A stretch of 64,000 nucleotides of DNA from an uncultured Poribacteria bacterium (GTDB taxonomy: Bacteria; Poribacteria; WGA-4E; WGA-3G): positions 558,001 to 622,000 of the forward strand of contig OX638316.1 in assembly GCA_951812525.1 (NCBI GenBank), written 5' to 3'. Every line of letters begins with the position of its first letter. The first letter of the stretch is position 1. Shown one piece after another: positions 1 to 64,000 of the stretch. The notes below the pieces were generated by a model. That model was not told the DNA's origin. It searched no databases and saw only the letters and a program-made list of their open reading frames with translations. Made by a program: the position numbers and the translations under genes.

Positions 1-1726
1 CTTGGTTGCTCGCCATGACATAGCCGAGTGGATGCAAGGGTAGCCAGAAGAATTTTATCCTTAGGTAGGTAAGCACCATCATCACAGAAAAGCCGATGCC
101 GATGAATATTACACCGAGCCAATCCGTATCAAGTGGGTAGGTAATCCAGTTGGTTAGCCGTCCGAAGTATTCTCTACCATAGCCGAGTGCCCACGGTCCA
201 AAGTAGCCTGAATCCGCCCCGAATTGATAATAGAGATGCAGTTGTACCCAAAAAGCGACAAGCCCGCCGAAAACAGTGGCGATGATGAGCGTTAAGAGCA
301 TACGACGTTGGTTAATATTAGCGACTTCAGCGATTTTAAAAGCTTCCAGTTGATGCGGCATCTGTTGTGGACGGTAATCTCGATTGAAAAAGCAGACGGA
401 AAGTGCTGTCAAGTTCTGTGCGCCGATACGGTGTGTCCCCAGAATCGTGTTCAAGATGTACCGAGGTGCTTGCCAATGATAGGCGTGAACAAATATACCT
501 GATTCTGCCCGGATACGCGTTGTTACCAAAGGTGTTATGAGAAATAGGATGGCGAAAGTGAAGGCAAGCCAAGGTGCCATGCCCGCCTTGTAGAGAAGAA
601 ACGCAAACAGCAGGATACCCAAAACAAAACCCCACACAGCAACCCGATACGGCATCGGTTCATCGTTCTGTTCGCTCGGAGGTTCACGCCCACTGGATGG
701 TAGCACACTTCTCAAAACGCTTACAAAATGTCGTTTGCCAGTCCAGCCGAAGAAAAAACAGAGTCCCACAAAAGCACCGATTGTCTGCTCATTAAGATAG
801 GGGAAACGAGGGATGCTACTCCACCCGACCGCTTTGGCTAAAGCGACTTCGTTCCGATAGATAAAATAGAAAAATGTTGTGGAAAAAAGGATATCCAACG
901 GCATAAGGAACATAAGTCCGATGGCAAATGGGTAGAAAGCGGTGATGATGGTACCATAGAGGCTGAAAGGGGCTTCCTGAAACGAGAAAAAACGGCGTGT
1001 CACTGGAATGTGCGGAATTACGGGGTAGAGATGACTCAGCCCATTGAACAAGCTAATACTGGCGGCAATTGCGAAACCGATCCACATCCGCTTATTTCGG
1101 AAAAAGCCCGATGCCGGATTCGTCATTGCAAGGGGAAGTTGAATAATCGGGAAGGTGAGACGTTCACGCTGGGACCACTGCCGACGGAGAATCGTGTTGA
1201 GACACATGAAGATGAACGCTATCACTGTAAATAGCAACAACCACGCCCCTACCACGGGTATCCAAACCTGTAAGTGGTGTGGACGATACAGACTCGACTC
1301 TCCAAGATAGTAGCCGCGGAGGGCATCTCTATCCGAAACAGTGAGCCATTGCGGAAGATGATGCCAAAATAGTTCCCGCCATTCGTTCTCTTCTGTTGCA
1401 AACCAGAAACTATGTCCGAGGACAGACAGGACCGCTTGCAAAATATCGCATCCAGCGAGTGAAGTGGCGAAACTGAGTGTCACATAGAGGAGTAAGAGTT
1501 CCCCCTGCTTGAGGGCAAAATTACTGCTTAGGAGACGAATGACCGCGTTAATCAGCATCACCGCAGTGAGGATGAAAATGACATTGGATAGGGGAACTAC
1601 CCACGTTGGAAAGGTATAACGGACTATTTCCATCTGGATGAGGAAATAGCAGTTGATGGGTGCGCTAACGGCAAAAATGCATAGGATGCGCCATGTTAAG
1701 GCACGCTGTTGTGGGGGAGAAGTCAA
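1..1726 (-). CDS. DUF6785/DUF6784-type polytopic membrane protein, C-terminus cut by window edge
   Basis: One open frame runs on the minus strand from a TTG at 1726 to the window edge without a stop, about 575 codons. The protein has many hydrophobic helices and short loops. The last residues in the window read FFWLPLHPLGYVMAS, a pattern I associate with the DUF6784 C-terminal domain of DUF6785 family proteins common in Poribacteria and Planctomycetes. The N-terminus (residues 14-60) already contains two membrane segments. In the same frame a TAA stop lies only 15 nt before the TTG, so the start must be close to it; the next in-frame ATG would remove the first helix. The function of the family is unknown to me; a transporter-like integral membrane role is only a guess. 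Confidence 0.75.
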   Translation of the reverse strand, partial: MTSPPQQRALTWRILCIFAVSAPINCYFLIQMEIVRYTFPTWVVPLSNVIFILTAVMLINAVIRLLSSNFALKQGELLLLYVTLSFATSLAGCDILQAVLSVLGHSFWFATEENEWRELFWHHLPQWLTVSDRDALRGYYLGESSLYRPHHLQVWIPVVGAWLLLFTVIAFIFMCLNTILRRQWSQRERLTFPIIQLPLAMTNPASGFFRNKRMWIGFAIAASISLFNGLSHLYPVIPHIPVTRRFFSFQEAPFSLYGTIITAFYPFAIGLMFLMPLDILFSTTFFYFIYRNEVALAKAVGWSSIPRFPYLNEQTIGAFVGLCFFFGWTGKRHFVSVLRSVLPSSGREPPSEQNDEPMPYRVAVWGFVLGILLFAFLLYKAGMAPWLAFTFAILFLITPLVTTRIRAESGIFVHAYHWQAPRYILNTILGTHRIGAQNLTALSVCFFNRDYRPQQMPHQLEAFKIAEVANINQRRMLLTLIIATVFGGLVAFWVQLHLYYQFGADSGYFGPWALGYGREYFGRLTNWITYPLDTDWLGVIFIGIGFSVMMVLTYLRIKFFWLPLHPLGYVMASNQ

Positions 1727-2272
1727 ATCAATATGCCCCTGTTAAATCTATAGGATGTCCCCTCGATTGTAGCAGACATGCGATGCATACACAAGTGAAT
1801 TATGGACATAGCTAGGGTCATTTAGTTTTAAGAAATAAGTTTACCTATGTGAAGGATTTCTGTTGATGGATGCCCGAATTTATTCGGGTTGCGTGTATTG
1901 TCCCGAACAAGAATGTAATACAAGGAATGGATTTCGTCTATCCCCAGACGAAATCCGGGCGTCCGGATATAAATTATTGGAAAACTAAATGCCCCCGGGA
2001 CATAGCAGGGATATTTGAGAATAGGCACAGTTAGCCCTCACCGTTAATGGACAGGTCTCTTTCGCAATGAGGATCTCGGCGAGGTTAGAATGCAAATCGC
2101 ATGAATCAACACGGAATGCGCGTGTGGCATTCAAATCAGAATCAACGGTATGAATGCTTTATAGCATTCACCGGGTATGAAGCCCGTGTGGGCTTCACCG
2201 GGGGGCGAGTACGCCACAAAACCTCGCCTACTGGTGTGGTTGGGAAACCGCACCTACCGTTGTGGTGCGGAT
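1727..2272. other. non-coding, hairpin-rich intergenic region
   Basis: No convincing gene lies here. Two perfect hairpins are visible: CCCGAA-TTTA-TTCGGG at 1873-1888 and GGATTTCGTC-N8-GACGAAATCC at 1929-1956. The right part (2112-2275) is a run of consecutive stem-loops described separately. Short open frames across this stretch follow the inverted repeats and have no protein-like character. Confidence 0.7.
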
Positions 2273-2275
2273 TTA
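2112..2275. repeat. array of five or six consecutive short stem-loops
   Basis: Stem-loops follow each other closely: GAATGC...GCATTC (2114-2132), GAATGC-TTTATA-GCATTC (2152-2169), GAAGCCC-GTGT-GGGCTTC (2179-2196), a GGCGAG...CTCGCC arm pair (about 2205-2228), then GGTGTGGTT-GGG-AACCGCACC (about 2234-2255). They are separated by related spacers of the type ACCGGTATG, ACCGGGTATG, TACTGGTGTG and TACCGTTGTG. The stems differ in sequence while the architecture and spacers are kept, which points to an iterated palindromic repeat and not to a single terminator. Confidence 0.6.
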
Positions 2276-3544
2276 CCACTGTCCATGTACAGGCGTTTCC
2301 TGTGCTCTCTCGAAAAGGTCTGCCCATTCGTCGCTGCCGTCGTCGAAGGTTAGTTCCAAGCGCGCTCCTTCTACTTGTGCCTCGCCATTACCGGCATTGA
2401 AATAACTCAGACCATCTCCTGCCATGTGGATGCAGCTTCCATCAGGATAGACAGCGGTTTTGATAATTCGTGGCACAGGATAAATCGTGTAACCGTCAGC
2501 GTCTAACTTCTCGGCAGGCACGCGGAAGCGTTCAACTGCGTCTTCGTTGATCTCAACGCCTAATCCGGGAGCATCAGGGATTTTGTGGCAGCCGTCCGAA
2601 ACTTGTATTGGTTGCGTGAGTAGATGGTCGCTATAGAGATTAATGCAGGTGATTGCGGGCCATGTCGCATGTGTGAGCACACTTCCGAGATGCCCTGCCC
2701 AAGTCGTTGTCAAACCGTTTCCGACGATTTGGAGCCAAAACGGCATATCCGCTGCGGCACTGAGTTGCCCTTCACGCATTACCTGAGACTTACCACCGCC
2801 GATGACGAATCCACTGCACACATCCTCACGGACACAAGTGGTATAGGGCGGTGAACCGAAATGCATTGCAATTTGGCAATCGACGGTTTGGCGAATCCGT
2901 TTGTTTCCTTCGACATCGTTCTGCGGGATGGGTGTCTCAAACATCGCCACGTTCGGGTGTGAGGCGAGTTTTTTCAGGACTGGGATAGCGGTCTCAGCGT
3001 CGCGCAGAGAACTATTCGGATCGAGATCTAATTTAAAATCGGACGGTACAACTTTTGCGACTGTCTCTACCTGTGCAATGATATCCCACCATGGTCGCGG
3101 TTTATTTTTGAAACTGGTATAACCGTTTTCCACAGCATCGGCGGCTTCTGCTGCCCAGTTTTCAGGGGAAGCATCAATACACCACCATGAAATTGGAACT
3201 GCCTCACGACACTGATTGTCGAGGAGTTGGTAGACGGGGACCTCCAGAATTTTGCCCACGACATCAAAGAGTGCCATCTGTAGACCTGCACCGAGTGAAT
3301 CATCGTTCATGAGTGTAGCGGGGCTTTGCCCAAGCACACGTTCAACGCTGGCGTCGCTGACACGGGAATAGGTGTAGTGAACGACGGTTTCACCCCAACC
3401 GACATGACCTGTGTCCGTGGTAACCTTGCATAGTTCAAGGATCGACCAGTTGTAAACGGTTGAGACGCTTTGTGTGGTAATCTGTTGTTGGCGAGGGGTA
3501 AAGGGAACATCTACAAGCACACGTTCAACGTTCGTGACTTTCAT
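2273..3544 (-). CDS. enolase-superfamily (mandelate racemase/muconate-lactonizing enzyme-like) protein
   Basis: The 423-residue protein has the two-domain plan of the mandelate racemase group: an N-terminal capping domain (about 1-115) and a TIM barrel. A K-x-K pair sits at 146/148 (FKNKPRP). Probable metal ligands are D173 or D175 (LDLDPN) and E203 (MFETPI). At the third ligand position, where the family normally has Glu or Asp, the sequence reads AMHFGSPP (His228), so metal binding or chemistry may be altered. Family members remove the alpha-proton of a carboxylate and act on sugar acids or cycloisomerisation substrates; the substrate here cannot be read from sequence. Start is the ATG at 3544, with GGAG about 10 nt upstream. 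It is alone on its strand, with a MITE-like repeat just upstream. Confidence 0.85.
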   Translation of the reverse strand: MKVTNVERVLVDVPFTPRQQQITTQSVSTVYNWSILELCKVTTDTGHVGWGETVVHYTYSRVSDASVERVLGQSPATLMNDDSLGAGLQMALFDVVGKILEVPVYQLLDNQCREAVPISWWCIDASPENWAAEAADAVENGYTSFKNKPRPWWDIIAQVETVAKVVPSDFKLDLDPNSSLRDAETAIPVLKKLASHPNVAMFETPIPQNDVEGNKRIRQTVDCQIAMHFGSPPYTTCVREDVCSGFVIGGGKSQVMREGQLSAAADMPFWLQIVGNGLTTTWAGHLGSVLTHATWPAITCINLYSDHLLTQPIQVSDGCHKIPDAPGLGVEINEDAVERFRVPAEKLDADGYTIYPVPRIIKTAVYPDGSCIHMAGDGLSYFNAGNGEAQVEGARLELTFDDGSDEWADLFERAQETPVHGQW

Positions 3545-3589
3545 AGCGGATGGACTCCTTAGGTATCAATGGGAGGATATGAGTAAAAA

Positions 3590-3691
3590 GTTGGGTTTCG
3601 CCTTCGGTGGTTCGAGAAGTCTGTAGTTTCGGATGAACAAGAAAGGTTAGAGGTGTAAAAGTGTCCGTTAGTCCCGCTCAATCCAACCTAC
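3590..3691. repeat. MITE-like element, GTTGGGTT / AACCCAAC ends
   Basis: The left end reads GTTGGGTTTCGC and the right end GCTCAATCCAACCTAC. The ends are imperfect inverted repeats, and the 60-80 bp between them are not alike in the copies. Further copies lie at 33972-34081 and, decayed, at 9616-9700. All three sit just upstream of minus-strand genes. Confidence 0.6.
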
Positions 3692-3720
3692 GAAAATTTG
3701 TAAGGTTTACTTATTTTTTG

Positions 3721-3766
3721 GTAAAAAAAAGGCGAGGGATTGATTGAAATCATCACCTCGCCTTAG
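3721..3766 (-). terminator. rho-independent terminator of the secreted-protein gene
   Basis: AAGGCGAGG (3729-3737) pairs with CCTCGCCTT (3756-3764). Read on the minus strand the stem is followed by a run of eight T, directly after the stop codon at 3773. Confidence 0.8.
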
Positions 3767-3772
3767 ACGATA

Positions 3773-4597
3773 TTAATAAGAGGTTTTAACTGCCCCCCAA
3801 GAGGTAGCAAGTTTGCCTTTGGCATCAATATCAAAGCCGTTGGCATTCGTAACCAGAACACTATCAACTCTACCCATCCCCCAGCTTTCATGCCAGATAC
3901 CGACACTGCCAGCGCTCGTGTTATCGGCACCATCGAATTCAAGGATAGGAGCACCAAGATCCTCGGAGGGCGCGAACAGGTCATCAACCTCAGCGAGTTC
4001 CATGTACCATATCTTGACGTTATCACCTTTGACTTCAACACGTCCAAGATATGCAACCTCATTAGTCATCACGAGTCCACCTAAACCGTGTGGCACGCCG
4101 TCTAATTCTTTGCCGCCGTTTTCACACCCGCACTGATCGAGACAGTTCGCAGCAGGGCAGCACCCATCTTCCAGACTCATGATAAGAACATGTGGTGTCT
4201 CAATAAACCCAAAGTAGACGAGATAGCCTTTATCGTCTCCTTTTCTGCGGAATTGAAGACCCACACCATCATCATCACCAAACGAGAAAACCATTTGGAC
4301 GATACCGTCAGTGAAGTCTTTAACACCAGGCAGTTCTGTGTTACCAGAGATGCCGCAGCCTTCAGCGGTTTGCGCCATGGATTTTTTGCCCCCGATTGCG
4401 CCGCCTTCAAAATCTTGTGCAGCCCATATAGTTCCGGCAACCTCGGGTTTATATTTTTTGATGTCATTGACACCAGCATCCGGTATTACATCCTTAGAAC
4501 CGGGCTCAAAATCGGCGTAAAACACAACTTGCCCGGTGGCGTGAAACGAAACAAACAGACTCAAAGTGAGGATCAAAAGAAAAAAACGCGGTTTCAT
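3773..4597 (-). CDS. secreted LamG-like protein A with Cys-rich insert
   Basis: The 274-residue protein begins with a clear Sec signal peptide (MKPRFFLLILTLSLF..., cleavage probably after ATG or TGQ near residue 23). The ATG at 4597 is chosen because GGAGGAGGT lies at good spacing before it; the frame opens upstream but without a ribosome site. The mature part starts FYADFEPGS and resembles concanavalin/LamG-like beta-sandwich proteins (alternating W, G and aromatic positions, FRRKGDDKGYLVYFG). A Cys cluster, CCPAANCLDQCGCENGG, is the most distinctive part and may form disulfides or bind a metal. The C-terminus is KLATSWGAVKTSY. It is a paralogue of the next gene upstream, with the same length and order of motifs. 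No enzymatic residues are recognised; binding of glycans is a possibility only. Confidence 0.8.
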   Translation of the reverse strand: MKPRFFLLILTLSLFVSFHATGQVVFYADFEPGSKDVIPDAGVNDIKKYKPEVAGTIWAAQDFEGGAIGGKKSMAQTAEGCGISGNTELPGVKDFTDGIVQMVFSFGDDDGVGLQFRRKGDDKGYLVYFGFIETPHVLIMSLEDGCCPAANCLDQCGCENGGKELDGVPHGLGGLVMTNEVAYLGRVEVKGDNVKIWYMELAEVDDLFAPSEDLGAPILEFDGADNTSAGSVGIWHESWGMGRVDSVLVTNANGFDIDAKGKLATSWGAVKTSY

Positions 4598-4729
4598 GAA
4601 ATACCTCCTCCGTTTTTCTAAAAGGTTGTGTTGCCGTTTATTCGTAAGCAACGGCACGATGACAAGGCATTAGGGGATTGTTATATACCCATTAAAGAGT
4701 ACCCTGCCATAAAATTAATATGTGGTATA

Positions 4730-4799
4730 GGGTGAGGCGTGGAGCCTCACCCTACAAAAATGAATGGTGGGGACAATTAAGGTACGGAACCTCGCCCCA
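4730..4799. repeat. palindromic GGGTGAGGC/GCCTCACCC unit and degenerate neighbour
   Basis: GGGTGAGGC (4730-4738) pairs with GCCTCACCC (4744-4752) and is followed by CTAC..., as in other palindromes of this window (18 kb, 25.8 kb). A second, decayed unit (ACGGAACCTCGCCCC) lies at 4773-4798. The first hairpin could also end transcription of the gene whose stop is at 4830. Confidence 0.55.
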
Positions 4800-4829
4800 C
4801 AATGCGATTAGTCTACACTTGGGAAAAGA

Positions 4830-5654
4830 CTAATAGCTGCTTTTAACGTCGCCCCACGTCGTGGAAAGCTTGGAATGTGGATCAACTGACGTAAGGAGAC
4901 CTGGACCGGTGACAAGGACACTATCAACTCTTCCATTGCCCCAACTTTCGTGCCAGAGTCCGACAGTGCCTGGACCTGCCTCATCTGCGCCATCGTATTC
5001 AGCAACAGGATCACCGAGTTCAGAAGAATCTGCGAAAATATCCGACACTTCGCTAAGTTCCATATACCAGACCCGGATAGAGCTTCCAGAGACTTCAACG
5101 CGCGCAAAATAAGCGACGCTGTTGTCCATGGAGAGAGCATCACCTAAACCGTGGTCCACACCGAGAAGCTCGTTGCCGCCGTTTTCGCACGTACATTGGT
5201 CGAGACAATTCCCAGACGGACAACACCCATCAGCGAGACTCCCAATGATGATTTGAGGGGTTTCGATATAGCCGAAGGCAACAAGATAGCCGCTGTCATC
5301 GCCGACACGACGAAATTGGAATCCAACGCCGTCATCGTCTTGCCAGGAAAAAACGGCTTGGATAAGACCGTCAGTGAAGTTGTCAACACCAGGGAGCGGT
5401 GTATCACCGGAGATACCGCAGCCCTCAGCAGTCTGATGTAAAGCATTACTACCATCGGGGAATTCAGCGGTCTCTGCCCAAATGGTTCCAGCGTTTTCTG
5501 GCACCCAATTTGCTGGGTCGTTAACACTGGCATCGGGTATGGCATCAGAGGAGCCGGGTTCAAAATCAGCATAGAAAATTATTTGTGCGCTGGCGTGGCT
5601 AATTAACATGACTGAAAACATCGCGATAAACACCACAAGGTGGGTTCTTCTCAT
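4830..5654 (-). CDS. secreted LamG-like protein B, paralogue of the neighbour
   Basis: The 274-residue protein has a Sec signal peptide ending near HASAQ (residue 24) and then FYADFEPGS, exactly as in its neighbour at 3773-4597. It keeps the Cys cluster in the form CCPSGNCLDQCTCENGG, the block FRRVGDDSGYLVAFG, the block GTVGLWHESWGNGRVDSVLV and the C-terminus KLSTTWGDVKSSY. The ATG at 5654 lies 8 nt after GGAG; a GTG nine bases earlier is too close to that GGAG to be used. Tandem duplication of a secreted protein is evident; both copies look intact and under constraint. Location should be the periplasm or outside. Function is unknown. Confidence 0.8.
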   Translation of the reverse strand: MRRTHLVVFIAMFSVMLISHASAQIIFYADFEPGSSDAIPDASVNDPANWVPENAGTIWAETAEFPDGSNALHQTAEGCGISGDTPLPGVDNFTDGLIQAVFSWQDDDGVGFQFRRVGDDSGYLVAFGYIETPQIIIGSLADGCCPSGNCLDQCTCENGGNELLGVDHGLGDALSMDNSVAYFARVEVSGSSIRVWYMELSEVSDIFADSSELGDPVAEYDGADEAGPGTVGLWHESWGNGRVDSVLVTGPGLLTSVDPHSKLSTTWGDVKSSY

Positions 5655-6077
5655 TTTTTTCACTCCTTTATTGATCGATCTTCCGCAGGTTAAGTAGTCT
5701 GCCTCAAAGTCGCTTGGTCTAATAAGGACAGATTTTTATAAATGGGATGGTTTCTGGTGAAACCATTATGCAAAATTTAGCAAAAATTCAAATTTCTGTC
5801 AATTAAAAATAATAAATTAAAGGATTTATAGTGAATTTTACAATTATTTGGACACTGCAAGGGCACACCTTCCCAGTAACGGGTGGTGTCCGCCAGTAAA
5901 GAAGGGATGCATCTACAGTGGGAAAATCTCGACTGGAAAATTAGCAGGTTGGGAAATCTCATCTACCAAAGGGTAGGAAGCATTACCAGTTCTGGATAAG
6001 TAAAAGGAAGGAAAAAATGGACAAAGAACTACTGTAATCACAGCAGACAGAAAGAGGAATCGCTGTGCGACGAAAAA
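5655..6077. other. non-coding region upstream of secreted-protein pair
   Basis: No gene is supported in these 423 nt. A perfect hairpin ATGGTTTC-TGGT-GAAACCAT lies at 5747-5766, about 95 nt before the start at 5654, and could be an operator or a leader hairpin. The part near 5860-5990 has short imperfect palindromes of the kind seen elsewhere (for example GTTGGGAAATCTCATCTACC). Confidence 0.5.
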
Positions 6078-7370
6078 CTAAACACTTTCTGATTCCTCAT
6101 ATTCCTTTAACCGATTCTGCAGCGTTCGGAGGCTAATCCCCAATATTTTCGCTGTTTTCGTCCGATTGCCGTTCTGCCATGCCAGAGTGGCACGGATGAA
6201 GGCTTCTTCCACAGTTTTGAGACTTGCGCCAAGAGGCACACTCTCGGCCTGCTGGTATTCAGGTGTGTGATTTTCTTTTGGGATGTTGACGTGTGATTTT
6301 GGGAACGCCAAAATTTCTTCGGGCAGATGGACGGGTAAGATAGCGTCCCCATCTGTCAAAAGAACTGCGTAGATTAAGGCGTTTTCTAACTCTCGTACAT
6401 TCCCGGGCCAGGGATAGCTTTGCAGGCGTGTGATGGTCTCTGGTACCATTTTACGTGCCGGCTGGGCGTAGGTCTTGCAATGTTTCTCCACAAAGTATTC
6501 TGCCAAGGCACCAATGTCTTCCTGTCGCTGGCGTAAGGGGGGCAAAGAGATAGAAACAGCGTTTAATCGATAGTAAAGGTCCTTACGGAAAGTCCCATTT
6601 GCAACCGCTCTTGCGAGGTTACAGTGGGTAGCCGCCACGATTCGGACATCCACTGGAATCGGTCTCGCACCACCGAGGCGTTCAATCTCGCCTGCCTCGA
6701 CTGCCCGTAATAATTTTGCCTGCACGGAGAGAGGCATATCCCCAATTTCATCAAGGAAGAGTATACCTTTGTGTGCCCTTTCAAATTTGCCGATGTGTCG
6801 TACTTTCGCGTCGGTAAAAGCCCCTTTTTCATGTCCAAAAAGCTCACTCTCAAGCAGCATATCAGGAATTGCGGCACAATTGACGGAAACCATCTCATTT
6901 CCTGCCCGGTCGCTGTTTTGGTGTAAGGCACGAGCTATTAACTCTTTACCTGTCCCTGTCTCACCACAGATAAGCACCTTTGCTGGCGTATTTGCGATTT
7001 TATCAATTTGTCGGAGGACCGTGAAAATCTGTGGGCTTTTCCAAATGATGTTGTCATAATTTCCTTGTAACGCATCTTTTGCAAAGGTATGAGAAGGAGA
7101 AGGTTGCGCCATTTCGCCATTTGTAACCGAGTGCGCATTATCTACCTGTTGCGGAATTGGAAGACGCCCGCCATCCTCGGAAGTCAGTAAAACCGACTCG
7201 GACTCGGTGCCTGCAGACCGGGCACTCCCGTTCTTTTTCACAATAGCGGTGCCGTAACCATCTTTCTCAAGCAGAATTTCTAAACTTCTTAGTGTCTCGT
7301 TGGGTACATCACCGAAAATAAAAACATTCCTTCTGTCAGGAGATCTATCTTCCCTTGTTCTGTAAATCAT
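6078..7370 (-). CDS. sigma-54-dependent transcriptional activator (EBP) with truncated receiver
   Basis: The protein is about 430 residues from the ATG at 7370, which follows GGAAGG; a GTG four codons earlier is possible. Residues 14-48 (VFIFGDVPNETLRSLEILLE) look like the first strand and helix of a response-regulator receiver, but the acidic pair is GD and the rest, with the phospho-Asp, is missing. A linker of about 60 residues follows. The AAA+ domain has Walker A GETGTGKE (about 136-143), GAFTDA instead of the usual GAFTGA loop (about 183-188), Walker B LFLDEIGD, the arginine-finger region RKDLYYRLN and WPGNVRELEN. A Fis-type helix-turn-helix (TKTAKILGISLRTLQNRL) ends the protein. Known role of the family: contact sigma-54 holoenzyme and drive open-complex formation. 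It lies beside the STT3 locus, which has a sigma-54 promoter. Confidence 0.93.
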   Translation of the reverse strand: MIYRTREDRSPDRRNVFIFGDVPNETLRSLEILLEKDGYGTAIVKKNGSARSAGTESESVLLTSEDGGRLPIPQQVDNAHSVTNGEMAQPSPSHTFAKDALQGNYDNIIWKSPQIFTVLRQIDKIANTPAKVLICGETGTGKELIARALHQNSDRAGNEMVSVNCAAIPDMLLESELFGHEKGAFTDAKVRHIGKFERAHKGILFLDEIGDMPLSVQAKLLRAVEAGEIERLGGARPIPVDVRIVAATHCNLARAVANGTFRKDLYYRLNAVSISLPPLRQRQEDIGALAEYFVEKHCKTYAQPARKMVPETITRLQSYPWPGNVRELENALIYAVLLTDGDAILPVHLPEEILAFPKSHVNIPKENHTPEYQQAESVPLGASLKTVEEAFIRATLAWQNGNRTKTAKILGISLRTLQNRLKEYEESESV

Positions 7371-7475
7371 TATCCTTCCCACCTTTTTGAAATTTAGACG
7401 TTATCCAACGTTTACACGTTCTCTTGTACCTTAGGGGCTTCAGAATATAATAACGCGGGCGAAGTGAGGAAAGGT

Positions 7476-7488
7476 TGCATAAAATGCG
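7476..7488. promoter_or_regulatory. near-match to EBP operator TGCA-N5-TGCA (autoregulation candidate)
   Basis: TGCATAAAATGCG differs by one base from TGCA-N5-TGCA. The surrounding 17 nt (AAGGTTGCATAAAATGC) are identical to those around the operator at 16266. It is about 105 nt upstream of the EBP start, which suggests autoregulation. No -24/-12 element is visible for the EBP gene itself. Confidence 0.45.
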
Positions 7489-7571
7489 TGATTAGGAAAA
7501 ATTTTCCCAATTTATGTCATAATTAGACCAATCATTTTACTGCACATTATGATATGTACAAGTATGTCCTC

Positions 7572-9572
7572 TTATTCCTGCGGAAATCTTGTCGCGAGGT
7601 ATTTGGGATTTGATTTGATGTTGGGTGGATAGCGAATCTCCCACACTTTAACGAGTGCCTTTGCAAAGTTTTCTGTGGGGTAGATTGGGACAAAAGCACT
7701 GCTGGATTCTCCACGTAGAAAGGGTGCTGTGGCAGTCTCCTTGCCGGTTAACATGAGATGGGTTGCGGTGTGAGATTTCAGGAATTCCAATGCTTCGCGT
7801 TCGGTTTCAGCGAAATTGACGTGTTGTTGGTAGAGATCTATCCAATGGGATATGTAGTGGTCCTGATCAACAATGGTTTTGACACCGGCGAGGACATTGA
7901 GTTGACTGCCATGGTTCCAGTGGGCAGCCATAACAGCATTAGCGGGTAGGTTGTCTTTCATCCAATTGAAAGCCTGAGCGAGGCTGCCTCTCCCTGGTGT
8001 TGCCCTACGCGATTTGATGGCAGTAGGTATGGCACGGTTTGCGTGCCCTCCCACGGGCGCATAGAACAGGATTAAAGCCAACATCAGGGCAGGAATCGCT
8101 GTCTTTAAGAAAAGGTGAGGTAGGCGCGGTTTCACTTTATCGGCATAGAAAGCGGTTAGGAAAAGGATGAGGTCGGCGGTAAAGAAGGCCATGGATACTC
8201 CCACAAAAAAATTGTAGCGTTTCGCATCCCGTGTAAGTGCTATCCAGAAAAGAGACCATACGGCAAAAGCGATGTAGATGTGCTCATTCTCAAGTCTGCC
8301 CTGTCGCCGCCATGAAAGAACAAAAAGTCCAATGATACAGGTAGCGATTGCGATACCAAATAAGAAATTACTAACGGATATCCCGAAAAGCGAATCAAGT
8401 ACAGTGCGATAAAAAGTTGTTATCGTGAACAGCGTCAGCGGAACCGCGAATATCAGGCCCTGTGTTTTCCAATATCGGAGGACTAACATGATGACCCCGA
8501 GACTTCCGAATATAAAGACGCTTCCGTAGTGAGTCATCCAATACATAAGAAAAGTGTTTTCCAGTTCCGCAACGCTTTGCATCAGTGCGTTTTGACTGAA
8601 CGGCACGGTGGTATCAGCAAAAGTGTTCTGTTGTATTAGGATATAACCTAGTGCGAGGGTGATGCCTGCGAGGGTTAACCCGAGTGCGACGGTGCGTGCG
8701 TGCGGTCGGAGTTTATCGGCGAAAGGTGTTTTTGTAATAAGAAGGTGTCGGAGGTAACGGATACCCAAAAGTGCGAGTGGTGGTGCGAACATCAGGGCAG
8801 CGAGGTGCGTTGCGAAGCCTTGTCCACTCTGATAAACTGGGGATATAAGGTACAGTGGTACCACAAAAGTACACACCCAGAGCAGATACAAGCCTAATCC
8901 TTCTTCTGTTTCGAATGTGAGGAACCGCCAGATCTCAATCAGTATGATAATGCTGAGAAAAACGCCGAATCCTTCCCAACTAATGCCGCCAAGGAAGATA
9001 GTAAAACCGCTTGCGAGCGTCCATAAAAGGTGTTTGCGTGGATGATGTTGTTGTAATGAGACAAGATAGGTTGTGATTGCAAGAATACCGAGCATAAGAC
9101 ACCAACTGTCCCTATCCCCAAAGCCAGCAGTGCTGCGGCTAATCGTACCTGGGAGGGTTGCTAAAAGCACACCAACAATGCTTGCAAAGAGGAGCCCGAA
9201 GGTGCGATAGAAAAAGAAACAGACTGTGCCAAGTCCTATGCAAAAGCAGAACACAGGCATGTAAAAGGTAATGTGATAGAGCGTGATGTTCGGCAATATC
9301 CACGCGACCGCTTTGTGGACATAAGCGAGGATGTAACTGTAGAGGTTGAGGATTTGACCTAAATCCCTACCGACGGGAAGCCATCGATTCATATCCCGTT
9401 CTGGCAACTGTCCGTGTTCAGAGATAAGCTGCGCCTGCCAATAGTAGAAGTAACCGTCCGATCCGGTTAACTGTCCCGATGGGATGTTCGCTATGCCTTG
9501 AAGACGAATGAAAGCGGCAAGGCATAGGATGCTAATAATCAGAACGGTGGCACCTAATTTTTGTATCTTCAT
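7572..9572 (-). CDS. STT3-like membrane oligosaccharyltransferase-family protein
   Basis: The 666-residue protein has some 11-13 membrane segments followed by a soluble C-terminal domain (about 520-666), the plan of STT3/PglB/AglB. A TGSDGYFYYWQ motif in the first external loop (about 36-46) matches the catalytic Asp region; GDRDSW (about 152-157) matches the second acidic motif. The C-terminal WWDYG signature is replaced by HWNHG (551-555), followed by TIVDQDHY. The known family transfers a lipid-linked glycan to Asn of proteins at the outer face of the inner membrane. The ATG at 9572 is chosen because it starts with a signal-anchor helix; the upstream extension in the same frame would be encoded by a dispersed repeat. 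It is last in a minus-strand group with 9713, 9991 and 11173. Confidence 0.75.
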   Translation of the reverse strand: MKIQKLGATVLIISILCLAAFIRLQGIANIPSGQLTGSDGYFYYWQAQLISEHGQLPERDMNRWLPVGRDLGQILNLYSYILAYVHKAVAWILPNITLYHITFYMPVFCFCIGLGTVCFFFYRTFGLLFASIVGVLLATLPGTISRSTAGFGDRDSWCLMLGILAITTYLVSLQQHHPRKHLLWTLASGFTIFLGGISWEGFGVFLSIIILIEIWRFLTFETEEGLGLYLLWVCTFVVPLYLISPVYQSGQGFATHLAALMFAPPLALLGIRYLRHLLITKTPFADKLRPHARTVALGLTLAGITLALGYILIQQNTFADTTVPFSQNALMQSVAELENTFLMYWMTHYGSVFIFGSLGVIMLVLRYWKTQGLIFAVPLTLFTITTFYRTVLDSLFGISVSNFLFGIAIATCIIGLFVLSWRRQGRLENEHIYIAFAVWSLFWIALTRDAKRYNFFVGVSMAFFTADLILFLTAFYADKVKPRLPHLFLKTAIPALMLALILFYAPVGGHANRAIPTAIKSRRATPGRGSLAQAFNWMKDNLPANAVMAAHWNHGSQLNVLAGVKTIVDQDHYISHWIDLYQQHVNFAETEREALEFLKSHTATHLMLTGKETATAPFLRGESSSAFVPIYPTENFAKALVKVWEIRYPPNIKSNPKYLATRFPQE

Positions 9573-9615
9573 AATGCTAAGATGTCTTTTTTCGTTTGGT
9601 TCTCGCTGCTGTTTA

Positions 9616-9700
9616 GTTGAAGCGTTGGGTTTCGCTGGAATCTCCGAAAAAGACTTTATCAGTGATAGATTTATAGAAAATTCTGTAAATACCAACCCGA
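9616..9700. repeat. decayed copy of the MITE-like element
   Basis: GTTGAAGCGTTGGGTTTCGCTGGAATCTC (9616-9644) matches 33972-34000 at 27 of 29 positions. The right end is decayed (CAACCCGAC near 9694). It lies immediately upstream of the STT3-like gene and creates an artificial N-terminal extension of that frame. Confidence 0.5.
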
Positions 9701-9712
9701 CAAATTAGCACC

Positions 9713-9985
9713 TTACTTTGACGCCGTACTTTGTGCGCTTGATTCCAATTCTGCAGCAGCCTTCCTGCGTTTACGTGCCTCCATAAACTCACGGAATTTA
9801 GCGAGATTTGCCTTGCAGCAGCTGCACCGTTTCTCTGTTGTAATCGTCCTGCTAGCAGCAGGCGTTGTCGTTAACTGTTGGGGTGTATTCGTTGGCAGTG
9901 TCCCGGTTGCATAACCGGCGAAAACGGCAGTAATTGCAACGACACCGAGTATAAAAACAGTGTATAGGAAATGTGTGTCTTTCAT
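9713..9985 (-). CDS. small membrane-anchored protein with CSCCKAN motif
   Basis: The 90-residue protein has one N-terminal membrane helix (FLYTVFILGVVAITAVFAGYA), a Thr/Pro-rich linker and then RCSCCKANLAKFREFMEARKRRK, a Cys trio followed by a basic, probably helical tail. The start ATG follows the stop of the upstream gene by 5 nt, and the ribosome site (AGGGAGAC) lies in that gene's last codons, so the two are translated together. I do not recognise a family. The Cys cluster could bind a metal or form disulfides outside the membrane. Its place between a membrane-anchored protein and an STT3-like protein suggests an accessory of that envelope system. Confidence 0.7.
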   Translation of the reverse strand: MKDTHFLYTVFILGVVAITAVFAGYATGTLPTNTPQQLTTTPAASRTITTEKRCSCCKANLAKFREFMEARKRRKAAAELESSAQSTASK

Positions 9986-9990
9986 TGTAG

Positions 9991-11082
9991 TTAGTCTCCC
10001 TGTCTTTTTTGGAGGAGTCGCTCGACATGCGTTGCGACTTCTGGATCAGATTCCTTCAATCGTTGCATGCCCTCTTTAGGACCGTATCGGCTTAAAGTTT
10101 GCATGGCAGTGCTGAGTCTTTGTACCGAAAATTGTGCGCTTAAGGCATTTTCAATACTTGCCTCTGTGGGAAGTTCAGTCAGATCGGGAAAATATGTTTT
10201 GAGGAGTTCTGCCTCAATCTCTGCAACGGTTTGTGGTGTCTGCTCTAAGTCTTCAAACGTCGTTATCTCCTCACTAAACAGCGCGGGTTGAGGTGTATCG
10301 TCTAAATTTTCCTCAACGACCTCAGTTGGAATTGGTTCGGCAAGGATAGCAGGTTCTGTGAATGCTGGGACTGTATCAGCATTGTCTATATCTGTGAGAA
10401 TGCTTGCAGCATTTTTTCTGATCTCTTGTGCCCATTCTAAGTCGCCGACGTATCCCTTGAAATGTCCGCGCATCCAGACGCGATTTGCCTCATCTTCGGA
10501 TCGGAACTGTGACATTATGCTGAGTGTCTCGCCGACGTTCTTTTCATCATCTGTTGCTGTAGCGGAGAGTCCCGATTCGAGGAAAAGTTCAGCGAGACGC
10601 TTCCGCATATCGGGTTCATAATCAATGTAATCGCCGGTTGGAAAGTGCTCGCGAAATCTTTCCTCTTGCGCCATACGTCCAGAACTGAGTCCCTTTGACT
10701 CAAGGAAACTCCACCAGAGGTCGAGATCTGTTCCAATCCGTTCATCTTGTTTCTTCTGGTATTCCAAGTATTCTGGAGAATTGACGGCTTCATGGAGTAA
10801 TTTCCAATAAGAATCGTTCTCTGTGTCAACACCCACGAACTCCATACTCGCGAGGAAGGTCTCTCTACCTTTCAGTGCGCGTTCTTCTGGTGTGAGTTCT
10901 TTCAGAGGTACTGTCGTTTCTGTCGCTTCGGTAGTCTCGGTTACGCTGTTTTCTCCAAGAGGTGTCGTCACGTATTTCTTAATGGGTTCTATCTGTTGCG
11001 GCTGAAGGACAACCCATAGCCCGACGCCGAGTGTGACCACTATGGCAAGAATACCGAAGATATATATTCGTTTTGCTTTCAC
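9991..11082 (-). CDS. membrane-anchored protein of unknown function
   Basis: The 363-residue protein starts with GTG at 11082 and has an N-terminal anchor (IYIFGILAIVVTLGVGLWVVL), an acidic Thr-rich linker (about 35-65) and a soluble, charged, mainly helical rest. No catalytic motif or named domain is recognised. The sequence is rich in E, D and T and does not look secreted by cleavage. It sits between the Cys-rich mini-protein gene and the 90-residue CSCCKAN protein, with a 5-nt gap to the latter, so an operon is likely. A structural or sensing role at the outer face of the inner membrane is inference only. Confidence 0.7.
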   Translation of the reverse strand: MKAKRIYIFGILAIVVTLGVGLWVVLQPQQIEPIKKYVTTPLGENSVTETTEATETTVPLKELTPEERALKGRETFLASMEFVGVDTENDSYWKLLHEAVNSPEYLEYQKKQDERIGTDLDLWWSFLESKGLSSGRMAQEERFREHFPTGDYIDYEPDMRKRLAELFLESGLSATATDDEKNVGETLSIMSQFRSEDEANRVWMRGHFKGYVGDLEWAQEIRKNAASILTDIDNADTVPAFTEPAILAEPIPTEVVEENLDDTPQPALFSEEITTFEDLEQTPQTVAEIEAELLKTYFPDLTELPTEASIENALSAQFSVQRLSTAMQTLSRYGPKEGMQRLKESDPEVATHVERLLQKRQGD

Positions 11083-11172
11083 TTTTCTGATTCCCAGATA
11101 TAAAGGGTAGTTGCTCTTATAGCGAGCAACTACCGCGATAGGTTTGAAAGTAGAAAAAGCAGTTTTTATTAA

Positions 11173-11430
11173 TTAGCTGCAGGTATTGTAATATTCGCTA
11201 CAAACCCGCAACGCATCGGCTTCCGCATTTCTACAACGTTCTGCATTACCACTCCTGCACGCATTACTCGCATAATTGCTTTCCTGAGAACAATTAGCAG
11301 AAAGGTAATTACACGAGGCTCCACCGGTAGCTTCTGCCTTTTCTATCATCACGTGAAATGTCACAAATCCAAACATAAGTGCCAAGATCACTACAAAAGC
11401 AGGAACGGCGGCAATCAAAGTAGATTTCAT
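11173..11430 (-). CDS. Cys-rich secreted or anchored mini-protein, first gene of a sigma-54 operon
   Basis: The 85-residue protein starts at the ATG 11430, with AAGGAG 9 nt upstream; the open frame continues upstream but without a ribosome site. Residues 1-30 form a hydrophobic anchor or signal (LIAAVPAFVVILALMFGF). The rest carries six Cys in a regular spacing (SCNYLSANC, NACRSG, RCRNAEA, RVCSEY, NTC), consistent with three disulfides in the periplasm or outside. No homologue is recognised. A near-perfect sigma-54 promoter lies at 11672-11689, giving a leader of roughly 230 nt. Genes at 9991, 9713 and 7572 follow on the same strand with gaps of 90, 5 and 140 nt and could be part of the same transcript. 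Confidence 0.65.
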   Translation of the reverse strand: MKSTLIAAVPAFVVILALMFGFVTFHVMIEKAEATGGASCNYLSANCSQESNYASNACRSGNAERCRNAEADALRVCSEYYNTCS

Positions 11431-11638
11431 GTTAGTTTTCTCCTTTTCTCGCCATTGATGAAACAGGAATTTCGCAGACTTCCAACGGAAATCAATTTTA
11501 AATTTCCCACTCACCAATGGAAATCAACTTGTGGAAAAATCGCATGCGACCACTCCTATGAGGAAAGTCCGAGAACTGAAGTGAAACGCGCAGAGGTTCT
11601 CAATATCGCATTATGACTTTTCGTTTTAAATATCCCGA

Positions 11639-11654
11639 ACATGCCGAAGCATGT
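11639..11654. promoter_or_regulatory. hairpin at the predicted transcription start of the sigma-54 operon
   Basis: ACATGC-CGAA-GCATGT is a perfect 6-bp stem with a 4-base loop. It begins about 8-20 nt downstream of the start expected from the sigma-54 promoter at 11672-11689, so it would form the 5' end of the mRNA or act as an operator. Confidence 0.4.
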
Positions 11655-11671
11655 CTAACATGCATATCTAT

Positions 11672-11689
11672 AAGCAATTTGTGTGCCAA
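11672..11689 (-). promoter_or_regulatory. sigma-54 promoter of the Cys-rich peptide/STT3 locus
   Basis: On the minus strand it reads TTGGCACACAAATTGCTT. The -24 GG and -12 GC are separated by exactly 10 bases and the flanks match the consensus TTGGCAC-N5-TTGCTT. The first gene downstream starts at 11430. Confidence 0.8.
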
Positions 11690-11752
11690 TTGTAAGAAAG
11701 CCGTGCCGTTAGGGGTCTCAGTAAAATATAGTTAGGTAAATTTTACATGTTC

Positions 11753-11765
11753 TGCAAATTCTGCA
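11753..11765. promoter_or_regulatory. EBP operator candidate TGCA-N5-TGCA
   Basis: TGCAAATTCTGCA lies about 85 bp upstream of the -12 element at 11674. The half-site TGCA is itself a palindrome, so TGCA-N5-TGCA is a symmetric site suited to a dimeric Fis-type helix-turn-helix. Confidence 0.5.
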
Positions 11766-11855
11766 CGCTTAACATTGTAAATCGTATATACCTCTAATAC
11801 AGCAGCGCGCGGCATTATAGAGATGATCGCCAAGAACGATCAATCAGACCAAAAT

Positions 11856-12140
11856 CTATATCCACTCAGCGTGCCCGCTATCAACCATCTCTTTATTGAT
11901 GTACAAGTTATCCAAATTTCGCCAGACGTGTGCGACTATACGACCGTAAACATCAGTAGCCACTGATTTGATTGTAACTCGCTTCTCTTCTATGAGCATC
12001 TTCAAATAGTCAGTAGATATTTGTCCTTGTGGCGTATCGCTTTCAGGTGCGTTTATATTAGCCAAGCGAATCGTTTGGGTCGAAGTCTCAAAAGTATCAC
12101 CATCAATCACGGACGTGACATAGGTTGAATACTCATTCAT
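11856..12140 (-). CDS. staphylococcal-nuclease-like (thermonuclease) protein
   Basis: The 94-residue protein contains the core of the SNase fold: VIDGDTF (metal-binding Asp), RLANINAPE (Arg and Glu equivalent to R35 and E43 of S. aureus nuclease), YGRIVAHVW (Arg equivalent to R87) and a C-terminal helix INKEMVDSGHAEWI. All key catalytic residues are kept, but the protein is short for the family and no signal peptide is visible from the ATG at 12140. That start has AAAGAGGT at good spacing; a longer frame upstream lacks one. Expected activity is Ca-dependent phosphodiester hydrolysis. It stands alone between the sigma-54 operon and a long non-coding stretch. Confidence 0.8.
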   Translation of the reverse strand: MNEYSTYVTSVIDGDTFETSTQTIRLANINAPESDTPQGQISTDYLKMLIEEKRVTIKSVATDVYGRIVAHVWRNLDNLYINKEMVDSGHAEWI

Positions 12141-12853
12141 CTCTCTACCTCTTTCTTCAACGAGTAGGTTATGACCTAATGCTGTAGGGTGCAAATTAGA
12201 ACTTACTTATTATATTGGAATATTTCGTCTTATTCCCAAGGTATGAGCCCCATTTGCCCTGTAAACCTTTCGCCTAAAAAAGTTGGGACATACACGGTGT
12301 CCCGTTGAAAACAGCGTATCCGTCGTGTTTTATGCCCATGTAAAATCTATTTTGATAACAGCGAGGGAGGTCACAGTTCGTGGGTCTTCTGGAGCAATCT
12401 ATTTTCACGTGTTTGATTATCCGCCTAATAAACACCGCTGGCACACACGTCGTAAATGACTGCGTCATCAGTTACAATTCGATCAAATACTCCCGTCAGC
12501 ATCTATACGTGCGCGTCAAACCACGCCACAGCGCGAATCACGACATCCATGTGGTTTCATGACAAAATAACGCGTTCATGTGACCAAAAGGTTGCAGAAA
12601 CAAATGCAATCATCGGAATATTCAGAATTTATGGGGGATTTTGCAATTATCTACACATTGGGAACAGTGAGGGAAAAGATTAGCGAGGTTAGGAATTTAT
12701 CCTATCGTGGAAAGAAAGAACGGCAAAGTTAAGTGATTCGCCAGTGGAAAGATGTGTTTTGATTGATTTGACGAGACACTCCGATAAAAAAGGGCATCGT
12801 TATATCTCGCCAATGGAAAAGGAAGAGAAATGGGGAGAGGGCGCACTGTTAAA
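12141..12853. other. 713-nt stretch without a supported gene
   Basis: Several short frames exist on both strands but none is longer than 77 codons or protein-like. On the minus strand, 12274-12396 encodes a short piece ending MGIKHDGYAVF, which could be a gene relic, but neighbouring frames do not extend it. A fragment of the palindromic repeat type (AGCGAGGTTAGGAATTTATCC) lies near 12683. No promoter for the plus strand is evident. Confidence 0.45.
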
Positions 12854-15796
12854 CTATAGATTGCGTAAGGGTAGACGTAGAAGTCCGCGGCGTTCTGTGC
12901 CGATATAAATGACATTTTCAGCAACAACAAGAGAGGTTACTTGTTCAGGGACTTCTGAAGTAATCAGCATCCAGGTCCCCGTATCGTTGTCCAATCGATA
13001 GACTCCTGTCTGGGAAATGCCGTAGAGGGTTGTGCCATCGACTGCCAATTGCCCCATAGAGATCGGGGTATTCTCTGAATCGGTGAGTAGATGCCAATTT
13101 TCGCCATCATCTGACATCGCAACTCCATCATCCGTTGAGACATAGACGGTGCTACCAGCGAAGACTATCTCTTTGAAATAGGGCAATTTCTTTAGGGTCT
13201 GGTCCTGTGCCTCCGCTCTGTTAAGTGAAATGGGTAAATCTGGCGTAACATCTCTCCAAGTATCTCCACCGTCCAGGGATTGACAAAGCTGCCCGTTGCT
13301 TTTGCCGAGGTAGACAACTTCTCCTGAGACAGCGAATTGGAACCCATCCGTAGCATAAAAATCAGCGTATACAGGAGTATCTTGCGCGCCAATGTCATGC
13401 CATTTGAGATCGCCTGGAGCCCATCGATAGAGTTTTCGGTCATATTCGACATAGAATGTATCACCGCTTACGACGAATTCGTCTGTTGTTTTTGTCGTCG
13501 CTCCACCGATGCCAAATTGATAGTGGGAAAAGTCTGCCCCACCTGTCTCATTTAGATCAGATGTGCTTGCGATATACGTTATGTTCTCCAATCCGTTGCT
13601 ATAGCTCGGATCCACATAAACCGGCATATCTTTAATAGGAAGAAGCGTATCGGTACCCGCAGGTAAGTGGAAAAAATAGTTTGTACTTCCACCTTGCTGT
13701 GCTCTAACGTAAAGCGAATTCTCAACAGTCGTTATATCTGACAACCGAAACGCACCAAATGATTCACCTAAAGAGTGTGGCAACTCCGTTCCGAGATAGG
13801 TCCATAGCTCTCCACCGTCGGTGGATTTTGCGATACCTTTGTTGGTTGTGACGTAGAGTACATTATTAGCTTGTGCGAGATCAAGAACATGGAGTTCCGT
13901 TATACCTCTCATGAAAACGTGCCAAGTACTACTACTGTCAATAGAACGTCTGACTCCACCTGTTCCAGCTACAAAAACAGTATTTTCGTCTAAGGCTACT
14001 GCGGGGGAAGTACTGAGCGTAAATCCATATTTGTTAAAACCCAAATGTTCCCATGTATCGCCAGCATCTTCTGAGTGTAACACGCCAGCTCCGAGTATGA
14101 AAATAGTCTCTTCCACGGCGACAAGCTTAACAGATCCAACAGCCAGTGGAGATGTTTGTCTCCGCAGATCCGTGGGTGTTATGTCAGACCACGACTGTCC
14201 AAAGTCATCCGAAACGAAAAACGATCTAGGTCGCCAGTCGTCTTGTTTTTCAGCACTGAAGTAAATTCTGTTGTCAGCAACTGCCAATGAATCAATAGAT
14301 TGTGTCTGCGCGATTGGCAATTTTTCCCACACACTTGAATTGAGCCGGTAGACCCCTCGCTTAGTTCCCAAAAAGAGTACGTTTCCAATGGCAGCGGCAT
14401 CTTGTATTTGTAGTTCACTCAAACCATCATTAAACGCACCCCATGTGTCGCCAGCATCCATTGAACGAAATACACCATCTGCGAGAACAAAGTACATTTC
14501 CATCTCGGCATCCTGTGGACGGCTCTCTTGAATTGGTCCAGTAATGAGCAAGGCGATAGCACTTCCTTGTGGACGTGCACCGATGTGGACCCACGTCTCA
14601 CCGCGATCTGTTGAAGCAAATAGGTCGGTCTGCGTGGCAATATAGAGGATTCCGTTCCATTCCGCCATCGGCTCACTCTGGTGCGTTAAGGGTAGAGAAG
14701 CGTTGATGAGGGCCCACTCGGCTCTATTGTCGTCATCCAACCGGTAGAGTCCAGCACCACCGACGGCGTAAAGCTCCTTTTGGGCTGTGAGAAACAAATT
14801 TCTTACCTCTCCACCTGTTAGTTCCTTTGCCTGAGTCCACTGTGGTTCTGTCTCCAGCACTTCTGCATCCGACTGCGTTGCGGATAGCAGCTGCGCATCT
14901 GCTTTTGAACCGGCACTACTGCTTCTACCGACCGTATTCGTGTTACCCTGTTGCGTTTTTATGTCAGGCTTTAGCTTCAACGGGAGGACAACGGGTGCTT
15001 CTACTATTTCTATTGTTACCTCAGAGACCGCGTCCAAGCTATAAGGCTGTTGAAAACGGAATAGTGCCGACCGACCGAACCCCATCATTAGGATAATCAT
15101 TAGAGCCGATGCGAAAGAGAGTCCCAACGGCAACCAAGGTGGTTTACTCACAGCAGGAGAAGCTGGTTTGATGCGGGCGACTTCTCGCATGATGTTTTGG
15201 GTTAGGGTTGGCGGCAATTGGAAGATGCCTGAGACATCGTGGAGGAGATGTTCTTGATTCTTTAATCTTTCGCGGGCGCGGTGGAGACGGCTTTTAATGG
15301 TGTTGGGAGATACACCCAAAAATTCACTAATATCTTTACAAGACATCTCAGAGACATAGTGCATCGTTATGACAGTGCGCTCGCTCTCTGGAAGCTTTTC
15401 GAGGAGACGCTTGACGAGGTCGCGCTGGTGATCAACGCTTGCTGCTTCGCCGCGTGCTGTCTCATATTGGGCGTAAGATACCTCTTCGAGTTGAAGTGCA
15501 GGCATGGCGTCGAGCGATACCGTTGGAGACTGTTTCTTTCGGAGCCATGCAATACAACGCCGCGAAGCAATGACATAAAGCCAGCCGGAAAAATGATACG
15601 GCGGTTTCAGCATCGATAACTTTTTGTAAGCTTTTAGGAAGACATCTTGCGTGATTTCTTCGGCGATATGAAAATCACCGATTTTGCGCCATACAAGGGT
15701 GTGTACCCGTTTTTGGTATTTATTAACGAGCGTCGTAAAGGCGTCTTGGTCTCCATCTAAAACACGCTGGATCAGGTCAGTATCGTTGGTTTTCAT
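12854..15796 (-). CDS. membrane ECF sigma factor fused to a BNR/Asp-box beta-propeller
   Basis: The 980-residue protein combines three parts. Residues 5-90 are sigma-70 region 2 (AEEITQDVFLKAYKKL, SGWLYVIASRRCIAWL) and 128-180 are region 4 with its helix-turn-helix (CKDISEFLGVSPNTIKSRLHRARERL). A single membrane helix lies at 222-241 (WLPLGLSFASALMIILMMGF). After a low-complexity linker (250-330), residues about 340-975 hold about eight Asp-box repeats of the form S-x-D-x-G-x-T-W (STDRGETW, SMDAGDTW, SDDFGQSW, SEDAGDTW, STDGGELW, SLDGGDTW and others) typical of BNR or Ycf48-like propellers. Topology should be sigma domain inside, propeller in the periplasm. No separate anti-sigma gene is present. 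A sigma-54 promoter lies about 75 nt upstream. The frame is continuous with no sign of error at the junctions. Confidence 0.9.
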   Translation of the reverse strand: MKTNDTDLIQRVLDGDQDAFTTLVNKYQKRVHTLVWRKIGDFHIAEEITQDVFLKAYKKLSMLKPPYHFSGWLYVIASRRCIAWLRKKQSPTVSLDAMPALQLEEVSYAQYETARGEAASVDHQRDLVKRLLEKLPESERTVITMHYVSEMSCKDISEFLGVSPNTIKSRLHRARERLKNQEHLLHDVSGIFQLPPTLTQNIMREVARIKPASPAVSKPPWLPLGLSFASALMIILMMGFGRSALFRFQQPYSLDAVSEVTIEIVEAPVVLPLKLKPDIKTQQGNTNTVGRSSSAGSKADAQLLSATQSDAEVLETEPQWTQAKELTGGEVRNLFLTAQKELYAVGGAGLYRLDDDNRAEWALINASLPLTHQSEPMAEWNGILYIATQTDLFASTDRGETWVHIGARPQGSAIALLITGPIQESRPQDAEMEMYFVLADGVFRSMDAGDTWGAFNDGLSELQIQDAAAIGNVLFLGTKRGVYRLNSSVWEKLPIAQTQSIDSLAVADNRIYFSAEKQDDWRPRSFFVSDDFGQSWSDITPTDLRRQTSPLAVGSVKLVAVEETIFILGAGVLHSEDAGDTWEHLGFNKYGFTLSTSPAVALDENTVFVAGTGGVRRSIDSSSTWHVFMRGITELHVLDLAQANNVLYVTTNKGIAKSTDGGELWTYLGTELPHSLGESFGAFRLSDITTVENSLYVRAQQGGSTNYFFHLPAGTDTLLPIKDMPVYVDPSYSNGLENITYIASTSDLNETGGADFSHYQFGIGGATTKTTDEFVVSGDTFYVEYDRKLYRWAPGDLKWHDIGAQDTPVYADFYATDGFQFAVSGEVVYLGKSNGQLCQSLDGGDTWRDVTPDLPISLNRAEAQDQTLKKLPYFKEIVFAGSTVYVSTDDGVAMSDDGENWHLLTDSENTPISMGQLAVDGTTLYGISQTGVYRLDNDTGTWMLITSEVPEQVTSLVVAENVIYIGTERRGLLRLPLRNL

Positions 15797-15868
15797 CCCT
15801 CTCCTCCGAAAAACAAGAACAAAGACTTTGAATTATAACCTAATGTGTGTCTGATTTCAGAATTTATG

Positions 15869-15886
15869 GAGCAAATTTTGTGCCAA
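15869..15886 (-). promoter_or_regulatory. sigma-54 promoter of the ECF-propeller gene
   Basis: Minus strand TTGGCACAAAATTTGCTC, with GG and GC 10 bases apart and a perfect -24 core. Expected transcription start is near 15859, giving a leader of about 63 nt to the ATG at 15796. Confidence 0.85.
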
Positions 15887-16116
15887 TTCCCTCAATAAAT
15901 CGCAATATCTGCACGAAAACCTTCAAAATTTGCTGGAATTTTGTATAATAAACCGCCCAAAATGTAGACGGTCACTACGTTTATCAAAAAGTGCATTAGC
16001 GTTCATATTTTTTTAAAAAAACTGTTTTACCGAGGAAATGAAAACCTGTTTGTAGCCATTTTTCTACTACTAAAATACAATAAATGTAGCATAAGGAACA
16101 AAAATTGTATTAACTA

Positions 16117-16129
16117 TGCAAAAATTGCA
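16117..16129. promoter_or_regulatory. EBP operator candidate TGCA-N5-TGCA
   Basis: TGCAAAAATTGCA, about 250 bp upstream of the -12 element at 15871. The identical 13-mer recurs at 62551 upstream of another sigma-54 promoter. Confidence 0.55.
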
Positions 16130-16265
16130 CTGTTGAAAATGGGCGTTTTTGGAGCGAGAATACGTCGGGATTCGGAAATCCCTCCTACAGAAGAGTAAAA
16201 ATCGTATGAATTTCAAATTGACAATACCTACCGTTATATAGAACGCGTAGATTATATTGGAAGGT

Positions 16266-16278
16266 TGCATAAAATGCA
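16266..16278. promoter_or_regulatory. second EBP operator candidate TGCA-N5-TGCA
   Basis: TGCATAAAATGCA, about 395 bp upstream of the same -12 element. Its flank AAGGTTGCATAAAATGC is shared with the site at 7476. Confidence 0.5.
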
Positions 16279-16401
16279 ATTATTAGGATAAATATTTTGG
16301 CTTTTCAAAATTTTTTCCACGTATTGTCGGCGGTCAGTAGTCGGTACACGGAAATTCTTTCCAGAGTCAAAATCGAAAAACGGAGCGTATAGTATCTGCA
16401 A

Positions 16402-16430
16402 AAAAAGAAGGCGCATACGGATGCGCCTTT
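16402..16430 (-). terminator. rho-independent terminator of the cytochrome-like lipoprotein gene
   Basis: GGCGCAT-ACGG-ATGCGCC (about 16411-16428). On the minus strand the stem is followed by TTCTTTTTTTG. The stop codon of the gene is at 16506. Confidence 0.75.
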
Positions 16431-16505
16431 CAAAAGAATAACAACAATCATGATAATTTTAAATGTTGACAGAAGGGGACAGAGATGTTATGATACCGCT
16501 AAAGT

Positions 16506-17033
16506 TTAGTTATTCTCAGCACCATTATCAATCCAGTCAACGAAAAGCTGGACCTGCTCTGCATTGAGAGGTGGAGGTATAGGAGGCATGCCGCCGCCAT
16601 CGATACGTTTGACCACAAGACTACCGTCGCCGTTACCAGCGTCAAACGCCGCACCACCGTTTCCGCCTTTTTTGAAAGTATCGTACTGGGTGAGGTCCAA
16701 TCCTCCGGCACCGGGGGCAGCGTGGCACCCCGGAATGGCACACCGTTCAGCGAGGATGGGTTGAATATCGTCTTTAAAAGAGACTCCCAGTTCTTCAACT
16801 ACAACGGCATCGTCGACTACGGCGGGTTGTTCCGCCGGAGGTGGCTGAGTAGTAGGGGGCGTTGTAGTGGGTTGAAGTATATCGGTTGTCCCTGTGGTGT
16901 CTTCAGTGACATCGCCTTCGTCGCCGCAGCTTGCAATGAAGATTGAAGCAAGAAAAAGAGTTACGGCAAAAATAGGAATAGAAAGGACTGAGGATCGTCG
17001 GTTACGCGGACGAACCGAAAATGAATCAATCAC
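16506..17033 (-). CDS. lipoprotein with c-type-cytochrome-like CX4CH motif
   Basis: The 175-residue protein starts at GTG 17033, with AAAGGAG 9 nt upstream. A basic N-terminus and hydrophobic stretch lead to a lipobox, FIASC (lipidated Cys36). A Pro/Thr-rich linker (45-75) follows. The C-terminal domain begins VSFKDDIQPILAERC and has CAIPGCH (C98, C103, H104), a CX4CH heme-attachment-like motif, then a late GGGMPP where a Met could serve as the distal ligand. This arrangement resembles the cytochrome-like domain in planctomycete and Bacteroidetes surface proteins, where CX2CH is usual. Likely located at a membrane facing the periplasm. Whether heme is bound cannot be decided here. Confidence 0.75.
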   Translation of the reverse strand: MIDSFSVRPRNRRSSVLSIPIFAVTLFLASIFIASCGDEGDVTEDTTGTTDILQPTTTPPTTQPPPAEQPAVVDDAVVVEELGVSFKDDIQPILAERCAIPGCHAAPGAGGLDLTQYDTFKKGGNGGAAFDAGNGDGSLVVKRIDGGGMPPIPPPLNAEQVQLFVDWIDNGAENN

Positions 17034-17123
17034 AATAGAATTCTCCTTTGTTGAGAAATGTGTCTGTTAGCAAGAATCTCGCTATTCTGTATATAGAATA
17101 CCACGCCATCACGGAGATTGCAA

Positions 17124-18068
17124 ATGAAAATTTTGATTAACACCGAGATTACATCAGAACAGCAGCAGCAGATTGAAGCGGTCTCTGACGAGCTTTCGCT
17201 TGTCCTCCCGCAGAATTCAGAAGAAGCATTGCACGAGATTGTGGATGCCGATGTTGTACTCGGCGGGTTTAACCGTTCGCTATTTGAAAATGCGAAACAA
17301 CTCAAATTGGTCCAAGTACTTTCAGCGGGTGTCGATGGTCTGCTGTTTCCTGAATTCGTCAAGAGCGATGTCACCTTGGCGAGTGCGAAAGGGTTCGTCG
17401 GACCGCACTTGGCAGATCAGGCTTGGGCTTTATTGCTGGGGCTTTTACGCGGCATTGGACGCTCTGTACGCGAGCGGACGTGGGACAATCGGATGTCTAT
17501 CCGTCTGGCAACGTGGGAATTGAGCGAACAGACGCTGGGGATTGTCGGACTTGGCGGTACTGGCATCGACGTTGCGCGCCGGGCACAAGGATTTGACATG
17601 CGCGTCATTGCTGTCGATCCGGAAGCAGTTGAAGCACCGTCGTTTGTCCACGAAGTGTGGAAGATGGACCGGTTCCATGAACTCCTTGCGGCATCGGATG
17701 TCGTTGCGATTTGCGCGCCACTGACTCCGGAGACGCACGGTATGTTCGACGATGCGGCGTTTGAACAGATGCAATCGCACGCTTTGCTTATCAATGTAAC
17801 ACGTGGCAAGATTGTAGATGGACCTGCACTGATCCGTGCCCTTACTTCTGGAAGCATCGGCGGTGCGGGATTGGATGTCACGCCCGAAGAACCATTACCT
17901 ACCGACAGCCCGTTGTGGGATATGCCGAATGTGATTATTACACCACACGTCGCCGGTGGTTCACCGATTCGCTTAGACCGGTCGGTTGGACTTTTCTGTG
18001 ATAATCTGGAACGCCTTCTTGTTGGCAAACCGCTCCTGAGCGTGATTGACAAGGAAAAGGGCTATTAG
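17124..18068 (+). CDS. D-isomer-specific 2-hydroxyacid dehydrogenase family protein
   Basis: The 314-residue protein has the split catalytic domain and central NAD-binding domain of the family. The Rossmann motif GLGGTGIDVARRA (about 141-153) is followed by VIAVDPEA. ICAPLTPETHGMFD, NVTRGKIVDGPALIRAL (catalytic Arg), DVTPEEPLP (Glu) and ITPHVAGG (catalytic His) are all in place. It should reduce a 2-oxoacid or oxidise a D-2-hydroxyacid with NAD(P); the substrate is not evident. The ATG at 17124 follows GGAG by 7 nt, better than a TTG two codons upstream. The gene is divergent from the lipoprotein gene and ends at a bidirectional terminator. Confidence 0.9.
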   Translation: MKILINTEITSEQQQQIEAVSDELSLVLPQNSEEALHEIVDADVVLGGFNRSLFENAKQLKLVQVLSAGVDGLLFPEFVKSDVTLASAKGFVGPHLADQAWALLLGLLRGIGRSVRERTWDNRMSIRLATWELSEQTLGIVGLGGTGIDVARRAQGFDMRVIAVDPEAVEAPSFVHEVWKMDRFHELLAASDVVAICAPLTPETHGMFDDAAFEQMQSHALLINVTRGKIVDGPALIRALTSGSIGGAGLDVTPEEPLPTDSPLWDMPNVIITPHVAGGSPIRLDRSVGLFCDNLERLLVGKPLLSVIDKEKGY

Positions 18069-18087
18069 AGACAGGAAAATGTTGGAA

Positions 18088-18113
18088 AAAGGCGAGGTTA
18101 GCTCCTCGCCTTT
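18088..18113. terminator. bidirectional terminator between convergent genes
   Basis: AAAGGCGAGG (18088-18097) pairs with CCTCGCCTTT (18104-18113). An A-run precedes it and a T-run follows it, so it can end transcription from both sides. The stem is the same GGCGAGG sequence as in the dispersed palindromic repeat. Confidence 0.75.
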
Positions 18114-18124
18114 CACTCTTATCC

Positions 18125-19138
18125 TCAAGAACTCAAGTCAGCGATTTTGACGAGCTGCTTCCCGATATTGCCACCTTTCAGCATACTAATGAATGCCGCG
18201 GGAGCATTTTCGATTCCGCCTTCCTCAATTGTCTCACGGTATTTTAGCTTGCCCTCTCGCAACCATCCTGCCATCTCAACGAGTGCCTCTGCATGCTGAT
18301 CGGCGTATTCGGAGACGAGAAAACCTTCGATTCTTGCGCGCTTGGTGATCATAAACCAGAGAAAACGCGGTCCCATCTCCGGTTTTTCCAAGTTATATTG
18401 TGAGATTTGTCCACAGATAGCGACCCGTCCTTTGATTCTCAAATTGGGAAAAACGGCATCCGTGATGCTTCCACCGACGTTGTCAAAATAGACATCAATA
18501 CCATCAGGCAGAAGTCTCTGAAGCTCGTCGTTATAATCGTCTACCTCTTTATAATTAAAAGCGGCATCAAAACCGAGTTCATCGACGACATACGCGACCT
18601 TCTCATCTGTCCCAGCGGAGCCGACGACGCGGCAACCTTTGATTTTCGCGATTTGCCCGACGACAGATCCAACTGCTCCAGCGGCACCAGAGACGAACAC
18701 GGTCTCCCGTTCTTGAAGTTTTCCAACCTCAAGCAGACCGAAGTAGGCTGTCAATCCCGGCATACCGAGGATCCCTCCGCTTGCGGAGATAGGGGCGATT
18801 GTGGGATCAATTTTCCGCAACCCATCGCCAGCAGCAACACCGTATTCCTGCCACCCAATACCTGCATTGACAATATCACCGACTTTAAAATCTGGATGCT
18901 TTGTCGTGATAACCTCAGCAATAACACTACCGATCATAACTTCGTCAATTTCGACGTTGGCGGCGTAAGACTTTGTGGCATTAATTCGTCCCCGCATATA
19001 TGGATCCACGGAGAGGTAGATAGTCCTTACCAAGACTTCACCATCCCCGGGTGTTGGCATCGGAGCTTCAACCAAGTTGAAATCTGACTCTTTTGGGTAC
19101 CCTACGGGTCGGGAAGCGAGGGTAATTTGACGATTCAT
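18125..19138 (-). CDS. NADP-dependent MDR-family oxidoreductase (curcumin/prostaglandin reductase-like)
   Basis: The 337-residue protein belongs to the zinc-free medium-chain reductases. The N-terminus FNLVEAPMPTPGDGEVLVRTIYLSVDPYMRGRI is characteristic of the CurA/PTGR/LTB4DH group. GMPGLTAYFGLLEVGKL and the nucleotide-binding VSGAAGAVGSVVGQIAKIKG (about 151-170) follow, then YFDNVGG. Cys and His ligands of zinc alcohol dehydrogenases are absent. Family enzymes reduce the carbon-carbon double bond of alpha,beta-unsaturated carbonyls with NADPH. The physiological substrate is unknown. It reads in the same direction as the PhyH-ADH-ligase group but is separated by only 24 nt from PhyH, so co-transcription is likely. 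Confidence 0.9.
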   Translation of the reverse strand: MNRQITLASRPVGYPKESDFNLVEAPMPTPGDGEVLVRTIYLSVDPYMRGRINATKSYAANVEIDEVMIGSVIAEVITTKHPDFKVGDIVNAGIGWQEYGVAAGDGLRKIDPTIAPISASGGILGMPGLTAYFGLLEVGKLQERETVFVSGAAGAVGSVVGQIAKIKGCRVVGSAGTDEKVAYVVDELGFDAAFNYKEVDDYNDELQRLLPDGIDVYFDNVGGSITDAVFPNLRIKGRVAICGQISQYNLEKPEMGPRFLWFMITKRARIEGFLVSEYADQHAEALVEMAGWLREGKLKYRETIEEGGIENAPAAFISMLKGGNIGKQLVKIADLSS

Positions 19139-19162
19139 TTTTTCGTTTCTCCTTATGAATAG

Positions 19163-19888
19163 TTAGTGTCTCTTATTAAACTGGACGGGATCTTCGCCAT
19201 GAATAACAATGAGTTCATGCTCCGGGGCATCCCAATCAAAAACTTTAACAATAGGAAGGATGACGCGGACAGCCAAGCCGATACGCCGTTTGTCGGAGCG
19301 GTTCGCCTCCGAGTGATGCAGTGTGCGCTCGTTAAAGAGAACGAACTCACCAGGTTGCATCTCTAAGTTGACAACATTGCTTGTATCAACGAAACCGAGA
19401 TCTCCCATTTTTCCGAACGCCATATCCGAAGTCGCCTCCACGTGTGGTATCACTTTGCGATGTGAACCAGGTACAATCTGGAGACAGCTATTTTCCAAGG
19501 TCGCCGAATCCACAGCGATCCACGCCGAAATAATGACGGGAGGTTCAAGGGGCCAGTAATTGAAATCTTGGTGCCACGGAATCTCCTTTGCCCCTGGCTC
19601 CTTGATGAAAAAGTTCGTCCGCCAGAGCAGGAGATCTGGTCCATAGAGAGACGCCATCCGTTTGACGATAGCTGGATGTGTGGCAAGGTGATGAATCAAC
19701 GGCGAATCAAGATGGCGGTTATGCCCCAATTGGTTGTGATCTGGCGGTGGGGTTACAAGCACCTTCTCAATCTCTGACTGCATATCAAGCATTTCTTCAG
19801 GGCTACAGAGCGTATAGGGACCGAGGTAGCCGTGTTGCCAAAATTGCTCCCGCTCTTCATTGTTTAACGTGTGGTTTCCGTTCTGCAT
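19163..19888 (-). CDS. phytanoyl-CoA dioxygenase (PhyH) family protein
   Basis: The 241-residue protein has the double-stranded beta-helix Fe(II)/2-oxoglutarate fold signature: WHQDFNYWPL (His and Asp iron ligands), CLQIVPGSHRK, and LHHSEANRSDKRRIGLAVR (distal His and the 2-oxoglutarate Arg). Family members hydroxylate fatty acyl-CoA or small metabolites such as amino acids or ectoine. Poribacteria and relatives carry many copies. Here it lies downstream of an acyl-CoA ligase and a zinc alcohol dehydrogenase, so oxidation of a carboxylic acid or acyl-CoA derived from a sponge or algal metabolite would fit but is not proven. Confidence 0.9.
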   Translation of the reverse strand: MQNGNHTLNNEEREQFWQHGYLGPYTLCSPEEMLDMQSEIEKVLVTPPPDHNQLGHNRHLDSPLIHHLATHPAIVKRMASLYGPDLLLWRTNFFIKEPGAKEIPWHQDFNYWPLEPPVIISAWIAVDSATLENSCLQIVPGSHRKVIPHVEATSDMAFGKMGDLGFVDTSNVVNLEMQPGEFVLFNERTLHHSEANRSDKRRIGLAVRVILPIVKVFDWDAPEHELIVIHGEDPVQFNKRH

Positions 19889-20004
19889 TATGTAAAGAAT
19901 CCCTTTATCGTAGATTTTACAGCTATGGATAGACTGTGAACTGGAGAGGGGACTTTCGCCATTGCTGGCGGGATTTTAAACCCCACCAGCAAATCAATAA
20001 GACG

Positions 20005-21042
20005 CTACTCCTGAGTGACATGTACCTTAACCGCGCCAGAGGTTTTATCAGCGGATACGCGGAACGCTTCAGCGATCTCCTCAAACGGATAGTAGTGTGT
20101 CACCAATTTTGTGGCATCAACTTTCCCAGAGTCTATCAATTCAATCGCCGCTTCAAAATCGGTTTCCATTCCACTATAGCCGTAGCAGTTAGACCCCGTA
20201 ACAAATGCTTCCGACCAGACGACACGGGAGAGATCCACCTCAAGAGGTTTGTAGTATCCTGCAACGAGGACAACGGCACCTTGCTTCCGAACAATGTTCA
20301 TAGCGGTGTCGAAGTTCGCTCCACCACCTACCGTTTCGACCACAGCATCAAAACCTATACCGTTTGTGACATCCTTGACGTATTCGTGCACATCCGTGTC
20401 ACCAATGTTAACGACGTGATCTGCCCCAAGCGCCCTCGCCAATTCCGCCTGCTGTTCGTACTTAACGGTGATTAACGTCTCCTTAAGACCTGCGGCAACC
20501 GCATCCGCCAAACAGAACTGACCGATGGTACCGCCGCCGATAATCGCGACCGTGTCTCTGGAATTGGCACCCGTCCGTGCTATTGCGCGGTGTGAAACAG
20601 CTAGAGGTTCAACGAGTGCTCCCTGCTCAAATGTCATGTCTTTTGGTAATTTGAACAATCCAGACTGGTGCGTCGAGGTATATTCAGCAAACCCACCGTG
20701 CATACCTGGAGAGATCCCACCTCTATTAAAGCAGAGATTGTACTGACCGGTTTCACAATACTTACAGGTACCGCAGTGTGAGAAGCATTCCACAGCAACC
20801 CTATCACCGATCTCAAACTTTGTTACACCTTCGCCAAGCTCCACGACCACGCCGCATGTCTCATGTCCAGCGGCGTATTCATGGGATTGTCCCCAATGTC
20901 CGAAATAACTGTGCAGGTCGCTTCCACAGATCCCCGTCTGCTTGGTATCAACAAGCACAAAACCTGGTGGCGGTTGGTCATGCTCAACTTCTCGAACTGC
21001 AATTTGTTCAATTCCTGTATAAATAGCGGCTTTCATTTTCAT
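20005..21042 (-). CDS. zinc-dependent medium-chain alcohol dehydrogenase (sorbitol/threonine dehydrogenase-like)
   Basis: The 345-residue protein carries the catalytic zinc ligands GICGSD (Cys) and GHETCG (His, Glu), the structural zinc loop CGTCKYCETGQYNLC, and a Rossmann motif VAIIGGGTIGQFCL. Order and spacing fit the polyol or threonine dehydrogenase branch. The start ATG at 21042 overlaps the stop of the upstream acyl-CoA ligase by 4 nt (ATGA) and has GGAG 7 nt upstream, so the two are translationally coupled. Reaction class: NAD-dependent oxidation of a secondary alcohol; substrate unknown. Confidence 0.92.
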   Translation of the reverse strand: MKMKAAIYTGIEQIAVREVEHDQPPPGFVLVDTKQTGICGSDLHSYFGHWGQSHEYAAGHETCGVVVELGEGVTKFEIGDRVAVECFSHCGTCKYCETGQYNLCFNRGGISPGMHGGFAEYTSTHQSGLFKLPKDMTFEQGALVEPLAVSHRAIARTGANSRDTVAIIGGGTIGQFCLADAVAAGLKETLITVKYEQQAELARALGADHVVNIGDTDVHEYVKDVTNGIGFDAVVETVGGGANFDTAMNIVRKQGAVVLVAGYYKPLEVDLSRVVWSEAFVTGSNCYGYSGMETDFEAAIELIDSGKVDATKLVTHYYPFEEIAEAFRVSADKTSGAVKVHVTQE

Positions 21043-22694
21043 GAGATTTCTCCTTTCGGGTGCGAGGTGCCGGAGCCTCCGGCTACCTGCTTACCGTTAG
21101 ATGCGAACATCGCAAAAATAGCACGCTTATCAGATTTTCCAACACTCGTTTTCGGAATTTCATCAACAAAGACAAACCGATCGGGGATCCAGAATTTAGG
21201 AAACTCCACAGCGAGTCGCTGCTTGAGATCATCCAAGATTTTTTTCCTTGCCTGTTCGTCGAGAACGACAACGGCGAGGGGACGTTCTCCCCACTTTTCG
21301 TCAGGAATGCCGATAACTGCTGCCTCAAGTACCCGCGGATGTTTCAGCAGTGCTGTTTCTAAGGCGACACTTGAAATAGACTCCCCACCACTCCGAATGA
21401 GTGCCTTTGCGCGATCCACAATCTGCATGTAGCCTTCGGCATCAATAGTGGCAAGATCTCCTGTACGCAACCATCCATCGTCAGTAAAATGCTCCGTTGT
21501 CGGTTCACTCTTGTAGTAGCGGTTGGCTGTCCACGGACTTCGTACTTGGACTTCTCCGACTGTCTCTCCGTCCCAAGGGAGTTCAGTGAAATTGGTAGAT
21601 GCTTCAGGGGCGAGTCGAAGCTCAACGCCTGGTACGGGTCTGCCCTGTTTCGCCTTAATGCGCCACTTTTTAGCGTCTGATAGATTTTGATGCGTACCTC
21701 GTAGCTTCGAGAACGTACCCGTTGGGGACATCTCCGTCATCCCCCAAGCGTGGCATACCTCAACTCCGAGCTCTTTTTCGTATGCCTCAATGAGCGTTGG
21801 TGAGGCTGCTTCTCCACCGACTATCACCCGCCGCAATGACGAAATATCCTTACGTCTCCTTAGCAATTCGGGGTAAGCGTTTGCCCAAACTGTCGGTACT
21901 CCGGCAGCGACAGTGATGCCGTTTTCAGCAATAAGATTTGCGATACACGTAGGCTTTGGTCCCGGTAACACCATATCAGCCCCAGCGAACATACAGGCAT
22001 AAGGCAGTCCCCACGCCATGGCGTGGAACATCGGAACGAGTGGGAGAACGACATCCGCCTCCGTTAATCCGAATACATCTGCTTGATTGACCGCCAACGT
22101 GTGGAGAAACATAGACCGGTGTGTGTAGAGAACACCCCGCGGCTCGCCCTGCGTACCGCTGGTGTAACAAAGTCCCATCGCCCAGTTTTCGTCTTGGATA
22201 TCCCATGTATACGCAGGTTCAACTTCACCGAGCAGTTGCTCATAAAACGTATCGGTGTCGGCGGGGTTTAGATTAAAACGGACGATCTGTTTACATCCTA
22301 TTTTATGGCGAAGTTCCTCAAACTGCTCGGTGAACATGCCGTCAACGAAGATGAGTTTGTCCTCCGCCTCATGGACAATCTGTGCCAGTTGCACAGCAGA
22401 GAGACGAATATTGAGCGGATGGAGCACAGCACCTATACAGGGAATAGCATAGTAGAGTTCAAGGTGTTGATAGGTATTAGCAGCGTAGGTAGCAACCCTG
22501 TCGCCGCGCTGGACACCCAACTCCGTGATGACGTTTGCGAGACGTTTCACACGCTCATATAGCACAGCATAGGTATAATCATGCATCTTTCCATTAGGCA
22601 GCACCGTCTGTACGCGCTTATCACCATGAATTCGGTGCGCATGCTCCAACATCTGCGCGAGTGTCAATGGATAGTTCATCATTAAACCGTGCAT
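21039..22694 (-). CDS. AMP-forming acyl-CoA synthetase (long-chain fatty acid-CoA ligase-like)
   Basis: The 551-residue protein is an ANL-superfamily adenylating enzyme. The P-loop motif reads YTSGTQGEPRGVLYTHR (Gln where most have Thr). Further motifs are GWGMTE-like AWGMTEMSP, GWLRTGDLATIDAEGYMQIVDRAKALIRSGGESIS and the terminal KTSVGKSDKRA with the catalytic Lys. It activates a carboxylate with ATP and transfers it to CoA. The ATG at 22694 is preferred because relatives begin MHGLMMxYPLT; the frame opens 16 codons earlier. It heads the ligase-ADH-PhyH group and is divergent from the TonB receptors, so the receptors may import its substrate. Confidence 0.92.
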   Translation of the reverse strand: MHGLMMNYPLTLAQMLEHAHRIHGDKRVQTVLPNGKMHDYTYAVLYERVKRLANVITELGVQRGDRVATYAANTYQHLELYYAIPCIGAVLHPLNIRLSAVQLAQIVHEAEDKLIFVDGMFTEQFEELRHKIGCKQIVRFNLNPADTDTFYEQLLGEVEPAYTWDIQDENWAMGLCYTSGTQGEPRGVLYTHRSMFLHTLAVNQADVFGLTEADVVLPLVPMFHAMAWGLPYACMFAGADMVLPGPKPTCIANLIAENGITVAAGVPTVWANAYPELLRRRKDISSLRRVIVGGEAASPTLIEAYEKELGVEVCHAWGMTEMSPTGTFSKLRGTHQNLSDAKKWRIKAKQGRPVPGVELRLAPEASTNFTELPWDGETVGEVQVRSPWTANRYYKSEPTTEHFTDDGWLRTGDLATIDAEGYMQIVDRAKALIRSGGESISSVALETALLKHPRVLEAAVIGIPDEKWGERPLAVVVLDEQARKKILDDLKQRLAVEFPKFWIPDRFVFVDEIPKTSVGKSDKRAIFAMFASNGKQVAGGSGTSHPKGEIS

Positions 22695-23049
22695 TCTTTT
22701 TACAATTGGGTTTTCGCTCCGCTTTCCCTTCCCCCTTCCCAATAACAGGCAGTGTTCCTAATCAAAAATGGAATTTCGAGGCGTATCAGAGACCTAGCAA
22801 CGATCAAATTCTATCCAAAAATCCCGTCTATCAGACTCAAAGATCATTACAGCTGCCATTCATTTTAGCACAAAAATAGAGTTTGTTGTCAAAAAAACTG
22901 ATATTCTATATTATTGCCATTTTAATTTGCATTATACGAGAAAAATAATACATAATTAAACGACATTATAAGCGGAAACGGCTTGGACATTCCAAATCTT
23001 TACGCTCCGCACTTTTTATACTACCAGATCCCAAATAAGGAGAAATTAA
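22695..23049. other. divergent promoter region between acyl-CoA ligase and TonB receptor
   Basis: AT-rich region of 355 nt with one recognisable plus-strand promoter (22886-22914). No gene is supported. A minus-strand promoter for the ligase must lie here but no clear -35/-10 pair is seen. Confidence 0.5.
22886..22914 (+). promoter_or_regulatory. sigma-70 promoter of the first TonB receptor gene
   Basis: TTGTCA (22886-22891), 17-nt spacer, TATTAT (22909-22914). Start codon at 23050, so the leader is about 130 nt. Confidence 0.6.
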
Positions 23050-25842
23050 ATGCCGATCTTGGATAATAAACGGTATCTTTGGTGCATTGTTGTCATTTTA
23101 TTCAGCATCGTATCAGTGATACCCTTAACTGCCAGTGCTGATGCACTTAAAGTAGCCATTCAAGACCAAAATGGGAATGCTATCCCAGAAGCAAAAATAC
23201 AAATTGGAAACCAAGAACAGACAACCGACGAATCCGGAATTGTTACGTTCAGCGACATGACAAGTGAAGCGTCATTGACTGTAACGGCACTCGGATTTTC
23301 AAGCAAACGAATTAATATTACCGCTGGACAAACTGAAGCAACTGTAATCCTTACTCCTGTCCAAACTATTGAAACCATTGTGGTCGTTGGAACCCGGAGT
23401 ATAGGGCGAAGCGCTTTGCAGGCACCCGTCCCAATAGAAGTCGTTAACAGGGAACAACTCAGCCTCACTGGACAATCTGAAACGGGTCGTGTGCTTCAGA
23501 TGTTAGTTCCCTCCTTCAACTTTTCAAGTTCAACCATTAGTGACGGCACAGACGCGCTACGTCCGGCAACACTGCGTGGCTTGGGTCCTGATCAGACCTT
23601 GATACTCGTCAACGGTAAACGTCGTCATAAAAGTGCGCTATTGCACGTCAACACATCCGTCGGTCGTGGTACCGCTGGAACAGACTTCAACGCGATTCCG
23701 TCAGCGGCGATAGAACGTATTGAAGTTCTTCGCGATGGTGCCGCTGCACAATACGGATCGGATGCCATTGCTGGCGTTATTAACATTGTACTGAAAGACG
23801 ATGTCGATGCGGGTGACGCAGACCTCTATTGGGGTCAAACCTATGAAGGTGATGGCGATACATGGAACGGAAACGCCAACTACGGTATGAAAGTCGGCGA
23901 ATCCGGTTTTTTGAACCTTACGGCTGAATGGCGCGACAGGGTGCGCACCAATCGCGCAGGTCTTACAGGCACGCGGCAATACGATTGGATAGACATCGAT
24001 CAAGGCAGACCTCCAGATGACACTCTCGAAATCGAAAATGACAATGGCACTGGGACAGCCAAACCTGTCTGGTTCGATCCACGCGAATATACCTTTGAAC
24101 GCCAGAATTTCCGCGTCGGGGATGCCGATTCGTCCCAAAAAGTCGGATTTTACAATTTCGGACTCCCACTCGCCGAAGGTTTGGAACTCTACTCCTTCGG
24201 TGGGCATTCTACTCGCCAAAACAACAGTGCTGGATTTTATCGAAGAGCTAACCAATCAGAACGGACGGTGACCGAAATTTATCCAGACGGATTCTTACCC
24301 GAAATTAACACAGATGTCGGTGATACTTCGGTTGCTTTAGGTTTAGCATGGACGCATGAAATGACCGACTTAAATGTAGATGTCAGCGTCAATCACGGAT
24401 TAAATACATTCGACTTCTTCATTTCCAACTCGCTGAACGCCTCTTACGGTGCCAGCAGCCCTACCTCCGCAGATGCGGGTGGATTTGAACTTTCGCAAAC
24501 AGGGTTTAATTTGGATATGACTTATCCGCTGCAATACCAGTCCTCTCTGGTCAACCTCGCCGGTGGTGTCGAGTTTCGTAGAGAGGGGTATGGTATCCAC
24601 GCTGGCGAACCGCTTTCATGGATCAACGCCGGACTTGGGGTCCCTGGTGCCGCTGGTGGCATCCAAGTTTTCCCAGGTTTCCGTCCTGACAACGAAGTTG
24701 ACGAAAACAGAACCAATATTGCCGGGTATGCAGACTTTGAATCCTATCTCAGCGGTCAACCCGGAACAGGACTGCTCATCGGTGCCGCCGTACGTGGCGA
24801 ACAGTACAGCGATTTCGGTGCTACTGTCACAGGAAAAGCGACAGCCCGCTATGATTTGAGCCAACAGGTGGCGGTGCGTGCTGCTGGTAGCACTGGGTTC
24901 CGTGCGCCTTCACTTCAGCAACTTTATTTCAATAACATCAGCACACAATTCAAAATAGATGCTGACGACCTTGACGGTGACGGAAACACAACTGAAGTGA
25001 TACCGCTCGAAGTCGGAACGTTCCGCAATGATAGCGATGCTGCGCGTGCGCTCGGTATACCTGAACTGAAAGAAGAGACGGCTTTTAATGTCTCCGGTGG
25101 TTTCGTGTTGAAACCACTTGACAAGTTGTGGTTCACCGTAGATGGATTTCTCATCCAAATCGATGATCGGATCGTTCTGAGTGGTAGTTTCAGTGCCGAT
25201 AAAATCCCAAGTCTAATTGCGGCAGGGGCGAGCAGTGCACAGGTATTCACGAATGTCGCACAAACGCGTACGCAAGGTGTTGATGTCGCCGCGGGTTACC
25301 TTCATGCTTTCGATAATGAATCTCTTCTTAATTTGAAGGTTGCACTGACGTGGGCAGATACCGCAATTATCGGCGATGTAGACGCACCGGAAATCCTCGT
25401 TGGGCTTGAGGACACGCTTTTTCCCTCACAAGATCAATCCATGATTGAAGAGTGGCAGCCGAATACCCGCATCAACCTTAGCACCGATTACATCATAGGT
25501 GATCTGACTATCGGTGCCGCTTTGCGCTACTTCGGCAGCTACACCGTGCAAGAAGGCAGTGGACCCGAACCGCAAAGGCAGACTTATGGCGGAAAGTGGC
25601 TCACCGATATCCAGAGTAACTATCAGCTAAACGAAGGACTGTCACTCACTATAGGGGTCAACAATCTGTTTAATCAGCTACCCGACCTCAATGAGATCGG
25701 TCAGTCTCGTGGTGGAACGTTGACGGACAGTACCGGACACGTCATTGTTGATTCTCCAGGTGTGTTTACCTATTCCAGAAGGTCGGCTCCCTTCGGTTTT
25801 AATGGCGGACTTTACTATGCGAAGCTATCCTATAGATTCTAA
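23050..25842 (+). CDS. TonB-dependent outer-membrane receptor A with CarboxypepD-like N-terminal domain
   Basis: The 930-residue protein has a signal peptide (to about residue 31, ASA-DA), a carboxypeptidase-regulatory-like beta-sandwich (VAIQDQNGNAIPEAKIQIG..., 33-107), a TonB-box-like segment (ETIVVVGTR), a plug domain (PVPIEVVNREQLSLTG, LRGLGPDQTLILVNGKRRH, IERIEVLRDGAAAQYGSDAIAGVINIVL) and a 22-strand barrel region ending YAKLSYRF, with the C-terminal Phe needed for outer-membrane assembly. AAGGAG precedes the ATG by 8 nt. It should take up a large or scarce ligand with energy from TonB. It is a close paralogue of the next gene. The adjacent catabolic genes on both sides suggest an organic ligand and not only iron. 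Confidence 0.95.
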   Translation: MPILDNKRYLWCIVVILFSIVSVIPLTASADALKVAIQDQNGNAIPEAKIQIGNQEQTTDESGIVTFSDMTSEASLTVTALGFSSKRINITAGQTEATVILTPVQTIETIVVVGTRSIGRSALQAPVPIEVVNREQLSLTGQSETGRVLQMLVPSFNFSSSTISDGTDALRPATLRGLGPDQTLILVNGKRRHKSALLHVNTSVGRGTAGTDFNAIPSAAIERIEVLRDGAAAQYGSDAIAGVINIVLKDDVDAGDADLYWGQTYEGDGDTWNGNANYGMKVGESGFLNLTAEWRDRVRTNRAGLTGTRQYDWIDIDQGRPPDDTLEIENDNGTGTAKPVWFDPREYTFERQNFRVGDADSSQKVGFYNFGLPLAEGLELYSFGGHSTRQNNSAGFYRRANQSERTVTEIYPDGFLPEINTDVGDTSVALGLAWTHEMTDLNVDVSVNHGLNTFDFFISNSLNASYGASSPTSADAGGFELSQTGFNLDMTYPLQYQSSLVNLAGGVEFRREGYGIHAGEPLSWINAGLGVPGAAGGIQVFPGFRPDNEVDENRTNIAGYADFESYLSGQPGTGLLIGAAVRGEQYSDFGATVTGKATARYDLSQQVAVRAAGSTGFRAPSLQQLYFNNISTQFKIDADDLDGDGNTTEVIPLEVGTFRNDSDAARALGIPELKEETAFNVSGGFVLKPLDKLWFTVDGFLIQIDDRIVLSGSFSADKIPSLIAAGASSAQVFTNVAQTRTQGVDVAAGYLHAFDNESLLNLKVALTWADTAIIGDVDAPEILVGLEDTLFPSQDQSMIEEWQPNTRINLSTDYIIGDLTIGAALRYFGSYTVQEGSGPEPQRQTYGGKWLTDIQSNYQLNEGLSLTIGVNNLFNQLPDLNEIGQSRGGTLTDSTGHVIVDSPGVFTYSRRSAPFGFNGGLYYAKLSYRF

Positions 25843-25970
25843 GTGCAAATAAACGCAGCGAGGTTGGGAAACCTCGCCTACCAATTCCAAAGCTATCTTA
25901 TAGATTCTAAGTGGAAATAAACACAGGCGAGGTTAGGAAACCTCGCCTACCAATCCCAAAGCTAGCCTAA
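25822..25970. repeat. 68-bp tandem repeat made from the 3' end of the TonB receptor gene plus a palindrome
   Basis: The unit AAGCTATC...TAGATTCTAAGT...AGGTT-GGGA-AACCTCGCCTACCAATTCC begins at 25822 (inside the last codons KLSYRF and stop), at 25890, and as a stub at 25959. Each full copy contains the palindrome (GGC)GAGGTT/AACCTCGCC followed by CTACCAAT. So the last codons of the gene were copied together with the palindrome, in tandem, between the two receptor genes. Confidence 0.8.
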
Positions 25971-26000
25971 AGGTCTCATATTTTGAATATTAATAATAAA

Positions 26001-28799
26001 ATGCTAATTTCAGACAATAAACGGCATCTATGGTGCGTTTTTGCTATTTTATTCGGCATCGCAGCAGTAATGCCAATGGAAGCCAGTACCGAAATACTCA
26101 AAGTAATCGTTCAAGATCAGCATGGAAACACTGTCTCAGATGCCAAAATACAGATTGGTAATCAAGAACACACGACAGATGATACTGGAGTTGTTACGTT
26201 TAGCGATATGGCAAATGTTGCGTCGTTGACGGTAACAGCAATTGGATTTTCGAGTAAACGGATTAATATCACTCCGGGGCAGACCGAAGTGATAGTGATA
26301 CTTGCTCCGATCCAAACTATTGAATCTGTTGTGGTCGTGGGGACCCGGAGCATAGGCAGGAGGGCTTTACAGGCTTCCGTGCCGATAGAGGTTGTCAATA
26401 GAGAGCAGCTGAGTCTGACCGGTCAATCCGAAACGGGTCGTGTGCTTCAGATGTTAGTTCCCTCCTTTAATTTTCCAAGTTCTACAATCAGCGACGGTAC
26501 GGATGCATTGCGACCAGCGACTTTGCGAGGCTTGGGCCCCGATCAAGTGTTGGTTCTCGTCAACGGTAAACGTCGCCATAAAAGTGCCTTGCTTCACGTA
26601 AACAGTTCGGTCGGTCGTGGCACTGCCGGGACAGATTTCAACGCGATTCCGTCAGCGGCGATAGAACGTATTGAAGTCCTCCGTGATGGCGCGGCTGCAC
26701 AATACGGCTCGGATGCTATCGCTGGTGTTATCAACATTGTCCTGAAAGACGATGCCGATACAGGTGATGCGAACCTATATTGGGGACAAACTTACGAAGG
26801 CGACGGAGATACGTGGATCGGAAATGGGAATTACGGCGTGAAAGTCAGTGATTCTGGTTTTCTCAACCTAACAGTGGAATGGCGGGATAGATATCGCGCG
26901 AATCGCGCTGGACTCACCGGGACACGGCAATACGATTGGGTAGAAGTAAACCCGGGCAGACCGCCCGATGTGATGCTTGAGGTGAAAGACGCAAATGGAA
27001 ACATAATCGGTGAAAAACCTGCTTGGTTTGACCCGCGTGAATATCATTTCAACCGGAAAAATTTTCGGGTTGGGGATTCTGACGCTTCACAGAAAGTTGG
27101 GTTTTACAATTTTGGCTTGCCGTTGACAGAAGAGTTGGCGTTATATTCATTCGGTAGTTACTCCACGCGCCAAAATAACAGCTCCGGTTTTTATCGCAAT
27201 TCCAAGGATCAGAGCCGCAATGTGAAAGCGATTTATCCAGATGGATTTCTGCCAGAAATTAACACAGCCATTGAAGATGCATCCGTTGCGTTGGGAGTGA
27301 CTTGGAAACACGACGCAACGGATTTAGGTGTTGACCTGGGTTTTAATCACGGTCTGAACACATTCGATTTTCTGGTTTCCAACTCGCTGAATGCGTCCTA
27401 TGGTCCCAGTAGTCCCACGAGTGCTGATTCTGGAGGATTTCGACTCGATCAAACCGCTTTGAATGTAGATGTTATCTATCCGATCATGTATCAATCCTCA
27501 CTGGTGAACTTAGCAGGAGGTGCTGAGTTCCGTAGAGAAAGCTATGGTATCCGAGCGGGTGAACCTGTTTCCTGGTTCAACGCAGGCCTCGGTGCAGATG
27601 GCGCTGCTAGCGGTATCCAAGTCTTTCCGGGTTTCCGACCTGACAATGAAGTTGACGAAAGTCGAACCAATATCGCAGGGTATGCGGACTTTGAATCCTA
27701 TCTTAGTGGTAAACCGGGAACAGGGTTGCTTGTAGGTGCAGCCGTGCGCGGTGAACAGTATAGCGATTTCGGTGCCACTATTACAGGAAAAGCGACTGCG
27801 CGCTACGATTTGATGTCACAGCTTGCGGTGCGTGCTGCTGGTAGCACCGGCTTCCGTGCACCTCTACTCCATCAGCTTTACTTTAACAATATTAGCACGC
27901 AATTCAAGGCGGACAATAACGACGCTGATGGTGACGGGGACACAACAGAACTGCTACCGTTTGAGGTGGGAACATTCCGCAATGACAGTGATACAGCGCG
28001 TACACTCAATATTCCGGAACTTAAAGAGGAAACTTCAGTCAATGTATCCGGTGGCATTGTTGTTAAACCGGTTCAGAACTTATGGCTGACGCTTGATGCG
28101 TTCCAGATCAACATTGATGATCGGATTGTCCTCAGCGGCAGTTTTAACGCTGATGCCGTCCCTGCCTTAGCACAAGCAGGTGCGAATCAAGCACAAGTCT
28201 TTACGAATGTTGCACAGACGCGCACCCGCGGTATTGACGTATCTGCAGGTTATCTCCACGCTTTTGACGACGAGTCCATCTTGAATCTCAAGGTCGCCGC
28301 AACTTGGACGGATACTGAAGTCATCGGTGATGTACAGGCTCCGGGTCCTATCCTGATCGGTTTTGAGGAAATTCTTTTTCCAGAACGAGAACGCTCTATC
28401 ATTGAGGAATGGCAGCCGAACACACGCATTAATTTTACGGCAGATTATATCATCGGATCCCTGAAGATGGGATCAGCTCTACGCTATTTCGGGAGTTACA
28501 CTGTTCAGGAAGGAAGTGGAGAGAGTGCTCAGCGACAAACTTACGGTGGAAAGTGGCTCGCTGATATTCAAGGGGTATACCAGCTCAATGCGTCTTTAGT
28601 GTTGACGTTAGGCGTAAACAATCTGCTTGACCAGCTGCCTGACCTGAACGAGGTAGGTCAAGCACGTGGTGGCACTTTAATAGATGGCACAGGAACCGTC
28701 ATTGCGGATTCACCGGGTGTTTTCACGTATGATCGGAGGGCTGCACCCTTTGGTTTTAACGGTGGGTTTTACTATGCGAAACTATCCTACAGTTTCTAA
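26001..28799 (+). CDS. TonB-dependent outer-membrane receptor B, tandem paralogue
   Basis: The 932-residue protein repeats the plan of its neighbour: signal peptide, CarboxypepD_reg-like domain, plug (VVVGTRSIGRRALQ, LRGLGPDQVLVLVNGKRRH, YGSDAIAGVINIV) and barrel ending YAKLSYSF. The ATG at 26001 (MLISDNKRHLW) aligns with the start of receptor A (MPILDNKRYLW); a TTG six codons upstream is less likely. The two differ mainly in predicted outer loops, which suggests distinct but related ligands. Codon usage differs between the copies at many silent sites, so the duplication is old. It ends at a strong terminator. Confidence 0.95.
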   Translation: MLISDNKRHLWCVFAILFGIAAVMPMEASTEILKVIVQDQHGNTVSDAKIQIGNQEHTTDDTGVVTFSDMANVASLTVTAIGFSSKRINITPGQTEVIVILAPIQTIESVVVVGTRSIGRRALQASVPIEVVNREQLSLTGQSETGRVLQMLVPSFNFPSSTISDGTDALRPATLRGLGPDQVLVLVNGKRRHKSALLHVNSSVGRGTAGTDFNAIPSAAIERIEVLRDGAAAQYGSDAIAGVINIVLKDDADTGDANLYWGQTYEGDGDTWIGNGNYGVKVSDSGFLNLTVEWRDRYRANRAGLTGTRQYDWVEVNPGRPPDVMLEVKDANGNIIGEKPAWFDPREYHFNRKNFRVGDSDASQKVGFYNFGLPLTEELALYSFGSYSTRQNNSSGFYRNSKDQSRNVKAIYPDGFLPEINTAIEDASVALGVTWKHDATDLGVDLGFNHGLNTFDFLVSNSLNASYGPSSPTSADSGGFRLDQTALNVDVIYPIMYQSSLVNLAGGAEFRRESYGIRAGEPVSWFNAGLGADGAASGIQVFPGFRPDNEVDESRTNIAGYADFESYLSGKPGTGLLVGAAVRGEQYSDFGATITGKATARYDLMSQLAVRAAGSTGFRAPLLHQLYFNNISTQFKADNNDADGDGDTTELLPFEVGTFRNDSDTARTLNIPELKEETSVNVSGGIVVKPVQNLWLTLDAFQINIDDRIVLSGSFNADAVPALAQAGANQAQVFTNVAQTRTRGIDVSAGYLHAFDDESILNLKVAATWTDTEVIGDVQAPGPILIGFEEILFPERERSIIEEWQPNTRINFTADYIIGSLKMGSALRYFGSYTVQEGSGESAQRQTYGGKWLADIQGVYQLNASLVLTLGVNNLLDQLPDLNEVGQARGGTLIDGTGTVIADSPGVFTYDRRAAPFGFNGGFYYAKLSYSF

Positions 28800-28814
28800 G
28801 AATCAAAAAATGGA

Positions 28815-28840
28815 GGCACGGTTTCTAACCGTGCCTTTTC
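28815..28840 (+). terminator. rho-independent terminator after receptor B
   Basis: GGCACGGTT-TCT-AACCGTGCC (28815-28835) followed by TTTTCTAT, 15 nt after the stop codon. Confidence 0.85.
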
Positions 28841-28850
28841 TATATTTTCA

Positions 28851-28879
28851 TTGCATCTATTTACAGAATGTGATAAATT
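28851..28879 (+). promoter_or_regulatory. probable sigma-70 promoter of the cytochrome c gene cluster
   Basis: TTGCAT (28851-28856), 17-nt spacer, TAAATT (28874-28879), directly after the terminator and 46 nt before the start codon at 28925. Confidence 0.45.
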
Positions 28880-28924
28880 GGCGCGCGACTTTCACACAAC
28901 TTAAAATTTAAAGGAGAACACTGA

Positions 28925-29488
28925 ATGCCTCGAAAACTCTTAATTTTTTGCACAACCGTGCTCCTTGTGGGTACTGTTATTGCTCTGAACATCAACTCAG
29001 TCGAAAGCCAGAGTGATATGGTGCAGCGTGGAAAATACATTGTGGACACGGTGGGTGCGTGTGGACACTGCCACACACCGCGTGCGGGTGCTGAATATAA
29101 CATGGACATGTATCTTGCTGGACATCCGGCAAATGCTCCTTATCCGCGCTATAATTTCAGCATGATGCAACAAGGTATCTTTGTTCTGACATCACCGCAA
29201 ATGAGTGCATTCTCAGGCCCGTTCGGAACGAGTTTTGCTTCAAACTTGACACCTGATAAAGAAACCGGATTGGGTGAATGGACAGAGAAGATGTTCATCG
29301 ATGCAATGCGGACAGGATACCATCAAGGCGACACGAGCAATCGGAAAATCTTTCCACCGATGCCTACGAAGCACTACGGCGAGATGAACGATGAAGATCT
29401 TAAGGCAATTTGGGCATATCTTAGGACGATTAAGCCTGTCAAAAACGAGGTGAGTCCCCCGTTGAATCAACGCGGTCGTCCGTATTAG
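28925..29488 (+). CDS. periplasmic mono-heme cytochrome c
   Basis: The 187-residue protein has a signal peptide (to about VES-Q, residue 29) and a class I cytochrome c domain: RGKYIVDTVGACGHCHTP contains the CXXCH heme site (CGHCH), and distal Met candidates are in IFPPMPTKHYGEMNDEDLKAIWAYLRT, the typical C-terminal cytochrome motif. It resembles cytochrome subunits of periplasmic dehydrogenases. AAAGGAG precedes the ATG. It leads a plus-strand group with Gfo/Idh, PhyH, TIM-barrel isomerase and RraA-like genes and may take electrons from an oxidation in that pathway. Confidence 0.92.
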   Translation: MPRKLLIFCTTVLLVGTVIALNINSVESQSDMVQRGKYIVDTVGACGHCHTPRAGAEYNMDMYLAGHPANAPYPRYNFSMMQQGIFVLTSPQMSAFSGPFGTSFASNLTPDKETGLGEWTEKMFIDAMRTGYHQGDTSNRKIFPPMPTKHYGEMNDEDLKAIWAYLRTIKPVKNEVSPPLNQRGRPY

Positions 29489-29531
29489 CAAACAACAGAA
29501 ATTAACCTATCAAAAACTTGGAGAACGCTTT

Positions 29532-30605
29532 ATGGCATCAGAAGAAAAATCCGCCCGCATCGCAGTCGTCGGTATGGGCATCGGTAGACCGAATGGGGCA
29601 GCACTCGCCCGGAATCCACGAGGTAATGTTGTCGCACTCTGCGATCTATTTGAAGACAAGATGAAAGCCTTCGCTAAGGATTTACCGGACGAAGTCAAAT
29701 TCTATACAGACTACAAAGAGATGTGCAAAGCCAAAGACATCGATGCGGTATTTGTCGGCACGCCGAACCAGTGGCACGTGCCGATTGCTTTAGAGGCAGT
29801 TCGGAACGGCAAGCATGTCATGGTAACGAAACCGCTAGCTGACTCCGAGGAAGCAGCAGAAAAACTGGTCACGGAAGCGGAAGCAGCCGGCGTTGTGAAT
29901 ATGATGTCGCTCTCAACGCGCTTCGGGGATAGCTGCCAATACCTCGGTAATATGGCACGCGACAACTATTTCGGCGAACTCTACTATGCCCGCGCCCGGA
30001 GTGTCCGCCGCAACGGTATCCCTGCCTGGAATCTCGGCTTCATTAAGCAGGGCGGTGGTGCCTTCCGTGATATGGGTGTTCACGTGCTTGACTCTGCTTG
30101 GTGGATCCTCGGACTGCCGAAGCCGATTTCAGTTTTGGGTGCTGCCGGTGCGAAGTTTGGACCGCGTGGACGCGGTTATTGGAACCGGAGTCAACCGCCA
30201 AAGGAAACTTACGAACAGTACGAAGCCGATGACTACGCAGGCGGATTCATTACCTTTGAAAATGGACTCGGCTTACAGGTTGAAAGTTTCTGGGCATCAC
30301 ACCAACCTGACGAATTCCAGATAGAGCTTTTCGGCACAGAAGCAGGGGCATCGATGAGTCCTTTGAAGCTTTACCGAACCGACGAATCGGGGACATCTGA
30401 GGACATAAGTGTTAATCTACCACCGGGTAAATATGAGCAATCGTGGGACGCTATCGCCGATCACTTCATCGAGTGTATCTTAGATGACGTAACCTGCCAG
30501 GCACCGCTACGGCACGGACTAATTGTCCAACAGATGATGGAAGGTCTGCTCAGAAGTGCTGAGACAGGACGCGAAGTTCAGATTGAAGCAGCCGAAGGGG
30601 CTTAG
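29532..30605 (+). CDS. Gfo/Idh/MocA family oxidoreductase
   Basis: The 357-residue protein has an N-terminal Rossmann domain (IAVVGMGIGRPNGAALA, then LCDLFED), the segment VFVGTPNQWHVPIALEAVRNGKHVMVTKPLA with the catalytic Lys of the E-K-P motif (Glu is replaced by Thr), and a C-terminal alpha/beta domain with GGAFRDMGVHVLDSAWWILG containing the usual D-x-x-x-H. Members oxidise or reduce sugars, inositols or related polyols with NAD(P). It overlaps functionally with the PhyH gene 3 nt downstream, so they form an operon. Substrate unknown. Confidence 0.92.
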   Translation: MASEEKSARIAVVGMGIGRPNGAALARNPRGNVVALCDLFEDKMKAFAKDLPDEVKFYTDYKEMCKAKDIDAVFVGTPNQWHVPIALEAVRNGKHVMVTKPLADSEEAAEKLVTEAEAAGVVNMMSLSTRFGDSCQYLGNMARDNYFGELYYARARSVRRNGIPAWNLGFIKQGGGAFRDMGVHVLDSAWWILGLPKPISVLGAAGAKFGPRGRGYWNRSQPPKETYEQYEADDYAGGFITFENGLGLQVESFWASHQPDEFQIELFGTEAGASMSPLKLYRTDESGTSEDISVNLPPGKYEQSWDAIADHFIECILDDVTCQAPLRHGLIVQQMMEGLLRSAETGREVQIEAAEGA

Positions 30606-30608
30606 AAA

Positions 30609-31334
30609 ATGACGCTTGACATGGCAACACTTCGTAACGATTTCGCAAGAGACGGTTTTGCTATTGCCCGGAATCTGTTTACGCGAAGTGAAGTCCAACG
30701 GCTTAAATTAGAATGTATTGATATTCTGGAATCCGTTAAAGCAGAGACAGGCACAGTTGCTGGACACGGTGTATATGTGGGTTTAGCCGTACGTAGCCCC
30801 GTTTTTCAAACTGCAGTTGGTGATGCACGGATACTGGATATTTTAGAAGGTATCCTCGCACCGGATATTGAATTTCTGAGCGATAAGGTGGTTTTCAAGA
30901 GTGAATCAATGACCTTCGCAAGTCCGTGGCACCAAGATTGGCACTATTGGCATGGTGCACACAAACTCTCAATCTGGGTGGCTCTTGACGATGCGACTGT
31001 TGAAAATGGATGTCTCAAACTCTTTCCGGGTTCCCACAAATCGGCTATTGTCCATGATGGCGATGCCAACGATGGACACGGGTTTGGGAATCGGCTTCGT
31101 CCGGGTGCGATTGATGAAAATCTCGCTTTCACAGCGGAGATTGAGGCGGGTGGTGCTGTCTTTTTCCACGACTTGACACTTCACTCCAGCCATCCCAACC
31201 GATCTGGGGAAGAACGCTGGGTCTGGATACCCACATATCGCGATGCAAAATCGGAGGACGAAGATTATCCGTGGGCTGTTGCGGCGAGAGTTTTACGCGG
31301 TGAAAAATCGCCTGAATCGGGACGGATAGGATAG
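30609..31334 (+). CDS. phytanoyl-CoA dioxygenase (PhyH) family protein
   Basis: The 241-residue protein has WHQDWHYWHG (His and Asp iron ligands), CLKLFPGSHKS and LHSSHPNRSGEERW (distal His and Arg). It is distinct in sequence from the copy at 19163-19888 although equal in length. It starts 3 nt after the Gfo/Idh gene with AAGGGG upstream. In this setting hydroxylation of a small polar metabolite is more likely than of phytanoyl-CoA. Confidence 0.9.
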   Translation: MTLDMATLRNDFARDGFAIARNLFTRSEVQRLKLECIDILESVKAETGTVAGHGVYVGLAVRSPVFQTAVGDARILDILEGILAPDIEFLSDKVVFKSESMTFASPWHQDWHYWHGAHKLSIWVALDDATVENGCLKLFPGSHKSAIVHDGDANDGHGFGNRLRPGAIDENLAFTAEIEAGGAVFFHDLTLHSSHPNRSGEERWVWIPTYRDAKSEDEDYPWAVAARVLRGEKSPESGRIG

Positions 31335-31424
31335 AAGGATTTGCAGGATTAGGAGATGCCAGCAAGATGCCTTGGGGTAACCCAGAATTTTCGTTTATTC
31401 TGAAGACTAATAAAAGGAGAAATT

Positions 31425-32279
31425 ATGTTTAAAAATCTGAGTACCGGTGCAATCGGCATCCGGGCAAACATGACCGAAGGCTTAGCATTAGCCAAAAACG
31501 CGGGTTTTGAAGGTCTTGACCTGAATATCGACGAAGCCAGTCAACTTGCGCAAGAACACTCGGTTCAACACGTCAAAGATCTCTGGTCAGAAGCGGGTAT
31601 CGCTATGGGCGGCTGGGGATTCGGTGTTAACTGGCGCGGTCCCGAAGCCGACTATTACGCCGGTTTAGCGCAGCTTCCCGAACGCGCAGCACTCGCTGCA
31701 GAACTCGGTTGTTATCGTTCAACTACCGTTGTCGGACCCGCCTCAAACGACATGACGTTTCAGGAGAATTGGGATTTTTCTGTCAAACGGCTCCGTCCTA
31801 TCGCCGAGATTCTTAAAGATCACGGACATTCAGTCGGGCTTGAGTTCATTGGTCCGGCGACAAGCCGCGCAGGTTCCAAGTACCTCTTTGCCTACTCAAT
31901 GGATGCGATGTTAGGACTCGCCGCCGCTGTTGGTACAGGGAACGTTGGACTCCTATTTGATACGTGGCACTGGTACACCTGCCGTTCCGCTATGGACGAT
32001 GTGCGCAAGCTCTCCGTATCGGATGTTGTTTACGTCCATATCAATGACGCACCTGCTGGAATCGATCCGTATGATCAGATTGACAACATTAGATGTCTTC
32101 CTGCCGAGACCGGTGTGATTCCACTCACGGAATTGATGCAAATTCTGTCCGAACTTGGTTATGAAGGACCTGTGACACCTGAACCGTTCAGCCAAAAGGT
32201 GAATGGTATGGAACCTGCTGATGCGGCGAAAGCCACTGCGGAATCATTGGATCAGGTGTGGCAAAACGCAGGTCTGTAA
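31425..32279 (+). CDS. sugar phosphate isomerase/epimerase (AP endonuclease family 2 TIM barrel)
   Basis: The 284-residue protein has the xylose-isomerase-like barrel with metal-ligand motifs in order: GLEFIGPATS (Glu), FDTWHWYTC (Asp, His), HINDAPAG (His) and TPEPFSQKV (Glu). Such enzymes isomerise or epimerise sugars, keto-inositols or hydroxypyruvate-like compounds. AAAGGAG lies before the ATG at 31425. Together with the upstream Gfo/Idh and PhyH genes and the downstream RraA-like gene it suggests a sugar or inositol-type degradative pathway, though the substrate cannot be named. Confidence 0.9.
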   Translation: MFKNLSTGAIGIRANMTEGLALAKNAGFEGLDLNIDEASQLAQEHSVQHVKDLWSEAGIAMGGWGFGVNWRGPEADYYAGLAQLPERAALAAELGCYRSTTVVGPASNDMTFQENWDFSVKRLRPIAEILKDHGHSVGLEFIGPATSRAGSKYLFAYSMDAMLGLAAAVGTGNVGLLFDTWHWYTCRSAMDDVRKLSVSDVVYVHINDAPAGIDPYDQIDNIRCLPAETGVIPLTELMQILSELGYEGPVTPEPFSQKVNGMEPADAAKATAESLDQVWQNAGL

Positions 32280-32313
32280 AAGATCACTATCCTCTGTTAG
32301 AAAGAGACTTAAC

Positions 32314-33123
32314 ATGCGACTTATTGATAAAGAGAGCATCCTCGCGATGACGCATCTGTGGGAAGGCGATAGGTTTCCTGATGGGCGCCCGCGCGTCCCC
32401 GATGACCTCCTCCAACGGATGAAGGCTATCAGCATTGAACAGGCGTGGGGTGTCCTCAACGGCAATGACTATAAGTTCCAATTCGCTGGTGATTGGATGA
32501 ACCTTCATCCAGACCGGATTTTGGTCGGTAGGGCAGTGACGTGCGCGTTTGTTCCGATTCGTCCGGACTTTAACGGTGCTGTCTCAGCGCAAGGTGAAAA
32601 AGAGGGACGCGTCGGCGGTCAAAATTCGTGGGTGATTGATACACTCGTCCGCGATGATGTCATCGTTGTGGATCTTTTTGGTAAAGTCAAAGACGGCACC
32701 TTCGCCGGTGATAACCTCGGCAATTCCATCTATGCGAAGACAGGGACAGGTATGGTCATTGACGGCGGTATCCGAGACCTGGACGGCATTTATGAGTTGC
32801 CTGATTTTGCTACCTTTGTGCGAGGTGTGGATCCGACCGGCATCGCAAACGTCACACTCACGGGTATTAACATCCCTATTCGTATTGCAGAAGCGACGGT
32901 TTTACCGGGAGATGTGGTCTTAGGCAGGCGTGGCGGGGTTATCTTTATTCCGCCGCACTTTGCCCAACAGGTGGTTGAACAAGGTGAAGAGGTAGCCCTC
33001 CGAGACCGGTTTGGGCATCAAAGGCTGCGCGAAGGTAAATATACACCGGGCGAAATAGATAGGAAATGGTCTGAGGAGATCGAGGCAGACTTTGCGAAAT
33101 GGTGTGAAGAGGAAGAAAAATAA
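32314..33123 (+). CDS. RraA-like family protein (4-hydroxy-4-methyl-2-oxoglutarate aldolase-like)
   Basis: The 269-residue protein has the RraA/HMG-aldolase core: FAGDNLGNSIYAKTGTGMVIDGGIRDLDG, where G-x-x-x-D-G-x-x-R-D is the conserved substrate and metal site, then PGDVVLGRRGGVIFIPP. Members without RNase E binding act as class II pyruvate aldolases or oxaloacetate decarboxylases on C4-C6 oxoacids. The ATG at 32314 is used; an upstream frame overlapping the isomerase gene has no ribosome site. It is the last gene of the plus-strand catabolic group and may perform the final carbon-carbon cleavage. Confidence 0.85.
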   Translation: MRLIDKESILAMTHLWEGDRFPDGRPRVPDDLLQRMKAISIEQAWGVLNGNDYKFQFAGDWMNLHPDRILVGRAVTCAFVPIRPDFNGAVSAQGEKEGRVGGQNSWVIDTLVRDDVIVVDLFGKVKDGTFAGDNLGNSIYAKTGTGMVIDGGIRDLDGIYELPDFATFVRGVDPTGIANVTLTGINIPIRIAEATVLPGDVVLGRRGGVIFIPPHFAQQVVEQGEEVALRDRFGHQRLREGKYTPGEIDRKWSEEIEADFAKWCEEEEK

Positions 33124-33180
33124 GGCACGTTGTAGGGAAGGGACCCGGGCTTCGGTTCCGTATTTGGCGTTGAGTCGCTA

Positions 33181-33957
33181 TTACATAGGTCTCGCTTTAA
33201 CTCCATACATGGGCCAGGAAAAATAGAAATCATCACCTGCTGGACGGACTGTGTAGTGCTCTTTCGCTTCGTCAGGAGAAAGCCTGGCGAATGCGTCACG
33301 GATTTTCTGCACTACCTCCGGCGGGTTTTCCTTTGGACGCACCCACCAGAGAAATGACATCTGTGCATTTCGGACATGTGCTGTTTTTTCAAGTGAAAAC
33401 CCAGCATCCGCAATCAGAGCGTCCCATTCAGATGGTGGACGTCCACAGACGTGAGAATTGTCCCGAAGCCACTCTACACGATTCTGCCACGCTATTAACT
33501 TCTCCGGTTCAGGACAGACAGAATCCACCATACAGAAAAGTCCATCCGTCCGCAAAACCCGATGCACTTCGCTCAAGAAGGTAGGAACATCTTGGAAGTG
33601 ATGTGGTGCGATCCGACAGGTCACCAAATCTAACGAGGCATCAGCAAAAGGTAAGGACTCCGCAGCAGCAACGGAAAAATCGATGTTTTTTATGGCTTTT
33701 TCGTGTGCGAGTTCGGCTGCTTTCGCGATCATCTCCGGTGTCAGATCAGTGGCAATGACATGTGCGACTTTCGGTGCGAACTTAAATGCCGTGAATCCCG
33801 TTCCTGTCGCAACATCTAACGTCTGTTCTGTACCTTTTGGCTCAGCGAAATCTAAGATAATATCTAAAGTATCTCCGGTGGCATGCGCGCTGCTCTGCGC
33901 ATAATAGTTGGCATGCTGGCTAAACTGTTCTCGGACTGCGGTATGTATGGATTTCAC
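33181..33957 (-). CDS. SAM-dependent class I methyltransferase (UbiE/Coq5-like)
   Basis: The 258-residue protein has motif I LDVATGTGFTAF, motif II IATDLTPEM, LPFADASLDLVTCRIAPHHF and the post-motif LRTDGLFCMVDS, the standard order of UbiE-like methyltransferases. The GTG at 33957 is chosen. The longer frame (to 34071) would translate the MITE-like repeat upstream, so that extension is probably not protein. Convergent with the RraA-like gene, with 57 nt between. Substrate unknown; an acceptor of the quinone or small-lipid type is possible. Confidence 0.85.
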   Translation of the reverse strand: MKSIHTAVREQFSQHANYYAQSSAHATGDTLDIILDFAEPKGTEQTLDVATGTGFTAFKFAPKVAHVIATDLTPEMIAKAAELAHEKAIKNIDFSVAAAESLPFADASLDLVTCRIAPHHFQDVPTFLSEVHRVLRTDGLFCMVDSVCPEPEKLIAWQNRVEWLRDNSHVCGRPPSEWDALIADAGFSLEKTAHVRNAQMSFLWWVRPKENPPEVVQKIRDAFARLSPDEAKEHYTVRPAGDDFYFSWPMYGVKARPM

Positions 33958-33971
33958 GTCTATAGTACCCT

Positions 33972-34081
33972 GTTGAAGTGTTGGGTTTCGCTGGAATTTC
34001 GGAGTGTTCAAATCTCCTGAAAGTACGAAGCCCCTATTACAAATGTATTCGATTTTTGATGTCCGGCTCAACCCAACCTAC
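33972..34081. repeat. MITE-like element, GTTGGGTT / AACCCAAC ends
   Basis: The left end is GTTGAAGTGTTGGGTTTCGCTGGAATTTC (33972-34000) and the right end is CGGCTCAACCCAACCTAC (about 34064-34081). The ends are inverted repeats, and the right end matches the copy ending at 3691 almost base for base. The interior differs. Confidence 0.65.
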
Positions 34082-34101
34082 TCACTAAAGTCAAACTCAC
34101 G

Positions 34102-35205
34102 CTAATTGAAAAGGATAACGCCGCGGGCGTTTTCACCGGCTTCCATGTCCGCAAATGCCTCATTAATCTGCTCAAGCCGATAGTTCTGTGTAATCAATTC
34201 ATCTAACTTCAACTTGCCTTCCGTATATAGACCGAGCAGTTTCGGCATATCCACCCTCGGATGACACGAGCCGTAAAACGAACCGATTAGCTGCCTTTCC
34301 GTTGAGACGAGGTGCTGTGCGGGAATACTAACATCTGATTGATGATGTGCCATTCCGACAATAACGGCAGTGCCAGCCGCTCGGACCATATTGTAAGCTT
34401 GTACGATGGTTTTCGGATTCCCGATCACTTCAAAGGCGTAGTCTACACCGAGACCATCAGTCAATTCACGGACGGCTTCAACCGGATCGCATGTCGATGC
34501 GTTGACGACATCTGTTGCTCCAAAACTTTTCGCAAAGTTGAGCTTTTTCTCAGAAATATCAACGGCGATAATCCGTTCAGCTTGCGCAAGCACGGCACCT
34601 TGAATCGCGTTCAAACCGACACCGCCGGTCCCTATGACCGCTACGGAACTACCGGGTTCCACTTTCGCAGTATTTAGCACAGCACCGACACCTGTCGTTA
34701 CACCACAGCCGACGAGTGCTGCTTTCTCCAATGAATAGTGGTCATCAATTTTAACGAGGTTTTGTTGTGGGACAACCATGTACTCGGACATCGTTGCAAT
34801 CCGCGCCATCTGGAGAATGCCATCTCCCGAACTGTTACGGAGGCGATACGTGCCATCTAACTGAAAACCGCGCGGTATATCGTAACTCTCGCAGAGACAG
34901 ACCTTTTCCATCTGGCACATGCGACAGCTACCACAATAACTAACGAAAGATAAGATGACATGATCACCCGGATGAAACCCGGTTACCTCGTCCCCAACGT
35001 GTTCAATAATACCGGCACCTTCATGTCCGAGTGCCACAGCGGCATCGTAAAAGATAGTACCGGTGACGACTGACAGGTCAGAGTGGCAGACACCACTTGC
35101 TGCAGTCCGGACGAGTACCTCGTTTGCCTTCGGTTCATCCAACTCCAGTTCCTCAACGACGACGGGTTGGTTATGTTCATACATGACCGCAGTACGCGTT
35201 TTCAT
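34102..35205 (-). CDS. zinc-dependent alcohol dehydrogenase (class III-like)
   Basis: The 367-residue protein has GVCHSDL (catalytic Cys), GHEGAGIIEHVG (His, Glu), the structural zinc loop CGSCRMCQMEKVCLC with the standard C-X2-C-X2-C-X7-C spacing, a Rossmann motif VAVIGTGGVGLNAIQGA, and VDYAFEVIGNPKT. This is close to the AdhE2/FrmA-like or aryl-alcohol branch, which is NAD-dependent. GAGG precedes the ATG at 35205. The substrate cannot be read off. It is probably co-transcribed with the TIM-barrel isomerase starting at 36034 (28-nt gap). Confidence 0.93.
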   Translation of the reverse strand: MKTRTAVMYEHNQPVVVEELELDEPKANEVLVRTAASGVCHSDLSVVTGTIFYDAAVALGHEGAGIIEHVGDEVTGFHPGDHVILSFVSYCGSCRMCQMEKVCLCESYDIPRGFQLDGTYRLRNSSGDGILQMARIATMSEYMVVPQQNLVKIDDHYSLEKAALVGCGVTTGVGAVLNTAKVEPGSSVAVIGTGGVGLNAIQGAVLAQAERIIAVDISEKKLNFAKSFGATDVVNASTCDPVEAVRELTDGLGVDYAFEVIGNPKTIVQAYNMVRAAGTAVIVGMAHHQSDVSIPAQHLVSTERQLIGSFYGSCHPRVDMPKLLGLYTEGKLKLDELITQNYRLEQINEAFADMEAGENARGVILFN

Positions 35206-35233
35206 CTTTTCCTCGCTCTACATTGTAATATGC

Positions 35234-36034
35234 TTACAATATGGATTCCAGATAACTTCTCGCTTTTCGCATCGATTCAACCGGATCCGATTCACCTTCG
35301 TATACAACTGATAGACATCCATTATAGCCAACACCCCGCAAAATATCTAAGATACGAGGATAGTCTAACCACTCTTCCACGCCACTATCAATCTGATAAA
35401 ACTTCGTACGGATATAAACGGCATGAGATACCGTCTGCTCAATACTGGCGTAGCAGTCATAGCCTGGGTGTGAAGAACCGCGATGTCCACTTGCACCGGG
35501 AGATCCAGCATACTGTCCGGTATCCAAAATATGTGTAAAATAGGGATGGTCTGTCCCATTTAAAGCACGCAAAACCGCTGCACCATCGCGCGTGACATTG
35601 TTATGGTTGTGATTCTGTAACCCGACAAGAATCCCCGATTCATAGCCGTACTCAGCGACCTCCTTGAAGGCTTCGATCATCGGAGGCCACAAAGTCTCCT
35701 CGTCTTCACAATCTTCAGGAACATACGCAGCGAAGACCCTGACGAGAGGACAACTCATAAAAGCGGCAACATCTATCCATTGCTTAATCAAAGCGATTTG
35801 CTCGTGGTGCTCATCAACAGGACGACCAAAATTATTACTGATACCGATGTAACCTAACGGCAACCCTTTCCGCATAAGATCCATCTTCAACTCACGTAGA
35901 TAGCTCGCATCGGTCGATTCAAATGCGCTTGAATGCAACTCGACAACGTCAAATCCGAGGTCATAGACCAATTGCGCGAAAGCAGTAGCCGTGGTATTTC
36001 TCACGTTCAGGGACATTGTACCCAATTTTATCAT
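35234..36034 (-). CDS. sugar phosphate isomerase/epimerase-like TIM barrel protein
   Basis: The 266-residue protein starts GTMSLNVRNTTATAFAQLVYDLGFDVVELH, the usual first strand and Glu of the AP endonuclease 2 barrel. VGLQNHNHNN occupies the place of the usual Glu-Asn-His (Glu replaced by Gln), HILDTGQYAG gives the Asp, and SVVYEGESDP the last Glu. One metal ligand may therefore be altered. AAGGAG precedes the ATG. It has no close similarity by eye to the isomerase at 31425. Function within sugar or inositol metabolism is inferred from fold. Confidence 0.85.
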   Translation of the reverse strand: MIKLGTMSLNVRNTTATAFAQLVYDLGFDVVELHSSAFESTDASYLRELKMDLMRKGLPLGYIGISNNFGRPVDEHHEQIALIKQWIDVAAFMSCPLVRVFAAYVPEDCEDEETLWPPMIEAFKEVAEYGYESGILVGLQNHNHNNVTRDGAAVLRALNGTDHPYFTHILDTGQYAGSPGASGHRGSSHPGYDCYASIEQTVSHAVYIRTKFYQIDSGVEEWLDYPRILDILRGVGYNGCLSVVYEGESDPVESMRKARSYLESIL

Positions 36035-36102
36035 AACGGAATCTCTCCTTTTTTCACCCGAGTACCGAGCAAATCATCTGCTAAGACTTTTCACAAACCC
36101 AT

Positions 36103-36963
36103 CTACTCATTACCCACGGTAATCGCGTCCTGTTCCTGAAGCGACACTCGGGTCTGCTGGTTCAATGCTATGAGGAACTTTCGCAAAGTTTGCTGAAGAT
36201 CCTGAATCTGGTGCCGGTCTGCCTCAAGATACTGAAGCCGGGTATCCACACCTTCCAATCGATTAATCCGTTCAAGAATTTCCTCAATCATGCTGTGTAT
36301 CTCTCGGAATTGCTGTCGATCGTCCTCTAATTGCTGAACCTTGTTCACCACTACGCTAAGATGCTTCTGTGTCTGATCTAATTCTTTTTGGAGGTTTTGT
36401 GTAAAAGAGATTAATTTCTCAAGCGTACTCGTGGTTCTATACATCGGCTGATTTGGACCAGCGGTCCTATTTTTTTGTTCCAGTAGTTGCTGAGGTCCGT
36501 CTGCGGAATGGGGTGCGGTAATTTCGGTGTCTGTGTTATCAGGAGTGTCAGCATCTGAATTTCTAGAGACACCTAATAACTTAATCTGATATGAAAATCG
36601 CGCATACGGTTCTTTCCGCTCGGTATATGTAACCTGCACCCGAAGCTCTTGATTAACCGGCAGCGTACTCAGACGGGTATGGATATTCCGAATAACCACC
36701 TCATTGTAACTGAATGCCTCATTCTTCTTGGGATTCAATCGACGGAGGTAGCGGTAGAGTTCTAAAGCATCAATGGCTTCCCGTTCTAACCCCTCTGTTG
36801 TCAAAACACCTACTACTTCCGGATTATCAGGATCAGTAGCCGTTTGATCATCAGGTATAACAATATCCAGCGGCACTTCTCCCTGGATCGCCTTCATTCC
36901 AATAACCCAACTGGCCGCTGCTGTCCTACTGCTGTAGACGATAAAATCGTAGTGGATACCCAT
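36103..36963 (-). CDS. unknown protein with C-terminal coiled coil
   Basis: The 286-residue protein is not recognised. Residues 1-130 look like a folded domain (MGIHYDFIVYSSRTAAASWVIG, IHTRLSTLPVNQELRVQVTYTER). A disordered acidic stretch (about 135-175) follows. Residues about 180-275 show strong heptad-like repeats (LEKLISFTQNLQKELDQTQKH, LEDDRQQFREIHSMIEEILERINRLEG) predicted to form a coiled coil. There is no signal peptide or membrane helix, so it should be cytoplasmic. It stands alone, with 68 nt to the next gene. An oligomeric scaffold or adaptor is possible but only a guess. Confidence 0.65.
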   Translation of the reverse strand: MGIHYDFIVYSSRTAAASWVIGMKAIQGEVPLDIVIPDDQTATDPDNPEVVGVLTTEGLEREAIDALELYRYLRRLNPKKNEAFSYNEVVIRNIHTRLSTLPVNQELRVQVTYTERKEPYARFSYQIKLLGVSRNSDADTPDNTDTEITAPHSADGPQQLLEQKNRTAGPNQPMYRTTSTLEKLISFTQNLQKELDQTQKHLSVVVNKVQQLEDDRQQFREIHSMIEEILERINRLEGVDTRLQYLEADRHQIQDLQQTLRKFLIALNQQTRVSLQEQDAITVGNE

Positions 36964-37092
36964 AATTTTCTCTTTAGTAGTTGTAATCTGTGATATAGGA
37001 GAAATTACACAAAAGTAACATTTTATCTATTCATTTTTCTTTAACGCAAATATGAATCTTAATAGAGACAAAAAGACATCGAAACTGTCTGA

Positions 37093-37950
37093 CTACACCT
37101 TTAATCTTAACATAACTCGCGACAGTTCCGGAATGCAAGAGGTTCCAATCCCTTCGACAGCAAAAGAAGCGACACAATGCGCGAAGTTTAGGGCTTTCTC
37201 TACGGAACGATTCTGATAATAGTCTATCAAAAAGGAGGTCGCGAAAACATCACCTGCGCCTGTTGGATCAATCTCTGTCACGGGATACGCTACGGACTTC
37301 AACTGTGTGCCGTTTTGAAAAAGCGTGGCACCTTTTGCACCTTGCGTCAACACAACAATCGGAGCCAATTGGATATACTTCTCTAATTCATCCGGATATG
37401 CCCTGACATCCTCATCACTGAGGACTAACACATCAATATAAGGCAAGATTTCAGATGCTGTCCCCCAACGTTTCGCCTCAACCTTTCCACTTGCATCCCA
37501 CTGTCGGAGCCAACCTTGTGGTGTCGCACCTATTAAGGTATCCTCGCTGAAACAGTGAACGAGCTCCGCGGATACCTCATCTGCGATCGGACACAAGTAA
37601 ACTATATCGCTTGTGTGCCACGCAACAGGCACATCAGCCCCCTTTAGTTGTTTTGCTGCACCCAAAATAAACTGTTGTCTATGTCCATTTTCATCGTACT
37701 GGTTGTCAAAAATCGTCGTTTCAGGAGATTCACAGTAAACAGCCTTTATACCATCAAGCAGCGGATTTTTCCGGTCAAAATTGGCACCTACAGCCGTGAC
37801 AGCACGGGCATGATGTCCTAGATTTCGGGCAGTTAGTGTTGAATACGAGGCAGACCCTCCAAGAATATAACCATTTGGGGAGACATCATAACAAAAATGA
37901 CCCACTGATAGAAACGTTACCTGCATCAAAGAAGTTTGTCCTTTTTGCAT
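37093..37950 (-). CDS. PfkB-family carbohydrate kinase
   Basis: The 285-residue protein has the ribokinase fold: an N-terminal GGSASYSTLTARNLG substrate-side glycine motif, and the C-terminal signature DPTGAGDVFATSFLIDY with the anion hole and catalytic Asp. It should phosphorylate a sugar or nucleoside-like alcohol with ATP. It overlaps the stop of the mutarotase gene upstream (TAATG), so the two are translationally coupled; a later Met at residue 9 is an alternative start. With the mutarotase and NUDIX genes it forms a tight three-gene operon, suggesting phosphorylation of a deoxyhexose or similar sugar. Confidence 0.9.
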   Translation of the reverse strand: MQKGQTSLMQVTFLSVGHFCYDVSPNGYILGGSASYSTLTARNLGHHARAVTAVGANFDRKNPLLDGIKAVYCESPETTIFDNQYDENGHRQQFILGAAKQLKGADVPVAWHTSDIVYLCPIADEVSAELVHCFSEDTLIGATPQGWLRQWDASGKVEAKRWGTASEILPYIDVLVLSDEDVRAYPDELEKYIQLAPIVVLTQGAKGATLFQNGTQLKSVAYPVTEIDPTGAGDVFATSFLIDYYQNRSVEKALNFAHCVASFAVEGIGTSCIPELSRVMLRLKV

Positions 37951-38282
37951 TACAATTCAAAAACAGGCTCCATGTGTGCCCACCATTCATCTGGTTGTGC
38001 TTCCGCTACCGGTTCCTGAAAAGTACGCATCAATTCATCCCATGCTTTGCATCTCGGATTCTCTTCAAGATAACGGGGAAAGTCGTGTTCTATATCAAAA
38101 TTATCAACCGTTTCCATCGCCATAAACAGACGGCATCCTAATAAGTAGATATTCATCTTGGTTATACCTACTGCTTTCAAGCCGTCAAGGACTTCTGGCC
38201 AAGCATCTCGGTGATAGGCTTTATACTCTTCAATCAGGGCTGGATCGTTTTTTAGGTTTAACGTTAAACCGTAATGTTTCAT
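37950..38282 (-). CDS. rhaM: L-rhamnose mutarotase-like protein
   Basis: The 110-residue protein has the RhaM/DUF718 pattern: residues MKHYGLTLNL, EEYKAYHRDAWPEVLDGLKAVG with the conserved Tyr and His, NIYLLGCRLFMAMET, and C-terminal PDEWWAHMEPVFEL with the paired Trp. The enzyme interconverts alpha and beta anomers of L-rhamnose or L-fucose. It starts inside the stop of the NUDIX gene (ATGA) and its own stop overlaps the PfkB kinase start. Rhamnose isomerase or fuconate genes are not in the window, so the exact sugar is open. Confidence 0.9.
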   Translation of the reverse strand: MKHYGLTLNLKNDPALIEEYKAYHRDAWPEVLDGLKAVGITKMNIYLLGCRLFMAMETVDNFDIEHDFPRYLEENPRCKAWDELMRTFQEPVAEAQPDEWWAHMEPVFEL

Positions 38283-38701
38283 ATCAGTTTTTTCAATGCC
38301 TTTAGGATTATCGCCTCGTGATCAAACGCGAGCGTCGGTAAATTAGCAGTTGAGAACCACGCAACATCGGATGCGTCAGAACCGGCTTTAGGCTTTAGCG
38401 TAGACTTTTCAAGGACAGCAGCGTAGGCGATAGTAATCACACGTCCGCGCGGGTCACGAGAGGGGTCGCCGAATGCACCGACTTCGGTTAACAGCACATC
38501 CGAAACACCTGTCTCTTCTTTTAATTCGCGCAGTGCCGCTGCCTCAAGCGATTCATCCATTTCAACAAAACCACCGGGTAACGCCCAATCCCCTTCAAAA
38601 GGAAAATGCTTACGCTTAATCAACAGCAGATCTGGAACCTTACCTGTGAAGATTGCAATATCAACGGTAACGGCAGGCCGCGGGTAGTCATAACAAAACA
38701 T
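38279..38701 (-). CDS. NUDIX hydrolase
   Basis: The 140-residue protein carries a complete Nudix box (GGFVEMDESLEAAALRELKEETGV: G-x5-E-x7-R-E-x2-E-E-x-G-V). The N-terminal RPAVTVDIAIF and the loop LLIKRKHFPFEGDWALPGG resemble ADP-ribose or sugar-nucleotide pyrophosphatases of the NrtR/MutT-like type, but no DNA-binding domain is present. The ATG at 38701 has GGAG 6 nt before it; the frame opens four codons earlier at a TTG that is less likely. It is the first gene of the NUDIX-RhaM-PfkB operon. Confidence 0.92.
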   Translation of the reverse strand: MFCYDYPRPAVTVDIAIFTGKVPDLLLIKRKHFPFEGDWALPGGFVEMDESLEAAALRELKEETGVSDVLLTEVGAFGDPSRDPRGRVITIAYAAVLEKSTLKPKAGSDASDVAWFSTANLPTLAFDHEAIILKALKKLI

Positions 38702-38891
38702 CTTATACTCCAAAAACCCGCTTCGGTTGATAATTCGGCAGAAGATATTTTAAGCAAATTTGCGCTATTGCGCTTACCATAAAAGGGCACGCCAAATGCT
38801 GCTACACCTTGATTTTGCGTAGACTCTAATCTATAGGATACCAAATTTTGACATTTTCGTCAACCCTTTTCCAAATAATTCCGTTCTCCGC

Positions 38892-38921
38892 TTGTAATAA
38901 CTGGGTAGATAATGCTATAAT
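38892..38921 (+). promoter_or_regulatory. sigma-70 promoter of the vWA gene
   Basis: TTGTAA (38892-38897), 18-nt spacer, TATAAT (38916-38921). Start codon at 38988. Confidence 0.7.
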
Positions 38922-38987
38922 ACTTTTCATTACCATGGGCTTTGCAACTAACTCAAGCATCACTGCGATGAACGCATAAAATCAAAA

Positions 38988-40064
38988 ATGAAAGTCCGCA
39001 TTGGCAAAAATATTCCATACGCCCTTATCATCTCCATTGGGCTTCATATTCTGTTATTCCTGACGCTTGGTGTCTTGTACCGACAAAAACCGGACCGGCA
39101 CATTGAGGCAGGTACGGCGTTTGACATCGCTAAAATTCACCTGAGAACCCCCCGACTTCCGGTGAAAAGACTACCTCATATCCCGCTAAAACCGACGGTG
39201 ATGACTGAAAGTATGCAACACACACAGGCACTGCAAGTCAAGACCCCGTCGCTCCAGAGACCCGTAACATCCGTATCGCATCAAGATGTCCCACTCGAAT
39301 TGCAGACACCCGAACTCTCCTCTGCCACGCACTCAGAGGCACGTACCCGGGGTAAAGGTCTACAAGCCAAACCAGTCGCTGGTAACGGTAGTGGAATAGG
39401 TATTGGATCAGGTTCGGGTATTTTCGGCGGCAAGCCTGCAAGGCATACTGGCGGGTTTATGGCAGAAACAAATACTCAACCAACCTCGGACCTTGGAGGA
39501 TTAACACTCCCTGATCTTGCGCTAAACAGGATTGCGAAACATATTGTCGCGAACAAGCGGACAAACCTCGTTGACATCGTCTTTATTATTGACGGCAGTG
39601 GTAGTATGAAAAACGACGTTGACGCCGTGCGCGAGCATCTCACCAGTATGACAAATCTGTTTGATAGCGCAGGTATCGACTTCACCATCGGCATCGTTGC
39701 CTTTCGAGCGGGGACAGGATATAGTCTTCTCGGATTGGATTTTGAAGTGATTCCACAAACACGCTCAACTGATCAGGTGAAAAAAGTCCTCGCACAACTG
39801 AAATTTCGAGGAGATGAGAACGGTTTGGACGCTCTCATCCGCGCCGCTGACGAGGTAAAATTCCGAAGCGATGCTGAAATTCATTTTATTTTTGTTACAG
39901 ACGAATACGTGAGTGGTGCTTATTCATCAATAGACGTAATGATGAAGATGAAAACTTCGAGAATCAAGGTAGATGTTATCGGGCGGGATGAACCTTTTCA
40001 GAAATTTATTGCCAAAACCACTGGCGGTTTATGGTTGCCTATTTCAAGTCTCACGATACAGTAA
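38988..40064 (+). CDS. membrane-anchored von Willebrand factor A domain protein
   Basis: The 358-residue protein starts with a TonB-like anchor (YALIISIGLHILLFLTLGVLY, residues 11-31), followed by a basic, Pro-rich periplasmic stretch and a Gly/Ser-rich segment (GSGIGIGSGSGIFGG). Residues about 190-355 are a vWA domain: VDIVFIIDGSGSMKNDVDAVREHL contains the MIDAS D-x-S-x-S, with a matching Asp in IHFIFVTDEY. The protein should face the periplasm and bind a partner through a metal-dependent site. It is followed at 41 nt by a GT-C-like membrane protein on the same strand, so the two may work together. Confidence 0.88.
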   Translation: MKVRIGKNIPYALIISIGLHILLFLTLGVLYRQKPDRHIEAGTAFDIAKIHLRTPRLPVKRLPHIPLKPTVMTESMQHTQALQVKTPSLQRPVTSVSHQDVPLELQTPELSSATHSEARTRGKGLQAKPVAGNGSGIGIGSGSGIFGGKPARHTGGFMAETNTQPTSDLGGLTLPDLALNRIAKHIVANKRTNLVDIVFIIDGSGSMKNDVDAVREHLTSMTNLFDSAGIDFTIGIVAFRAGTGYSLLGLDFEVIPQTRSTDQVKKVLAQLKFRGDENGLDALIRAADEVKFRSDAEIHFIFVTDEYVSGAYSSIDVMMKMKTSRIKVDVIGRDEPFQKFIAKTTGGLWLPISSLTIQ

Positions 40065-40105
40065 AACAATAGAAGCACCTCAATCCAAAGAATACAGGCA
40101 TAACA

Positions 40106-41644
40106 ATGCGCATAAAGGAAAGACATTACACACTGGGTTTAACGTTCCTTTTCCTTGTTGTAGGCAGCTATACGCTTAGCCACCATGAGATGTGGCGCGA
40201 CGAGATTCAGGCGTGGCTCCTCGCACGCGACAGTGCCTCAGTCTTTGAACTTTTTTCGCACCTCAAGTACGAAGGACACCCAGGTTTGTGGCACCTCTAT
40301 CTTATGCCACTCACGCGTATCACGCACTCTCCTGTCATCATGAAGGTGTTCCATCTCCTGATTACGGTTGTTACCGTCTATCTTTTTGTTCGCTACGCAC
40401 CTTTCAATCGCTTCCAAAAATTTCTTTTTTGCTTCGGTTACTTTGTGCTTTATGAATACGGTATTATTGCGCGAAACTATGCCTTTGGGTTGCTACTGAT
40501 AACAGTTTTCTGTATACTCTTCAGCGAGCGTTACAGACGCTTCATTTGGATCGGTTGCGTGCTATTTCTACTTGCGCACACGAGTGTCCACGCCTTGATG
40601 CTCACCATGGCGATGGGGTTCGCACTTTGCTGCGAATATTTCTGGCGTAATCGGCTCTCTCAGCCATTCGCTCAAGAGATTGACACTATAGCCGATAAAA
40701 AACCCATTTGGATTGGGTTTGCACTTATCGGCATCGGTATTATTACATCGGTTTTACAACTAAATCCACCGCCAGATACGGGGTTCGCTGTTGAATGGAG
40801 GTTTGCATACGAGTCGGAGGAATTGATCGAAGTTATCAAACTCATTTCCCACGCACTTCTTCCGATTCCTGAGTTCTCGCTTAATTTCTGGAACAAGCAC
40901 CAATTAGACACGTACACGTTCTTCCAATTCATCCAAATCCCGTTCTGTTGCCTCCTCGTACTTTGCAGTACCCTGTTACTACTTAAACGACCCACTGCAC
41001 TTCTCATATATCTCGTGGCGACATTTGGACTTTTGGTATTTTTCTATGTGAAGTATTACGGCAGCATGCGTCACCACGGATTCCTGTTCATTACACTCCT
41101 CATGGCTGGGTGGATTCATAGAGATTGTCCTGAGATAAACCTACCGTTCAAAAACCTTAATGAATTGTCACAACGCCTGTTTTCCCCGTTTTTCACTTTT
41201 ATCTTCATCTGCAACTTTATAGGTGGGATAACCGCAGTCGTACTGGAGCACCGCTACGTCTTCTCTTATGGAAAACAGGTATCAGAATATATCAGCGCAA
41301 ATGATATGCAAGATATGGTCATGGTTGGCGAAATCGATTACGCTGCCAGTACTATCGTCGGATACCTCGAAAAAGACGAGATTTATTATGTACACGGCAG
41401 TCGGTTCGGCTCCTTTGTCAGATGGGACGATGTTCGCATGCCTGATGATGATATCCCGGACGCTCAAGTTGTCGCGGAGGCAAACATTCTACGAACCCAG
41501 AGATCTCAGGATATACTACTTATCATGAACCGTCCTCTGGAACCGGAACTGATTACACAGCACAATCTCACCCTCCTAACTGAATTCATCGGTTCAATCG
41601 TTGACGATGAAGTTTTCCATCTCTATCTAATGCCGGGACCCTGA
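40106..41644 (+). CDS. polytopic GT-C-like membrane protein
   Basis: The 512-residue protein has about ten to twelve membrane helices. In the first periplasmic loop it carries MWRDEIQAWLLARDS with an Asp-Glu pair, then KYEGHPGLWHLY, a pattern seen in GT-C glycosyltransferases of the mannosyltransferase or ArnT-like group that use polyprenyl-phosphate sugars. The C-terminal 120 residues are soluble and probably periplasmic. No donor or acceptor can be named. The ribosome site is weak. A role in cell-surface glycosylation is inference. Confidence 0.7.
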   Translation: MRIKERHYTLGLTFLFLVVGSYTLSHHEMWRDEIQAWLLARDSASVFELFSHLKYEGHPGLWHLYLMPLTRITHSPVIMKVFHLLITVVTVYLFVRYAPFNRFQKFLFCFGYFVLYEYGIIARNYAFGLLLITVFCILFSERYRRFIWIGCVLFLLAHTSVHALMLTMAMGFALCCEYFWRNRLSQPFAQEIDTIADKKPIWIGFALIGIGIITSVLQLNPPPDTGFAVEWRFAYESEELIEVIKLISHALLPIPEFSLNFWNKHQLDTYTFFQFIQIPFCCLLVLCSTLLLLKRPTALLIYLVATFGLLVFFYVKYYGSMRHHGFLFITLLMAGWIHRDCPEINLPFKNLNELSQRLFSPFFTFIFICNFIGGITAVVLEHRYVFSYGKQVSEYISANDMQDMVMVGEIDYAASTIVGYLEKDEIYYVHGSRFGSFVRWDDVRMPDDDIPDAQVVAEANILRTQRSQDILLIMNRPLEPELITQHNLTLLTEFIGSIVDDEVFHLYLMPGP

Positions 41645-41751
41645 TACAGTTCCTTTCTGCAGAAGCATCTTCTGATCGCGATTCCTTCCCTCCAGAGAAG
41701 CCTACGTAGTTACAAACTTTATGATAAATGCCCTAATGCGAAAACTTTTTC

Positions 41752-41780
41752 TTGACAGATTCCGCAATAAGTGATACCAT
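41752..41780 (+). promoter_or_regulatory. sigma-70 promoter of the def-larE operon
   Basis: TTGACA (41752-41757), 17-nt spacer, TACCAT (41775-41780). Transcription should start near 41787, which rules out the upstream in-frame start codon and supports translation from 41830. Confidence 0.75.
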
Positions 41781-41829
41781 ATTAAGAGTCGTTTTTGTCC
41801 AAAGATATCTTAGGAGAACCTCCCGATAT

Positions 41830-42429
41830 ATGCCGAAACGTAGAAGAAAGTCCAAGAACACGCCCGCTTCGGACGTGGGTGGAGAAGATAATGTAGTGCT
41901 GCGTGAAACAGTGCCCTTGCAGATGCGTTATTATGGCGACCCGGTCCTCCGCAAAAGAGCGGAACCGGTTGCAGAGATCACGGACGCAGAGCGTCAACTC
42001 GCTGAACAGATGTTGATGACGCTGGAGGATACAGGCAACGGTATTGGACTCGCCGCGACACAGGTCGGTGTTTTGAAGAGACTCATCATTGTTGACATCG
42101 GCGAAGAAGACGATGAAGAATACGAGCCCTTGGTGCTGTTCAATCCTGTAATTTTGAGCACTGAGGGAGAAATTGTCGCCGAGGAGGGATGCCTCAGTAT
42201 CCCCGATGTGACAGCGGACGTGAAACGTCCAGAAAGTATTGTCGTTGAGGGAATTGACATCCAGAGTGAACCTGTCCACATTGAAGCCGATGGCTTGTTG
42301 GCACGCGTCTTACTACACGAAATAGATCACCTCAACGGTGTCCTTTTTATTGACCGAATTAGTGGGTTAAAACGGCGGTTGCTGAGCGACGAATTGCAGA
42401 AACTGCAACAAGCCGAACGCCCCTCTTAA
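41830..42429 (+). CDS. def: peptide deformylase
   Basis: The 199-residue protein has all three family motifs: GIGLAATQVG (G-x-G-x-A-A-x-Q), EEGCLSIPD (E-G-C-x-S, Cys metal ligand) and LLHEIDHLNG (H-E-x-x-H, two His ligands and catalytic Glu). It removes the formyl group from nascent proteins with Fe or Zn. A basic N-terminal extension (PKRRRKSK) of about 35 residues precedes the core, longer than usual. The ATG at 41830 has AGGAG 11 nt upstream and lies behind the promoter. Confidence 0.97.
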   Translation: MPKRRRKSKNTPASDVGGEDNVVLRETVPLQMRYYGDPVLRKRAEPVAEITDAERQLAEQMLMTLEDTGNGIGLAATQVGVLKRLIIVDIGEEDDEEYEPLVLFNPVILSTEGEIVAEEGCLSIPDVTADVKRPESIVVEGIDIQSEPVHIEADGLLARVLLHEIDHLNGVLFIDRISGLKRRLLSDELQKLQQAERPS

Positions 42430-42508
42430 TATCGTAAAGATGTAGCCTGCGCGACAGGGAGAGGCTATTTCGGTATAACTTGTAAGCCGAAATTTGCTAT
42501 TCAGAAAT

Positions 42509-43354
42509 ATGTCAAAACAGAAACTTGAGCCTATCTTGCAAACAAAACTTGAGCAACTCTATGCGTGCTTACGCGCTTATGAAAAGGTGATCGTCGCGTT
42601 TTCTGGTGGTGTTGACAGCACATTTCTCGCCGAGGCGGCACAACACGCACTCGGTGATAATGCGCTTGCTGTCACTGCTATCTCTGATTCCTATCCGATT
42701 CGGGAGATGAAAGCGGCACAGGAAATTGCCAAGCAGATTGGGATTCGCCTTGAGACGGTCAATACGCACGAATTAGACTTGGAGGGATACGCAAGCAACC
42801 CGACCAATCGTTGTTTCTTTTGCAAGACAGAATTGTTCGATAAACTTCGTCCAATCGCTGAAAAATACGATGTAGGGACAATCGTCTACGGTGCAATCCC
42901 AGATGATGTCGGGGACCATCGCCCCGGAATGGATGCGGCGAAAAAGATGGGGATTCAAGCTCCATTGATTGATGTCAACTTGACGAAGGCAGAGATACGA
43001 GAGATTTCAAAGGCGTGGGACCTCCCGACATGGGATAAACCGGCGTTTGCATGTCTCTCCTCACGGTTTCCTTACGGTATGCGTATTACCCGTGATTTGC
43101 TACGACAGGTGGATGCCGCTGAACAATTCCTCTACGATTTAGGTATTCGTCAGTTCCGCGTCCGACACCACGATGAACTCGCACGCATAGAACTTGAAGG
43201 TCAGGAAATTTCGCGGATGCTTTCAAAAACCGTGCGGCGCGACATCAGCGAGTACTTTAAAACGCTCGGATACGCGCATGTTACGCTCGACTTGCAGGGG
43301 TATCGTTCTGGGAGTCTCAACGAAGGAGTTACCAAAATCATCACAGGAGCGTAA
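42509..43354 (+). CDS. larE: ATP-dependent sacrificial sulfur transferase LarE
   Basis: The 281-residue protein starts with the PP-loop VIVAFSGGVDSTFLAEAA. NRCFFCKTELFDKL and FACLSSRFPYG follow; the Cys in the latter corresponds to the sacrificial Cys176 of Lactobacillus plantarum LarE, which is converted to dehydroalanine while sulfur is passed to the nickel-pincer nucleotide. LarB and LarC, needed to complete the cofactor, are not in the window. The ATG at 42509 aligns better than one five codons upstream. The next gene starts 3 nt after the stop. Confidence 0.93.
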   Translation: MSKQKLEPILQTKLEQLYACLRAYEKVIVAFSGGVDSTFLAEAAQHALGDNALAVTAISDSYPIREMKAAQEIAKQIGIRLETVNTHELDLEGYASNPTNRCFFCKTELFDKLRPIAEKYDVGTIVYGAIPDDVGDHRPGMDAAKKMGIQAPLIDVNLTKAEIREISKAWDLPTWDKPAFACLSSRFPYGMRITRDLLRQVDAAEQFLYDLGIRQFRVRHHDELARIELEGQEISRMLSKTVRRDISEYFKTLGYAHVTLDLQGYRSGSLNEGVTKIITGA

Positions 43355-43357
43355 GAG

Positions 43358-43762
43358 ATGGAAACTATTTATCAGATTTTCATCGGAAGCGAAGCTTCAT
43401 ACGCCAGACCAAGTCGTGTTGATCCACCATCGCTCCCTTACACAGATATGCTCATTGGTGCGGCTGTCTTGATAGGAACCGTCGGATGTGTCCTAATTTT
43501 TAGATTTTTGCACAGGAAGTGGAAAAGTCACCAGATTCCGCACACAACTTCGGCAGTGCTCCCTTCTAAAAAGAAAGGCTTCACACAACACCAGAAACAG
43601 GTGCTTTCACAAAAAATCCAAGAAACCAGAATCAGTAATATTAAGAAAAGTTTCGTAGGCGGAGTTAGTTCCAAGGGTATGATATTTGCTACAATCGGCT
43701 TGATTGTGATAGTTTTACTCTGGCTGCTGCATGCTATATCACACAGATTTGATCCATATTAA
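43358..43762 (+). CDS. small membrane protein of unknown function between larE and glcF
   Basis: The 134-residue protein has two predicted membrane helices (MLIGAAVLIGTVGCVLIFRFL, about 31-51, and MIFATIGLIVIVLLWLLHAI, about 107-126) joined by a strongly basic loop (KKKGFTQHQKQVLSQKIQETR). It is tightly spaced after larE (3 nt) and 24 nt before glcF. I do not recognise a family. It might serve as a membrane anchor or electron-transfer partner of the oxidase next to it. Confidence 0.65.
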   Translation: METIYQIFIGSEASYARPSRVDPPSLPYTDMLIGAAVLIGTVGCVLIFRFLHRKWKSHQIPHTTSAVLPSKKKGFTQHQKQVLSQKIQETRISNIKKSFVGGVSSKGMIFATIGLIVIVLLWLLHAISHRFDPY

Positions 43763-43786
43763 GGTGCCTGCGAAACAGAGTTAACT

Positions 43787-45121
43787 ATGTCCAATCAACA
43801 AACACAACCGCTTATCGGCGTAGATACCTTTAGTTGGAAAAAGTGGGACGCTTGCACGCATTGCGGGCTTTGTCTGCCAACTTGTCCAACCTATCGCGAA
43901 TTAGGTTTAGAAACGGATTCACCAAGAGGTAGACTGTATCTTATGGGGAGTGCCTTCAAAGATGAAGACGCCACCCCACTCAGCGAGGAATGGTCAGAAT
44001 ACATTTATCGGTGCTTGGATTGTCGGGCGTGTGAAACCGCTTGTCCTTCCGGCGTTCATTTCGGAGAACTGCTTGAACAGGCACGCGGTATCTATGAGCA
44101 GAATGCGCCTCGCTCAGCAGCTTACCGATTCTGGACGAACCTTGTTTTCAAGCAAATTCTACCGAATAAAGAACGATTGGACCTGATCTTTGAGTTGATG
44201 TGGCTCTATCAACGTCTCGGCATCCGATGGCTTGTTCAGAAAACGGGTATCCTGAAACTGATGGGACAACTCGGGCAGATGGAATCACTGCTTCCGAAAA
44301 TCCCACCACCACAATTGAAATATACAATACGCGACATTACACCCGCCGAAGGTGAAACCCGTTATCGTGTTGGATTCATTCCCGGATGCGTCATGAACCA
44401 AGTCTTTACAGAGACGAATGTCGCCACGATCCGCGTTTTAGCTAAAAATGGATGTGAAGTTGTCACACCGCGGCAGCAGACCTGTTGCGGGGCATTGCAC
44501 CTTCACAACGGTGTGCGAGATGTCGCTTCGGATCTTGCTAAACAGAATATCGATGCTTTTGAGGACGAGAATTTAGATGCGATTATCATTAATTCTGCGG
44601 GCTGCGGTGCAACGCTTAAGGAATACGAAGCACTCTTAGAAAACGACACAGTTTATGCAGAGAAAGCAGGAAGCTTCAGCCATAAGATGCGCGATATCAG
44701 TGAATTCTTAGCCGAAATTGAGATGATACCGCCGACAGGAAAAATTGAAAAGCGGGTCACCTATGATGAACCGTGCCATCTCCTTCACGGGCAAAGCGTA
44801 CAGTCGCAACCCCGTAAGGTCCTCCAAGCGATACCGGGACTTGAATTGATTGAGTTAACCGAGTCAGAATGGTGCTGTGGCAGTGCAGGCATATATAACA
44901 TCACACAGCCCGAACTCTCACAAGAGATCTTGGAACGCAAAATGGCACACATCGCAGAAACCGACGCAGAGATCGTTGCAACTGGGAATCCAGGGTGCCT
45001 GCTTCAGATTCAACTGGGTATCCAGAAACACAAATTGCCGATGCAAGCGATGCATCCGGTTAATCTTTTAGATTATGCCTACCGCGGCATCGCTCCTGAG
45101 GATTTTTTATCTGAACAGTAG
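43787..45121 (+). CDS. glcF: glycolate/D-lactate oxidase iron-sulfur subunit (GlcF-like)
   Basis: The 444-residue protein has two 4Fe-4S motifs of the CX2CX2CX3CP type (CTHCGLCLPTCP at about 23-34 and CLDCRACETACP at about 76-87) and two CCG domains (TCCGALHLH and EWCCGSAGIYN, with PCHLLHG). Length and order match GlcF, the iron-sulfur subunit of glycolate oxidase, which accepts electrons from the FAD subunit. GlcD and GlcE are not in the window. Position after larE might hint at D- or L-lactate oxidation instead of glycolate. Confidence 0.9.
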   Translation: MSNQQTQPLIGVDTFSWKKWDACTHCGLCLPTCPTYRELGLETDSPRGRLYLMGSAFKDEDATPLSEEWSEYIYRCLDCRACETACPSGVHFGELLEQARGIYEQNAPRSAAYRFWTNLVFKQILPNKERLDLIFELMWLYQRLGIRWLVQKTGILKLMGQLGQMESLLPKIPPPQLKYTIRDITPAEGETRYRVGFIPGCVMNQVFTETNVATIRVLAKNGCEVVTPRQQTCCGALHLHNGVRDVASDLAKQNIDAFEDENLDAIIINSAGCGATLKEYEALLENDTVYAEKAGSFSHKMRDISEFLAEIEMIPPTGKIEKRVTYDEPCHLLHGQSVQSQPRKVLQAIPGLELIELTESEWCCGSAGIYNITQPELSQEILERKMAHIAETDAEIVATGNPGCLLQIQLGIQKHKLPMQAMHPVNLLDYAYRGIAPEDFLSEQ

Positions 45122-45242
45122 TCTGACACGTTCGTTGTGAAACCATACAAGTTAAAAAAGCGTCCTAATGTAACAGAAGTATATCCAGAAAATGCGGAAT
45201 CAACGAATCGTTAGATTCGCAGATTGTAGATAAGTTAAAATA

Positions 45243-45821
45243 ATGTTTTTATCAGACGAAGATATTATTAAATATATAGACAAGGGGAAAATAAAAATCA
45301 CCCCTGCGCCGGATTTGGAAACACAACTCGGCAGCTGCTCCATCGATTTCAGGTTGAGCAATACCTTCCGTGTCTTTGAGCATAGCAAACATCCGTACAT
45401 CGATCTGCGCGCTGAAATTGATACGAGCGACTTGATGCGAAGAGTTGATGTCTCCGATGGCGATGCTTTCACGATACAACCCGGCGAGCTTGTCCTCGCA
45501 GCGACCCAAGAAGAACTTGTATTAGCAAATGATGTCATGGCAAGGCTTGAAGGCAGAAGCAGTTTAGCACGGCTTGGGATTATCGTCCATAGCACCGCTG
45601 GTCTCTTCGACCCGGGCTGGATAGGCACTCCCACACTGGAGTTAGGAAATCTTGGGCGTATGCCGGTGAAATTATACCCCGGTATGCGGATCTGTGCCTT
45701 CACCTTCGCTCAGCTTTCTTCACCAGCACGCGTGCCGTATCAACTTAAACCTGCAAACAAATACGCAGGACAGGAGGGACCAGAGACGAGTCGATTCGAC
45801 AAAGATGTCGAATTCCATTAG
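45243..45821 (+). CDS. dcd: dCTP deaminase, possibly bifunctional dCTP deaminase/dUTPase
   Basis: The 192-residue protein has the dUTPase-like fold: SCSIDFRL, EGRSSLARLG (substrate-binding loop), VHSTAGLFDPGW and PTLELGN with the catalytic Glu. The HSTAG stretch and C-terminal KYAGQEGPETSRF resemble the bifunctional enzyme of Mycobacterium and Methanocaldococcus (dCTP to dUMP directly) more than the E. coli type with HVTAHRIDPGW. So bifunctionality is likely but not proven. The C-terminal region closes over the substrate. It may be the last gene of the def operon or have its own promoter; a CGAATC-GTTA-GATTCG hairpin lies at 45204-45219. Confidence 0.9.
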   Translation: MFLSDEDIIKYIDKGKIKITPAPDLETQLGSCSIDFRLSNTFRVFEHSKHPYIDLRAEIDTSDLMRRVDVSDGDAFTIQPGELVLAATQEELVLANDVMARLEGRSSLARLGIIVHSTAGLFDPGWIGTPTLELGNLGRMPVKLYPGMRICAFTFAQLSSPARVPYQLKPANKYAGQEGPETSRFDKDVEFH

Positions 45822-46062
45822 CACTGAAACCTATTTACGGGTTTGTGATGCTACGTAGTACTCCTCGCCGACCGCGCGCAAAAAACGGGCAATGTTATGC
45901 CTAATAATTTGGCAAAGTCTTATAGTTTTTTTACATAGCGCGTGGATGAAACATTTGTACAGCGGCTGATTCACGTCGGGTACCCGTTGTAACTTATGAT
46001 TCTAAACGAGAATTAGCCTATTTTCCTCAATTTAACGCCGTAACTCTCGCAATTATCACCGA

Positions 46063-46080
46063 TTGGCATAAATTTTGCTT
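46063..46080 (+). promoter_or_regulatory. sigma-54 promoter of glnA
   Basis: TTGGCATAAATTTTGCTT, GG and GC exactly 10 bases apart. Transcription should start near 46090, giving a leader of about 195 nt. Sigma-54 control of glnA is well known in Proteobacteria. Confidence 0.85.
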
Positions 46081-46177
46081 ACCAATTCAATTAAGATACT
46101 CGTCAAGGGTATGAGTTACGCGTTCGATTGACGAATCTAGGACATTTTCTAAATTATCGAAAACGGAGATAAGCGAA

Positions 46178-46248
46178 ACCGAGGCATCATGCCTCAGTTT
46201 TTCTATGCCGTTTCATAAGATTGTAGCCTCGGTCCCGCGGATCGAGGT
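46178..46248 (+). promoter_or_regulatory. glnA leader with terminator and alternative pairing
   Basis: GAGGC-ATCAT-GCCTC (46181-46195) followed by AGTTTTTC looks like a weak intrinsic terminator before glnA. Its 5' arm ACCGAGGC (46178-46185) is also exactly complementary to GCCTCGGT (46226-46233). That segment can in turn pair with ATCGAGG (46241-46247). Two mutually exclusive folds are therefore possible, the layout of an attenuator. No known riboswitch consensus is recognised. Confidence 0.45.
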
Positions 46249-46287
46249 AACTTTGACAGCAAGTTAGCCGAAATAGGAGGATATTGA

Positions 46288-47703
46288 ATGACACCAAGTG
46301 AGGTGATTGCACTTGCAAAAGAAAATAATGTCAAGATAGTTGACCTAAAATTCATGGATCTGCCGGGGATGTGGCAACACTTCTCCATGATGGCTAGTGA
46401 GTTAACCGAAGACCTGTTTGAAGAAGGGGCAGGTTTTGATGGCTCAAGTATCCGTGGTTTTCAGGCAATTAACGAGAGTGATATGTTGCTCTTCCCGGAT
46501 CCTGCGACTGCTCTTATTGACCCGGTCTGCAAGGTGCCAACCCTAAGCATCACGTGTAACATCAAAGATCCAATCACACTGGAAAATTACACGCGCGATG
46601 TCCGGCATATCGCACAAAAAGCAGAAGCGTATCTACAATCCACTGGGATCGCTGATATAAGTTACTGGGGACCAGAAGCAGAATTCTATCTTCTCAACGA
46701 CATCCGCTACGGACAGAACCAACACTCCGGTTTCTATTCCGTCGATTCCGTTGAGGGAAGTTGGAATTCAGGTCGCGAAGAGAACCCAAACCTTGGTTAC
46801 AAACCGCGTTACAAAGAGGGGTATTTCCCAGTACCACCTTCCGATACACTTCAAGACCTCCGTTCCGAGATCTGTCTTAAGTTGATCGAAGCTGGCGTTG
46901 ACGTGGAAGTTCATCACCACGAGGTGGGAACTGCGGGTCAAGGTGAAATCGACATTCGTTATGGTACATTGACTACGACTGGCGATAAGATTGCGTTGTA
47001 TAAGTACATCATCAAGAACATGGCGCGTGAGAATAACTTAGTCGCTACTTTCATGCCGAAACCACTTTTCCAAGATAACGGTTCTGGGATGCACGTGCAC
47101 CAAAGTTTCTGGAAAAATGGCAAAAACATTTTCTATGATCCACAAGGCTACTCGCTCCTCAGCGATGACGCGCTCTATTACATCGGCGGTTTGCTCACGC
47201 ATGCCCGCTCGCTCTGCGCCATCATCGCTCCGACAACTAACTCCTACAAGCGGTTAGTTCCAGGATATGAAGCACCCGTCAATATCGCATACTCACAACG
47301 GAACCGTAGTGCTTGTGTCCGTATCCCGGTTTACTCAAAGAGCGAAAACTCAAAACGGGTTGAATTCCGTACGCCGGATCCCTCTTGTAATCCTTACCTC
47401 GCCTTCAGTGCGCTAATGATGGCAGGGCTTGACGGAATACAGAATCGTATCCATCCGGGCGAACCATTGGACAAAGACCTCTATGACCTCGAGCCGGAAG
47501 AACTCGCGGACATTGAATCCACACCAGTATCCCTCGGAGACGCTCTCGATGCCTTGGAAGAAGACCACGAATATCTCCTCAAGGGCGACGTGTTCACCCA
47601 AGATGTCTTGGACGTCTGGATTGACTACAAACGTGAAAATGAGGTCGATGCTGTAAACATGCGGCCACATCCGTATGAATTCTTCCTCTATCACGACATT
47701 TAA
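46288..47703 (+). CDS. glnA: glutamine synthetase, type I
   Basis: The 471-residue protein is a full-length GSI-beta. It has the N-terminal DLKFMDLPGMWQHFSM, GFDGSSIRGFQ, YWGPEAEFYLL, VEVHHHEVGTAGQGEIDIRY, NGSGMHVHQSFWK, the Glu loop and RIPVYSKSENSKRVEFRTPD. The adenylylation site is present as DKDLYDLEPEE (Tyr399), which implies control by an adenylyltransferase. It joins ammonia to glutamate with ATP and works as a dodecamer. AATAGGAGG precedes the ATG. Followed by two PII genes, the signal proteins that control the adenylyltransferase, and driven by a sigma-54 promoter. Its last 34 nt recur at 48150-48183. Confidence 0.98.
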   Translation: MTPSEVIALAKENNVKIVDLKFMDLPGMWQHFSMMASELTEDLFEEGAGFDGSSIRGFQAINESDMLLFPDPATALIDPVCKVPTLSITCNIKDPITLENYTRDVRHIAQKAEAYLQSTGIADISYWGPEAEFYLLNDIRYGQNQHSGFYSVDSVEGSWNSGREENPNLGYKPRYKEGYFPVPPSDTLQDLRSEICLKLIEAGVDVEVHHHEVGTAGQGEIDIRYGTLTTTGDKIALYKYIIKNMARENNLVATFMPKPLFQDNGSGMHVHQSFWKNGKNIFYDPQGYSLLSDDALYYIGGLLTHARSLCAIIAPTTNSYKRLVPGYEAPVNIAYSQRNRSACVRIPVYSKSENSKRVEFRTPDPSCNPYLAFSALMMAGLDGIQNRIHPGEPLDKDLYDLEPEELADIESTPVSLGDALDALEEDHEYLLKGDVFTQDVLDVWIDYKRENEVDAVNMRPHPYEFFLYHDI

Positions 47704-47730
47704 ACTGCGTGAACGAGGCTATTAAGGAAC

Positions 47731-47816
47731 GCTCTGTAGGGCGGATTCTTGCATCCGCCCTTCGCACCCGTACCTGTAAGTCTTGAGGGCAGAGATTCAA
47801 GCCCTGATTGAAAGAC
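47731..47816. repeat. hairpins between glnA and the first PII gene
   Basis: GGGCGGAT-TCTTGC-ATCCGCCC (about 47739-47760) is a perfect hairpin of the dispersed palindromic type. AGGGC-N10-GCCCT near 47787-47806 is a second one. Both have decayed counterparts before the second PII gene (48205-48275), in keeping with a tandem duplication. Confidence 0.6.
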
Positions 47817-47861
47817 AGATATTGCCATACAACCCTATTCACTTTTAGTAAGGAGGGTCCC

Positions 47862-48140
47862 ATGAAAAAGATTGAATGTATTATCCGTCCCTCCAAATTG
47901 AAGAAGGTAAAAGAGGCACTCAGCAGTGTGGGTGTTCGGAAAATGACAGTCAGTGAAATTCGTGGATTCGAGCGTAGCCGCGAGTATAATGAATTCTACA
48001 TCGCAAGCGGACAGACGATCGATTTTGTTCAGAAGTTAAAAATCGAAACCGTTATTGCGGAAGAAAATGTTGATAAGGTCGTTAAAGCCATTCAACAAGC
48101 AGCTTCCACTACAAACTCGAAAACGACGTCGATATTGTAA
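47862..48140 (+). CDS. degenerate PII-like protein, first copy
   Basis: The 92-residue protein begins MKKIECIIRP like GlnB but has lost defining features. The T-loop reads GFERSREYNEFYIASGQT where PII has [17 protein letters not shown], so the uridylylation Tyr51 is Gln and the Gly residues are gone. After ENVDKVVKAIQQAAS the protein stops with TTNSKTTSIL: the B-loop TGKIGDGK and the C-terminal RIRTGE with the ATP-binding Arg are missing. Several Glu have become Lys (KLKKVKEA). AAGGAGG precedes the ATG, and the frame is intact. It should not sense ATP and 2-oxoglutarate normally; it might form mixed trimers with the intact copy or be on its way to loss. Confidence 0.8.
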   Translation: MKKIECIIRPSKLKKVKEALSSVGVRKMTVSEIRGFERSREYNEFYIASGQTIDFVQKLKIETVIAEENVDKVVKAIQQAASTTNSKTTSIL

Positions 48141-48149
48141 ATAGGCACT

Positions 48150-48708
<559 letters not shown>

Positions 48709-48733
48709 CTTTACTATTCTATTTTCTCCCCCG

Positions 48734-48768
48734 GAGGTGGGTACTCGTACCCGCCTCTTTATTTTTTT
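48734..48768 (+). terminator. rho-independent terminator of the glnA-PII operon
   Basis: GAGGTGGGT (48734-48742) pairs with ACCCGCCTC (48749-48757), followed by TTTATTTTTTT. Confidence 0.85.
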
Positions 48769-50122
48769 AATGGGAATCCAAAAGCGAAGCTACGAGTGTT
48801 TCCATCTTCGGTACCGTTCCGACAGCCGGTAGAGACGACAGTGCTGCCCATGTCTCGTAGCCACCTTCCTGCGTCAATGCTTTGTCCGTACAGATGTAGC
48901 CGATGTATCCATTCGCCAAACTAACAAGAAACAGCGGACTGGCATCGGATGCTGCCTTGATACTCATCCCCGTTTCCACAAAAACTTCTCCCGGCAATGC
49001 TACAATTGCGGCTTTCCCTAAACGGATCACTTGAACCGGGGCAGTCATCTGCTCTGGCAACTTCGCCAAGCGTTGACATTCAAGTGCATAGATATCAACC
49101 AACGCTGTCGGTATCGGCTCGCCGACGACCCAACTAAACGGACCCTTTTCGTAAGTATCATAAGTGCCTTGTGGTACGGACAATATCTCTTCAGCAACCT
49201 TAAGGTCTTGGGCGGTAATCTGTTTGCGTTGGAATGTCAGTGTAGTAAGGTCTCCGCTGAGGTCGAGTGTGTCGTGCATCTCCATGAACTGCATCTCGGT
49301 AATGAAATGTCCTGCGAGAACATTCGCCATCTTCACTGCCTGCTGATGCCCGCGCGCTGTCCATTTCACGCGTCCGCTGAAGTCGGTATTATTAATCTGA
49401 CCCGATGCGGCGTTCCAGAGGAGTGAGACACACGTATCTCCCAGATAGCGACGCATGAGTCGATCAAAGTGCCCGAAATAGTCGGCAGAGAGGGCATTGC
49501 TACTATCCGTGCCGATGTAGTGTAGCGAAAAGTTGGCAACAGCGGAGATAGGCGTACCGTCATCCATTTCGACGAACATCATGGCTAACTCTGGATCGAT
49601 TGTGCCAGTCGGTTCCACGAGATCAGGGTGTTCGATGCCGGGATTAAAACGGACGGTCCCATCCTTCATGTGCCACCGTCGATTGAAGGTAATACGTTCT
49701 TCATCGACACTTGCAAATCCTACCCGCGCAGGTTGGAGTCGCCACACGGCAAGTTCAACCGCATCAGCGATCTTCAGTGGTACCCAATCGGTGTAATCGG
49801 TATCCTCGCCAACCCCAAGTAGGTTTGCCACTGCGATAGAGGTATGGGTATGTGTGGCGTTGATCATAACATGTGCTGGGGGAATACCGCATTTATCAGC
49901 GATACGTGCTTTGGCAACATCTGCTATCTTTTCTGGTATAGCGATGAGGTCGCATGTAACGATTGCGATCCGTTTTGTGCCGTTATCAATGACGAGTGCT
50001 TTGGCAAACAATTCGTCATCAACGTTTTCAGCGTATCGGGGGCGGAATCCGCCCACAATTTCTGCGCCAAGCGGTGGGGTAATATTGGCAGTCGCGCTTG
50101 CAGCTTTGAGTGTGTTGCCCAT
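48767..50122 (-). CDS. neutral/alkaline ceramidase-like family protein
   Basis: The 451-residue protein begins with the typical ITPPLGAEIVGGF segment of the neutral/alkaline non-lysosomal ceramidase family and has NATHTHTS, matching the zinc-binding and active-site region, plus LWNAASGQINN. It is shorter than true ceramidases (about 650 residues) and lacks a signal peptide, so it is probably a cytoplasmic member of the wider family, which is frequent in Poribacteria and Planctomycetes. Amide hydrolysis is expected, but the substrate is not known. AAGGAG precedes the ATG. Convergent with the PII operon. Confidence 0.8.
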   Translation of the reverse strand: MGNTLKAASATANITPPLGAEIVGGFRPRYAENVDDELFAKALVIDNGTKRIAIVTCDLIAIPEKIADVAKARIADKCGIPPAHVMINATHTHTSIAVANLLGVGEDTDYTDWVPLKIADAVELAVWRLQPARVGFASVDEERITFNRRWHMKDGTVRFNPGIEHPDLVEPTGTIDPELAMMFVEMDDGTPISAVANFSLHYIGTDSSNALSADYFGHFDRLMRRYLGDTCVSLLWNAASGQINNTDFSGRVKWTARGHQQAVKMANVLAGHFITEMQFMEMHDTLDLSGDLTTLTFQRKQITAQDLKVAEEILSVPQGTYDTYEKGPFSWVVGEPIPTALVDIYALECQRLAKLPEQMTAPVQVIRLGKAAIVALPGEVFVETGMSIKAASDASPLFLVSLANGYIGYICTDKALTQEGGYETWAALSSLPAVGTVPKMETLVASLLDSH

Positions 50123-50429
50123 CAGTCTGTCTCCTTGGCAATGTGCGATGTTGTGTCCTTCATTCTAATCCGCCTATGTAAATCCATCAAGTGAATTCTA
50201 ATTTAGCGGTCAGCCCTTAGTCTTCAGTGGTCAATAGTATTGCAGTGTTCGGTTAGGAAAAATCGGCCAAGAGAGGCACATTTGCACCTGTAACTTTTGT
50301 CCTCAATTTTCACTTGACATTCCCAATTTTTTATGCTATCATTTTAAATATATTTATCTTTTACGCACGTCGGAAGAAACATCTCCCGCTCTTGCCCAAG
50401 ACAAACCGGCAAGTCCCACTTAAAAAAGT
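50123..50429. other. upstream region of the ABC exporter operon
   Basis: Contains a good sigma-70 promoter (50314-50342). Nothing else is recognised in these 307 nt. Confidence 0.55.
50314..50342 (+). promoter_or_regulatory. sigma-70 promoter of the Gld-type ABC exporter operon
   Basis: TTGACA (50314-50319), 17-nt spacer, TATCAT (50337-50342). The start codon is at 50430 with no clear Shine-Dalgarno. Confidence 0.8.
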
Positions 50430-51368
50430 ATGATCGAAGTTAGAGAACTCACAAAATCCTACGGCACAACGATTGCTGTTGACCATGTCACGTTTGATGC
50501 GCACGCTGGCGAAGTATTAGGTTTCCTCGGTCCCAACGGTGCTGGTAAGACGACAACGATGCGTATCCTCACCTGCTATCTCTCCGCTGATACAGGGAGT
50601 GCTACTGTTGCAGGATACGATGTATTCGAGGAATCCGTTGAAGTCAGGAAACACATCGGTTACCTACCTGAAAGTGCACCGCTTTATGCCGATATGGGCG
50701 TCATTGAATACCTCAACTTCATGACGCAGGTGCGAAATATCCCAAAAAGCCAACGGAAAGAACGGATCCGAGCGGTTATTGACACCTGTGGGCTTGAGGA
50801 TGTTATCCAAAAAGATATTGGTGAACTTTCAAAGGGTTACCGCCAACGCGTCGGCTTAGCACAAAGTCTCATTCACGATCCACCGATCTTGATCTTAGAT
50901 GAACCTACCTCTGGGCTCGACCCGAGTCAAATCATCGAGATTCGTAACTTAATCAAAAACATCGGACAAGAGAAGCTGGTGCTGTTCAGCACACACATCT
51001 TGCCTGAAGTCTCCGCCACTTGTAGCCGAATCTTAATTATCAACAATGGAAAGATTGTGGCAAACGGCACACCGGAGGAACTCTCCAGTCAGGCAAAAGG
51101 CGACGAAATTGTGCATATCACTATTCGAGGTGCGCAAGAAACAATCGAGTCGCAGCTGGACGCTCTGGAATTTGTCTCGCAATGGAATCGTGTAGGAACA
51201 GATAACGGTACAGTTAGCTACCAGATCAACGCTGCTCAGGGCAGCGATGCTGCGGAGGCACTGTTTCGTGTTGTTGTGGAGAACGGGTGGAGCCTCACAG
51301 AACTCCGTCAGGAATCCATTGATTTAGAGGATGTCTTCCTCAATTTGACACACAAGGATCAAGTATAG
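50430..51368 (+). CDS. ABC transporter ATP-binding protein (GldA-like)
   Basis: The 312-residue protein has Walker A GPNGAGKTTT, signature LSKGYRQRVGLAQSL, Walker B ILILDEPTSGLDP and the switch His in LFSTHILPE. The approximately 80-residue C-terminal extension is typical of ABC-2 exporters. It pairs with the permease and the GldG-like protein downstream, the arrangement known from gliding-motility GldAFG and from related exporters of unknown cargo. Gaps between the genes are short, and a promoter lies upstream. Confidence 0.95.
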   Translation: MIEVRELTKSYGTTIAVDHVTFDAHAGEVLGFLGPNGAGKTTTMRILTCYLSADTGSATVAGYDVFEESVEVRKHIGYLPESAPLYADMGVIEYLNFMTQVRNIPKSQRKERIRAVIDTCGLEDVIQKDIGELSKGYRQRVGLAQSLIHDPPILILDEPTSGLDPSQIIEIRNLIKNIGQEKLVLFSTHILPEVSATCSRILIINNGKIVANGTPEELSSQAKGDEIVHITIRGAQETIESQLDALEFVSQWNRVGTDNGTVSYQINAAQGSDAAEALFRVVVENGWSLTELRQESIDLEDVFLNLTHKDQV

Positions 51369-51410
51369 CATTCTCACAATAGGAAGACTGCTTCATAGAA
51401 ATTAAAAATC

Positions 51411-52127
51411 ATGACGAACATTACAGCTATTCTTAAAAAGGAATTTAAAAGTTATTTCAACTCGCCCATCGCGTATATTTTCATTACATTCTTCCTCGGT
51501 ATCTCTGCCTGGCTCTTTTTCCGCGGTTTTTTTCTCGTTAACCAAGCGGAAATGCGCGGGTTTTTTGGGTTAATGCCGTGGATCTTCTTATTTTTTATTC
51601 CCGCCGTCACGATGAAACTCTGGGCTGAAGAAAAGAAGCTGGGCACAATAGAAATTCTTATGACCTTACCGATTCGGGATTACGAGGTCGTCATCGGAAA
51701 ATTCTTGGCGAGTTTCGCGCTGCTTGTTGTAACGGTGCTGCTTTCACTCGTCTTGCCTTTTTCAGTCATGTACCTCGGGAACCCCGATGGCGGCACGCTG
51801 GTTTCAGGTTACATAGGACTTCTCTTGATGGGTGGGGCGTATCTCGCAATCGGACTTTTCGCCTCAACAGTGACGGAAAATCAGATTGTTTCCTTCATTC
51901 TCGGGATCACCGCCTGCTTTGTGTTGCTCATTATTGGTGAAGATATTGTCCTTTTCAATGCCCCGAACTGGCTATTCCCAATTTTCAGCTATTTGGGACT
52001 CGGTGCACATTACAGTAGCATTCTACGAGGCGTGCTTGACTCCCGCGACATCATCTACTACCTGTCGCTCATCGGTTTCTTTCTATATCTAAGCACACTG
52101 TCAGTTGAAAGCCGCAAATGGCGTTAA
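51411..52127 (+). CDS. ABC-2 type permease (GldF-like)
   Basis: The 238-residue protein has six predicted membrane helices. The N-terminal ITAILKKEFKSYFNSPIAYIF and WAEEKKLGTIEILMTLPI are hallmarks of the GldF/ABC-2 permease group. It should form the pore with the ATPase encoded upstream. The stop is followed by AAGGAGG and the TTG start of the next gene, 18 nt later. Confidence 0.93.
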   Translation: MTNITAILKKEFKSYFNSPIAYIFITFFLGISAWLFFRGFFLVNQAEMRGFFGLMPWIFLFFIPAVTMKLWAEEKKLGTIEILMTLPIRDYEVVIGKFLASFALLVVTVLLSLVLPFSVMYLGNPDGGTLVSGYIGLLLMGGAYLAIGLFASTVTENQIVSFILGITACFVLLIIGEDIVLFNAPNWLFPIFSYLGLGAHYSSILRGVLDSRDIIYYLSLIGFFLYLSTLSVESRKWR

Positions 52128-52145
52128 GAAAGGAGGTAAACTGTT

Positions 52146-53771
52146 TTGGTTAATAAACAGATCAAATACGGTGGCAACACCCTCGCTTTTGTAGCAATCA
52201 TCTTCGGTATTCTCGTGCTGATTAATTTCCTGTCCACACGTCGCTTTATCCGTGCTGATCTCACTGAGGACAAACGGTATACCATTTCAAAAGCAACTAA
52301 AAACGTATTAGACACATTAGACGATATTGTAACGATCACTGCTTACTTTTCGACAAATCCTGCGGAGGTAGCGCAGATCCGACGTGATGTCAGAGACGTG
52401 TTGACCGAATACAACGCTTTCTCGAAAAAACTCCAGATCGATTATGTGAACCCCGCCGATTTCGACGATGGACAGAAACAAGAACTCCGTTTTAAGGGGA
52501 TTCCTGAAGTCCAAATTAATGTAGTCAAAAAGGATAAAGCAGAAATCGCGAATGTCTACATGGGTATCTCCATCGGCTACAGCGGCAAAGAGGAAATTCT
52601 ACCCGTTGTGCGCTCAACCGCCAATCTGGAGTATGAACTCACATCTACTATCCTCAAAGTTACGACTAAAGAGGCAAAAACGGTCGGATTCTTGACGGGG
52701 CACGGTGAGTTTGACATCAATGACCAAAACCATCAGCAGTTCCGTCAACTTTTGGATAAGAACGCACAAGGGCAATACAATCTCACATCTGTCAGTCTAC
52801 AAGATGGAAAAGCGGTAGAGGACAGCGTCGCAACACTGGTTATCGCTGGTGTGACGCAGCCACTAACAGAACGCGATAAATACGAAATTGATCAATTTAT
52901 CATGCGCGGTGGTAGAGCCATCTTCTTAGTTGATCCGATTCAACTACAACCCGGTACATTACAGGCCGCACCGCTGAGCACAGGTATGAATGACCTGTTA
53001 GAACATTACGGTGTCAAACTCGGTAATAACCTACTTCTTGACCGCAGATTCCACGACTCTGCTAGGTTCCAACAAGGATTTATGACCGTTATCCAACCGT
53101 ATCCGTATTTTGTCAAGATCGTTAAACCGAACTTTTCGGCAGAAAACACGATTACCAATCAGCTGGAAGCGGTGACGTTGCCTTGGACGAGTTCCTTAGA
53201 GATAGCAGCAAAGGACGGTATCACAGCAACCCCGCTGGCAAAAACGAGTGAATTCGGACAGAGCATCCAAGGCTATTACAACCTGATGCCGAATTCTCCA
53301 ATTCCCGATGCTGACTTGCAGCCCTACACTGTCGCTGCAGCACTGGAAGGAAAATTCAAAAGTTTCTATGTTGGTAAAGAAATCCCACCAGTAGCAACCA
53401 ATGTGCCCTCAGAGGAAAGCGACTCCTCCGCGCCAATAGAAAACGCTGAGATTCGTGCGACTAAAACTGAAAGCGAACAGACACAAATTGTTGTAGTCGG
53501 CACAGCGCAATTCCTCACGCAGCTACGTCCTGACGGTGTTAACTTTTTCTTAAACACTGTGGACTGGCTAACCCTTGGGGACGCACTTATCGGTATCCGC
53601 TCCCATACTATCACGGATCGACCGCTCCGAGAAGTTTCGGAAATCGAGAAAAACTTTATCAGATACCTATGCACTATAGGTATTCCACTGCTGGTCGTGA
53701 TCTTTGGGCTCTTCCGATATATTTTAAAGCGGAGGGCAAAACAGTTAGTAGAAACTTATAGTTCTGTTTAA
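52146..53771 (+). CDS. GldG-family ABC-transporter auxiliary protein
   Basis: The 541-residue protein starts with TTG, 9 nt after GGAGG. It has an N-terminal membrane helix (LAFVAIIFGILVLINFLST), a large periplasmic region with VGFLTGHGEFD and the ABC-transporter auxiliary fold (IVDP-like FLVDPIQL), and a C-terminal helix (IGIPLLVVIFGLFRYIL) with a basic tail. This matches the GldG/DUF7088 family, which accompanies GldF-type permeases. A role in substrate handling at the outer face is assumed for the family. Confidence 0.88.
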   Translation: MVNKQIKYGGNTLAFVAIIFGILVLINFLSTRRFIRADLTEDKRYTISKATKNVLDTLDDIVTITAYFSTNPAEVAQIRRDVRDVLTEYNAFSKKLQIDYVNPADFDDGQKQELRFKGIPEVQINVVKKDKAEIANVYMGISIGYSGKEEILPVVRSTANLEYELTSTILKVTTKEAKTVGFLTGHGEFDINDQNHQQFRQLLDKNAQGQYNLTSVSLQDGKAVEDSVATLVIAGVTQPLTERDKYEIDQFIMRGGRAIFLVDPIQLQPGTLQAAPLSTGMNDLLEHYGVKLGNNLLLDRRFHDSARFQQGFMTVIQPYPYFVKIVKPNFSAENTITNQLEAVTLPWTSSLEIAAKDGITATPLAKTSEFGQSIQGYYNLMPNSPIPDADLQPYTVAAALEGKFKSFYVGKEIPPVATNVPSEESDSSAPIENAEIRATKTESEQTQIVVVGTAQFLTQLRPDGVNFFLNTVDWLTLGDALIGIRSHTITDRPLREVSEIEKNFIRYLCTIGIPLLVVIFGLFRYILKRRAKQLVETYSSV

Positions 53772-53874
53772 CTTACCCGTATTAGCAAAGAAGTAGAATT
53801 CGCGTAAACACTGCCTATAGGCAAAAACCAGATCACTCTGCAAGTCTAATCTGTGCAGAAATCCAATAGAAAAA

Positions 53875-54843
53875 ATGAAAACGAAACAACTCCTTATTTT
53901 AGGTATCATTTTTGTCGTCTTAGTAGTCGTTGTCTTGATCTTTGAAAACCCGTTTGGACAGAGTGAATACGAAAAGAAGGTTGAGACCGCAACCCCACTG
54001 TTTCCAAATTTCAATAAGGAACAGGTTGCGAAAATAGAAATCGTCGCCACCGGTGAAACCACAACGCTCTCAAAACAGGACGGAAACCACTGGGTCGTCG
54101 CCTCAATGGAAAACTATCCGGCAGATAGTGAAGGCATTGTGGAACTGCTGTCTAAAGTAGCGGAATTTAAGAACACACAGCGCGTCTCTAATAATCCAGA
54201 GAAACAAGCCGAATTTGAGGTTGACACCACCGGCGTTGAAGCGAAATTGATGGATGCAAGCGATAAACTGTTAGCGCACCTGTTTGTCGGAAAAACAACA
54301 CCGGGCTTTCTCAGTAGTTATGTGCGCGCCGCTGACTCTAACGATGTTTATGTGGCACAAGGCTATCTCCAATCTGTTTTCGATAAGGGAACGCGGACTT
54401 GGAAAGATCGGACTATCTTCAATTTTAACAAAGGTATCGTCACCCAACTGAACATCTCTTCGTCAGAAGAAACTGTCGAACTGCGCCTTGATGCAGACGG
54501 TACATGGCAGATGCTCAAGCCTGCAGCCTCCGCCGTCAAACAAACCGAGGTTGACTCCCTTCTTACAACCCTCAGTGAGTTAGATACCGATGATTTTGCT
54601 GAAACGCCAGACGATCTCAGCGCATACGGTTTAGATACGCCCCAATCTACTATATCCGCTGTACGCAACGATGGTACAACGGCGACACTACACATCGGTA
54701 ACGAGGAAGAGGGAAAACTGTACGTCAAACGCGGCGACACGGATACTGTTTTTAGACTTTTCAAGTCAAATGTGGACCGGTTAATAAAAAAGTCCGATAC
54801 GCTCAAGGCGGAAGAACCACCACCAGAGGTTACAACCGAGTAG
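53875..54843 (+). CDS. DUF4340 family membrane-anchored protein
   Basis: The 322-residue protein has an N-terminal anchor (LLILGIIFVVLVVVVLIF) and a repeated beta-rich periplasmic region: NHWVVASMENYPADSEGIVELL and a similar second half TWQMLKPAASAVKQTEVDSLL, as in DUF4340, a family that regularly follows GldG-like genes. Function unknown; it should be part of the exporter complex. Gap of 103 nt to the GldG-like gene. Confidence 0.85.
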   Translation: MKTKQLLILGIIFVVLVVVVLIFENPFGQSEYEKKVETATPLFPNFNKEQVAKIEIVATGETTTLSKQDGNHWVVASMENYPADSEGIVELLSKVAEFKNTQRVSNNPEKQAEFEVDTTGVEAKLMDASDKLLAHLFVGKTTPGFLSSYVRAADSNDVYVAQGYLQSVFDKGTRTWKDRTIFNFNKGIVTQLNISSSEETVELRLDADGTWQMLKPAASAVKQTEVDSLLTTLSELDTDDFAETPDDLSAYGLDTPQSTISAVRNDGTTATLHIGNEEEGKLYVKRGDTDTVFRLFKSNVDRLIKKSDTLKAEEPPPEVTTE

Positions 54844-54900
54844 TGAGTTTGTCAGACCACATACACCGCGGCAGGGCTGCCGCACGGAAGGAGATCTACC

Positions 54901-55635
54901 GTGAGGAAACTAAAACTTTTGTGTTTAGGGCTTAGTGTCCTGCTCGCTACAACATTCATCGGATGTGATCCACAAATTGTGACCCCGTTGTTATCATCAC
55001 CGGACGACAGGACTATCCACGTCACCGGAAGCGGTTCGGTTGTAGGGGAACCCGATATAGCGACGCTTAATTTAGGCGTGTCTGCTGAGAAAGCGTCGGT
55101 CGAGGAAGCGCGTGAGGTGGCTGCGAGTGCGATGACAGATGTCATCGAGTCTCTGAAAGCCAACAACATTGCTGAAAACGACATTCGAACGGAGAACTTC
55201 AGTATCCATCCGCAGTACGACTATACGGATAATGGACGTGTTTTGCGTGGGTATAGGGTGAATAATACTGTCAACGCGAAGGTAAGGGAATTGGAAACTC
55301 TGAGTGATATAATCGACGATGCTGCCGCAGCGGGTGGAGATATTGTTATTGTAAACGCCATCCAATTCATGATTGAAGACGCTACAGCATTACAGACGCA
55401 GGCGCGCGCTTTAGCGGTGAAGCACGCCGAGGCGAAGGCGCAAACCTTAGCAGAAGCGAGCGGCGTTACGCTTGGGAAACCGGTCACCATCACAGAGACC
55501 CAGTTCGGAGGGGGTCCCCAGATCGCCTTTGCGGAGAGTGCGGCATTTGACGATAGTGCTCGCAGTTCAACGCCTATCGAAGCTGGAGAACTTACCGTTA
55601 CTGTGAATGTTACGATTGTCTATGAGATTAAGTAG
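54901..55635 (+). CDS. SIMPL-domain (DUF541/YggE-like) lipoprotein
   Basis: The 244-residue protein starts at GTG 54901 with GGAG upstream. The signal ends in a lipobox TFIGC (Cys22). The mature part has IHVTGSGSVVGEPDIATLNLGVSAEK and DIRTENFSIHPQYDYTDNGRVLRGYRVNNTV, typical for SIMPL proteins. A GC-rich hairpin (GCGGCAG-GG-CTGCCGC) lies in the 57-nt gap before it, so it may be expressed partly separately from the exporter genes. The role of SIMPL lipoproteins is poorly known; envelope stress protection has been suggested for YggE. Confidence 0.9.
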   Translation: MRKLKLLCLGLSVLLATTFIGCDPQIVTPLLSSPDDRTIHVTGSGSVVGEPDIATLNLGVSAEKASVEEAREVAASAMTDVIESLKANNIAENDIRTENFSIHPQYDYTDNGRVLRGYRVNNTVNAKVRELETLSDIIDDAAAAGGDIVIVNAIQFMIEDATALQTQARALAVKHAEAKAQTLAEASGVTLGKPVTITETQFGGGPQIAFAESAAFDDSARSSTPIEAGELTVTVNVTIVYEIK

Positions 55636-55651
55636 GGGCGGTTGAGCGAGT

Positions 55652-56026
55652 TTAAGAGGGTAGATTAGTTTGAAACACAAGGAATTTCCCATTAAAATGG
55701 TGTTGTAGGATAAAAGCTTTTACTTGTGCAAACATATCTGAGCATCCCATTTGTTCAAAAGCAACCTTCATCTTATCATGCTGTTGGCTCTGTTCAGTAT
55801 CACTATGGCATGGAACAGTGAAGTTCAATGAATTGTCACTAATCTGAGGATATTGGTTTGAATTCAAAATATTTGCTTCGGTTTTAACACCAGTCATAAT
55901 ACGAAAGCGCAGTTTTACCGATGCCTTGTCTATGTCTCTTGTTTTGCTGAAAGTTTGCTGTTCGCTGAAGAGATCCAACAATTTCTGTTTCATGGATGGT
56001 GATAAAGATTCCTCAAGTTCGTTCAA
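55652..56026 (-). CDS. unknown 124-residue protein after the DNA methyltransferase
   Basis: The frame starts at a TTG (56026) 8 nt after the methyltransferase stop, with GAGGAG just upstream. The N-terminus (NELEESLSPSMKQKLLDLFSEQQTF) is helical; the rest has no motif I know. Tight coupling to a DNA methyltransferase suggests a partner such as a small or truncated restriction enzyme or a control protein. There is no clear PD-(D/E)xK motif, so this is uncertain. Convergent with the SIMPL gene, 16 nt apart. Confidence 0.5.
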   Translation of the reverse strand: MNELEESLSPSMKQKLLDLFSEQQTFSKTRDIDKASVKLRFRIMTGVKTEANILNSNQYPQISDNSLNFTVPCHSDTEQSQQHDKMKVAFEQMGCSDMFAQVKAFILQHHFNGKFLVFQTNLPS

Positions 56027-56034
56027 TCGCTCCT

Positions 56035-56964
56035 CTAAGGCTTGACCAATTGATTTGACTCAAAAAAAGCCATCTGCTTGGCAGTAGTTTCTTCAGAGGA
56101 GGTGAATTCTCTGTTAAGCCCTACTTCCCCCCAAATTGTTTCTAAGTCTGCGGTACACGCGTAATCCGTGAAAAAGCGCGAGACATCGTCTGATTTTCTT
56201 GGCTCGGCAAGCCTATTTTGAATGAGGGCAATGTTGTGTACGTCAAGTTCAATCCCGATTGATTTTCGGCTCAATTGTTCTGCAACAACGAGCGTTGTCC
56301 CTGAACCTGCAAATGGATCAAGGACCACATCACCAGGATTTGTTGACGATAAGAGAATTCGAAGAAGGAGTTGAATAGGTGCCTGCTGTTTGTGTAACCG
56401 ATTTCCGTCAGTATCCCGCAACGCCTCATCACCTGCAAAATAGCCTGAGGTCAATTCACGAATATCGTCCCACACATCGGTAACGAACATTCCATTTTCC
56501 CGCTCGTGCTTGTAGTCTGCTGGTAGGGGAGGATCAATACGCAGACGATGGAAAACACGCGGTGTCTTACCCTTGGTTGCAAACACAATAATTTGGTAGT
56601 GCTTACCAAATCGTTTCGCGCCTGGCACTGCCGATGTTTTCTTCTTCCAGATAATTAGATTTTGAAAAGTCCATCCAGCATCGCGTAGGCATTGCAAAAC
56701 GAATTCCGTATTTTTTTCACGTTGCATGAAATAGATAGCACCGCCATCGGAAGTTAGTGCATACACCTTTGCACAAACCTCACGCATCCACCCCCAATAT
56801 TCCTCTGGAGGTAGGTTATCATCCCATGCCTTATAAGTTTTATCCTGATTGAAGGGAGGATCAAGAAAGGAGAGATCTATTTTGGATGCAAAGTCGCTTC
56901 TATCCAAAGCAGCTGTGCAGTTTTCATGGAGGATGATGCAATTTTTTATAGATAAATTACCCAT
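56035..56964 (-). CDS. beta-class DNA methyltransferase (N4-cytosine/N6-adenine)
   Basis: The 309-residue protein has the motif order of the beta class: catalytic motif IV FLDPPF near residue 35, then the target-recognition region, then VLDPFAGSGTTLVVAEQL (motif I, SAM binding) near residue 212 and IGIELD (motif II). It should methylate an exocyclic amino group in a specific DNA site. The ATG at 56964 is preferred; a TTG seven codons earlier is possible. No endonuclease is recognised beside it, so it is either solitary or works with the short gene downstream. Confidence 0.9.
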   Translation of the reverse strand: MGNLSIKNCIILHENCTAALDRSDFASKIDLSFLDPPFNQDKTYKAWDDNLPPEEYWGWMREVCAKVYALTSDGGAIYFMQREKNTEFVLQCLRDAGWTFQNLIIWKKKTSAVPGAKRFGKHYQIIVFATKGKTPRVFHRLRIDPPLPADYKHERENGMFVTDVWDDIRELTSGYFAGDEALRDTDGNRLHKQQAPIQLLLRILLSSTNPGDVVLDPFAGSGTTLVVAEQLSRKSIGIELDVHNIALIQNRLAEPRKSDDVSRFFTDYACTADLETIWGEVGLNREFTSSEETTAKQMAFFESNQLVKP

Positions 56965-57003
56965 AGCAATAACGTGTTTTAGCAATTAAGGTTTCCACGA
57001 AAA

Positions 57004-57201
57004 TCATTCAGTGGAATCTTTATCCGAAGGCTTGCCCCACGGTTCATGCTCGAAATCGCGGACGGCGGCACCCAACTCGCCCCAGAGATACTCATCCCAC
57101 AAATCCTCAGAAAGCATTTCGAGTTGCCGATGCCGGATGTAGTCTCTGAATCGTTCGCTCTTCGGATCGTCAGATTCAGGAGTTTGTACCTGTTCTGCCA
57201 T
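57004..57201 (-). CDS. small acidic protein of unknown function
   Basis: The 65-residue protein starts at the ATG 57201 with GAGGGG about 10 nt upstream. It is rich in E, D and W (EMLSEDLWDEYLWGELGAAVRDFEHEPWG) with no membrane segment and no motif I recognise. It sits between the amidohydrolase (48 nt) and the methyltransferase (39 nt) on the same strand. It may be an independent small regulator or non-functional; support is only moderate. Confidence 0.45.
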   Translation of the reverse strand: MAEQVQTPESDDPKSERFRDYIRHRQLEMLSEDLWDEYLWGELGAAVRDFEHEPWGKPSDKDSTE

Positions 57202-57249
57202 AATGCGGATACCCCTCACAAAGAGTGCATTCCCTTGCACCTGTCAATA

Positions 57250-58944
57250 TTAGATTCGAATCAACTTCCCAACGAGACGACCTGTATGATTATTGTTCTC
57301 AACGACGACTTGCCCGTTCACAAGGGTGTAGTCGTAACCCTGCGCTCGCTGTGTCCAGCGTCCCGCGCCAACAGGCAGGTCATACACAAATTCGGGGACC
57401 TCCATGCGGAGACTGTCGGCGTTAATCACATTGACATCGGCGTAGTAGCCTGGTTCCAAGAGTCCACGTTCAGGAATCCCAAAGGCTTCTGCACCGTCGG
57501 AAGTTAATTTACGAACCGTCTCTTCAAGACTGAATAACTGTCGTTCACCGTGCCAATACGTCAAGGCGTGTGTTGAAAGGGACGCATCACAGATTGCGTT
57601 TACATGCGCACCTGCATCACCAAGACCGAGCAGGGTATCCCGATAGCGCACAACTTCCTCGACATGTGCGAGGTTATGATTATTCGTTGCAAAGGCGAAG
57701 AGTTGTCGTCCACCGGTTTCGTAGAATAACCGAACAATCGTCTCTATGGGACGCTCGTTGTTTTCATCCGCAATATTGCACAATAGATTTTCCGGTTTAC
57801 GGACGTATTCACATTCCGATGGTCCGAAGCGGTACAACGTTTTACCGAGACGTTCATCAGTTTCTGGAGAGATGTCGAGGAGATAGGTCCGTGTTTTTTC
57901 ATCTTGGATCGCTGTCAACCGCTCAGGGTAAGGGAGACTGTATAATTCTTTCCACGCGCTGGCGTCGCGAATCGGCATCCAATTGCAAAGTCCAACCATC
58001 ACCGTGTTGACGCGCGAGGACACCATAGGACGTGCTTGTGCGCCAGCAGCGCGTTCTTCATCCAGCCATTCTAAATATAGGGTCTGAATCGTTGGTACAG
58101 CCTGATGTGTAAAGGCACTGAAGATCACAGGACACCCGCTCTGCCGGTTTACTTCAGCGATGCGATGGATTTCCTTTCGAGTTTCTGGATACTCTTTTGT
58201 CGGATAATCCTCATACTCGCCGAAACCGGGTGCCCACTGAAAAATTCCTTTATTGTGTCTACCGATGGCTTGTGCAAGTGCGACCAACTCATCAAGATGT
58301 GCGAATGTCCCAGGAATCGGAATGCCCTCAGAGGTCTTGTGAGTGAGGGTTCGAGACGTTGAGAATCCGAGAGCACCTGCCTCCATCGCCTCATCAATCG
58401 AGGCTTGCATTGTCTTCAATTCATCGGAGGTCGGATTCCTATCCCGTTCCAGACTCTCTTCACCCATAGCGTGGTAACGGGTCGCTGCGTGCCCAATCAT
58501 ACCACAGACATTTACACCTTTGGGGCAAGCATCCAATGCGTCGTAGTATTCCCCAAAGGTCTCCCAATTCCAACGCAGACTTGACATGATACTTTCTGCG
58601 GGAATACCTTCAACACTTTCGAGCACCTTCGCTAAAACCAGATGGTCTGCTTGTTTAACGGGTGCGAAACTAACACCGCAACTTCCGAGGATGAGCGTAG
58701 TAATACCGTGCCAGCATGTCGGGGTACCGAGTGGATCCCACATGAATTGCGCATCCATGTGGGTATGCGTGTCAATGAAGCCTGGCGTGACAAGCCTGTC
58801 CGTAGCGTCAATCGTCTGGTAAGCCTTTTCAGGGACATCACCAACGGCTGCGATACGTTCACCACTGATAGCGACATCGGCTTTGAAACCGGGTTTGCCC
58901 GTACCATCAATGACTGTTCCGTTGCGAATCACAAGATCATGCAC
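57250..58944 (-). CDS. N-acyl-D-amino-acid deacylase-like amidohydrolase
   Basis: The 564-residue protein starts at GTG 58944. It has the amidohydrolase start LVIRNGTVIDGTGKPGFKADVAISGERIAAVG, metal-binding DTHTHMDAQFMWDP, SCGVSFAPVK with the Cys ligand known in D-aminoacylases, LGLGDAGAHVNAICD with the catalytic Asp, and the closing PGYYADVNVINADSLR beta-sandwich. Family members hydrolyse N-acyl-D-amino acids or similar amides. This length and Cys-containing site fit the D-aminoacylase branch. Confidence 0.9.
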   Translation of the reverse strand: MHDLVIRNGTVIDGTGKPGFKADVAISGERIAAVGDVPEKAYQTIDATDRLVTPGFIDTHTHMDAQFMWDPLGTPTCWHGITTLILGSCGVSFAPVKQADHLVLAKVLESVEGIPAESIMSSLRWNWETFGEYYDALDACPKGVNVCGMIGHAATRYHAMGEESLERDRNPTSDELKTMQASIDEAMEAGALGFSTSRTLTHKTSEGIPIPGTFAHLDELVALAQAIGRHNKGIFQWAPGFGEYEDYPTKEYPETRKEIHRIAEVNRQSGCPVIFSAFTHQAVPTIQTLYLEWLDEERAAGAQARPMVSSRVNTVMVGLCNWMPIRDASAWKELYSLPYPERLTAIQDEKTRTYLLDISPETDERLGKTLYRFGPSECEYVRKPENLLCNIADENNERPIETIVRLFYETGGRQLFAFATNNHNLAHVEEVVRYRDTLLGLGDAGAHVNAICDASLSTHALTYWHGERQLFSLEETVRKLTSDGAEAFGIPERGLLEPGYYADVNVINADSLRMEVPEFVYDLPVGAGRWTQRAQGYDYTLVNGQVVVENNNHTGRLVGKLIRI

Positions 58945-59011
58945 TGCTTTTCCCTTTGTAGCGCAAATACACGGTCGCCTTCAACACAGCTCAGTACGCC
59001 TACAATCCGCG

Positions 59012-59533
59012 CTAAACCGTATACTGCTTTAGCGTATCGTCATCCAAGTTCTCTAAAACATCTTTCGGATCGTGCCGTTTGTCTTTGTTGAGTTCTTGTT
59101 CAGAGAAGCCCTGCTCTGTCAATACTTTCTCGGCAACATAGATAGGTGATTCGCAACGTAGCGCAAGTGCGATCGCATCGCTGGGACGACAATCAACTTC
59201 AATTTCGTTGCCGTTCACTTGCAATGTCACGTGCGCATAGAAAGTTGACTCCTCTACTGAACGCACGCAGATACTAGTTACCTTAGCACCGAGCGTTTCA
59301 ATCATAATTTTGAGCAAATCATGAGTCATCGGGCGCGGAAGTTCCATTTTTTCCAAATGCATTTGAATAGCCGCCGCTTCCGATTCGCCGATCCAAATCA
59401 GTAGTATCCGATTTAAATCGCTGTCTTTCTCTTTGAGTACAACTATCGGTGACCCGGTACTCCGATCAATCGAGAGAAAGTTAACTTTGACCTCAATTTG
59501 GGTCTGTTTCTCTTGGTCCATCTCTTTGTCCAT
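59012..59533 (-). CDS. bifunctional nuclease (BFN/DUF151) family protein
   Basis: The 173-residue protein has the DUF151 pattern: GSPIVVLKEKDSDLNRILLIWIGESEAAAIQMHL, PRPMTHDLLKIMIETLG, and DCRPSDAIALALR. Members have been reported to act on RNA and DNA. The ATG at 59533 has AAGGA 7 nt upstream. It lies between the amidohydrolase and the flotillin gene, in the same direction, but gaps of 67 and 125 nt do not show an operon. Confidence 0.9.
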   Translation of the reverse strand: MDKEMDQEKQTQIEVKVNFLSIDRSTGSPIVVLKEKDSDLNRILLIWIGESEAAAIQMHLEKMELPRPMTHDLLKIMIETLGAKVTSICVRSVEESTFYAHVTLQVNGNEIEVDCRPSDAIALALRCESPIYVAEKVLTEQGFSEQELNKDKRHDPKDVLENLDDDTLKQYTV

Positions 59534-59658
59534 CTGTGTGTCCTTTCATACTCACCGACGTTTAAGGCGAGGCTTATCGGAGCCACCCGCCAACATTTGT
59601 TTAAAAGTGAAGATAGGAGCGACTCGGAGCCACGCCCTATGTATACAAGAAATCCGAA

Positions 59659-61524
59659 CTAATCGGAATCCGTTGATTCTTCAGATTCTGTCGAATCCGT
59701 TTGAGTATTCACCGCCAACCCGGAAGCGTAATCCCGAACAGTCCGGGCAATTTTATCGGTATCTAAATCGCTAAAACCGACAATCTCTTTAAATAACGGC
59801 AACGCTGCCCCAGCGTTTACAATCGAGCTAAGAATACGGTTCATACCGTTGCTGCCATTGCCGTTGCCGCCGTTTCCGAGATCAAGCACCCGTATGCTTT
59901 CAATATGCTCCGCCGGTTTCATCAATTCGTTGGTAATTTCGGGGAGGGATTCAACAAGTGCTAATATAGCATCGCTGACGAGAACTTTGGAATCCGCCTG
60001 ATTTTTTGCGGCAATGGATGCCTCCTCGCCATCGGCTTTCGCCTTCTCCTCAACCAGCAACGCCTCTGCGAGAATTGTTTGGGCTTGCGCTTTGACCTCA
60101 GCGGCTTCAAGCGCCGCTTTGGCAGTTTTTACAACAGCATAGGCTTCTGCATCCGCATCGCGTTCTTTAGCAATTCGTTCCTCATCCGCTTCTTGCTCTG
60201 CACGGATCAGGGCAATTTTGCTCTGGCGCTCGGCTTCCTCAACCGCTTCGGCAGTCAAGACACTCGCTTCAGCTCTCGCTTTTTCTGCGGAAACCTCTAA
60301 GAGTTCAGTCAATGCTGCTTCACGTTGTTTCTCCTTGATTGAGACCTGAATGGCGTTCTCGGCTTGCGCCTCTTTTTCTTCCCGGTCTTTCTCAATCAAG
60401 ACAATTCTACTGGCGATCCCCGCCTCCTCAACAGCCCGTTCCTGCTCAATCTTGGATCTTTCAACGGTGAGACTGCGTTGGATTTGGGCTTCCTCAACCA
60501 TCTGTTCCTGTTGAACACGTGCGACTTCGACGGCCTGCTTTTGAGCGATCTCCGTTTCTTGGACTCGGCGTTCTTGTTCAATACGAGCAGTCTCAAGTCG
60601 CTGCTTCTGCAGGATTTCTGTAGACTTTACCCCTTCTTCCTGTCTGATTCGCGCCTCCTCAACAGCCTGTTGTTGTTCAAACTTATGCGCTTCAACCTCG
60701 CGTTCCTGTTCCGCCTTGTTTGTGGCGATTGCTTTGCGCTGCTCTTCCTGGGCGAAGCCAAGCCGTTTTGCGACTTCCAAGGCTTGTGTCTCTGTCTCCT
60801 CCTCGCGCTGTTTAATTTCTAATTCGGCTTTAAGCCGGTTCTCTTCACGCTTCACCTGGTTTTCGTGTTCAATCCGTGCGGTTTCAGTCTGTCGATCTTC
60901 TACCTCTTGCTTGATCGTCTGAATCGCGACTACATCAAAACGGTTGTTCTCGTCAAGCGCATCAAGTGGAGTCTGGTCGAGATTGGTGACAGCGACACTT
61001 TCCAACTTAAAACCGTTCTGCTCAAGATCGTCCCGACATGCCTCCTGAACCTGGTCAGAAAATTGCTGGCGTTTTTCGTGCAATTCCTGTAGATCCATCG
61101 TAGCAGCAACACTTCGAAGGACCCCGACAAGCTTGCCTTCCAAAAGTTTATTCACTTCTGATGGTGTTAACGTTTTATCGCCGAGACTCGCCACAGCCTT
61201 AAGGACATCCTGCTCATGTGGTTCAATTTTGACATAAAATTGTGCTTCCAAATCAACACGCAAGCTGTCTTTTGTAATAAGCGCCGCTTGTCCTGTCCGT
61301 TCAACAGGCAATTGAAGTGTATTCAAGGAAATGAGTTGTGTCGTGTTCGTAAGTGGGTTGATAAGACTACCGCCAAAGATGACGCGTTTTTTGCGTCCAC
61401 CAGAAATAACCAATGCTGAGTCGGCTGGTGCCTTCTTATAGAAGGAACGATAGACTAACAAGAAAATAACTATTAAGGCAAGTGCACTACCGACAATTGT
61501 GATGAACAAGTTGGCATTCAACAT
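59659..61524 (-). CDS. flotillin-family protein (YqiK-like)
   Basis: The 621-residue protein has one N-terminal membrane segment (FITIVGSALALIVIFLLVYRSF), an SPFH/PHB domain (about 30-200, with GGSLINPLTNTTQLISLNTL and ALITKDSLRVDLEAQFYVKI) and a long Glu/Ala/Arg-rich coiled coil (about 190-500, for example EKEREAALTELLEVSAEKARAEA-like repeats). The Gly/Asn stretch NGGNGNGSNG precedes a short C-terminal tail. This is the layout of YqiK/FloT scaffold proteins of membrane microdomains. It follows the YqiJ-like gene by 29 nt with GAGGAG in the gap; the pair shares a sigma-54 promoter. Confidence 0.93.
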   Translation of the reverse strand: MLNANLFITIVGSALALIVIFLLVYRSFYKKAPADSALVISGGRKKRVIFGGSLINPLTNTTQLISLNTLQLPVERTGQAALITKDSLRVDLEAQFYVKIEPHEQDVLKAVASLGDKTLTPSEVNKLLEGKLVGVLRSVAATMDLQELHEKRQQFSDQVQEACRDDLEQNGFKLESVAVTNLDQTPLDALDENNRFDVVAIQTIKQEVEDRQTETARIEHENQVKREENRLKAELEIKQREEETETQALEVAKRLGFAQEEQRKAIATNKAEQEREVEAHKFEQQQAVEEARIRQEEGVKSTEILQKQRLETARIEQERRVQETEIAQKQAVEVARVQQEQMVEEAQIQRSLTVERSKIEQERAVEEAGIASRIVLIEKDREEKEAQAENAIQVSIKEKQREAALTELLEVSAEKARAEASVLTAEAVEEAERQSKIALIRAEQEADEERIAKERDADAEAYAVVKTAKAALEAAEVKAQAQTILAEALLVEEKAKADGEEASIAAKNQADSKVLVSDAILALVESLPEITNELMKPAEHIESIRVLDLGNGGNGNGSNGMNRILSSIVNAGAALPLFKEIVGFSDLDTDKIARTVRDYASGLAVNTQTDSTESEESTDSD

Positions 61525-61553
61525 CTTTCAATTCTCCTCTATGGAAAAAAATG

Positions 61554-62255
61554 CTACCCTACTTCGCTTTTTCGGACCTCAAAGATCCGTTTCGTGCGAT
61601 CATAGTCTATGAGAACCACAGTATCTCCTTTAACAGGAGTAACTTCATCCGATTTGGCACGGCAGCTGACGGTTAATTCTGGTCCATTTGGTACTTGCAC
61701 TCGCGCGGTACCGAAAGTCGTAGTAATCTGCCCGCTAATGACGCGTCCACTTAAACCGAGTAAATGTGCATCGGTGATGGCTCTTTCACTCTCCGGTAAC
61801 AGTTTTGAAAGCGCGATGGAGATATAACGAGTTCCGAAGAAACTACAGAAAATCGCAATCACATACGATATCCAAACCCACTGCTGTCTCTCCGGAACAT
61901 TAAGCACGGCATTCGCAACCAGTCCAGCAATCCCCCATGTTGCCAATAGCGACATCAGGACAACCATCAATGGAACTCTACCGACGTTCAGGAACCCAAA
62001 TACATCGCCAAATGAGGGACTTTGTAGGTCGGCATCTGCCTCTACATCGGCATCCATATCTACATCAGCGTCTATATCCGCATCCGCATCCATATCTAAG
62101 TCGACGTCTGCCTCTACATCGGCATCCACATCCGCATTCCCAAAGTCCACAGCACCTGTGACAAGTCGAAAAAGTGCCAAAAGGAACACGATAGTCAGTG
62201 GTGCTGTAAACCAGACATTATACGAAACTATAAGATAATCTATAAATTCTCTCAT
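61554..62255 (-). CDS. YqiJ-like (OB-fold/NfeD-related) membrane protein with acidic Asp/Ala repeat
   Basis: The 233-residue protein has a first membrane helix (15-35), a 38-residue acidic repeat of the kind DADVDADVEADVD (about 39-77), two further helices (about 92-145) and a C-terminal OB-like domain (about 170-230, RVISGQITTTFGTARVQV, DTVVLIDYD) as in YqiJ and NfeD-type flotillin partners. Order and spacing before the flotillin gene match the YqiJ-YqiK pair of E. coli. The acidic repeat is unusual in length and could bind cations or interact with basic partners. A sigma-54 promoter lies about 80 nt upstream. Confidence 0.88.
   Translation of the reverse strand: MREFIDYLIVSYNVWFTAPLTIVFLLALFRLVTGAVDFGNADVDADVEADVDLDMDADADIDADVDMDADVEADADLQSPSFGDVFGFLNVGRVPLMVVLMSLLATWGIAGLVANAVLNVPERQQWVWISYVIAIFCSFFGTRYISIALSKLLPESERAITDAHLLGLSGRVISGQITTTFGTARVQVPNGPELTVSCRAKSDEVTPVKGDTVVLIDYDRTKRIFEVRKSEVG
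62024..62141 (-). repeat. hexanucleotide-like repeat encoding the acidic Asp/Ala tract
   Basis: A chain of GAT-GC-like and GAT-GTA-type codons encodes alternating Asp with Ala, Val, Met or Ile. The repeated DNA could change length by slippage. It lies between membrane helices one and two of the YqiJ-like protein. Confidence 0.7.
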
Positions 62256-62334
62256 AGCATGCTTCTCTACTTCGTATGCGAGTTTGACTCAAGAACCGTA
62301 CACAGAAACCGTTAAACCAAATCATTTTACTCTT

Positions 62335-62352
62335 GAGCAAGTTTTGTGCCAA
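62335..62352 (-). promoter_or_regulatory. sigma-54 promoter of the YqiJ-YqiK operon
   Basis: Minus strand TTGGCACAAAACTTGCTC, GG and GC 10 bases apart; only one base different from the promoter at 15869. Transcription start near 62325, leader about 70 nt to the ATG at 62255. Confidence 0.85.
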
Positions 62353-62550
62353 CTTTTTTAATAAGACCTGACATCTCATGTTAAAATCGCTGAAATCCCA
62401 AGAGTATCTTCACTACGAGGCATCTAAAACACACGCACATACAGGGTTTATCAAAGTTTGTCAATCAATATGGAAAGGAAGGTTTACCTTTTTAGCAACG
62501 ACTTGGCTAAAGAAAGGGGTACGTTTGAAGCCTATCGTCCATTGTGCATC

Positions 62551-62563
62551 TGCAAAAATTGCA
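62551..62563. promoter_or_regulatory. EBP operator candidate TGCA-N5-TGCA
   Basis: TGCAAAAATTGCA, identical to 16117-16129, lies about 215 bp upstream of the -12 element. A degenerate copy, CGCAAAAATTGAA, follows at 62572-62584. Confidence 0.55.
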
Positions 62564-62629
62564 GTTGGAGGCGCAAAAATTGAAGGGATTTAACACAATT
62601 TTTGAATGGACGACTTTAAGCAACCGTAG

Positions 62630-63028
62630 TCAATTGAACTTGCATTTTCTATTGTGCAAACTGCTTAGGATGTACGCGTAGGCAGACTGTGCCGAACGGA
62701 AGCTGATATTATCGATCCAATGGACATTACGTGCTATGCTAATTTCGAGCCTTGCCTGGCAGAGAAGCCGGTGTTTGAAATGTCTGACTAACCTTACATC
62801 ACGCATCTCTGTGAATAACACATTACAGCGAATATTCGCATAAGAGACAGCGAGGCTACCCATATAGCGTTCATCTAAAACCAGGACCCGACGCGTCGTG
62901 ATAAAAACAAAATCCGGACGTAGCAGGTTTGAACGACCGAGGACGCACGAGCGGACCTGTTCATCCTCGCACATCTGCGCTCGTACTATCTTTTGAATAC
63001 GAGGTGGCATGTTAGCGAATTCAGCCAT
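62630..63028 (-). CDS. bacterial PH-like domain protein (YokE-like)
   Basis: The 132-residue protein has a small PH-like fold pattern: an N-terminal helix (MPPRIQKIVRAQMCEDEQV), then strands LRPDFVFITTRRVLVLDERYMGSLAVSYANI, LVRHFKHRLLCQARLEIS and a closing helix SFRSAQSAYAYILSSL, as in YokE-like PH-domain proteins. There is no signal or membrane helix. It lies between tmRNA and the flotillin operon on the same strand. Function in other bacteria is poorly known. Confidence 0.7.
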   Translation of the reverse strand: MAEFANMPPRIQKIVRAQMCEDEQVRSCVLGRSNLLRPDFVFITTRRVLVLDERYMGSLAVSYANIRCNVLFTEMRDVRLVRHFKHRLLCQARLEISIARNVHWIDNISFRSAQSAYAYILSSLHNRKCKFN

Positions 63029-63079
63029 ATCACTTTGCCATCAATGTATTGCGACAGAAATAGAAAAGCTGCGTGAAAA

Positions 63080-63433
63080 TGGAGGTGGCGGGAATCGAAC
63101 CCGCGTCCGAAGGCATTTCAATAGAGGTTACTACATGCTTATCACAAGTTTTTAGGTTCGCCTATCAGACTCCCCTGTGCAGGATTCATAATAGACTATC
63201 TCAAATAATGGTTCGCGGCTCGCACTTTGAGAAGAAGCGAGCGGCTAGCCCGTATTGCGACGCTTTAGCCTCCCTGACGGGCAGCAGGTCAGCCAAGCGT
63301 AGCCGCGCTATTAAGCGGCTAGTGCTAATTCTTCATCAGCATTTATAAATGTTCCGCCTATTTAACGAGGCCTGCGGAGACCTCGACATGCAACCTATAT
63401 CTCATCCACCTTCGTCGAAACCTTGACACCCCC
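63080..63433 (-). ncRNA. ssrA: tmRNA (one-piece), with proteolysis tag GGTFINADEELALAA
   Basis: The 354-nt RNA starts with GGGGGUGUCAAGGUUUCGAC and ends with GGUUCGAUUCCCGCCACCUCCA, so the acceptor stem, T-arm and encoded CCA are visible. The 5' GGGGGUG pairs with CACCUCC near the 3' end. The tag frame lies at 63311-63358: resume codon GGC after AAAUA, then codons for GGTFINADEELALAA and stop UAA. The tag ends in the usual LAA degradation signal. smpB follows upstream on the same strand, 173 nt away, so both components of trans-translation are linked. The exact first tag codon is inferred. Confidence 0.97.
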
Positions 63434-63477
63434 AGATAGGAAATGAATCAATGCCGGATTTGGTCTGGAAATAGACG

Positions 63478-63520
63478 AAATTTTGCCCACACGTGGCAAA
63501 ATTTGTCTTTGCTTTACATT
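63478..63520. repeat. hairpin plus GTCTTTGCTTTACATT, element copy 2; also possible smpB terminator
   Basis: AAATTTTGCC-N7-GGCAAAATTT (63478-63504) is a perfect 10-bp inverted repeat and is followed by GTCTTTGCTTTACATT, matching copy 1 at 48284. Between smpB and ssrA it could end the smpB transcript. Confidence 0.55.
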
Positions 63521-63606
63521 CCATTCATTGTATTACATTTGCGCGTTTTGCATTTAGCAGGTTAGAAATTGTACCAATAAGATTCTACTACCGATTCGAT
63601 TTTTAT

Positions 63607-64000
63607 TTAATTGTACGCCCGTATCTCATTCGCAGTTACTTCACGTTCGATCTTATCCCGTTTATCGTAAAGCTGTTTACCTATAGCGACAGCCAACTCC
63701 AACTTCACTTTACCTTTGCTAAAATACGCACGAGTTGGAACGATGGTCATCCCTTTCGAACGGATCGAACGCTCAAGTTTAGTGATCTCCCGCCGATGCA
63801 ACAGCAGTTTCCGTTTCCGTTTCGGCTCGTGATTGGCGATATTCCCGTGCTCATAGGGACCGATGTGGGCATCAATCAGGAAAATCTCCCCATCTGACAC
63901 CTGTGCATAACTATCAGCCAGGTTAAGTCGACCTGCGCGAATCGCCTTCACTTCAGTGCCTTGCAAGACAATACCGGCTTCATACCGGTCGCGTAAGTGA
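63607..64000 (-). CDS. smpB: SsrA-binding protein SmpB, N-terminus cut by window edge
   Basis: The visible 130 residues start HLRDRYEAGIVLQGTEVKAIRAGRLNLADSYAQV, the conserved SmpB core, continue with GEIFLIDAHIGPYEHGN and HEPKRKRKLLLHRREI, and end with the basic C-terminal tail (RDKIEREVTANEIRAYN). The open frame continues through the window edge without a start that fits the family, so about 20 N-terminal residues are outside. SmpB binds the tRNA-like part of tmRNA and brings it to stalled ribosomes. Gene order smpB-ssrA supports both calls. Confidence 0.96.
   Translation of the reverse strand, partial: HLRDRYEAGIVLQGTEVKAIRAGRLNLADSYAQVSDGEIFLIDAHIGPYEHGNIANHEPKRKRKLLLHRREITKLERSIRSKGMTIVPTRAYFSKGKVKLELAVAIGKQLYDKRDKIEREVTANEIRAYN

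Follow-up and report, generated by a model that had tools for sequence, protein, structure and literature searches.

The gene on the minus strand at positions 12,854 to 15,796 of the window, by which we mean the whole stretch of 64,000 nucleotides of DNA from an uncultured, sponge-symbiont Poribacteria bacterium that was analysed, encodes a protein of 980 residues that is probably a signalling channel in one piece: an ECF sigma factor that is tethered to the membrane, carries a sensor propeller on the outside, would be inhibited by its own linker and released by proteolysis, and would act on TGCAAC-type target promoters. Computation yielded the architecture of this protein, its intact sigma factor under purifying selection, a transmembrane helix with a charge bias, the propeller fold, and a promoter motif together with its covariation.

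Architecture of the protein

The single reading frame starts with ATG, contains no internal stop and is immediately preceded by a GGAGGAG ribosome-binding sequence. Sigma region 2, which serves core binding and -10 recognition, comprises residues 23-89 (15,530 to 15,730, minus strand like all features of the gene; Pfam PF04542 Sigma70_r2, E=1.3e-12), and region 4 with the -35 recognition helix-turn-helix comprises residues 126-178 (15,263 to 15,421; PF08281 Sigma70_r4_2, E=1.1e-17). Only these two regions are present, both above the family cut-offs, which places the protein among the ECF (sigma70 group 4) factors and agrees with the intact ECF sigma factor that a first-pass annotation had seen here. 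The solved structures closest to this N-terminal part are SigW, E. coli sigmaE and AlgU-type sigma factors. A cytoplasmic linker with a conserved helix follows (residues 183-210, 15,167 to 15,250), which is a candidate built-in anti-sigma segment, and then the one strong transmembrane segment of the chain (residues 222-240, 15,077 to 15,133; KD mean 2.05), the single membrane helix of that annotation. A helix with KD of at least 1.6 is found at the same place in 73 of 74 members of the family, and across the 74 members the mean net charge is +2.4 in the 20 residues preceding it and -0.1 in the 20 residues after it. This positive-inside bias argues for an N-in/C-out topology, as had been predicted. 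On the outer side lies the juxtamembrane motif RFQxPY (residues 247-252, 15,041 to 15,058), which is present in 12 of 13 transmembrane members of the own genome as found with the sigma query; its invariance in 73 relatives is partly circular, because the pattern by which these were collected itself contained RFQxPY, and only the own-genome paralogs count in this respect. With a C-terminal transmembrane helix and an extracytoplasmic domain in the same chain, the protein has the layout of the fused transmembrane ECF sigma factors.

The ectodomain (residues 331-976, 12,869 to 14,806) was delimited by an AlphaFold (AF2) model, and its limits come close to the residues 340-975 initially assumed. 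In the model it consists of about 14 four-stranded BNR/Asp-box blades with a block pLDDT of mostly 80-94, which probably form two seven-bladed propellers. Pfam recognizes PSII_BNR, Sortilin-Vps10 and BNR repeats from about residue 390 onwards, within the same 980-codon frame as the sigma factor, which bears out the proposed uninterrupted fusion of the two. The best PDB matches in Foldseek are GH74 xyloglucanases (2cn2, 2cn3 and 6p2n; E to 8e-22, prob 1.00), and a profile search leads to 2cn3 as well (E=6e-22). The tandem seven-bladed propellers that are typical of GH74 have their counterpart in the approximately 14 blades counted by strand order, but the sequence identity is 13-15%, the likeness is one of fold and profile, the first of the two catalytic aspartate sites of GH74 lies outside the profile alignments, and here the ectodomain is fused to a sigma factor and a transmembrane helix. 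The next Foldseek matches are the Bacteroides glycan sensors (HTCS) BT4673 and BT4663 (PDB 3ott and 4a2l), which likewise combine a large propeller-type periplasmic sensor and a DNA-binding output in one protein; their output, however, is a kinase/regulator hybrid instead of a sigma factor, and the superposition is partial, with TM values of 0.2-0.3. From these structural models a polysaccharide is a reasonable guess for the ligand.

In the own genome, which has 5.06 Mb on one contig, the sigma part has about 18 close paralogs, and 12 of these run through the same linker and transmembrane helix into an ectodomain in one frame. Six of the 12 ectodomains are of the BNR type, three paralogs possess leucine-rich repeats (L023, L028 and L026, the last one also with a GHL15-like domain), one has Kelch repeats (L030), and two carry a small domain without a Pfam match that looks Ig-like by eye (L025 and L033). 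A scan of named genomes retained 78 further loci, all labelled Candidatus Poribacteria, and some of these relatives have WD40 ectodomains. In the search for the same domain order in other genomes, as initially proposed, 75 of the 78, all from other assemblies, proved to have an uninterrupted frame for sigma factor, transmembrane helix and ectodomain, and the other three end at contig ends. Two own-genome paralogs are built differently: L034:910-3891 (G000:C1:1415409-1418390) is fused to an M61-type peptidase, has no transmembrane helix and possesses an ECF-type promoter, and L032 (around G000:C1:1671054-1671428) is a truncated sigma paralog with an internal stop beside an intact one.

Proposed holding and release of the sigma factor

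The gap between the sigma part and the transmembrane helix measures about 40 residues, which is short for an anti-sigma factor. Pfam gave neither a zinc-finger nor a FecR match at E<=1, and a built-in anti-sigma domain of either type was rejected on these grounds. The linker is nevertheless conserved, as residues F192, Q193, L198, T199, I202 and E205 are nearly invariant among 71 sequences, and a helix is predicted at residues 198-208 with a block pLDDT of about 80. The full-length AF2 model, with a pLDDT of 40-80 in the sigma part, offers no information there; residues 1-262 were therefore modelled separately, which gave models of moderate confidence (pTM 0.64; pLDDT of the five models 46-74). 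They fit best to sigma-anti-sigma complexes (SigW-RsiW, TMt 0.68; CnrH-CnrY, TMt 0.71), above holoenzyme-bound sigma factors, and this fit, read together with the tendency of AF2 toward compact sigma factors in any case, weakly suggests that the linker is a minimal anti-sigma factor. The neighbouring genes code for a Planctomycete cytochrome c domain protein, an SNase-like protein and a 2-hydroxyacid dehydrogenase. There is no anti-sigma or receptor gene adjoining the sigma gene, and as far as its neighbours are concerned the protein does without a separate anti-sigma factor, as had been supposed.

Sensing, the type of ligand, autoinhibition and proteolysis are steps that we infer, and they would combine as follows. 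Its own transmembrane helix would anchor an active ECF sigma factor on the inner side of the cytoplasmic membrane, while the tandem propeller outside would sense a ligand, for which a polysaccharide or a protein from the sponge or biofilm environment is most likely. In the resting state, the sigma factor would be kept off RNA polymerase by the tether and by the conserved linker, whose roughly 40 residues would serve as a minimal built-in anti-sigma factor. Ligand binding or damage to the ectodomain would open the juxtamembrane segment to a site-1 protease, and a subsequent cut within the transmembrane helix by a site-2 protease (M50/RseP-type) would free a fragment of sigma factor and linker. 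The freed sigma factor would then proceed to TGCAAC-type promoters, which in most members would include that of its own gene in addition to genes for secreted repeat proteins, whereas the expression of the member studied here would be set by a sigma-54 promoter instead. A release by proteolysis is favoured by analogy with IutY and SCO4117 (PMC8999054, PMC5826349). The own genome does encode a site-2 protease (M50), but such proteases are to our knowledge near-universal, and its presence therefore carries no weight for the cleavage.

Alternatively, the sigma factor could be active while it is tethered, in the style of ToxR or CadC, with the ectodomain altering its state or clustering and with RNA polymerase being recruited at the membrane without any cleavage. 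The linker could provide the reach for this, and the transmembrane helix is under little sequence constraint, its dN/dS relative to the nearest ortholog being above 1 for 21 codons, which are too few to weigh. However, a sigma factor has to enter and leave the core polymerase, which a membrane tether hinders, and the characterised fused transmembrane sigma factor IutY is activated by RIP (PMC8999054); we consider tethered activity unlikely. Another arrangement that we regard as rather improbable is control by a separate partner in the style of cell-surface signalling, where a trans-acting anti-sigma factor or an outer-membrane receptor would bind to the propeller and the ectodomain would be a docking platform and not a sensor. 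Propellers are indeed typical platforms for protein-protein contacts, and the WD40-containing ECF57 sigma factors have been proposed to act via protein interaction (PMC8999054), but neither kind of partner is encoded next to the gene, and unrelated ectodomain folds have been exchanged while the module of linker, transmembrane helix and RFQxPY was kept. Proteolytic release of an autoinhibited sigma factor is the reading that we prefer.

Promoters, selection and spread of the family

The promoter of the gene itself is of the sigma-54 type, as TTGGCACAAAATTTGCT at positions 15,870 to 15,886 (minus strand) is a perfect -24/-12 match that precedes the ATG by 90 nt. In the own genome, TTGGCACN5TTGCW has 26 matches compared to 7 for the reversed pattern, RpoN is encoded along with over 10 strong AAA domains of sigma-54 activators, and the nearest ortholog, L042, has a perfect site as well, at -88. 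Sigma-54 control of this gene is well supported as a statement about sequence. Among the 75 relatives, however, L042 is the only one with a perfect site, and three others (L058, L063 and L066) have a site with one mismatch besides an ECF promoter, so that sigma-54 as the general promoter of the family was rejected. The earlier idea that one alternative sigma factor is placed under another thus stands for this gene, which is an exception in its family. A possible degenerate ECF-type promoter, TAATGCAC..N..CCGTCTACATTT, lies further upstream at -202 (15,960 to 15,998, minus strand); its out-of-sample score of 18.3 was reached by 0 of 500 shuffles, but its spacer of 15 is not used in the relatives and its -35 element is broken (TTCAC) in L042. 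Elsewhere in the window, a sigma-54 activator AAA domain is encoded at about 6,549 to 7,049, two further perfect sigma-54 sites are located at 5,499 to 5,514 and 62,336 to 62,351, and a perfect site at 11,673 to 11,688 lies upstream of the gene for a small protein that is rich in Cys and has a hydrophobic N-terminus (11,173 to 11,517).

In the family at large, ECF-type promoters prevail. The own-genome paralogs are preceded by TTATGCAACCTTT-N13/14-CGTC (leave-one-out scoring), and 63 of 75 independent relatives have a TGCAAC-N-CGTC promoter in their upstream regions that scores above a level reached by 1% of shuffles; the spacer is 13 or 14 throughout, and the position has a median of -76. Judged on the relatives, these promoters fit the AAC-type -35 and CGT-type -10 elements that are the hallmark of ECF promoters (PMC8103513). 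In 85 genomes of the phylum, the motif has 1,043 sites compared to 66 for the reversed control, and its count follows the copy number of the family (rho 0.86 over the 85 genomes and 0.82 within the genus), with 18.5 sites per genome where at least four family copies are present and 0.8 in the rest. The strict form of the motif has 13 sites in the own genome and none for the reversed pattern. Three of these precede paralogs (L031, L035 and L030), and others precede genes for proteins with hydrophobic, leader-like N-termini, including by eye the propellers L121 (FG-GAP-like), L129 (Kelch) and L131 (TolB-like) and the LamG-like protein L125. As the sites lie ahead of paralogs and of leader-bearing repeat proteins, it is probable that sigma factors which carry repeat ectodomains activate genes for secreted repeat proteins.

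The whole chain is 74% identical to that of L042, and in this comparison dN/dS amounts to 0.05 in residues 1-95 with region 2, 0.04 in residues 120-182 with region 4, 0.12 in the juxtamembrane part and 0.24 in the ectodomain, so that both sigma regions and the ectodomain are under purifying selection; the residues of the sigma part are nearly invariant across 71 members. Also the promoters covary with the sigma regions that would read them. After removal of the ectodomain distance, distances in region 4 track those of the -35 box with a partial r of 0.50 (p 0.0005) but show no relation to those of the -10 box (0.00 in the same test), while region 2 tracks the -10 box (partial r 0.35, p 0.0005). 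The result is similar with the linker distance as control. These controls are ectodomain or linker distances and not a full phylogeny, and since residues 1-50 also correlate with the -10 box (0.21), some shared ancestry remains in the covariation. By eye, a TGAGAC-type -35 box pairs with an AAIKNRLY-type recognition helix, and TGCAAC pairs with NTIKSRL. This pattern is the trace expected of self-recognising sigma factors, and the promoters are probably self-recognised. The sigma part looks functional by these measures, and a dead sigma factor was rejected in view of the low dN/dS, the invariant residues and the covariation; the early reservation that region 4 might be unable to act is answered to the extent that purifying selection, conserved residues and the -35 covariation can do so. 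That the sigma domain is a passenger on a surface propeller protein, no longer working and amplified as a repeat by recombination, would agree with the large lineage-specific copy number and the tandem arrays, but with a dN/dS of around 0.05 in the sigma regions, invariant sigma residues, an abundant promoter motif and its covariation we think that this is very improbable.

The module of linker and transmembrane helix was counted in the 85 genomes of the phylum Poribacteria, where it occurs at least 1,564 times. All 59 genomes of the host's taxonomic family possess it (at least 1,547 copies, the score of a genome being capped at about 51), with 2 to at least 51 copies per genome in 38 members of the host's genus; other families of the same order have 0-3 copies per genome, and none were counted in other orders of the phylum. 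Many copies form tandem arrays with a spacing of about 3.1 kb. One such locus (L139:543-16277, genome G005) is a tandem row of five transmembrane sigma genes that each possess their own ECF-type promoter. An assembly or sequencing join of two genes, which the first-pass annotation had named as a caveat, can practically be dismissed, as dozens of independently assembled Poribacteria genomes and 12 paralogs in the own genome show the same fusion.

Two other sigma fusions were observed in the own genome. L040:972-2165 (G000:C1:171971-173164) encodes a protein of 398 aa that joins an ECF sigma factor to an FtsZ/tubulin GTPase domain; the latter consists of the FtsZ N-terminal domain only and retains the GGGTGAG motif, while a separate full FtsZ is encoded elsewhere in the genome. 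This fusion is full-length with about 400-445 aa in 15 of 17 other genus members tested, a longer form (mostly 1,350-1,430+ aa) is present in many, and it was not seen in the other families tested. L039:1004-2743 (G000:C1:2420003-2421742) encodes a protein of 580 aa in which an ECF sigma factor is joined to an entire DNA polymerase III beta clamp with all three clamp domains; at least 12 of the 17 genus members tested have this fusion at full length with 576-582 aa, sometimes within about 5 kb of the FtsZ fusion, and the beta clamps in the other families tested are unfused only.

Relation to known single-chain sigma factors

Signal-to-sigma pathways normally consist of a receptor, an anti-sigma factor and a sigma factor, and here a single chain seems to combine all three. 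A wider reading, which we regard as possible though short of probable, is that one bacterial family made the ECF sigma factor into a receptor repertoire, with tens of self-contained transmembrane sigma factors per genome, exchangeable eukaryote-like ectodomains (propeller, LRR, Kelch, Ig-like) and regions 2 and 4 that co-evolve with their own promoters, so that partly insulated, self-amplifying channels would lead from the sponge environment to transcription. Such chains have been copied in one lineage to an extent that is otherwise typical of two-component or TonB-dependent transducer systems. For the eukaryote-like repeat proteins of Poribacteria, a part in the interaction with the host has been discussed without a function being assigned, and Kamke 2014 (PMC3909097) does not mention sigma factors. 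Some of these proteins would now have a definite task, namely to form the external end of a switch for transcription. In addition, ECF promoter specificity could be studied on the naturally occurring covariation between sigma factors and promoters, and single-chain sigma factors are attractive as synthetic sensor parts. In the literature searched, which did not extend to the main ECF classification papers, there is no report of a Poribacteria transmembrane sigma family, its copy number, the exchangeable ectodomains or the sigma/promoter covariation, and the size of the repertoire and the promoter co-evolution appear to be unreported.

As membrane-tethered single-protein ECF sigma factors are known from ECF52 (SCO4117) and IutY, the kind of system as such is already known. 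The concept of a single-polypeptide transmembrane sigma factor that is activated by proteolysis has been described for ECF52, ECF48, ECF53 and IutY (PMC8999054). ECF52 (SCO4117 of Streptomyces), ECF48 and ECF53 likewise have an ECF sigma factor, a transmembrane segment and a periplasmic sensor of the sugar-binding type in one chain, with suggested autoregulation and a proposed proteolytic release (PMC8999054, PMC5826349). They differ in possessing a zinc-finger (ZAS-type) anti-sigma domain between sigma factor and membrane, in place of which the protein studied here has its linker of about 40 residues without a match at E<=1. Moreover, ECF52 is exclusive to Actinobacteria and has a proline-rich stalk (PMC5826349), whereas the relatives found here are all Poribacteria (78 of 78), have a tandem propeller or other repeats, and number in the tens in a single genome. 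In Pseudomonas putida, IutY (ECF243) depends on Prc and RseP for its activation (PMC8999054). It is similar in that its sigma factor is fused C-terminally to a membrane segment and a periplasmic part, but its fused membrane part is a FecR-like anti-sigma factor and it acts with an outer-membrane siderophore receptor, while the protein described here has neither a FecR match nor such a neighbour. ECF57, described as regulated by protein interaction with a conserved Cys pair that links sigma2 and sigma4 (PMC8999054), is by description similar in its outer shape, as it joins a sigma factor to a C-terminal repeat-propeller extension, and some relatives in the present family carry WD40 repeats.
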